Shown piece by piece: positions 1-25,536 of a stretch of 25,536 nt of DNA (position 1 is its first letter; each line of letters starts with the position of its first letter). The notes beneath the pieces are model-generated. The model made no database searches, was not told where the DNA came from, and saw only the letters and a list, made by a program, of their open reading frames with translations. Both the position numbers and the translations under genes were made by a program. The DNA is from a virus, in the IMG/VR virus record IMGVR_UViG_3300032087_001306, positions 1 to 25,536 of that record, one strand, 5' to 3'.

Positions 1-457
1 AACGTCGGGCGACGTCAACTGCAAAAGCCCGAACAAATGGAAGGTAGGAGACGAGGTAGAATACACCTCGAAGTCTACCCACCACGGGAACAAACTCAGC
101 TTCTCTACTCCGGGCTTCTCTGGCGGCTTCTCAGGTGGCAAACAAGACCCCGACGCGACCAAAGGTATCATCGCTTCGTGGGCTGTGGGGATTGCTATGC
201 AGGTGGCCCCGGTCGAGGCACCGAACTACGACCAGCAGGTAATGCAGTACGCCCGGCTCGCTCTCGAGGCTCGTCGGCAAATCAAGAACGAAGTCGAGCC
301 GTGATGTGGTTCAACTCGACACCAAACCATGAGGGGTGGTATCTATGCGCGTGGCCTATGGGGAAGTCTTACATCTACTCCGTAGGCAAGTGGAACGGCA
401 AAGGGTGGGAGACCTCCATGACGGCCGAGCCGCATATCTGGCAAGAGATAACCAGCC
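1..457. repeat. Left copy of a 457-bp divergent terminal repeat
   Basis: Bases 1-457 align without gaps to 25080-25536. I count 20 mismatches (about 95.6% identity). Nearly all fall at third codon positions of the two genes inside; only two amino acids change (Phe/Leu and Ala/Ser in the OB-fold-like protein). That pattern is natural divergence under purifying selection, not random read error. The likely explanation is a circular or terminally redundant phage genome of about 25,079 bp assembled from two co-existing variants. A true direct duplication is the alternative. Confidence 0.9.
2..304 (+). CDS. OB-fold-like small protein, C-terminal part (5'-truncated at window edge)
   Basis: The frame is open from base 2 to the TGA at 302-304 and gives about 100 residues that match residues 37-136 of the complete protein at 24973-25383. 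Only the first 36 residues are missing, cut by the window edge, so this is not a pseudogene. Motifs kept include NKWKVGDEVEY, a Gly/Phe-rich stretch GFSGGFSGG, and a C-terminal helix QQVMQYARLALEARRQ. See the complete copy for function. The stop overlaps the next start (TGATG), so the two genes are probably translationally coupled. Confidence 0.85.
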   Translation, partial: TSGDVNCKSPNKWKVGDEVEYTSKSTHHGNKLSFSTPGFSGGFSGGKQDPDATKGIIASWAVGIAMQVAPVEAPNYDQQVMQYARLALEARRQIKNEVEP

Positions 458-519
458 CGAAAGAACAGGACAAAATGCTTGACGAGTTATACCAAGAATC
501 AAAAACAAGAAAATCATGA
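304..519 (+). CDS. Hypothetical Trp-rich 71-aa protein
   Basis: The ATG at 304 overlaps the stop of the preceding gene (TGATG). An upstream extension in this frame would lie entirely inside the preceding gene and reads as non-protein, so 304 is chosen. The product is rich in Trp, Tyr and Gly (for example GWYLCAWPMG and SVGKWNGKGWE) and ends in a charged helix. There is no signal peptide or membrane segment. The pattern of a short beta domain ending in HIWQEI resembles small phage DUF551-like proteins only weakly, so I assign no function. The gene recurs, truncated, at the right end with three synonymous changes. It sits in the early operon just before a ParB-like gene. Confidence 0.75.
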   Translation: MWFNSTPNHEGWYLCAWPMGKSYIYSVGKWNGKGWETSMTAEPHIWQEITSPKEQDKMLDELYQESKTRKS

Positions 520-1250
520 GTGTACACTATACAACGAACCTCGACCAGTTCACCTTCCACAGACAGAACCGAAGCGTGAACCGTGGCGCGGTGCTGAGGT
601 TGGCCGAATCAATTAAGCGTGTGGGCCTCAAAGTGCCTATCACAGTGAATCGAAACGGGGTCATCCTTGACGGACAACACCGAGTCGAGGCTATTCGAGA
701 AATCAACAAGACGGCATCCGCTCCGGTGCGACTCTCGTACATCGAGAAAAATATGTCGATTGCGGACATAGCAGAGATGAACGCCAACCAGACAGCATGG
801 CGACTATCTGACTGGATTCACTACTACGCCACCGGAGGGAACGAGAACTACATCAAATTGAAAGAGGCGGCTAGGAAATTTACACCCCACAAAATGACGT
901 CTATATGTGCGCTCCTCTCACCCAACGAGGGAGCACATACCAAGACGGTGAGTACCGGACGCTACGTCTACGACATGACACCGGAAAAGGAACAGATACT
1001 GAAGAAGCTCATTCAGTACGGCAAGATGAATCCCTCGTTCACAAGTAAGGCGGTGCTACTGGCTATCATCGACATGAGAAGGTTGGAGGGGTTTCGCCTT
1101 CAGCGGCTCTTTGACGCCTTAGACCTGCACTTTGAGAGCATCCTAACCCAAAGCGGAAAGGACAACTGGGCACGGCATTTCGTGCGCTTCTACAACAAGT
1201 CACTTCGGACGGGCCGTCTCAATGCTGACGACCTCCCAAAAAGCCACTGA
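516..1250 (+). CDS. ParB/sulfiredoxin-fold N-terminal domain protein (ParB-like 1)
   Basis: This 244-residue protein has the ParB N-terminal signature: AVLRLAESIKRVGLKVPITV (residues about 25-44) followed by GVILDGQHRVEAI (48-60). The DGQHR box is the ParB counterpart of the CTP-binding/nuclease motif. Residues 75-105 (IADIAEMNANQTAWRLSDWI) match the helical segment that often follows in phage versions. The rest is helical with no recognised domain. Phage ParB-like proteins have varied roles (DNA binding, nuclease activity, regulation), and the family match does not settle which. The start overlaps the previous stop (ATGA). It lies in the early/replication block, so a role in DNA metabolism or segregation is an inference. 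Confidence 0.85.
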   Translation: MSVHYTTNLDQFTFHRQNRSVNRGAVLRLAESIKRVGLKVPITVNRNGVILDGQHRVEAIREINKTASAPVRLSYIEKNMSIADIAEMNANQTAWRLSDWIHYYATGGNENYIKLKEAARKFTPHKMTSICALLSPNEGAHTKTVSTGRYVYDMTPEKEQILKKLIQYGKMNPSFTSKAVLLAIIDMRRLEGFRLQRLFDALDLHFESILTQSGKDNWARHFVRFYNKSLRTGRLNADDLPKSH

Positions 1251-1252
1251 CC

Positions 1253-1486
1253 ATGAGAGACTTCATCAAAAAGCACTACGGCTCCCAAAAGAAGTGCGCC
1301 CAAGAACTGGGTGTCACTGAACAGACGGTGGGCAACTGGCTACGACGCAACCCGCGCGGCATCTTGAAACACGCTCGGCAGATCGTAGAAGACAAGAACA
1401 CGACCTATCTCCAACTTCACGGAGAGGTCGAGTACCGAGAGCACGAGTTGAAAGTATTGAATCCAATAAGAGAGGGGGAGGTTTGA
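1253..1486 (+). CDS. Small Cro/YdaS-like helix-turn-helix protein
   Basis: The protein has 77 residues. Residues 7-35 (HYGSQKKCAQELGVTEQTVG and on to NWLRR) form a clear helix-turn-helix of the Cro/C1 or YdaS type: a Gln/Ala-containing first helix, the turn GVTEQTV, then the recognition helix NWLRRNP. The C-terminal half is short and charged. It is a probable DNA-binding regulator of early transcription. It starts 2 bases after the preceding stop. Its last codons run into a G-rich/C-rich hairpin (1469-1498), which could be an autoregulatory or attenuation site. The exact target is unknown. Confidence 0.75.
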   Translation: MRDFIKKHYGSQKKCAQELGVTEQTVGNWLRRNPRGILKHARQIVEDKNTTYLQLHGEVEYREHELKVLNPIREGEV

Positions 1487-1498
1487 CCCTCCCTCTTT
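1469..1498 (+). terminator. Hairpin at the end of the HTH gene, attenuator-like
   Basis: The arm AGAGGGGGAGG (1471-1481) can pair with CCCTCCCTCT (1487-1496) across a short loop, followed by a brief T stretch. The 3' T tract is poor (TTTA), so it is a weak terminator at best. It resembles in form the stronger G/C hairpins before other genes in this genome (18376 and 19555). It occupies the space between the HTH stop and the ATG at 1510 of the next gene. Confidence 0.45.
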
Positions 1499-1509
1499 AC
1501 TTTGCGCCT

Positions 1510-2190
1510 ATGGAACGAGAATTCAAGGGTGTCTGGATACCCGCAGAGATATGGTTAGACGCACGCCTGACGCTTGTTGAGAAGGCTTTGTACGCCGAGA
1601 TTGATTCGTTCTCCGGCAACGGAAAGACCTTCCACAAGGCGAACGAGACCATTCAACTCGAATATGGGGTGAGCCGTCCTACTATCTCCAAAGCGATCAA
1701 AAAATTGGAGTCTTTGGGATTCATTGAGGCAACCTTCGATGGACGTATAAGGCACCTAACCGTACAGGCAGACCGTAAAATTTTTACGGGCAGGGGGAAA
1801 GATTCTTTCGGGCAGAAGGAAAAAAATTTACGGGCAGAAGGAAAAAATAGTACCTCTACTAATACAATAGAAAGAACAGTAGAAAACACATCTAAAAAGA
1901 GAGAGGGGAAACCCGCGAATCTGGAAGAGGTCCTTTCATCTTTCCAAGAGGTTGGAGCGGATGAATCCGAGGCAATGGCTTTCTTTGACTATTACGAGGC
2001 TAACGGATGGACCCAAGGCAAAAACAAACCAATAAAAGACTGGAAGGCCGCCGCCCGCGGCTGGATTAGAAGATCATCACAATTTCAAAACAATGCAAAA
2101 CCCAACAAACGCACTGGCCCGGCAGACGGAAGTCTCATTGCAGAACATCTCCGCCGCCTCGCGGCTGACTCCGGAGAAGGCTTGGGCTGA
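1510..2190 (+). CDS. Phage replication initiator-like protein (N-terminal winged HTH, DnaD-like C-terminus)
   Basis: I use the ATG at 1510. A TTG at 1483 would extend the frame, but it lies within a hairpin. The 226-residue product opens with GVWIPAEIWLDARLTLVEKA, typical of phage helix-turn-helix replication proteins. Then comes a winged HTH whose recognition helix is in YGVSRPTISKAIKKLESLGF (about residues 47-66). A variable, polar Lys/Asn/Thr linker (about 85-130) follows. The C-terminal helical motif FFDYYEANGW...WKAAARGWIRR (about 158-190) is the form seen in phage DnaD/replisome-organiser proteins. It probably binds the phage origin and recruits host replication proteins. The last 98 bases overlap the next gene. 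Confidence 0.75.
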   Translation: MEREFKGVWIPAEIWLDARLTLVEKALYAEIDSFSGNGKTFHKANETIQLEYGVSRPTISKAIKKLESLGFIEATFDGRIRHLTVQADRKIFTGRGKDSFGQKEKNLRAEGKNSTSTNTIERTVENTSKKREGKPANLEEVLSSFQEVGADESEAMAFFDYYEANGWTQGKNKPIKDWKAAARGWIRRSSQFQNNAKPNKRTGPADGSLIAEHLRRLAADSGEGLG

Positions 2191-2704
2191 AGGAACCAAC
2201 GTCCTCGCGGCCTACCGCATCCACCCCGCCAAAACTGAAGCGGCACTCATCATCCTCCTCAAAGAGACGCTCCAGTATCTCGACTACAACAAAGGCATCA
2301 CAGCCGACCGCGACATCCTCGACGCGGTACACCATCTCCGGGACACCTTTCCGGCTATGAAGCTCGAAGAGTGGGCTATCATCATGCACCGACTCAAGAC
2401 GGGCGAATACCGCCCCGGATATGAGCGTTTGAAACTTCCCGAATTAGTCGATATATTTCAGCAGTACGAAGGCGAGAGGGCGGCCGTAAGAGAGGGCAAC
2501 TGGTCCGAGCTGAAGAAGCACGCACCCGACCGCCTCAACGACGACCAGCTTGACGCCCTGTACGCCAACTACAAGAAACGTCGTGCAGAAGAAAACAAGG
2601 AACTCCAAAAGGCAAAAGCCATCAAACGGGTCGAAGTCAAGAACGGGCGGTGGGAGCACATCCCGTACCCGAACGACCCGATCGACGATGGTCAAGAAGA
2701 TTGA
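2093..2704 (+). CDS. Uncharacterised early protein, possible replication accessory (helicase-loader position)
   Basis: A 203-residue soluble, helical protein. The central segment PAMKLEEWAIIMHRLKTGEY (about residues 90-109), then LPELVDIFQQYEGERAA, resembles a conserved core in Bacteroides-phage proteins of unknown function (DUF6633-like, from memory and unverified). Its place directly after the initiator-like gene, with a 98-base overlap, is where many phages encode a helicase loader or primase helper. No Walker A motif is visible, so a DnaC-type ATPase is unlikely. The C-terminus is Lys/Glu-rich (YKKRRAEENKELQKAKAIKR) and may bind nucleic acid. No in-frame later start near the overlap looks better. 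Confidence 0.65.
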   Translation: MQNPTNALARQTEVSLQNISAASRLTPEKAWAEGTNVLAAYRIHPAKTEAALIILLKETLQYLDYNKGITADRDILDAVHHLRDTFPAMKLEEWAIIMHRLKTGEYRPGYERLKLPELVDIFQQYEGERAAVREGNWSELKKHAPDRLNDDQLDALYANYKKRRAEENKELQKAKAIKRVEVKNGRWEHIPYPNDPIDDGQED

Positions 2705-3071
2705 CACCGTGTTCTCTCAATACGTCAGACTCCGAGCCGCAGACCATAGAGGTATGGGAGAGTGCTACACGTGTGGGGCCGTACGCCACTGGTCCGAAGT
2801 CGACGCGGGGCACTTCATGAGTCGGGCTTGTATGTCGACTCGATGGGACGAGAAGAACGTTCAATTCCAGTGCAAGAAGTGCAACGGCTTCCGGTCTGGA
2901 GAACAGTTCCTTTTCTCACAGCACCTTGACTCCGACTATGGAGAGGGCACCGCAGACGGTCTATACATCAAATCGAAACAGACCTACAAGCATACCCCGC
3001 AAGAGTTGGAGACCATGTACCGCCACTATAAGAGACTCGTCGATGAAATCAGAAGCACGAAGGGACTTTGA
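2688..3071 (+). CDS. NinG-like recombination endonuclease (Rap family)
   Basis: The ATG at 2688 gives 127 residues; the longer open frame upstream is a shadow of the preceding gene. It has CYTC (Cys26, Cys29), then DAGHFMSRACMSTRW with His42, and QCKKCN (Cys62, Cys65). These are the paired zinc ligands and the central His of the lambda NinG/Rap family, close to the HNH fold. NinG/Rap cuts branched DNA and helps recombination. The following FSQHLDSDYGEGTADGLYI also fits the family. It overlaps the previous gene by 17 bases. A role in resolving recombination or replication intermediates is inferred from the family. Confidence 0.85.
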   Translation: MVKKIDTVFSQYVRLRAADHRGMGECYTCGAVRHWSEVDAGHFMSRACMSTRWDEKNVQFQCKKCNGFRSGEQFLFSQHLDSDYGEGTADGLYIKSKQTYKHTPQELETMYRHYKRLVDEIRSTKGL

Positions 3072-3528
3072 TTTGTGGTTCGTGGAGCACTACGACGAGC
3101 TTGTTCTTATGGCTCGCAAGTTGCACCGCGACGCATCAGACCTCGTGCACCACACATACCTCGAATGCGTCATGAGAATACGACGCAACGACGAGGTAGT
3201 GAGAAACCTACCCGGATACTTCCACCGCGCTATGTGGAACGGAAGCATTGGGAAATTTCGCAGGCTCTACAAGATAGAAGACGCCACACCGGAACCGCAG
3301 GTGTCACACTACGACCTCTCCGAAGCGATACGCAAAGAAGAGGCCCTGATCATGGCGGACCATCTGGCATGGTTTGATAGAACCGTTCTCTCTTTATATC
3401 TTGACGGGTGGAGTATGGCCGAGGTCTCACGAGAAAGCGGTATCAACGTCTCCACCTTGTACGAGTCCATCTCACAATCTAAAAAGAAACTTCGTCGTGT
3501 TATTCGTCAACGCACACCTCAGAGCTGA
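3043..3528 (+). CDS. ECF-like RNA polymerase sigma factor of phage origin
   Basis: The ATG at 3043 gives 161 residues. Region 2 features are visible at residues 13-70: an aromatic helix FVEHYDELVLMARKL, the core-binding-like DASDLVHHTYLECVMRI (compare DLVQETFLR of ECF sigmas), and PGYFHRAMWNGSIGKFRR. Region 4 is at about 105-155: FDRTVLSLYLDGWSMAEVSR, then ESGINVSTLYESISQSKKKL, a helix-turn-helix. Sigma-1.1 and region 3 are absent, as in ECF/group-4 sigmas. It probably redirects host RNA polymerase to phage promoters and so could time the late genes; that target is inference. The gene starts 29 bases inside the NinG-like gene. Confidence 0.8.
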   Translation: MKSEARRDFDLWFVEHYDELVLMARKLHRDASDLVHHTYLECVMRIRRNDEVVRNLPGYFHRAMWNGSIGKFRRLYKIEDATPEPQVSHYDLSEAIRKEEALIMADHLAWFDRTVLSLYLDGWSMAEVSRESGINVSTLYESISQSKKKLRRVIRQRTPQS

Positions 3529-3889
3529 AAGACTCGCCACCTGCCAAGGGTGCGAGCACTTTGTAAAATCAACGAAGTCGTGCGGGCCTCTGGTAACGGA
3601 AGCCTTCACAGACTCCAAACTATGCGGATGTTTTATGCCAGCCAAAACCAAACTCAAAACCGCCTCTTGCCCGCTGGGTAAATGGGAGGCCACAGTAACC
3701 AAAGAAGACGTCGAGAAGATACGGGAGTTCCTCGAAAGGGATAACCAATACCGCACGACGGGAGAACTGACAGAACTGTCTCACAAGTTCCTCGGCCCTC
3801 ACCGAAGCGCAAACGGGTGCTCATCATGCAACCGGAAACTTCTTGCAGACCTCAAAAAAATCGTAGACAATGCCGATACCCAAGCCTGA
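3497..3889 (+). CDS. Cys-rich probable zinc-binding protein
   Basis: I start at the in-frame GTG at 3497, because upstream codons read as a shadow of the sigma gene and the next ATG falls past the Cys core. The 130-residue protein carries CQGC (Cys16, Cys19), Cys29, CGCFM (Cys43, Cys45) and ASCPLGKW (Cys58). This is the C-x2-C ... CGCFM ... K-x-L ... CPLGKW pattern seen in small proteins of many marine and Bacteroidetes phages. A second CSSC pair lies near the C-terminus (about residues 112-115). It probably folds round one or two metal ions, but the role is unknown. Because it overlaps the sigma gene by 32 bases, co-expression is likely. Confidence 0.7.
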   Translation: MLFVNAHLRAERLATCQGCEHFVKSTKSCGPLVTEAFTDSKLCGCFMPAKTKLKTASCPLGKWEATVTKEDVEKIREFLERDNQYRTTGELTELSHKFLGPHRSANGCSSCNRKLLADLKKIVDNADTQA

Positions 3890-4016
3890 ACCACGGGAGC
3901 AGATGAGCGAGTTCATAGCCCGCTGTATGATAGACCCCACCATGACCACGGAATACCCTAACGAGCGACAGCGCGTCGCCATATGTGCCAAGACATGGAG
4001 AGAAGAGAAGGAGTAG
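3870..4016 (+). CDS. Small conserved-type phage protein (48 aa)
   Basis: The ATG at 3870 gives MPIPKPEPREQMSEFIARCM, then DPTMTTEYPNERQRVAICAK and TW, ending at the TAG at 4014-4016. The pattern M-P-x-P-K-P ... F-x-x-R-C-M-x-D-x-T-M-x-x-E-[FY]-P ... Q-R-x-A-[VI]-C is one I recognise from short phage proteins, and as the N-terminal piece of some head-maturation proteins. The function is unknown. It overlaps the end of the Cys-rich gene by 20 bases. The TAG shares its G with a GTG that may start the next gene. Confidence 0.75.
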   Translation: MPIPKPEPREQMSEFIARCMIDPTMTTEYPNERQRVAICAKTWREEKE

Positions 4017-4342
4017 TGGACAGTCTTTGGCTTGTCGTAGGCAAGCTCAACGACCAGACGTACGACAAACGGGTGGCCCTCGAAAGGTGCCGACGTGGTG
4101 TCGAGGCTCTCGGATTGCAATGGGGCGACATGATCGCACAAGACCGAAGGGGCAACGTAGCCGACACCCGGCACATGGTTTCAAAGTACCTTCGGGACTG
4201 CGGCTTCAGCTATCCAGAAATCGCGAAATCTTTGCACCGCATGAATCACACTACCAGCGTATATTCGGTGCGACGGTGCAACGAACTCCTCGACCTAGAG
4301 AGAGGCTTCCGCAAAGAATACGAGAAATTTTTGAACGCATGA
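4016..4342 (+). CDS. DnaA domain IV-like DNA-binding protein (standalone)
   Basis: I chose the GTG at 4016 (TAGTG junction with the previous stop). ATGs at 3983 and 3995 are in frame and would overlap the previous gene by 22-34 bases. From about residue 50 the 108-residue protein reads ADTRHMVSKYLRDCGFSYPE, then IAKSLHRMNHTTSVYSVRRC. This matches DnaA domain IV: helix-turn-helix with the loop signature DHTTV, here NHTTSV at residues 77-82, followed by a final helix ending FRKEYEKF. Full DnaA has an AAA+ domain, and none is present. Possible roles are binding DnaA boxes in the phage or host origin, or competing with host DnaA. Confidence 0.75.
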   Translation: MDSLWLVVGKLNDQTYDKRVALERCRRGVEALGLQWGDMIAQDRRGNVADTRHMVSKYLRDCGFSYPEIAKSLHRMNHTTSVYSVRRCNELLDLERGFRKEYEKFLNA

Positions 4343-4575
4343 CCCTACGAAAAGTCAAACGCATCTTGAACGAGTCCGACGACTTTTTGGTGTTTACCAT
4401 GACCACGGGAAAGGACGACACGGCATCCTTCGGGGTGTTTCACAAAGACATCGAATCGTGGGAGATACTTCTAAACCTCGCCGTAAATGACTACCATATC
4501 CGAGAAACACTCCGGAATGTTCTTACCGCCGCCGACGCTTATAGAGACGGCCAAGCTGAAGACGCATCCGAATAA
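4339..4575 (+). CDS. Hypothetical 78-aa protein
   Basis: The ATG at 4339 overlaps the preceding stop (ATGA). The product has an N-terminal basic stretch (MTLRKVKRIL), a likely short beta region (FLVFTMTTGKDDTASFGVF) and an acidic helical end. I do not recognise the family. Its size and early position fit small phage regulators of host enzymes, but nothing shows this. Its last 59-89 bases are shared with the start of the next ParB-like gene in another frame. Confidence 0.65.
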   Translation: MTLRKVKRILNESDDFLVFTMTTGKDDTASFGVFHKDIESWEILLNLAVNDYHIRETLRNVLTAADAYRDGQAEDASE

Positions 4576-4963
4576 CCCGCGATACATCCGCAAGGCCAAG
4601 ATGCAAGACCTCATCCAGAGCATAGGCGAAGACCCAAAGTTCATGTGTGCCAACCCGCTATGGGTCAACCCTCAAATGCAAGTCTTCGCAGGTAACCAAC
4701 GCCTCCGGGCTTGTCGCGCTCTCGAATGGCCTGTCATTCCGTGCATCGTATTGGACTGGACAGAAGAGGAGCAACACAGGGCCATGATCAAACACAACGG
4801 GAGCCACGGAGAATGGGACCAAGATATGCTCGCCAACGGAGGGTGGGAGCCTGAACAGCTCAAGACGTGGGGAGTGAACATAGACTGGGACCAACCAAAG
4901 GAACCAGAAGAAAAATCCGAAAATCTAAAGCCATGCAAGCACTGCGACAAGATGATACCTTGA
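4487..4963 (+). CDS. ParB-like nuclease-domain protein (ParB-like 2)
   Basis: A 158-residue protein. The signature is LKTHPNNPRYIRKAKMQDLI (residues 24-43), then QVFAGNQRLRACRALEWPVI (66-84); the AGNQR box replaces DGQHR. The downstream helix EEEQHRAMIKHNGSHGEWDQ is typical of phage ParB-like proteins encoded beside terminases and methyltransferases. The end, LKPCKHCDKMIP, has a C-x2-C pair and may bind zinc. The start could also be the ATG at 4517, which reduces the overlap with the previous gene from 89 to 59 bases. Its place immediately before terminase hints at a link with DNA packaging or processing, but this is inference. Confidence 0.8.
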   Translation: MTTISEKHSGMFLPPPTLIETAKLKTHPNNPRYIRKAKMQDLIQSIGEDPKFMCANPLWVNPQMQVFAGNQRLRACRALEWPVIPCIVLDWTEEEQHRAMIKHNGSHGEWDQDMLANGGWEPEQLKTWGVNIDWDQPKEPEEKSENLKPCKHCDKMIP

Positions 4964-5316
4964 CAGAGTTAGACATCAAAGACCCAAAAAAGATGGCCAT
5001 GATTGAAGCCCTCACCAAAGCGTTGGGGGTGGTCAAGATGGCTTGTGAATCGGTGGGTATCTCAAGGCAGACCCATTACAACTGGCTCAAAGACGACGCG
5101 GCATACAAGGCCGCCTGTGACAACCTTCCGGAAGTCGTGTTGGACTTTGCCGAGCACCACTTGCACAAGCTCATCTCACAAGGCAACCCAGCCGCAACTA
5201 TCTTCCTTCTCAAGACAAAGGGCAAAGGGAGAGGCTATATCGAGCGTCAAGAGATAGAGGTGGCCGAAAAGAAGCCGCTCTCGTGGTTCGTGTCTGACGA
5301 CTCCTCGGTGTCATGA
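4933..5316 (+). CDS. terS: Terminase small subunit
   Basis: The ATG at 4933 gives 127 residues; the longer upstream frame overlaps the ParB-like gene. Residues about 22-55 (MIEALTKALGVVKMACESVG, then ISRQTHYNWLKDD) are a helix-turn-helix of the small-terminase type. They are followed by DFAEHHLHKLISQGNPAATI, then FLLKTKGKGRGY, the oligomerisation and tail region typical of Bacteroidetes-phage TerS. The complex recognises phage DNA and loads TerL. The position two genes upstream of terL supports the call. It overlaps the next gene by 4 bases. Confidence 0.85.
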   Translation: MQALRQDDTLTELDIKDPKKMAMIEALTKALGVVKMACESVGISRQTHYNWLKDDAAYKAACDNLPEVVLDFAEHHLHKLISQGNPAATIFLLKTKGKGRGYIERQEIEVAEKKPLSWFVSDDSSVS

Positions 5317-5510
5317 GCAAGAAACTTGAACGCCGTCACTCACGGGAGGTCTTGGAAAAGATGCTAAGTGAACGAGGCATCGCCTACACCGTGCCCAGCC
5401 CCGGATGCTACAAGATAAACGGGTACGTGTACCACCATTGGTCGAAGGGCTATACGAAGGGAGGTTGGACATACTACGAGAGCCACAAGGAGTTTTTGGA
5501 TAGCTTGTGA
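5313..5510 (+). CDS. Hypothetical 65-aa protein between the terminase subunits
   Basis: The ATG at 5313 overlaps the terS stop and the end overlaps the GTG start of terL, so the gene is locked into the packaging operon. The product has a basic N-terminal helix (MSKKLERRHSREVLEKMLSE) then an aromatic, beta-like half (CYKINGYVYHHWSKGYTKGG). I do not recognise it. It may be an accessory packaging factor or an inserted host-interaction gene. Confidence 0.7.
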   Translation: MSKKLERRHSREVLEKMLSERGIAYTVPSPGCYKINGYVYHHWSKGYTKGGWTYYESHKEFLDSL

Positions 5511-6661
5511 GGCAACCCGCCACATACTACCACGTCAAGAGTAGCCCGGCCAAGATTCAGGTACACCAAGGCGGCACGCGATCGGGCAAGACCTACTCCA
5601 TCCTCACGGCTCTCATCGAGCTATGCCACCGCAACGAAAACTCCGGAGCGGTCATCACAATAGCCCGAAAGACCTTCCCCGCTATCCGGGCCTCTGTTAT
5701 GCGGGACTTCTTCGAGATACTCGAAAGGGAGGACATCTACAACGTAAACCTTCACAATAAGTCAGAGGCTACCTACGTGCTGTTTGGAAACCTCGTCGAG
5801 TTCATCTCAGTCGACCAGCCTCAGAAGGTAAGGGGCCGCAAGCGTGACATCCTCTTCGTGAACGAAGCCAACGAACTCACCCTTGAAGACTGGCGGCAAC
5901 TTATGCTCCGAACTACCGGACGGGCCATCATCGACTACAACCCCTCGGACGAATTCCACTGGATATATGACCACATCCTCACACGCGACGATCATGAGTT
6001 CTTCAGAACAACCTACAAAGACAACCCGTTTCTCTCCTCCGGCACCGTCAAAGAAATCGAACGACTACAAGAAGCCGACCCCGACTACTGGAGGGTCTAC
6101 GGCTTGGGCGAGCGCGGCGTCTCCCGTGCCACTATTCTCACGCATTGGAAGACAGTACCCCAAGTCCCCGAAGGGTGGAAGCTCCTCAACCTCGGCCTCG
6201 ACTTCGGATATACCAACGACCCCACCTGTATTGTAAAGGTGTACACCGACGGCCACGGGTTCTGTCTGGATGAGGTGTGCTACGCCACCGGACTCACGAA
6301 TGCGGCCATAGCTCAGACCCTACGAGACGCGGAGGTAGGGAAGGCTATGATCGTAGCTGACTCGGCCGAGCCAAAGTCCATCGACGAGATACACGGCCAC
6401 GGGTTCAACATACACCCCGCAAGGAAAGGCCCGGACTCGGTGCGGAGTGGTATAGACTTTCTCCGGTCTCGTCCTCTGCTCATCACAGAGCGAAGCGTGA
6501 ACGGAATCAAAGAACTCCGAAACTACAAGTACAAGGAGGACAAGAACGGACGACAACTCAACGAACCCGTCGACGCCTTCAACCACTTCGTGGACGCCTC
6601 ACGCTATGCCGTGACGTGGAACCAGACGAACCCCAACTTCGGGCAATACGCCCTCGGATAA
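5507..6661 (+). CDS. terL: Terminase large subunit, ATPase and nuclease
   Basis: A GTG at 5507, overlapping the previous TGA, starts this 384-residue protein. Walker A is VHQGGTRSGKT (residues 19-29) and Walker B is DILFVNEANE (114-123), with Asn-Glu in place of the usual Asp-Glu. The C-terminal RNase H-like nuclease has its acidic residues in LLNLGLDFGYTNDPT (about 225-240), AMIVADSAEP (about 277-286) and EPVDAFNHFVDASRYA (about 352-367). It powers DNA translocation into the prohead and cuts the concatemer, working with TerS and the portal. The compact length fits the Terminase_3/PBSX-type family. Confidence 0.95.
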   Translation: MRQPATYYHVKSSPAKIQVHQGGTRSGKTYSILTALIELCHRNENSGAVITIARKTFPAIRASVMRDFFEILEREDIYNVNLHNKSEATYVLFGNLVEFISVDQPQKVRGRKRDILFVNEANELTLEDWRQLMLRTTGRAIIDYNPSDEFHWIYDHILTRDDHEFFRTTYKDNPFLSSGTVKEIERLQEADPDYWRVYGLGERGVSRATILTHWKTVPQVPEGWKLLNLGLDFGYTNDPTCIVKVYTDGHGFCLDEVCYATGLTNAAIAQTLRDAEVGKAMIVADSAEPKSIDEIHGHGFNIHPARKGPDSVRSGIDFLRSRPLLITERSVNGIKELRNYKYKEDKNGRQLNEPVDAFNHFVDASRYAVTWNQTNPNFGQYALG

Positions 6662-6681
6662 AAAAAAATCAATCTTTTTTT
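6660..6681 (+). terminator. A-tract/T-tract hairpin after terL, possible terminator
   Basis: Right after the terL stop, a run of A residues (6660-6668) can pair with a run of T residues (6675-6681) across ATCAAT-type loop bases. Such A/T-only hairpins are weak, but they can end transcripts when followed by U, and more T residues follow. The stretch could equally be an AT-rich upstream element of the promoter at 6691. Confidence 0.35.
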
Positions 6682-6690
6682 CTTTTTTGC

Positions 6691-6720
6691 TTGGATAATG
6701 AAAAAAGAGTCGTATATTTG
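6691..6720 (+). promoter_or_regulatory. Bacteroidota-type promoter P1 (TTG-N19-TATATTTG)
   Basis: TTG at 6691-6693, exactly 19 bases, then TATATTTG at 6713-6720. This matches the Bacteroidota housekeeping consensus TTG-N~19-TAnnTTTG. The promoter at 24002 has the same spacing and shares the block AGTCGTATATTTG and much of the spacer. The start codon it serves (6747) is 26 bases downstream, leaving a short leader rich in A and C. Confidence 0.85.
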
Positions 6721-6746
6721 AGACATCAAACAAAGCAAAACACACC

Positions 6747-6950
6747 ATGAACAACGCCATCACCATCCAAGCTCAAGTAACTGTTTACAACAAAACTTAC
6801 ACCATCAGTTTTGATAATGCCAAAGGACTCGATCTATGGACAAAAGAAGCTGGCTTCCCTGAAGCCTACGGAGGACGCAAGTCTTTTGTTGAGTTGACTA
6901 CTACACGCGACGCAGAGTTTTTCGGAATTATTGATTGTGTTAAAGCCTAA
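6747..6950 (+). CDS. Hypothetical 67-aa protein with its own promoter and terminator (moron-like)
   Basis: The product (MNNAITIQAQVTVYNKTYTI, then SFDNAKGLDLW) looks like a small beta-rich domain with no signal peptide, membrane segment or Cys pair. I do not recognise it. Its DNA is visibly more AT-rich than the flanking terL and tail genes. It lies between a dedicated promoter (6691-6720) and a strong intrinsic terminator (6975-6998). That layout, inside the structural block, is the classic description of a moron: an independently expressed accessory gene. Candidate roles such as superinfection exclusion or host takeover are not shown by the sequence. Confidence 0.75.
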   Translation: MNNAITIQAQVTVYNKTYTISFDNAKGLDLWTKEAGFPEAYGGRKSFVELTTTRDAEFFGIIDCVKA

Positions 6951-6974
6951 ACACGAAACGCAAAAACGCATTAC

Positions 6975-6998
6975 AGGAGCCAACAGGCTCCTTTTTTT
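6975..6998 (+). terminator. Strong rho-independent terminator
   Basis: The perfect stem AGGAGCC (6975-6981) / GGCTCCT (6986-6992) with loop AACA is followed by seven T residues. This is a textbook intrinsic terminator 24 bases after the 67-aa gene. It should stop transcription from P1 before the tail genes unless there is antitermination. Confidence 0.95.
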
Positions 6999-7013
6999 AT
7001 GCCCTAACTTACC

Positions 7014-7043
7014 ACCTGAGATATTTACCCCTTTTAACTCATT
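7014..7043 (+). promoter_or_regulatory. Candidate phage-specific promoter/late element (copy 1)
   Basis: ACCTGAG (7014-7020), 14 bases, TAACTCATT (7035-7043), directly before the first tail gene (ATG 7049) and after the terminator. The same two blocks with a 15-base spacer occur at 16516-16546 before the scaffold gene. I found no host-type promoter here, yet the tail operon needs one downstream of the terminator. With only 5 bases to the ATG, a promoter here would make a leaderless or nearly leaderless mRNA, so a translation-related role is also possible. Confidence 0.4.
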
Positions 7044-7048
7044 CAGAT

Positions 7049-7702
7049 ATGGAGCTACGACTGCCCTCATCGTACGAAGACCTCACCCTACGACACCTCC
7101 AAGTCTTGGAGACATCACAAGACCCCATCAACCGGGTACAGGTGGTGACAGGGAAAACGTTTGCTGAGCTTCGCAAGATGCCTCAAGCCTTAATCGTTGA
7201 GGCTGACGCACACCTGACGGCCCTATGCAAAGCCGAGATAAACAGGCACCAACCTATCATCGAACTCGATGGGGTAGAGTACGGCTTCATCCCCGACTGG
7301 GAGTCTTTTACGGCTGGGGAGTGGATTGACATGGAAACCTATACCGGGGACTTTTGGAAGGCGGCTCATAAAGCTATGGCCGTCCTCTACCGTCCTATCG
7401 ACCGGAAGTGGGGCGACAAGTACACCATCAAACCGTACACAGCCAAAGAGGACGCCTCGGTGTTTTTGAATATGCCCGCGCCTCTCGTCTCCGGTGCGTT
7501 GCTTTTTTTTTGGACTACCGAACAAGAACTTCATCTCACTTTGCGGTCCTCTTTGATTCAGAAGGCGACGGAGGTGACGCATTTTTTGAGAAGTGGCAGT
7601 GGTACCCCGTCCTCTATTCCTTGGCTGGTGAGGACATACTACAAGTGGAAGCGGTTACTAGGCTCACGGTGGGCCACGTCTTCACCCACCTCGCATTCAT
7701 GA
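7049..7702 (+). CDS. Tail assembly chaperone, gpG-like zero-frame product
   Basis: A 217-residue product in the unshifted frame. It opens with MELRLPSSYEDLTLRHLQVL, then IDMETYTGDFWKAAHKAMAV and LYRP at about residues 95-118, a pattern of Bacteroidetes-phage tail chaperones. The segment LVSGALLFFWTTEQELHLTL is a likely helix. After the slippery site at 7582-7588 the reading becomes low-quality (RSGSGTPSSIPWLVRTYYKW), as expected for a gpG-type tail past a programmed frameshift. It lies upstream of the tail terminator and tape measure, as gpG/gpGT do. It would bind tape-measure protein and tail-tube subunits during tail assembly. Confidence 0.75.
   Translation: MELRLPSSYEDLTLRHLQVLETSQDPINRVQVVTGKTFAELRKMPQALIVEADAHLTALCKAEINRHQPIIELDGVEYGFIPDWESFTAGEWIDMETYTGDFWKAAHKAMAVLYRPIDRKWGDKYTIKPYTAKEDASVFLNMPAPLVSGALLFFWTTEQELHLTLRSSLIQKATEVTHFLRSGSGTPSSIPWLVRTYYKWKRLLGSRWATSSPTSHS
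7582..7588 (+). promoter_or_regulatory. Slippery heptamer T TTT TTG for -1 ribosomal frameshift
   Basis: In the chaperone frame the codons read CAT TTT TTG, so T TTT TTG fits the X XXY YYZ rule for a -1 shift. Slipping joins ...EVTHFL to EKWQWYPVLYSLAGEDILQV without a break. A 6-bp GTCCTC/GAGGAC stem (7609-7635) lies downstream, farther away than usual. A second homopolymer, T9 at 7503-7511, is an alternative shift site. Confidence 0.65.
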
Positions 7703-7758
7703 AAGACCTCGACATACGCAGGAAGCAAGAAGAGGCCCAAGCTAAAGCTCGCAAATGA
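7588..7758 (+). CDS. Tail chaperone T-domain, expressed by -1 frameshift (gpGT-like)
   Basis: The second frame is open from 7408 to the TGA at 7756-7758, but only its 3' part looks like real protein: EKWQWYPVLYSLAGEDILQV, EAVTRLTVGHVFTHLAFMKD, then a charged end EEAQAKARK. This is the typical T-domain of Bacteroidetes-phage tail chaperones (aromatic start, LAxxDI, a helical Leu/Phe segment, charged tail). It has no good start codon of its own nearby, so it is best read as the extension of the gene at 7049, giving a fusion of about 236 residues. The stop overlaps the ATG of the tail-terminator gene. A sequencing indel in a T run would produce the same picture and must be excluded. Confidence 0.65.
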   Translation, partial: EKWQWYPVLYSLAGEDILQVEAVTRLTVGHVFTHLAFMKDLDIRRKQEEAQAKARK

Positions 7759-9404
7759 TCACATTCAACAACATCGTCACCAAGTTTCAGGAGTTCTGCG
7801 ACAATCACTTCTTCATTGAGACGTTCTCGTATGGCTCTCCTGCCGACGTCGACTTGTCGAAGTTTGAAAGGTACCCCCTCCTGCATCTCGTCTATACGGG
7901 TGGCGACTTCAACACACCACGAACCAAGACGTACAACCTTGAGGTGTATATCCTTTCCGTACCTCCGGCGGAAGCCGATAAGGTAGGCTACCAAAAGGAA
8001 AGCATAAGCGACGCGGAACAGGTAGCCGAGGACATCTTGGCCGACATCCAGAACGGAGGTAACATCTTCCAGTTTGGCTACCACTACGATCTCGTCAACG
8101 CCTCAGTGACGCCCCTCGAAGAGGAGAAGTCTAACGCGCTGGCCGGGTGTCTCCTCGACCTCGCCATCTCGGTACCGTACTCCTACGACTCGTGCAACGC
8201 ACCTCTCGAAGGGGTAGAGCCGGAAGGTAGCGGGTACCCCTCATTCAAGGCACGGGGCCTCCTACGGGTACGAGAAGAGGACGGGACGCCCGACGTATTG
8301 AGCGTGGCCACCATCAACGTCCCGGACGGCTCACTGACAGACAACGGAGACGGAGAGATAACCCTAGCTTTCGGAGCGGCCGACGGAACGCGCCTTGTGC
8401 AGACAGTCAAGAACGTAAGCGGAGTCGAACTCACCAAGGGGACTCCCGTTCATGCCGTTGTCGATGGGGCAGAGGGGAACCTTGCGTATGTGATCGCGGC
8501 ACGGGCAGACACCCCCTCGGCTATGCCTGCCACCTTTGTCTTGAACGAGACCCTAGCAGACGAAGCCGAAGGGGAGGCTATCATTACCGGACTCATTCAA
8601 GGGGTAGCTACCGACGCCTTCACTGCGGGCGACGTGCTGTATGTGGGTGAGACGGGTGGATATACGAACGTCAAGCCGACGGGTACCAACCTCATCCAGA
8701 ACCTCGGTATCGTTTTGAAGTCCCACGCCTCGAATGGGTCGGGCATCGTGTATGGGGCGGGGCGTTCTAATGACGTGCCCAACCTTGCCGACGGACACTT
8801 CTTCATAGGCTCGGCTACCAACACCCAAGAGAGCACCTACGGCCTACCCACGTCCGACCCTACCGACGGAGAGACCTTGGTGTATAGCTCCTCCAGTGAC
8901 GCCTTTGTAGGGGGCTATCCTACTTCTAACGGACAACAATCGACATTCACAGCCGCCTACACCTCATCGACACCCTTGACATGGACCACTACGGGAGGAC
9001 TAGAAACGGAGTTCGGCACGTATCTCTCCGGAGACCTTGCAATAACTCAAGCACTACGGGCGGGCTTCTCTATGGGTCTTAATAACTTCGGAGAGGAGTT
9101 TTTGGCCCAACCTCTGTCCGTGGGGACTACGTTTACCATATCCTACACGGTAGACGTCTACGCCCCTACCGGAACCCTCGGTTCTTTTGGACTAGTGGGC
9201 ACCGGGTTTTTTCCTAGTGCCGGGGCTTTGAATACAATCATTGGCAACGATGCGTGGACGACGCATACGCACACGACAACCACACAAACGGTGTCGTTCT
9301 GGCAGTTGGCGAATACGCTTGTTCTACAAGCGAACATTGTCATCAACCCGGGCACCATACAATACAAGAACCAGTCTCTCACCATAACGATTGACCATGC
9401 ATAA
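7755..9404 (+). CDS. Tail terminator/completion domain fused to fibre-like C-terminus
   Basis: 549 residues. The first 140 or so (MITFNNIVTKFQEFCDNHFF, FERYPLLHLVYTGG, YNLEVYILSVPP, AEQVAEDILADI) match the tail-terminator/completion family that normally ends near residue 140-150. The chain then continues into a repeat-like beta domain (about 220-340: VELTKGTPVHAVVDG, GLIQGVATDAFTAGDVLYVG, NLIQNLGIVLKSHASNGSGI). This form is common in phage fibre, head-fibre and appendage proteins. The rest (350-549) is Gly/Ser/Thr-rich beta, including HTHTTTTQTVSF. So it probably both closes the tail tube and carries an exposed appendage or receptor-binding part. The frame is unbroken and nothing suggests two genes. 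Confidence 0.7.
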   Translation: MITFNNIVTKFQEFCDNHFFIETFSYGSPADVDLSKFERYPLLHLVYTGGDFNTPRTKTYNLEVYILSVPPAEADKVGYQKESISDAEQVAEDILADIQNGGNIFQFGYHYDLVNASVTPLEEEKSNALAGCLLDLAISVPYSYDSCNAPLEGVEPEGSGYPSFKARGLLRVREEDGTPDVLSVATINVPDGSLTDNGDGEITLAFGAADGTRLVQTVKNVSGVELTKGTPVHAVVDGAEGNLAYVIAARADTPSAMPATFVLNETLADEAEGEAIITGLIQGVATDAFTAGDVLYVGETGGYTNVKPTGTNLIQNLGIVLKSHASNGSGIVYGAGRSNDVPNLADGHFFIGSATNTQESTYGLPTSDPTDGETLVYSSSSDAFVGGYPTSNGQQSTFTAAYTSSTPLTWTTTGGLETEFGTYLSGDLAITQALRAGFSMGLNNFGEEFLAQPLSVGTTFTISYTVDVYAPTGTLGSFGLVGTGFFPSAGALNTIIGNDAWTTHTHTTTTQTVSFWQLANTLVLQANIVINPGTIQYKNQSLTITIDHA

Positions 9405-9570
9405 CCCTTTTGAATTGACGCCGGAAGAGCGGGCTACGACGACGGGCAAAGAACAACTCGCAATGTTCAGCCGCTTGGTTGATTTCGTCAACGCTCGCCT
9501 GAGCGAGATAGAGACCCTCCAAGCCGAGGTAGAAGCACTCAAGAATCCCGAATCATCAAATCCTAAATAG
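9397..9570 (+). CDS. Small coiled-coil protein (57 aa)
   Basis: The ATG at 9397 overlaps the end of the previous gene. The product MHNPFELTPEERATTTGKEQ is followed by a heptad-like helix (LVDFVNARLSEIETLQAEVE) and a short polar end. The function is unknown; it may be a chaperone or trimerisation partner for the preceding fibre-like protein, judging by position only. The following ATG abuts the TAG stop. Confidence 0.7.
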   Translation: MHNPFELTPEERATTTGKEQLAMFSRLVDFVNARLSEIETLQAEVEALKNPESSNPK

Positions 9571-9726
9571 ATGGAATTTCTCGTTAACAACTGGGCAGAA
9601 CTCGCCCTGATCATTATTACGGCCGCTGGGTCTATCACAGCCCTCACAGAGAGCACGAAAGACGATTCTGTGGTGGACGTACTCAAGCGCATCTTAAACG
9701 CTGTCATCCTAGGCCGTAGCAAGTAA
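9571..9726 (+). CDS. Small single-pass membrane protein (51 aa)
   Basis: The ATG follows directly on the previous TAG and the TAA overlaps the next ATG. The N-terminus MEFLVNNWAELALIIITAAG is a membrane helix (about residues 8-25). It is followed by STKDDSVVDVLKRILNAVIL, an amphipathic helix. Similar short proteins lie in structural operons of Bacteroidetes phages, usually unannotated or called holin-like. It could assist DNA entry through the membrane or lysis; the sequence does not decide. Confidence 0.7.
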   Translation: MEFLVNNWAELALIIITAAGSITALTESTKDDSVVDVLKRILNAVILGRSK

Positions 9727-10298
9727 TGAAGTACACGGGATTCGAGGAGGTATTGCGGAGCTTCGCGGAGGACGTAAACAACGCGGCCAAACGTGAGCTT
9801 GGATCGAGACGCATAGGTAGGAACAGGTCCTATGGCGTCACGTCCCGACGTAGCCTTCAAAAGTCCCTCTCGTACAAGATAGGCGAGGGGAGGGTGGCCT
9901 TTGGGTCCCCTCTCCCCTATGCCGGGTTTTTACATTGGGGTGTCAATGGCACTCGCAAGAGCCACGGCGCCCCCTATTCGTACCGCTTCGAGACACCATC
10001 GAGAAAGCACGTCGACGCCATAGAGAAATGGATGAGCATCAAACCCGTAAGGGTACGAGGTACCGACGGGCGCTTTGTCTCTAAGGTGGGTCCACGAGGT
10101 GGAAACCGGGTGCGGTCTGCCGCGTACCTCATAGCGCGAAGCGTAAAGAGAAAGGGTATCGTAGGACTCAGATACTACAACGTAGCTCTGGAGAGCGTAC
10201 TACCACAATATCAAGCCGAACTCGGAGAGGCTTTGGCTTTGGACCTTATGAAGAGCCTAGACTTTAAGGCGGGCAACATCACTATCAAATCGAAATAG
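9726..10298 (+). CDS. HK97 gp10-like tail completion/neck protein
   Basis: A 190-residue basic protein. The key pattern is LQKSLSYKIGEGRVAFGSPL, then PYAGFLHWGVNGTRKSHGAP (about residues 43-80), the Y-[AG]-x-F-x-x-x-G-V-x-G-T motif of HK97 gp10-like proteins in Bacteroidetes phages. A second half with KWMSIKPVRVRGTDGRF is basic and may contact DNA or the tube end. Gp10-like proteins sit at the head-tail interface. The gene lies between the terminator/fibre block and the baseplate genes rather than beside the connector, which is unusual but consistent with this genome's rearranged order. Confidence 0.7.
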   Translation: MKYTGFEEVLRSFAEDVNNAAKRELGSRRIGRNRSYGVTSRRSLQKSLSYKIGEGRVAFGSPLPYAGFLHWGVNGTRKSHGAPYSYRFETPSRKHVDAIEKWMSIKPVRVRGTDGRFVSKVGPRGGNRVRSAAYLIARSVKRKGIVGLRYYNVALESVLPQYQAELGEALALDLMKSLDFKAGNITIKSK

Positions 10299-11585
10299 AT
10301 GGCTTTTACTTTTACCGCTAAACCCTCAGAAGCCCCCATCCCGGAGACCGAATTGGCGCGTATCTCGTGGCAAGATACAGCCCTAAGCCCTAAGCCCGAC
10401 GCATGGCACGTCACGGTGTTAACCGCGACGAGTATGGCCGCGCCTTCGTGGTCGACCCAATATGCCGCGTATATCCACGATTCCACCACCGACGCCAGCA
10501 TCGACGCCAGAGAGTGGGTGCGTAGGATTCAAGAAAACTTCGGTTTCTATCAGCATGCCACAAAAGACTTAGACGCGTCTCCCGTATCTTACAATTTGGT
10601 ACAATTCAAGTTTGAGATACGCTACCTCTCCGGAGGCACCTTGTCAGCCGTTCAAGGTTCGACCATCTACATCCCCATTCTTGACGCTATCCAACAGCCG
10701 TGGAACTATACAGACGACTTTTTCACCTACTACCCGGTGTTCGATTATGGGGTTGGCACTGAATACAAAGGGTGGCTCACATCGCGTCCGGTTAAGGACG
10801 TAGGAGGGACGTACCTTATCCGCTACGACCTGTCAAGCTACGACTACGCAACGGTCAACCTCTTACAGATGGAGAACTACTCGTACGTCTTCGATAGTCC
10901 GTGGGACACAAACTTGGCTTCTTGGGATACCATAAGCGTCACCGTACAAACCCCGACGGGGCCACTGACAACTCAAGATGTGACATTCGCGGTACCTACT
11001 TTATGGTCCTCGGCCAACCGGGTTGTACCTATTGGGCCTCAAAATATCCGGGACCTCATGCTCACCTCGCCCACCCTGTGGGATATAGAAACAAATGATT
11101 GGGACTATTACGATATTGTCGCCTCGGATGCCGGGACTCAACTAGGAGCCACGATACGTGTGTACAACGACTGCCGTCCAACGAGACACACCCCAGCCCA
11201 GCTCTACTGGATAGGCGACAAAGGCGGGGCGGAAGTCTTGCGATTCGATGCAAGGGTAAAAGACGTGTATGACGTAGGGACGCGCGATTTATACCGCCAA
11301 AGCCTGAACGACTTTTTCACCTTCCCCTTTGTGCAAAACATCCCTCACTACGTCCGAGACTACGCAGAGGGGACGCGGAGCTTCACCCTATCGGAGACCT
11401 TCTTTAGTGACGACGAGAGAGAGTTGTTCAAGACGGCTATGACGTCCAAGCATATGATGGTCAACTACGAGGGCAAGTGGTACCCTTGTCATATGAAGAC
11501 GACCAACTACGTCCACGAGCAGACCTCTTCAAAGCTCTTGCCAATCAACTGTGAAGTCACCGTTTCTCAGCCGCTGACATGCTAA
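10299..11585 (+). CDS. Large tail/baseplate structural protein (428 aa)
   Basis: The ATG directly follows the previous TAG. This is a beta-rich protein with many Tyr, Trp and Asp residues. The region YNDCRPTRHTPAQLYWIGDK, then GGAEVLRFDARVKD (about residues 288-322), and the end EGKWYPCHMKTTNYVHEQTS with KLLPINCEVTVSQ, are patterns I associate with a Bacteroidetes-phage baseplate family adjacent to the tail hub. It probably forms the distal tail or hub interface with the next protein. The end overlaps the next start by 7 bases. No enzymatic motif is visible. Confidence 0.6.
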   Translation: MAFTFTAKPSEAPIPETELARISWQDTALSPKPDAWHVTVLTATSMAAPSWSTQYAAYIHDSTTDASIDAREWVRRIQENFGFYQHATKDLDASPVSYNLVQFKFEIRYLSGGTLSAVQGSTIYIPILDAIQQPWNYTDDFFTYYPVFDYGVGTEYKGWLTSRPVKDVGGTYLIRYDLSSYDYATVNLLQMENYSYVFDSPWDTNLASWDTISVTVQTPTGPLTTQDVTFAVPTLWSSANRVVPIGPQNIRDLMLTSPTLWDIETNDWDYYDIVASDAGTQLGATIRVYNDCRPTRHTPAQLYWIGDKGGAEVLRFDARVKDVYDVGTRDLYRQSLNDFFTFPFVQNIPHYVRDYAEGTRSFTLSETFFSDDERELFKTAMTSKHMMVNYEGKWYPCHMKTTNYVHEQTSSKLLPINCEVTVSQPLTC

Positions 11586-13834
11586 AACTTTTTATCGAGC
11601 GACCACTGAGTACCCCCATTTGGCAAGAGTTGGACTTGTATGAGTTCGAGTCTTTCAACTGGACCATGCAATGGTCAGACCTTGAGAACATACAAAGCCC
11701 AGCGGGGTCTTTTTCTCAGGCTTTCAAGTTGCCTTTTTCCGATACGAATTTGGCCTACTTCGGGTTTTTGGACAAAGCCGGAACCATCCCTGAAGGAACG
11801 GAAAATGGAGACCCTGGTACGACCTACTACAAAAAGCGTTTCAAGGCTGGCCTAGGTAGACTGTCAGGTGTCTATATCCCCGGCTACCTTCAGGTCAAAG
11901 GGGTCACCATCGTAAACGGAGTCCGTGAGTTTGATGTGGTGTTCTTTGGTGAGACGCTCAATATGTCCAAGAAGATCGGGCAGGGGTTTATTAGCGAACT
12001 GGACTTGTCGGCCCTTAACGAAGAGCTGAACTACAACAACATCGTGTCGTCGTGGGCTCTTGGTGCCGGAAACGCCTCGTTAAGGTATGGCATCATCGAC
12101 AAGGGCTTCAACTGGAATTTTACAACCAACCCCCCGTGGACAGATGCCGACGGCCTTTGGCAGTCTGAATTTACCCCTTTCGTTCGTTTGCGCGATATAG
12201 TCGACGCCATCTTTGACGAAGCCGGACTGACCTACGTCTCGGACTTCTTCGATACGACAGACTTCAAAAATATCATGATGCCCGCCTACAATGGCGAGCC
12301 AACGCCACTCGGTACGGACAGCTTTTTGAATGACGCTTCGGTAGCTCTGCCGACGGACTACAACGGGACCACCCTTGCCAAGCTCAACCTGTCAGACGCG
12401 GCTACCAATGCCATCGACGAAGGAGCAAATTGGGACAACACCAACGACGAATACACCGCACCCGCAGACGCATTCTATCGCGTTACCGTCGTGTACTCAT
12501 ACTACCGAAACCCCGGAGATACCGTCACCATAGAATTACGAAAGAATGGTGTCCTTGAAGAGACGTTGTTCACGCCCACAGCTACCGGGAACGTGGTCAA
12601 CCTCTCCGAGAGTTTCGAGTTGTTTCTGAACAGCGGAGACACCTTGGCCCTTTATGCCAGCGTCACCACGGCTAGTTCAAGTGTGCGAGGGAACAACACC
12701 GTAGGAACGGGACGAAGGACAGAGATGAGGATAGAAGCCGGAAGGCCCGTCACAGGTTACGACATCGACATAGCCGCGAACCTACCGAAGCTCAAGAAGA
12801 TGGACCTTATGACATCCCTTCAAAAGATGTTCAACCTCGTGTTCATCCCTTCGGGCGTACCCGATCAAATCATAATTGAACCGTTCGACGACTACTTTGG
12901 CACGGGCGACGAGGTAGACTGGACGAGCCGAGTACATAGGGACAAGACTATCTCCCTTAAGCCGACCACGGACATACAAGCCAAGGAGTACGAGTGGACA
13001 TACCGCGAGGGGTTGGACTTCATCTCCGACATCATCGAGAAGCGTTTTGATAGGGTCTATGGGGCACACCAAGTCCTCGACGCAGACAACGACTTCGCAA
13101 CGGGAGAGAAAAAGATAGAGACGGCTTTGGGGAACTTCGTCACGTCACTCATTCCGGGGTCGTCCATCGTAGCCCACCGGAGTCTTCAGAGCGACGGGCA
13201 AGCGGTGAAAGACCCTCTTCCCATGTTGGCATATTGGAACGGCATGACCACGGCAACGTTCACCTTCCGCGACGACGCCAACGCCAACGTGACGTCTACG
13301 GGGTACCCCACCTTTACGCCATACTCCGACGACTACGCCACTGTCACGTCTAACGACCTCAACTTTGGTATCGAAGCGAGCCTCATCCCCATACAGGCCA
13401 ACCCGGTAAACACCCTATACTGGAAGTATTGGAACAACTACGTGCAAAACCTGTACTCGGAGACTTCGCGCATCCTTGAATGTACCGTGAGATTCGAGAC
13501 GATTGACATGATCACGTGGAATTGGAACACCAAGGTCTTCATTGACGACACCTACTATCGTATTCTTTCCATCTCTACTGACCTCAACGGAGACAACACG
13601 GCCCGTATCGTAGCTCTCAAATATTTCGATGAGTGGCCCGGATGCGGGGACGAGGTGACAGGGTACGACCCTAAGTATAACGCCATCCTCTTTAACGGGT
13701 CCACCGCGGGTTCCCCTGACTATGGGTCTCAGGCTTGTTGTGTTCAATATGGCTTCGACTGGGTGAATACTGTCATTCTTGGCGTAGGCCGTCAAATCTG
13801 CCGCCCCACCTTACAAACTCTTAACGTAGAATGA
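11579..13834 (+). CDS. Large baseplate/tail hub protein (751 aa)
   Basis: The largest protein of the window. Its N-terminus MLKLFIERPLSTPIWQELDL, then SPAGSFSQAFKLPFSDTNLA (residues about 39-58), has the S-F-[ST]-x-x-[FL]-x-L-P-x-[ST]-x-x-N form seen in Bacteroidetes-phage hub/baseplate proteins. Central segments include FVRLRDIVDAIFDEAGLTYV (about 201-220), LMTSLQKMFNLVFIPSGVPD (about 412-431) and an RVHRDKTISLKPT-type hub motif. The C-terminal part has a beta domain and a short Cys-containing tail (GSQACCVQYGFDWV). It is likely the central tail-tip protein contacting the tape measure. A peptidoglycan-hydrolase motif was not seen. Confidence 0.6.
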   Translation: MLKLFIERPLSTPIWQELDLYEFESFNWTMQWSDLENIQSPAGSFSQAFKLPFSDTNLAYFGFLDKAGTIPEGTENGDPGTTYYKKRFKAGLGRLSGVYIPGYLQVKGVTIVNGVREFDVVFFGETLNMSKKIGQGFISELDLSALNEELNYNNIVSSWALGAGNASLRYGIIDKGFNWNFTTNPPWTDADGLWQSEFTPFVRLRDIVDAIFDEAGLTYVSDFFDTTDFKNIMMPAYNGEPTPLGTDSFLNDASVALPTDYNGTTLAKLNLSDAATNAIDEGANWDNTNDEYTAPADAFYRVTVVYSYYRNPGDTVTIELRKNGVLEETLFTPTATGNVVNLSESFELFLNSGDTLALYASVTTASSSVRGNNTVGTGRRTEMRIEAGRPVTGYDIDIAANLPKLKKMDLMTSLQKMFNLVFIPSGVPDQIIIEPFDDYFGTGDEVDWTSRVHRDKTISLKPTTDIQAKEYEWTYREGLDFISDIIEKRFDRVYGAHQVLDADNDFATGEKKIETALGNFVTSLIPGSSIVAHRSLQSDGQAVKDPLPMLAYWNGMTTATFTFRDDANANVTSTGYPTFTPYSDDYATVTSNDLNFGIEASLIPIQANPVNTLYWKYWNNYVQNLYSETSRILECTVRFETIDMITWNWNTKVFIDDTYYRILSISTDLNGDNTARIVALKYFDEWPGCGDEVTGYDPKYNAILFNGSTAGSPDYGSQACCVQYGFDWVNTVILGVGRQICRPTLQTLNVE

Positions 13835-14007
13835 AGCACCCCAAGCACATTATGGGAGCTATCATGCTCCTCCAACAACAAAAAATGAAGAAGACGCTAC
13901 CGTGGTGGCTGGTCCCTTTGGACTATGCCGTAACGGTGGTATATCTCACGGCCTATTTCGGGTGCATCGCATTTCTCATCTATAAGCTCGTGACATGGCT
14001 CAAGTAA
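13831..14007 (+). CDS. Small single-pass membrane protein overlapping the tape-measure start (58 aa)
   Basis: The ATG at 13831 overlaps the hub stop (ATGA). The product MKHPKHIMGAIMLLQQQKMK, then KTLPWWLVPLD, has a basic N-terminus and one membrane helix in TVVYLTAYFGCIAFLIYKLV (about residues 35-54). The final 13 bases overlap the tape-measure start. Small membrane proteins next to tape measures are known in some phages as part of DNA-injection or lysis timing, but here the role is open. A start at 13885 (MKKTLPWW) is also possible. Confidence 0.7.
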   Translation: MKHPKHIMGAIMLLQQQKMKKTLPWWLVPLDYAVTVVYLTAYFGCIAFLIYKLVTWLK

Positions 14008-15590
14008 GACAAGACGTAATTCTAACGTTCAATGCGGACACGCAAAACGTAGACCAGAGCCTCGGACAGGTAGAGCAAAGCGTACAAAACACGAGCAAGA
14101 GTACCAGTATGCTCACCTCGCAACTCGACAGAATGACGGGTGGCGCCATTTCGGGCTTTAAGAATATGGTATCCGGCCTGAAGATGGTCAAGGTCGGTCT
14201 TGCTTCTACGGGTATCGGTCTGCTTATCGTGGCCGTGGGTACGTTGGTGTCATATTTCACCAACACGAAGAAAGGAGCGGAACAACTACAAACCGCGATG
14301 GCTACTTTGGGGGCCGCCTTTGATGTTCTCAAGGACCGGGTGAGCCAAATCGGGGGCGCGCTGGTCAAGTTCTTCACGGGCGATTTCAAAGGTGCTCTGG
14401 AAGACATCAAAGGGTCGTTCACGGGCATAACGGAGGAAATCATAAGAGAGGCTTCGGCGGCGCGTGATTTGCAGAACGCGATGAACGCCCTCAAAGATGC
14501 AGAACGGGGGTTCATCCGTCAACGTGCCGAAACCAACAAAGCCATCGCAGAAACTCGCCTAAGAGTAGAGGACGAAACACTGTCTTACGATGAGCGCATA
14601 GCGGCATTAGAGGAGGCGATTGCCCTTGAACAAGAAACGGTCAAAGCCGAACTCGCCTTGGCCGAAGAGAGGGCGCGTATCATTCGTGAACAAATCGCTT
14701 TGGGCGAGTCTTTGGAAGAAGACTTGGATAAGCAAGCGGAAGCCGAGGCGCGTGTTATTGAGATGCAGACGGCAAGCCTGAGAACTCAAAAACGTCTGGA
14801 GGGTGAGCGTCAATCTTTGCTTTTGCAAAGACAAGCACAGATAGAACAAACGCTCGCGGCCGAAAGAAAAGCGGCAGAGGAGGAGCTGAAACTATTGCTA
14901 GAAACTCAAAAGGCACTCAGAGAAGGCAAGCCAGAGATTGCACAAGTTGAGCAAGACTTGCAAACTGAGCGCGGTCTGATCATGGAACACAACAACATCC
15001 TCGCAGGGATGGAGGTGGACCAAGAGGCGCTTATGCGGAACAAGAGGAAGGAGGACCGAGAGATGCGACTGGCCACGGTAGCCCAAGAGCGGGCGTCTGT
15101 GGTGCAGTTGTTCCAAGATTCCTTCGACGCCATCAACGCCCTACAAGACGCCTTCGGGACGCAGAATCAAAAGAGGGCAGAGAGGAACTTCAAAATACAA
15201 AAGGCCCTTTCCCTTGCCTCGGCTACTATCAGCGCCGTAGAGGGTACGCAAAACGCCTTTACAACGGCCCAAAAGTCTCCGCTTGGAATCGCCTTCCCCG
15301 GTTACGCATTCGTTCAAGCGGGCCTTGCGGCCGCCTTTGGAGCGGCTAAGGTTGCCGCCATCGCACGTTCGCAGTACGAGTCACCCGGAAGGGTAGACTC
15401 TGGAGGCGCCCCAACGGGAGGAGGTGGCTTCGCAAGTGCGGCTCAACCTACCACGCAAGCGCCGACCATTGACCTCGGCTTCTTGGCTCAAGGTTCACAA
15501 AGCCAAGTCATAGAAACATACGTCATAGCCGACAACGTAACGACGGCCCAACAAGCAAACAAGAAAATTCTAGAACAGTCCACCCTATGA
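13995..15590 (+). CDS. Tail length tape-measure protein
   Basis: A 531-residue, mainly helical protein. The N-terminal region DVILTFNADTQNVDQSLGQV is typical of tape measures. A hydrophobic/membrane segment occurs at about 65-88 (KVGLASTGIGLLIVAVGTLV). Long coiled coils follow from about 170 to 390 with many Glu/Gln/Arg and Ala/Leu (ERARIIREQIALGESLEEDL, RKAAEEELKLLLETQKALRE). A second hydrophobic patch lies near 430-455 (AFVQAGLAAAFGAAKVAAIA), then a Gly/Ala/Thr-rich linker. At about 0.15 nm per residue it implies a tail of about 80 nm. It overlaps the small membrane gene at the start and the protease gene by 4 bases. Confidence 0.9.
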   Translation: MAQVRQDVILTFNADTQNVDQSLGQVEQSVQNTSKSTSMLTSQLDRMTGGAISGFKNMVSGLKMVKVGLASTGIGLLIVAVGTLVSYFTNTKKGAEQLQTAMATLGAAFDVLKDRVSQIGGALVKFFTGDFKGALEDIKGSFTGITEEIIREASAARDLQNAMNALKDAERGFIRQRAETNKAIAETRLRVEDETLSYDERIAALEEAIALEQETVKAELALAEERARIIREQIALGESLEEDLDKQAEAEARVIEMQTASLRTQKRLEGERQSLLLQRQAQIEQTLAAERKAAEEELKLLLETQKALREGKPEIAQVEQDLQTERGLIMEHNNILAGMEVDQEALMRNKRKEDREMRLATVAQERASVVQLFQDSFDAINALQDAFGTQNQKRAERNFKIQKALSLASATISAVEGTQNAFTTAQKSPLGIAFPGYAFVQAGLAAAFGAAKVAAIARSQYESPGRVDSGGAPTGGGGFASAAQPTTQAPTIDLGFLAQGSQSQVIETYVIADNVTTAQQANKKILEQSTL

Positions 15591-16528
15591 GAATAGTAGA
15601 ACTCATCATCGACGAAGAGGCGGAGATGTATGGCATTGACGCCATCAGCCTCGTAGACCGTCCCGCCATCGAACTCGACTTCATCGCCCTAAAAGAGGCG
15701 CGTGTTGAATTTGCCGAAGCCGACACAGACAAGCGTATCCTTATTGGACCCGCCCTCGTTCCGGATAAGCCTATCTACCGCAAGAACGGGGAAGACGAGT
15801 TCTACGTGTACTTCTCGAAGGCTACGGTACGTCGTGCGGCCGAGCTGTATTTGAAGCATGGCAACCAAGCCAACCACACCCTCGAACACGAACACACCAT
15901 CAATGGACTCACCGTCGTAGAGTCGTGGATGGTAGAGGACAAAGAGAAGGACAAGTCGGCTATCTACGGCCTCGATGTCCCCGTAGGTACGTGGATGGTG
16001 GCGGTGAAAGTAGACAACGAGGCCATCTGGCAAGAGTGGGTCAAAGAGGGCAAGGTCAAAGGCTTCTCTATCGAGGGATACTTTGCCGACAAGATGCAGA
16101 AGAACAAAGACGACGAGATGCTGGCAGAGCTGGCACGGGCCATCGTAAGTACCGACAAGAGAACCAAGAACGGAAAGCGGGTTGTCATGGAGTCGTACTC
16201 GGACTATCCCGAAGCGGTACGCAACAACGCCAAGAAGGGCATCGAGTTGAACGAGAAGAACGGCAACAAGTGCGCCACGCAGACGGGAAAGGTGAGAGCG
16301 CAACAACTGGCCAACGGGGAACCCGTCTCCCTTGAGACCGTTAAGCGCATGGCGTCGTATCTAGCACGGGCAGAGGAATACTACGACGAGTCCGACACGA
16401 GCGCGTGCGGCACAATCTCGTATCTCTTGTGGGGTGGCAAGGCCGCCCGTCGGTGGGCCGAAGCCAAACTTAACGAGGAGCTACTACGGGCCATCGAAAA
16501 AGAATTTCAAGACAAACCTGAGGGTTGA
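15587..16528 (+). CDS. XkdF-like prohead protease with extra C-terminal domain
   Basis: 313 residues. Residues 1-166 match the XkdF-type prohead protease: MYGIDAISLVDRPAIELDFI, ILIGPALVPDKPIYR (51-65), FYVYFSKATVRRAAELYL, NHTLEHEH (96-103, likely catalytic His), KGFSIEGYF (158-166, likely nucleophile Ser161). After a linker, residues 200-310 form a second domain (YSDYPEAVRNNAKKGIELNE; GNKCATQTGKVRAQQLANGE; VKRMASYLARAEEYYDES; ACGTISYLLWGGKAARRW). This domain is found in several phage head proteins and its function is not known to me. It would cut scaffold and capsid during maturation. It precedes the scaffold and capsid genes, as expected. Confidence 0.85.
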   Translation: MRIVELIIDEEAEMYGIDAISLVDRPAIELDFIALKEARVEFAEADTDKRILIGPALVPDKPIYRKNGEDEFYVYFSKATVRRAAELYLKHGNQANHTLEHEHTINGLTVVESWMVEDKEKDKSAIYGLDVPVGTWMVAVKVDNEAIWQEWVKEGKVKGFSIEGYFADKMQKNKDDEMLAELARAIVSTDKRTKNGKRVVMESYSDYPEAVRNNAKKGIELNEKNGNKCATQTGKVRAQQLANGEPVSLETVKRMASYLARAEEYYDESDTSACGTISYLLWGGKAARRWAEAKLNEELLRAIEKEFQDKPEG

Positions 16529-16546
16529 CCTTTCATATAACTCATT
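16516..16546 (+). promoter_or_regulatory. Candidate phage-specific promoter/late element (copy 2)
   Basis: ACCTGAG (16516-16522), 15 bases, TAACTCATT (16538-16546), ending 16 bases before the scaffold ATG at 16563. The first block lies in the last codons of the protease gene. It matches the arrangement at 7014-7043. Extra transcription starting here would raise scaffold and capsid output. The gap of 34 bases between protease and scaffold is also larger than at most junctions in this genome. Confidence 0.4.
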
Positions 16547-16562
16547 AACAAAAAGGGACTTC

Positions 16563-17420
16563 ATGACTATTTCCGAACGAGTGCAAGAAGTGTTCAAGCG
16601 TTTCAACGTCAACCTGACCGTGACGGAGGAGCCACGTACCGACCTTGCCGAAGCTACATTGGAGAACGGAACCGTAATCTACACGGACGCCGACGACTTC
16701 ACAGAAGGTGCCGAAGCCTACATCATCAACGACGAGGGCGAGCGCATCCCACTCCCACAGGGGGACTACACTTTGTCAGACGGTAGCGTGCTCACCATTG
16801 CCGATGGAGGCAAGGTGGCCAAGATCGCAAGCAAAGGCAAAGACGGCGGTGACGGCAAAGACGGCAAGACTCCGGTAAAGAGCAAGCCCGAAGCCGAAGC
16901 GCCCGCCGAGGCACCAGCAAAAGAGGCCCCAGCCGACAGCGGCGACTCTGAGCCTACCCCGGTGAAAGAACCTACCAAGCGCACACGCCAAAGCTCCGAC
17001 GAGGACATGGAAGAAGTGACTATCAACTACGTCACGCGCGAAGAGGTCGAGGCTATGATTGCCGAAGCCGTGGCCGCTATGATGCCACAAGAGGAGGTTT
17101 CCGAAGACGTGGAAGCGGAAGAGGACAAAGAAGAAATGTCTGTCAACCCCGAAGCGCCTAAGGCCGTCGAGGAGGAAGTAGAAGTCAAGGAAGAGAAGAA
17201 GGGAAAGAAAGAGGAGGAGAAGGAAGAACTAGCTTCCCAAGAAGACCCTATCTCTGTGGAATTGGCCGCTGTCAAGGCTGAACTCGAAGAGATCAAGAAG
17301 CAGGCCGCAGAGGGCGGCTTGAAGCATAAGGCACCGACCGTCAAGGCCGAGCCTGTCAACCTCAAGAATTTATCAACTTCGGAGCGCGTGTCTGCACTCC
17401 TCAATCAATTTTCTAAGTAA
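16563..17420 (+). CDS. Head scaffolding protein (probable)
   Basis: The ATG at 16563 gives 285 residues; upstream codons in this frame overlap the protease. The N-terminus (MTISERVQEVFKRFNVNLTV) and the beta segment EGERIPLPQGDYTLSDGSVL form a small domain. Then follows a low-complexity Lys/Asp/Gly and Ala/Pro/Glu stretch (SKGKDGGDGKDGKTPVKSKP), a helix VTREEVEAMIAEAVAAMMPQ, a very acidic Glu/Lys-rich coil (EEVEVKEEKKGKKEEEKEEL), and a C-terminal helix STSERVSALLNQFSK. Size, acidic coiled coil, C-terminal basic helix and the location between protease and capsid fit a scaffold that is removed by the protease. Confidence 0.75.
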   Translation: MTISERVQEVFKRFNVNLTVTEEPRTDLAEATLENGTVIYTDADDFTEGAEAYIINDEGERIPLPQGDYTLSDGSVLTIADGGKVAKIASKGKDGGDGKDGKTPVKSKPEAEAPAEAPAKEAPADSGDSEPTPVKEPTKRTRQSSDEDMEEVTINYVTREEVEAMIAEAVAAMMPQEEVSEDVEAEEDKEEMSVNPEAPKAVEEEVEVKEEKKGKKEEEKEELASQEDPISVELAAVKAELEEIKKQAAEGGLKHKAPTVKAEPVNLKNLSTSERVSALLNQFSK

Positions 17421-18358
17421 TGGCTAACGCATCAGTTGCCGTCGGTACTTACGCAGGAGAGGCGGCACGTCCTTACGTGTCCGCGGCTATCCTGTCTGCC
17501 GACACCATCGCAAACGGTTACGTATCAGTAATCGAAAACGTACACTCTAAAGCCGTCCTCCGGAAGTTCTCCGGTGCCGCTATCCAAGCAAACGACGACT
17601 GCGCATTCTCAACCCCCGCCTCTGGTCAGTTGACCGTCGGTGAAGCCGTCCTCGAAGCGGCCGCACTCAAGGTCAACGAGCAGGTCTGCAATGCCGACCT
17701 CCGCGCTACGTGGGAGTCTGCTTTGATTCGTTCTCAAAACGACGGAGCACCTGCCGACTTCACTACCTACGTGGCTCAGTATGTAGCCGCAAAGGTTGCC
17801 GAGTCTGTGGAGTTGAACTTGTGGCAGGGAAACTTTGACTCTGACGGCTCAGGAGCAGGTACACCTACCTACACGTCTTTTGACGGCTTGTGCCAACAGT
17901 TGAAGGCCAACTACAACGCGGGCACCATGCAACAACTGGCAGGAGCTACGACGAACGCGAACATCTTGGACCGTTTGGCCGACTTGACCGCTGAGGCTCC
18001 TACCGCTATCGCGGGCGACCCCAACGCGAAGATCTTCATGTCTCGTGCCTCTGCTCAGTTGTACTACCAAGCCTTGGCCGCTACATACCAGTTGCCTTTC
18101 TTGAACGACGGCCTCGCTACTCGCTACGCTGGGTACGAAATCGTCACACCTGCGGGAATGTCAAACGACGCTTTCATCTTGTCTCGTGCTGACAACCTCT
18201 ACTTCGGAACGAACCTCTTGACTGACCACATTCAGGCGTCAATCTTGGACTTGACCGGAGTAACTGGCGACGACGTGACGCGCGTCATTATGCAGTTCTC
18301 TGCTGGTACGCAAATCGTGGACGCCGCCTCTTCAGGCTTCGCGTACCGCATTTCCTAA
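17420..18358 (+). CDS. Major capsid protein (HK97-fold type)
   Basis: A 312-residue Ala/Thr/Asn-rich protein, right after protease and scaffold. Features that fit a Bacteroidetes-phage capsid protein: N-terminal arm, SGQLTVGEAVLEAAALKVNE near residue 70, an E-loop/spine region, KIFMSRASAQLYYQALAATY (about 204-223), YEIVTPAGMS, DNLYFGTNLLTDHIQASILD (about 258-277) and the end VIMQFSAGTQIVDAASSGFA. It forms the icosahedral shell. Its start overlaps the scaffold stop by one base. A terminator-like hairpin follows, consistent with very high, separately tuned expression. Confidence 0.8.
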   Translation: MANASVAVGTYAGEAARPYVSAAILSADTIANGYVSVIENVHSKAVLRKFSGAAIQANDDCAFSTPASGQLTVGEAVLEAAALKVNEQVCNADLRATWESALIRSQNDGAPADFTTYVAQYVAAKVAESVELNLWQGNFDSDGSGAGTPTYTSFDGLCQQLKANYNAGTMQQLAGATTNANILDRLADLTAEAPTAIAGDPNAKIFMSRASAQLYYQALAATYQLPFLNDGLATRYAGYEIVTPAGMSNDAFILSRADNLYFGTNLLTDHIQASILDLTGVTGDDVTRVIMQFSAGTQIVDAASSGFAYRIS

Positions 18359-18375
18359 TTGAAAACCCGACGAGA

Positions 18376-18403
18376 GGGAGGGGCTACGGCTCCTCCCCCT
18401 TTG
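18376..18403 (+). terminator. Terminator-like hairpin after the capsid gene
   Basis: A 9-bp stem: GGGAGGGGC (18376-18384) pairs with GCTCCTCCC (18389-18397) with one G-T pair and a TACG loop. It is followed by CCTTTG, a short T tract. It lies in the 61-base gap before the first tail-tube gene. It is probably a partial terminator that reduces read-through. Confidence 0.75.
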
Positions 18404-18419
18404 TCACAACCCCCAACGC

Positions 18420-18956
18420 ATGGCTTGCGACCTTACAATTACTGGCCGTTCTCTACCTTGTCGTGACGCTCTTGGGGGCGTTCGCAAGGTGTGGATCTGT
18501 ACAGCCGCTCAGGGGACAGACCACTGGGACGCTATCGACGCCTCTGGAGAGGTGCCCGATACTTCGGCGGCCGCGACTTACAACGACTTTCTCAGCCCGA
18601 AAAACACGAGTTCGTTCACTCAAACCATCAACGCTTCGATGGAGAACGGGACCGTGTACTACACTCAGGTCTTGTCTTTGGTTCTTAACAAGATTACAGC
18701 CTCAGACATTACCATGATGGAGAACCTAGGCAAGGGTCGTCTTTCTATCGTAGTACAGGACAATAACCTCAACTACTTCGTAATGGGTCACGCCCGCGGC
18801 TGTCTTATGACAGGTGGCACAATCGCCACGGGAGCCGCTATGGGAGACCTCAACGGCTTTACGTTGGAGTTTACAGCCGAAGAGGTAGACGCGGCCCCAT
18901 TCCTTCCGGTTGCCGCGTCCGGACTACCTGACACCACAAACGCAACCTTCTCATAA
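18420..18956 (+). CDS. Tail tube protein, paralog 1
   Basis: 178 residues starting MACDLTITGRSLPCRDALGG. The core FTQTINASMENGTVYYTQVL, then SLVLNKITASDITMMENLGK, GRLSIVVQDNNLNYFVMGHA and GDLNGFTLEFTAEEVDAAPF is the pattern of Bacteroidetes-phage major tail-tube proteins. They form hexameric rings around the tape measure. The next gene encodes a clear paralog. The position right after the capsid gene is unusual, since tail-tube genes normally lie upstream of the chaperone. Confidence 0.75.
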   Translation: MACDLTITGRSLPCRDALGGVRKVWICTAAQGTDHWDAIDASGEVPDTSAAATYNDFLSPKNTSSFTQTINASMENGTVYYTQVLSLVLNKITASDITMMENLGKGRLSIVVQDNNLNYFVMGHARGCLMTGGTIATGAAMGDLNGFTLEFTAEEVDAAPFLPVAASGLPDTTNATFS

Positions 18957-19526
18957 ATGGCTTGTTCTCTTACACTTTCAGGACGTGACCTCCCCTGCCG
19001 CGACGCGGTTGGAGGGGTTGCCAAGGTTTGGATTCTATACCGCACCGAGGCCGCGCCCCCATACAGCGGGGAATTTGTGGAGGGTATGTATCTCGCTGTT
19101 TCAAGCGGAGAGATTGCAGGAGTAGACAACACAAAATTCTCTCATTCTGCGGCTCATTACTACGACTTCAATGGACCGAAGAACACGAGCACCTTCACGC
19201 AGACGGTGAACAGCTCCGCAGAGAATGGAAACGTGTTCTACTCGCAGGTGTTGTCTCTCGTATTGAGCAAGCCTGTATCGGAGGACGTTATCGAACTCCG
19301 CAACTTGACCCGCGGACGTCTGTCTATCATCGTAGAAGACAACAACGGAAACAAGTTTGTGATGGGACACACCCAAGGCGTAGAGGCTACCGGAGGCACC
19401 CTAGCTACCGGAACGGCCAAAGGCGACCTGAACGGGTACACCTTAGAGTTCACCTCTGAAGAAGCTATCCCGGCTCCTTTGCTGGGGTCGGCTGAGACTG
19501 CGATGCAATTTGATGTTACACCATAA
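18957..19526 (+). CDS. Tail tube protein, paralog 2
   Basis: The ATG directly follows the stop of paralog 1. Its 189 residues align over their whole length with paralog 1: MACSLTLSGRDLPCRDAVGG against MACDLTITGRSLPCRDALGG; FTQTVNSSAENGNVFYSQVL against FTQTINASMENGTVYYTQVL; GRLSIIVEDNNGNKFVMGHT against GRLSIVVQDNNLNYFVMGHA. It has an insertion near residues 33-58 (PPYSGEFVEGMYLAVSSGEI). It is likely a second tube or tube-initiator/terminal-ring protein. A terminator follows. Confidence 0.75.
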   Translation: MACSLTLSGRDLPCRDAVGGVAKVWILYRTEAAPPYSGEFVEGMYLAVSSGEIAGVDNTKFSHSAAHYYDFNGPKNTSTFTQTVNSSAENGNVFYSQVLSLVLSKPVSEDVIELRNLTRGRLSIIVEDNNGNKFVMGHTQGVEATGGTLATGTAKGDLNGYTLEFTSEEAIPAPLLGSAETAMQFDVTP

Positions 19527-19554
19527 GGGCACGGCCTTTCCATTATAGTTACAA

Positions 19555-19585
19555 GGGGGGGGAGGGCGTTGGCTCTCCCCTTTTT
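19555..19585 (+). terminator. Rho-independent terminator after the tail-tube genes
   Basis: A 9-bp stem: GGGGAGGGC (19559-19567) pairs with GCTCTCCCC (19572-19580) with one G-T pair and loop GTTG, followed by TTTTT (19581-19585). It lies in a 67-base gap. This is a good intrinsic terminator, so portal and lysis genes downstream depend on read-through or another promoter. Confidence 0.85.
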
Positions 19586-19593
19586 GATTCAAG

Positions 19594-19989
19594 ATGCTAC
19601 AACTAAGACCAAACGCAACGAACCAACAGGTGTACGTGACTCCCTTTGAGGCGCGTAAATTCCTGCCGGATTTCACGGACTACCTCTTCGTCTTGCAGAA
19701 TGTCGCCACCGAGGAGACCTTTGCGTGTGTGCCCATCTTGCTTTACGATAACGAGCGGTACACCCATTGGACTATGAGAACTAACCTTGAGGACGTGAAC
19801 AACGTCAAAATCTCCGAGAGCGGCTTGTACACGTACACCATCTACGGCCAGAACTCAAGCACGAACAAAGACCCCAACGACGCGAGCGTGGTGGGTATTT
19901 GCGAAATCGGTCCGGCTCGCTTCGATGCGGAGAGAGCTTGGAACATCCCAACTCTTGACATCCCCGATAACGTCATATATTACGAGTGA
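19594..19989 (+). CDS. Beta-sandwich-like structural protein near the portal (131 aa)
   Basis: A 131-residue product with alternating beta pattern: YLFVLQNVATEETFACVPIL, then LYDNERYTHWTMRTN and ISESGLYTYTIYGQNSST. The order 'Y-x-F-V-x-x-N-x-x-T-x-E ... RY ... G-x-Y-x-Y-x-I-Y' is one I recall from small Bacteroidetes-phage structural proteins adjacent to the portal or tail. The precise place in the virion is unknown. The TGA overlaps the portal ATG (TGATG), so it is coupled to portal translation. Confidence 0.6.
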   Translation: MLQLRPNATNQQVYVTPFEARKFLPDFTDYLFVLQNVATEETFACVPILLYDNERYTHWTMRTNLEDVNNVKISESGLYTYTIYGQNSSTNKDPNDASVVGICEIGPARFDAERAWNIPTLDIPDNVIYYE

Positions 19990-21671
19990 TGGAACTACTC
20001 AAACTCAAAGAATACCAAGAGCGGTCGTACGCAGAGAAACCCTCGAACGAGGGGTTCGTGCAATATGGCGACGACAATCTCTTTCCTCAATACCTCATCG
20101 ACCTCTACAAGTCGAGCGCCACACATAACGCCCTGTGTACTTCCATTGCCTACATGATCTTTGGCGACGGGGTACAGGCCGACACCCTCGAAGCCCGTCT
20201 CAAGATAGAAGAGTGGGGGCTACAAGACGAGGTTCGCAAGGCGTGTCTCGACCTCAAGATACAGGGAGGCTTCGCCTTGGAGGTGGTGTACAGCATCGAC
20301 CGAAGCACGATAGCCAAGGTCCGTCACTGTCCCTTTGAAAATATCCGTTCGGGTGAGGTCAACGACGACGAGAAGGTAGAGTTCTACTACTACTCGAAAG
20401 ACTGGCAAGACAAGAAGTGCGAGCCTGAGCTGGTTCGCGCCTTTGCTCCTGACGACTCGGTAGAGTACCCGGTTCAAATCTTGTACGTCAAACCCTTCTC
20501 TCCGGGTTCGTACTACTACCCAAAGCCGGACTACATTGGTTCAATTGACTACATCGAGTTAGACAAGGAGATAGGCAAGTACCATATTAACAACATCAAA
20601 AACGGGCTGGCCCCCTCCTTCAGCATTCACTTTAAGAATGGCGTCCCGGCACAAGAGGAGCGTCTGAAGATTCGTAACGACATTGAGAGACAGCTTGCCG
20701 GGGCTACCAATGCGGGAAAGTTTATCGTAACGTACAGCGACTCACCAGAAAGGAAACCGGACTTTGAGCCTTTCCCCCTCTCCGACGCTGACAAACAATA
20801 CCAGTTTCTTTCTACGGAGGTATCCGATAAGATCATGGTAGGACACCGCGTGGTGTCTTCGGCTATGTTTGGAGTCAAGACAGCCGGACAACTGGGCAAT
20901 ACGCAAGAATTGGAGGTGGCCTCGGAGCTTTTCGACCGTCAAGTTATCAAGCCCTATCAACGGGTCGTAAAAAGTGCCCTAGAATCCATTTTCAATGCCG
21001 CGGGCACCCCTACCCTTGTCACGGTCGAAGAAGTGCCGCCTATGGAACCCGTAGAGGCTTTACAGGAGGTGCAAATGTCCGAGGTCATAGACCTAAACTT
21101 GGCGTTCGACTATTTGGTAGAAATGGGCGAGGAGTTAGGCGATGAATGGGAACTCATTGACGCACGTAAAGTAGACTACGAAACCGAGGCCATTCAGGAT
21201 GCCATGTGGACCTTTGCCACGGTACCCTCTGGACGGCCTCAAGCCTCGTCGGAACAGGACAACGAACTCATCAAAGTCCGTTACGCCTATATGCCCAAGA
21301 AGCTCGGCATCAACAACAACGAAAGCCGAGACTTTTGTACCAAGATGGTGAACGCAGGGAACCGGGTATGGAGGAAAGAAGACATCGACAGCGCATCAGG
21401 TCGAGCCGTGAACCCCGGATGGGGTCCCAATGGTTCGGACACATACGACCTTTTCTTGTACAAGGGTGGCGGTAGTTGCCAGCACTTTTGGGAGCGTCGC
21501 ACATACCTCCGTAAAAACAACAAGAAAATCTCTGTGAACCGTGCGCGGCAAATCATCCGCGAGGCTGGTATTGAACCTCTGCCCGCCAACGATCCCCGTG
21601 TGGCGAAGCGCACACGCGACCAAGTGAACCGCGGCTTTTTGGAACCTAAGAACTGGACAACACCTCGATAA
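19989..21671 (+). CDS. Portal protein with C-terminal Cys/His extension
   Basis: The ATG at 19989 overlaps the previous stop; a GTG at 19986 would add one residue. The 560-residue protein has portal features: EGFVQYGDDNLFPQYLIDLY and ATHNALCTSIAYMIFGDGV at the N-terminus, the wing/stem region AQEERLKIRNDIERQLAGAT (about 217-236), and the clip-like VSSAMFGVKTAGQLGNTQEL. A C-terminal extension (about 430-560) carries VNPGWGPNGSDTYDLFLYKG, then GGSCQHFWERRTYLRK, a domain also seen in Bacteroidetes-phage head proteins. The portal ring is the DNA gate docking with TerL. It lies about 13 kb downstream of terL, not beside it as usual. Confidence 0.8.
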   Translation: MELLKLKEYQERSYAEKPSNEGFVQYGDDNLFPQYLIDLYKSSATHNALCTSIAYMIFGDGVQADTLEARLKIEEWGLQDEVRKACLDLKIQGGFALEVVYSIDRSTIAKVRHCPFENIRSGEVNDDEKVEFYYYSKDWQDKKCEPELVRAFAPDDSVEYPVQILYVKPFSPGSYYYPKPDYIGSIDYIELDKEIGKYHINNIKNGLAPSFSIHFKNGVPAQEERLKIRNDIERQLAGATNAGKFIVTYSDSPERKPDFEPFPLSDADKQYQFLSTEVSDKIMVGHRVVSSAMFGVKTAGQLGNTQELEVASELFDRQVIKPYQRVVKSALESIFNAAGTPTLVTVEEVPPMEPVEALQEVQMSEVIDLNLAFDYLVEMGEELGDEWELIDARKVDYETEAIQDAMWTFATVPSGRPQASSEQDNELIKVRYAYMPKKLGINNNESRDFCTKMVNAGNRVWRKEDIDSASGRAVNPGWGPNGSDTYDLFLYKGGGSCQHFWERRTYLRKNNKKISVNRARQIIREAGIEPLPANDPRVAKRTRDQVNRGFLEPKNWTTPR

Positions 21672-22235
21672 ATGGCACTGACACGAGAGATACTTTTTGT
21701 CAATCCTGACTATATGAAGCGCCTCACCCAACTCAACGGGGCGGTAGAGGACGCGGTAATGATTCCGGCTATCATCCTAGCTCAGGACAAATACCTACAA
21801 CAATACCTCGGTACGGACCTCTTGAACAAACTCAAGGCCGACATCGAAGCCGACAGCGTGACGGGGGCGTATGCTACGCTCCTTGATAGCTACGTGAGAA
21901 AGGCAACCGTATGGTGGTCTATGGTCGAACTCGTGCCCAACCTGTACGTGAAGCTCGACAACGGTGGACTCGTGGTGCGGGTGTCAGATGATACTACCTC
22001 CATCTCTCCGGACGACCTACACCGAGAGATTGAAAACGCACGACAGAACGCACAATTCTACACGACGCGCCTTGTGGAGTACCTGTGTGCCAACATCTCA
22101 AGCTTTCCGGAGTACACGTCCAACACGGGGGCCGATATGCTCCCAGAGCGTACCGCGTACTTCCAGAATGGAATGACTATCTCCGGGGGCCACGACCAAA
22201 TAGACCCGGACTTGGCACGTAAACTCCTCCAATGA
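21672..22235 (+). CDS. Head-tail connector protein (DUF6712-like)
   Basis: 187 residues, starting right after the portal stop. The N-terminus LFVNPDYMKRLTQLNGAVED, then AVMIPAIILAQDKYLQQYLG, TDLLNKLKAD matches the helical family of Bacteroidetes-phage adaptor proteins. These dock under the portal and are usually annotated DUF6712 (family name from memory). The end region is also helical (RQNAQFYTTRLVEYLCANIS). The neighbour portal supports the call. Confidence 0.75.
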   Translation: MALTREILFVNPDYMKRLTQLNGAVEDAVMIPAIILAQDKYLQQYLGTDLLNKLKADIEADSVTGAYATLLDSYVRKATVWWSMVELVPNLYVKLDNGGLVVRVSDDTTSISPDDLHREIENARQNAQFYTTRLVEYLCANISSFPEYTSNTGADMLPERTAYFQNGMTISGGHDQIDPDLARKLLQ

Positions 22236-22372
22236 CCCGCAAAGAAAACGAGAAGGCCCTGAAGATTTGGCTACAAAAGAAGAACAATGAACATGGAAAC
22301 GTTGATAAGTCTAGTCCCGTCGCTCATGGTGGCTCTAGGCGTGTGGGTAAACTTGAACAGCGAGGTAGCTAA
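22232..22372 (+). CDS. Possible small basic ORF (46 aa) overlapping the next gene
   Basis: The ATG at 22232 overlaps the connector stop (ATGA), the junction style of this genome. The start MTRKENEKALKIWLQKKNNE looks like a real helix, but the second half (HGNVDKSSPVAHGGSRRVGK) is read in another frame of the next gene. It overlaps that gene by 86 bases. It could be a genuine short protein whose tail is free to vary, or a leader that keeps ribosomes on the message. No function can be given. Confidence 0.35.
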   Translation: MTRKENEKALKIWLQKKNNEHGNVDKSSPVAHGGSRRVGKLEQRGS

Positions 22373-22490
22373 ATTGAAAGGGCGTGTGTACAGACTCGAA
22401 AGCGATCAAGGCGAACTCAAAGCCATGCTCAAAGAATGCGTCGAAGGTATCCAAGAACTCAAGATACTCCTCGCCAAAAAAGGAATGTAG
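22287..22490 (+). CDS. Small membrane-anchored coiled-coil protein (67 aa), lysis-module candidate
   Basis: MNMETLISLVPSLMVALGVW is an N-terminal membrane helix. It is followed by LNSEVAKLKGRVYRLESDQG and ELKAMLKECVEGIQELKILL, a heptad-rich coiled coil. One membrane helix plus a coiled coil recalls XhlA-like and spanin-like lysis accessories, though XhlA has the reverse order. A start at 22293 is also possible. It directly precedes the endolysin gene, so a lysis role is plausible. A role in infection or superinfection exclusion is the alternative. Confidence 0.65.
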   Translation: MNMETLISLVPSLMVALGVWVNLNSEVAKLKGRVYRLESDQGELKAMLKECVEGIQELKILLAKKGM

Positions 22491-22865
22491 ATGTACAAGT
22501 GGTTCAAGCTGTCCGAATTTGACTCCCCCGACAGACCCGGAACGGGGGAACTGATGGAACCGGAGGTGGTCCAAGCGTTGGACATCGCGCGTGACATCTA
22601 CGGGTATCCCATGAAGATTACGTCGGGCGTGAGGACCGTAGAGTACAACCGCTCTTTGATGGCCAAGGGATACCCTGCCAGCCCCAAGAGTTCCCACCTT
22701 TTGGGGTGGGCCGCAGACATTGAAGTCCCAAGCAACGAGAAACGCTTTCTCATGATCGAGGCCCTCTTAGACGCGGGCTTCAATCGTTTGGGTTTGGGCC
22801 AAAACTACGTCCACGTAGATATGGACCCATGTAAGCCGCGAAATACTATTTGGGTGTACACATGA
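22491..22865 (+). CDS. Endolysin, M15-family peptidase
   Basis: 124 residues. Zinc-peptidase M15 motifs are complete: SSHLLGWAADIE gives S-x-H-x(6)-D with His69 and Asp76, and YVHVDMD gives His108 with Asp110. The TSGVRT box (44-49) and the short length match the M15_3 group of phage endolysins, which cut peptide cross-links of peptidoglycan. There is no signal peptide, so export depends on a holin. It starts immediately after the membrane coiled-coil gene and overlaps the phosphoesterase start. Confidence 0.9.
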   Translation: MYKWFKLSEFDSPDRPGTGELMEPEVVQALDIARDIYGYPMKITSGVRTVEYNRSLMAKGYPASPKSSHLLGWAADIEVPSNEKRFLMIEALLDAGFNRLGLGQNYVHVDMDPCKPRNTIWVYT

Positions 22866-23707
22866 TACAACTTCACAGAAAGTCCCGCACCGTCCACGCC
22901 GTGGAATGTGAGGTGGGCAAGAGACAAGGAAGTGAGAACTTCTTGTTCATCTCTGACGTTCACTTCGATGCCGTCAAATGCGACCGAGACCTACTCTACC
23001 GACACCTCAACGAGGCGCAAGAGTTGGGAGCCTCGGTCTTTATTTTTGGCGATTTGTTCGACCTTATGCAGGGGCGCTTCGACCCACGCGGCAACTACTC
23101 CGAACTTCGACCGGAGTACAAGTCCTGCATCTACGTCGACGAGGTTATCCAAGACGTAGGTGAGAAGCTGGCCAAATACGCCGACGTTATCAAATTCATC
23201 TCCAAGGGCAACCACGAGACGAACATAGAGAAGCGTATGATGGTTTCCCCTATCGACAGGGTAGCGCAAATCATCAACGAGAAGGGAGGCCACGTAGAGG
23301 TAGGAGGGTATGCCGGGTGGCTCGTCGTGCAAGCCCGAAGGAACAAATACAAACGACGCTTTAACATCCACTATCACCACGGGTACGGAGGAGGGGCCAA
23401 GAGGTCCAAGGGTATCCTTGGAGCCGACATAGACCAGAAAGACTTTCCCGACGCCGACTTCATCTTGAGAGGTCACGACCACCAGAAGTGGCACCTTCCG
23501 GTGACAGTGGACCGCATTACGAATAACATGAAGCTCGAACAAAGGACCGTCCACCATCTTCGGTTGGGATCGTACAAGAAGCTGGGCGATAGGTACGCGG
23601 GGTGGGCCACGGAGAGGAACTTCGCCACACCCCGTCTGGGTGGATGGTGGGCACGAGTCAAAGAAAGAAGAGACGACTTCGTATGGGAAATCAGAGAGGC
23701 GACATGA
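22862..23707 (+). CDS. Calcineurin-like metallophosphoesterase
   Basis: I use the ATG at 22862 (ATGA with the endolysin stop) rather than an upstream TTG; 281 residues. All metallophosphoesterase motifs are present: SDVHFD (Asp32, His34), FGDLFDLMQ (Asp64), SKGNHETN (Asn117, His118), NIHYHHGYGG (His172/His173) and RGHDHQKW (His205, His207). So a two-metal active site should form. Substrates may be nucleic acid, nucleotide or phosphoprotein; the sequence does not say. The C-terminus is rich in Trp/Arg (GGWWARVKERRDDFVWEIRE). It lies in the lysis block between endolysin and holin-like genes. Confidence 0.9.
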   Translation: MIQLHRKSRTVHAVECEVGKRQGSENFLFISDVHFDAVKCDRDLLYRHLNEAQELGASVFIFGDLFDLMQGRFDPRGNYSELRPEYKSCIYVDEVIQDVGEKLAKYADVIKFISKGNHETNIEKRMMVSPIDRVAQIINEKGGHVEVGGYAGWLVVQARRNKYKRRFNIHYHHGYGGGAKRSKGILGADIDQKDFPDADFILRGHDHQKWHLPVTVDRITNNMKLEQRTVHHLRLGSYKKLGDRYAGWATERNFATPRLGGWWARVKERRDDFVWEIREAT

Positions 23708-23919
23708 ACCCGTGGGTGAAGCTGGTCTCATCGTTGGACCTTACGCAAGCCTTTAAGACGAAAGGCGACCTGAAGAGATGGAGCGCAAAACGCACCATAG
23801 GCGGTGCGATTGTTATGGAGGCCCTTTGGCAGATACACGAGTTTGGACTATCTTGGGAAGGCATAGTTTTGTGTGGGGTTGGCATTACCCCATTGTGTTT
23901 CAGCTTCTTCGAAAGCTGA
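23704..23919 (+). CDS. Holin-like small membrane protein
   Basis: The ATG at 23704 overlaps the previous stop (ATGA); 71 residues. After a polar N-terminus (MNPWVKLVSSLDLTQAFKTK) come GDLKRWSAKRTIGGAIVMEA, then LWQIHEFGLSWEGIVLCGVG and ITPLCFSFFES. Two hydrophobic segments are separated by a short turn (about residues 32-44 and 49-68). This fits a small two-helix holin, and similar proteins occur beside Bacteroidetes-phage endolysins. It would permeabilise the inner membrane to release the endolysin. It is the last gene before a terminator. Confidence 0.65.
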   Translation: MNPWVKLVSSLDLTQAFKTKGDLKRWSAKRTIGGAIVMEALWQIHEFGLSWEGIVLCGVGITPLCFSFFES

Positions 23920-23941
23920 CTTTTGATTCTTTTTCAGCGAA

Positions 23942-23971
23942 GGCCCTCCGAAACGTCGGGGGGTCTTTTTT
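23942..23971 (+). terminator. Rho-independent terminator at the end of the lysis block
   Basis: The stem GGCCCTCCG (23942-23950) pairs with CGGGGGGTC (23957-23965) with some G-T pairs, loop AAACGT, then TTTTTT (23966-23971). It ends the late transcript and isolates the early promoter at 24002. The stretch 23920-24062 holds only this terminator and the promoter. Confidence 0.9.
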
Positions 23972-24001
23972 GTGTAAATGAAAAAAAAATTTGAAGAATG
24001 C

Positions 24002-24031
24002 TTGACAAATGAAAATTTAGTCGTATATTTG
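24002..24031 (+). promoter_or_regulatory. Bacteroidota-type promoter P2 (TTG-N19-TATATTTG), early
   Basis: TTG at 24002-24004, 19 bases, TATATTTG at 24024-24031. It shares GCTTG, AATGAAAA and AGTCGTATATTTG with P1 at 6691, plus a similar A/C-rich leader. It is the first promoter after the lysis terminator, so it likely drives the early genes across the window ends. Because the box ends at 24031, an ATG at 24036 is too close to the start site. The ATG at 24063 is the likely start of the first gene. Confidence 0.85.
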
Positions 24032-24062
24032 GGTCATGAATCAAACACAAACACACAGCACG

Positions 24063-24272
24063 ATGAACCTCCCAACTCAACTCCAAGGCTTCGAAGAGCA
24101 GATTTCAAACCTCATGGTCTACATCCAAGTGAAGGGCCTCACCTTCGAAACCGAGTCAGACTTGCAGGACATCATGAAGCAATGGATCAACGACGGCATG
24201 ACGCTCACTAGCAAGCTCGAAACACCACAAGGTATGGAGTTCATGTACCGAGTGACCACCGAAAGCCTCTAA
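24063..24272 (+). CDS. First early protein (69 aa), unknown
   Basis: I use the ATG at 24063. An in-frame ATG at 24036 lies only 4 bases after the promoter -7 box and would not be on the mRNA. The product begins MNLPTQLQGFEEQISNLMVY, then IQVKGLTFETESDLQDIMKQ and ends METPQG-like, with no membrane or Cys motif. It is mainly helical with a beta end. It is not recognisably related to the 67-aa gene at 6747, which has the same promoter and a hairpin just after it. Being first after an early promoter, it may be a host-takeover protein; that is a guess. Confidence 0.7.
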   Translation: MNLPTQLQGFEEQISNLMVYIQVKGLTFETESDLQDIMKQWINDGMTLTSKLETPQGMEFMYRVTTESL

Positions 24273-24278
24273 ACCCAA

Positions 24279-24298
24279 CGGGGGGTTTCGGCCCCCCC
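24279..24298 (+). terminator. G6/C6 hairpin after the first early gene
   Basis: GGGGGG (24280-24285), loop TTTCGG, CCCCCC (24292-24297). It is very stable, but has no T tract after it. It may be a pause/partial terminator or mRNA stabiliser. It lies in the 43-base gap before the next small gene. Confidence 0.6.
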
Positions 24299-24315
24299 AC
24301 TAACTCCCAAAGACT

Positions 24316-24465
24316 ATGCAAAACAAAAGCACCAAAGGCAAGGACCTCGCGTGGGACATTGCTACCCGCCTCCGCGGGAACGAGTTTAAAGACATGACGC
24401 TCGCAGAGATTGACGACTTCCGGTCAGAGATGGCCAAGTTCCTAGACCTCAAAAAAGAATGGTAA
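24316..24465 (+). CDS. Small early protein (49 aa), unknown
   Basis: The ATG at 24316 is followed by MQNKSTKGKDLAWDIATRLR, GNEFKDMTLAEIDDFRSEMA and KFLDLKKEW. It is a charged two-helix protein of unknown function. The TAA overlaps the next ATG (TAATG), so it is coupled to the downstream gene. Confidence 0.65.
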   Translation: MQNKSTKGKDLAWDIATRLRGNEFKDMTLAEIDDFRSEMAKFLDLKKEW

Positions 24466-24635
24466 TGCTCAAGCCCAACGGAATCTCACACACGGTCTAC
24501 CCAGACCAACCAGCGGAAGACTTCAACCAATGGTCCGCGCATATCACATCTCAAGAGATCATCAAAGACGCGGACGATTTCAAGCGTAAGTTTGACGCGC
24601 TGTGGTCTGACTTCAAAGAATCAATCAAAAGATAA
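24465..24635 (+). CDS. Small early protein (56 aa), unknown
   Basis: The ATG at 24465 shares an A with the previous TAA, and its own TAA overlaps the next ATG. The product MLKPNGISHTVYPDQPAEDF is followed by NQWSAHITSQEIIKDADDFK and a helical end RKFDALWSDFKESIKR. I do not recognise it. Confidence 0.65.
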   Translation: MLKPNGISHTVYPDQPAEDFNQWSAHITSQEIIKDADDFKRKFDALWSDFKESIKR

Positions 24636-24961
24636 TGTACACCCCTGACCAACCCTTGAACAATCCCGAATGGGAATTGGACGAAGCGTACCGAGAGGCA
24701 TGGATTGAAGCCCGCGAAGGTGACAGCCTGTACGACGATGGCCTATGGCTCAAGGTGGACCGTATGATATGGTCTACGACATGGGACCACGACACGAAGA
24801 ACGAGTTTCTGGATAGCTTGCCCGAAGATATGAGCAACGGAGAACGAGAAGAAGTCCTCGACTACCTTCGGCAGTACCAGCCGCGGGTCCCTTTTAGCGA
24901 AGTGAAGAACCCCTCACAAAAGCAAATTAGCGCCTTCATCCGGAAGGTGTGTAACCTATAA
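24635..24961 (+). CDS. Early acidic protein (108 aa), unknown
   Basis: The ATG at 24635 overlaps the previous TAA. The protein is acidic and helical with many Trp and Asp/Glu residues (LNNPEWELDEAYREAWIEAR, WDHDTKNEFLDSLPEDMSNG). The C-terminus is more basic (NPSQKQISAFIRKVCNL). It could be a DNA mimic or an inhibitor, but nothing in the sequence proves it. Confidence 0.7.
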   Translation: MYTPDQPLNNPEWELDEAYREAWIEAREGDSLYDDGLWLKVDRMIWSTTWDHDTKNEFLDSLPEDMSNGEREEVLDYLRQYQPRVPFSEVKNPSQKQISAFIRKVCNL

Positions 24962-24972
24962 ACCCTTGTAAC

Positions 24973-25383
24973 ATGGCACAAGCCAAAATTTCGCGGATCG
25001 AACCCGCAAACCCTCCAACGTGGACCTCGAACCGAGACGGGTCTACCATGTATGCGTACAACGTAGACCTCGACGACGGAACGTCCGGCGACGTCAACTG
25101 CAAAAGCCCGAACAAATGGAAGGTAGGAGATGAGGTAGAATACACTTCAAAGTCTACCCACCACGGGAACAAACTCAGCCTGTCTACTCCGGGCTTCTCT
25201 GGCGGCTTCTCAGGAGGCAAACAAGACCCCGACTCAACGAAAGGTATCATCGCTTCGTGGGCCGTCGGGATCGCTATGCAGGTAGCCCCGGTCGAGGCAC
25301 CGAACTACGACCAACAGGTAATGCAGTACGCCCGGCTCGCTCTCGAAGCTCGTCGGCAAATCAAGAACGAAGTCGAACCGTGA
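24973..25383 (+). CDS. OB-fold-like protein, possible ssDNA-binding (complete copy)
   Basis: 136 residues. The N-terminal half is a beta-rich module: PTWTSNRDGSTMYAYNVDLD, DGTSGDVNCKSPNKWKVGDE, VEYTSKSTHHGNKLSLS. It reads as an OB-fold in which 'W ... M-Y-x-Y-x-V-x-[LM]-D-D-G-x-x-G-x-x-x-x-K' resembles short phage ssDNA-binding proteins of Bacteroidetes phages. A Gly/Phe-rich linker (GFSGGFSGGKQDPDS) and a C-terminal helix QQVMQYARLALEARRQ follow. If correct it would protect ssDNA near the replication or recombination genes that follow after circularisation. It carries the divergent repeat and differs from the left copy by Leu/Phe and Ser/Ala. Confidence 0.7.
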   Translation: MAQAKISRIEPANPPTWTSNRDGSTMYAYNVDLDDGTSGDVNCKSPNKWKVGDEVEYTSKSTHHGNKLSLSTPGFSGGFSGGKQDPDSTKGIIASWAVGIAMQVAPVEAPNYDQQVMQYARLALEARRQIKNEVEP

Positions 25384-25536
25384 TGTGGTTCAACTCGACA
25401 CCCAACCATGAGGGGTGGTATCTATGCGCGTGGCCTATGGGGAAGTCTTACATCTACTCCGTAGGCAAGTGGAACGGCAAAGGATGGGAGACCTCCATGA
25501 CGGCCGAACCGCATATCTGGCAAGAGATAACCAGCC
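25080..25536. repeat. Right copy of the 457-bp divergent terminal repeat
   Basis: Aligns without gaps to bases 1-457 with 20 substitutions. It includes the 3' part of the OB-fold-like gene and the 5' part of the Trp-rich gene. The window stops inside it, so the full extent of any duplication cannot be seen. Confidence 0.9.
25383..25536 (+). CDS. Trp-rich hypothetical protein, 3'-truncated by window end
   Basis: The ATG at 25383 overlaps the OB-fold-like stop (TGATG). The 51 residues seen are identical to residues 1-51 of the protein at 304-519; the three base differences are synonymous. The remaining codons lie beyond the window. It is not a pseudogene. Confidence 0.75.
   Translation, partial: MWFNSTPNHEGWYLCAWPMGKSYIYSVGKWNGKGWETSMTAEPHIWQEITS

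Follow-up and report, generated by a model that had tools for sequence, protein, structure and literature searches.

A moron-like cassette with a recurring promoter-terminator frame and changing small genes at the terL-tail junction of Bacteroidota-type phages

Integron cassette arrays hold exchangeable small genes stacked at one site, and PeSL cassettes of T4-type phages have reportedly been described by Arbiol in 2010 and by Comeau in 2014. As described in PMC4503421, conserved units of an early promoter and a stem-loop flank small, non-essential genes of T4-type phages and are associated with gene shuffling. Morons, as defined previously (PMC1524935, PMC2629481), are genes inserted between neighbors that are adjacent in related phages, flanked by their own promoter and terminator and deviating in base composition; among lambdoid and P22-like examples, the ant moron shows variable content at a single late-operon site. 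Phage defense-gene loci are small, high-turnover loci between two conserved phage genes and carry systems of 1-5 kb with recognizable defense genes. Here, we describe a small cassette between the terminase and tail genes of an uncultured virus and compare it with these systems. The DNA analyzed is the whole 25,536-nucleotide IMG/VR record IMGVR_UViG_3300032087_001306, hereafter the window. Its TerL is nearest to that of Bacteroides phages (41%), and its ends (1-457 and 25080-25536) overlap over 457 bp with 96% identity, inexactly; the genome is probably circular or permuted, the two ends having been assembled from population members that differ slightly.

A sequence-only reading of the window had proposed a moron-like unit at 6691-6998, made of an AT-richer 67-codon gene, a TTG-N19-TATATTTG promoter and an intrinsic terminator with a 7-bp stem and seven T residues. 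All of these elements are present (Table 1). The spacer between the two promoter boxes is exactly 19 nt, and the terminator stem reads AGGAGCC-AACA-GGCTCCT (6975-6992), followed by six T that become seven with the last base of the stem. In RNA folding, the 36-nt terminator stretch reached -14.9 kcal/mol (z -5.2, with 0 shuffles as good), and the cassette leader was without structure. The Bacteroidetes housekeeping promoter consists of a -33 TTTG and a -7 TANNTTTG, with the start site 4-5 nt downstream (PMC6847099); the -7 box of the cassette fits this consensus, while its -33 box reads CTTG where the majority of relatives have TTTG. With a promoter of this type, transcription is predicted to leave a leader of about 22 nt. 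No sigma-70-type promoter was found within 5500-9500. The GC content of the ORF is 42.2%, compared with 55.9% in terL, 53.4% in the tail gene, 38.8% in the whole insert and 53.0% in the window, and GC at third codon positions is 0.42 in the cargo ORF vs 0.72 in terL. To judge from this anatomy, the gene would be expressed independently of its neighbors.

Table 1. Features of the terL-tail junction and of the early region of the window.
Feature	Position	Strand	Remarks
terL (terminase large subunit)	5507..6661	+	Terminase_3, Terminase_3C and phrog_2 matches
Whole cassette insert	6662..7014	+	353 bp; junctions set by exact empty/occupied comparison with sister phage L002
-33 element TTG	6691..6693	+	Bacteroidetes consensus TTTG/TANNTTTG (PMC6847099)
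-7 element TATATTTG	6713..6720	+	predicted transcription start near 6725
Cassette leader AGACATCAAACAAAGCAAAACACACC	6721..6746	+	first 14 nt identical in other phages
Cargo gene gp67, 67 aa	6747..6950	+	same-length homologue in L083, 52% identical
Intrinsic terminator	6975..6998	+	7-bp stem, 4-nt loop, T-tract
Post-terminator motif CCCTAACTTA	7001..7010	+	GCCCTAACTTTC in most inserts
Leader of tail gene, 34 nt	7015..7048	+	constant length across the clade's empty sites
Tail-chaperone-like gene	7049..7702, likely frameshift extension to 7758	+	phrog_32199 (function unknown)
Late-block-end terminator, just 5' of early slot	23939..23968	+	23930-23980 folds with -22.8 kcal/mol, z -4.3
Second promoter TTG-N19-TATATTTG	24002..24031	+	putative early promoter
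Early-slot cargo MNLPTQLQGFEEQ..., 69 aa	24063..24272	+	equals terL-tail cargo in L164 and L191
GC hairpin after early-slot cargo	24280..24297	+	without T-tract; z only -1.1

Taken alone, the promoter is compatible with chance: over both strands of the window, 1.1 matches to TTG-N17-23-TANNTTTG are expected, and 3 places have one. A loose terminator scan of the window returned 4 candidates vs 4.1 expected. The significance of the cassette comes instead from comparison, since its promoter and leader recur in relatives, and most relatives lack precisely this insert. On the tail side of the junction, the region 7490-7760 of the tail-chaperone-like gene holds a slippery site, GCTTTTTTTTT, that is invariant in relatives; downstream of it, mean identity in relatives is 53% in the zero frame and 60% in the shifted frame, which suggests a predicted programmed frameshift resembling that of lambda G/GT.

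Three queries retrieved loci with TerL relatives, most of them contig fragments, and in 152 unique loci we measured how far the terL stop codon lies from the next gene. Distances of 34-35 nt were the commonest, in 63 loci, followed by 29-30 nt in 25 loci. In the window and the identical L001, this distance is 387 nt; in the sister phage L002, whose TerL is 99% and tail protein 97% identical to those of the window, and in most other relatives, the gap is 29-51 nt. More specifically, L002 reads GGATAA followed directly by CCTGAGATATTT, and the window has the same two motifs separated by 353 bp, so that the insert starts immediately 3' of the terL stop codon. Another close pair consists of an empty L207 and a filled L217. 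On a TerL DNA tree of 144 TerL-distinct loci, 93 were empty, L002 included, 38 carried cassettes and 13 had short inserts with neither promoter nor terminator. The cassette state changes 24 times on this tree, gains and losses being counted together, and at least 20 of these changes are forced by well-supported branches. The state clusters more strongly than it does under shuffled labels, as expected from the inclusion of near-copies. An invariable presence of the gene, conserved within the tail operon, was the outcome that the sequence-only reading had named as fatal to its proposal; the loci contradict this outcome, and the idea that the cassette is a fixed part of that operon fails. Inserts of 83-162 bp in the same slot (L166, L185, L199, L205, L212, L214 and L227), with neither promoter box nor terminator hairpin, are rich in CACGCA and CCCGTAAA repeats. 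These are possibly another type of element or remnants of cassettes.

What could not be seen from one sequence is that the promoter-terminator frame recurs and the gene inside it is exchanged. The 36 distinct terL-tail inserts hold 51 ORFs, some probably spurious, in about 41 families with a median of 69 aa. A terminal perfect hairpin with at least 7 T closes every one of them; the TANNTTTG promoter box is found in 28, the other 8 having no clear box, and a GCCCTAACTTTC variant follows the terminator in nearly all. The conserved post-terminator motif GCCCTAACTTT has no obvious function. When all 276 pairs among 24 inserts were compared with shuffled controls, identity was 0.82 vs 0.35 for the 3' frame, 0.69 vs 0.42 for the 5' frame, a modest signal, and 0.50 vs 0.36 for the start of the ORF. 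Within the clade of the window, cassettes whose cargos are unrelated have identities of 0.80-0.95 over the 62 nt upstream of the start codon. Conversely, when the same cargo occurs across phage groups, the frames are usually less alike (0.65 for gp67 in the window and L083, 0.70 for L101 and L138). The pair L096 and L089 is an exception, in which leader and cargo agree (ORF 0.91, frame 0.83), and the boundary of frame and cargo is therefore not the swap point in every case. The terminator stems vary from one TerL clade to another, those of L048, L101 and L074 being of the same type as that of the window. In L138, three complete promoter-ORF-terminator units lie in tandem, and their ORFs are homologous to the single cargos of L101 and L048 and to the first cargo of L105. 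A further link between an ORF of L105 and L284 was weak and coiled-coil-like and was discounted.

The exact 22-mer TATNTTTGAGACATCAAACAAA was present in 23 viral stretches. Its slightly looser form, TANNTTTGAGACATCAAACAAA, had one match among bacterial and archaeal genomes totaling 257 billion bases, with about 0.5 expected by chance; this single match, about at chance level and so no guide to the host, is the promoter of a Porphyromonadaceae sigma factor. Besides the terL-tail junction, the 22-mer precedes small genes at terS-terL (L084), at capsid-connector (L082, genes named from their appearance) and, in several phages, in regions of early type. The terS-terL junction of L084 holds a complete promoter-ORF-terminator cassette. 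The corresponding gap of the window has a 65-aa ORF at 5313-5510 without PHROG match.

The protein gp67 was found in only two phages, the window and L083, with dN 0.38 and dS 1.89, the latter near saturation. In five cargo pairs, this one included, dN is well below dS, and the cargo ORFs are by this measure under purifying selection. That the product belongs to no recognized family, as the sequence-only reading had it, agrees with profile searches of Pfam, PHROGs, PADLOC and NCBIfam, which returned no match. An AlphaFold model built from two sequences (pLDDT 74, pTM 0.60, order b-b-a-a-a-b) gave nothing with E below 0.5 by Foldseek against BFVD and PDB, and gp67 matched the PDB by sequence at chance level only. 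Among annotated phages, neither gp67 nor the cassette DNA had a relative, no PADLOC model was matched by gp67 and six other proteins tested, and the other cargos had no convincing family among Pfam and PHROGs profiles.

A second promoter of the same design lies at the other end of the window, in front of an early-type operon, and promoters of this type would be early, to judge from their position. In L086 and L276, the equivalent early promoter and leader are nearly identical to the cassette frame of L048. Relatives of this early slot were compared by anchoring on the conserved gene 24459-24635. The slot is empty in L244, L245, L247 and L257, where the homologue of gene 24316 comes straight after the promoter, and filled in other relatives by an extra gene between the two, the promoter pattern being unrecognized in many of the fetched loci. 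Late and early slots share at least three cargo families. The MNLPTQ cargo is in the late slot of L164 and L191 and in the early slot of the window (24063) and L097, the MELKL cargo is common to both slots (L096/L089), and, less certainly, so is the MFCIT cargo (L105/L291). The gp67 family is likewise common to the two slots: the gene occupies the late slot in the window and occurs also in L083, where the stretch fetched had no detectable relative of the TerL or tail gene of the window.

The hairpins of the two slots are of different kinds. All late-slot hairpins have a T-tract, and it is absent from 7 of the 8 early-slot or early-type hairpins (window, L097, L099, L100, L246, L258, L263, L291), a small sample chosen after looking; L085 and L089 have T-tract hairpins in early-type regions too. 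This difference fits with early transcripts that run on within the early operon and stop before the tail genes. The GC hairpins that follow the first early-type ORF without a T-tract in L246, L263, L291, L097, L099 and L100 often read GGGGGC-TTCG-GCCCCC. Together with the hairpin of the window at 24280-24297, they are perhaps stabilizers of 3' ends or partial attenuators.

Compared with the described systems, the cassette has, judged from its sequence signals, every feature of the moron definition that can be examined here: its two neighbors adjoin each other in L002 and in the majority of the other relatives, its ORF is flanked by a predicted promoter and terminator of its own, and its GC content departs from that of both neighbors. 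Like the ant moron, its slot has variable content at one late-operon site. Unlike lambdoid morons, the cassette has a promoter-leader and terminator that are near-constant within a clade while the cargo changes, its promoter matches the early-type promoter of the same phages, complete units stack in tandem and cargo is shared with an early-operon slot. With PeSL, the cassette has in common a conserved early-type promoter and a stem-loop with shuffled small genes, and the junctions of the L138 array likewise run from stem-loop to early-type promoter. In contrast to T4-type genomes, the record is 25.5 kb and belongs to an unrelated small phage with Bacteroidota promoter boxes, and it usually has a single cassette at one exact late-operon junction instead of many across early regions. 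By this comparison, the cassette is an analogue of PeSL and not a member. The turnover of the slot between two conserved genes resembles that of defense-gene loci, but its content is mostly single ORFs of about 70 aa without recognizable family in a conserved expression frame. Integron arrays share with it the swappable, stacked small genes; unlike these, each unit here has its own promoter and terminator, and no recombination site or dedicated recombinase was found, the record having no match to the tyrosine (PF00589) or serine (PF00239) recombinase profile that would indicate an integrase or resolvase.

We consider it likely that the insert, a self-contained moron, occupies an exchange slot and that its constant ends let phages swap small early genes. 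The 5' end of the cassette would be a copy of the early-operon promoter and leader type of these phages, and upon infection the 67-aa gene would be read early by the housekeeping RNA polymerase of the host, with the terminator barring this transcript from the tail genes up to the onset of late transcription. Because the ends are near-constant within a phage clade and the gene between them differs, they are most likely homology arms, short ones that may serve recombination between phages in one cell; phages would in this way swap, lose or stack cargos from a pool common to the early-operon slot, and the first entry at the terL stop codon was probably illegitimate. Among the products of the window is a NinG/Rap-like junction endonuclease; in lambda, enzymes of this type assist recombination. 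This, together with the missing recombinase and the lack of a consistent duplication at the ends, makes homologous recombination our best guess. A dedicated integron- or transposon-like element, mobilized at its ends by a site-specific recombinase or a transposase, would agree with the precise site at the terL stop codon, with the tandem stacking in L138 and with a 15-bp direct repeat that flanks L145 and L187 only, two loci that share their cargo. The record encodes no such recombinase, however, no transposase was found among the cargo ORFs tested, and the 36 inserts have neither terminal inverted repeats nor, when junction repeats were examined for a transposon model, a consistent target duplication; of the explanations weighed, we regard this as the least probable.

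The absence of consistent target duplications and terminal repeats would equally suit ordinary independent morons, which entered a tolerant site by separate illegitimate insertions and whose frames are alike through a shared functional need for a strong promoter of the early Bacteroidota type, a leader rich in A and an efficient terminator. That TANNTTTG is the host consensus (PMC6847099) and that TerL clades differ in their terminator stems also speak for such an origin. We nevertheless find it unlikely, given that the 22-mer is found in viral stretches and only at chance level in bacterial and archaeal genomes, that the post-terminator motif is kept without obvious function, that the frame follows the phage clade and not the cargo in most pairs, and that homologous cargos sit in different frames and slots. 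Very improbable, in our opinion, is an insert that mainly tunes tail-gene transcription through its terminator and promoter, the protein being secondary; a terminator is indeed in all inserts, but most relatives do without, the cargo ORFs appear to be under purifying selection and the cargos recur in the early slot, which is not upstream of tail genes.

Some points run counter to the exchange-slot reading. The conservation of the frame could stem from a constraint to maintain a strong promoter and leader and not from recombination, and a strong terminator within a structural operon should hamper late transcription. In P22, the ant moron provides a precedent for read-through of a moron by polymerase (PMC2629481). 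A sigma-factor-like protein of the window (2926-3528; phrog_1740, weak Sigma70_r4_2) might direct late transcription. As for a phage-sigma late promoter in the 34-nt tail leader, the two-box pattern sought was absent from the plus strand of the window, this leader included, and we propose no such promoter.

For the function of such a gene, the sequence-only reading had suggested superinfection exclusion or host takeover. That the same promoter also precedes operons of early type favors a role of gp67 in early host takeover or in counter-defense. With cargo that would be read early and no recognizable integrase, such roles are more likely than lysogenic conversion. Tentatively, and with less conviction than for the exchange slot itself, these phages may possess a recombinase-free exchange platform for dozens of tiny early genes, with the promoter-leader and the terminator as handles and, as cargo, proteins directed against the defenses or physiology of the host early in infection. 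Its slots, a proposal we hold just as tentatively, might be the head of the early operon, terL-tail, terS-terL and capsid-connector, with a T-tract in the late ones and usually none in the early ones.

In conclusion, the terL-tail site looks like a standard docking slot for trading tiny genes among Bacteroidota-type phages. Empty and filled sites come in matched form, one site takes dozens of unrelated cargos, and a given cargo appears in different slots. This amounts to a population-level experiment, in which the long-standing question of the acquisition and trade of tiny orphan genes by phages can be tested directly. The promoter-leader or the terL-tail gap also offers a search handle for candidate early host-takeover or counter-defense proteins in uncultured phages.
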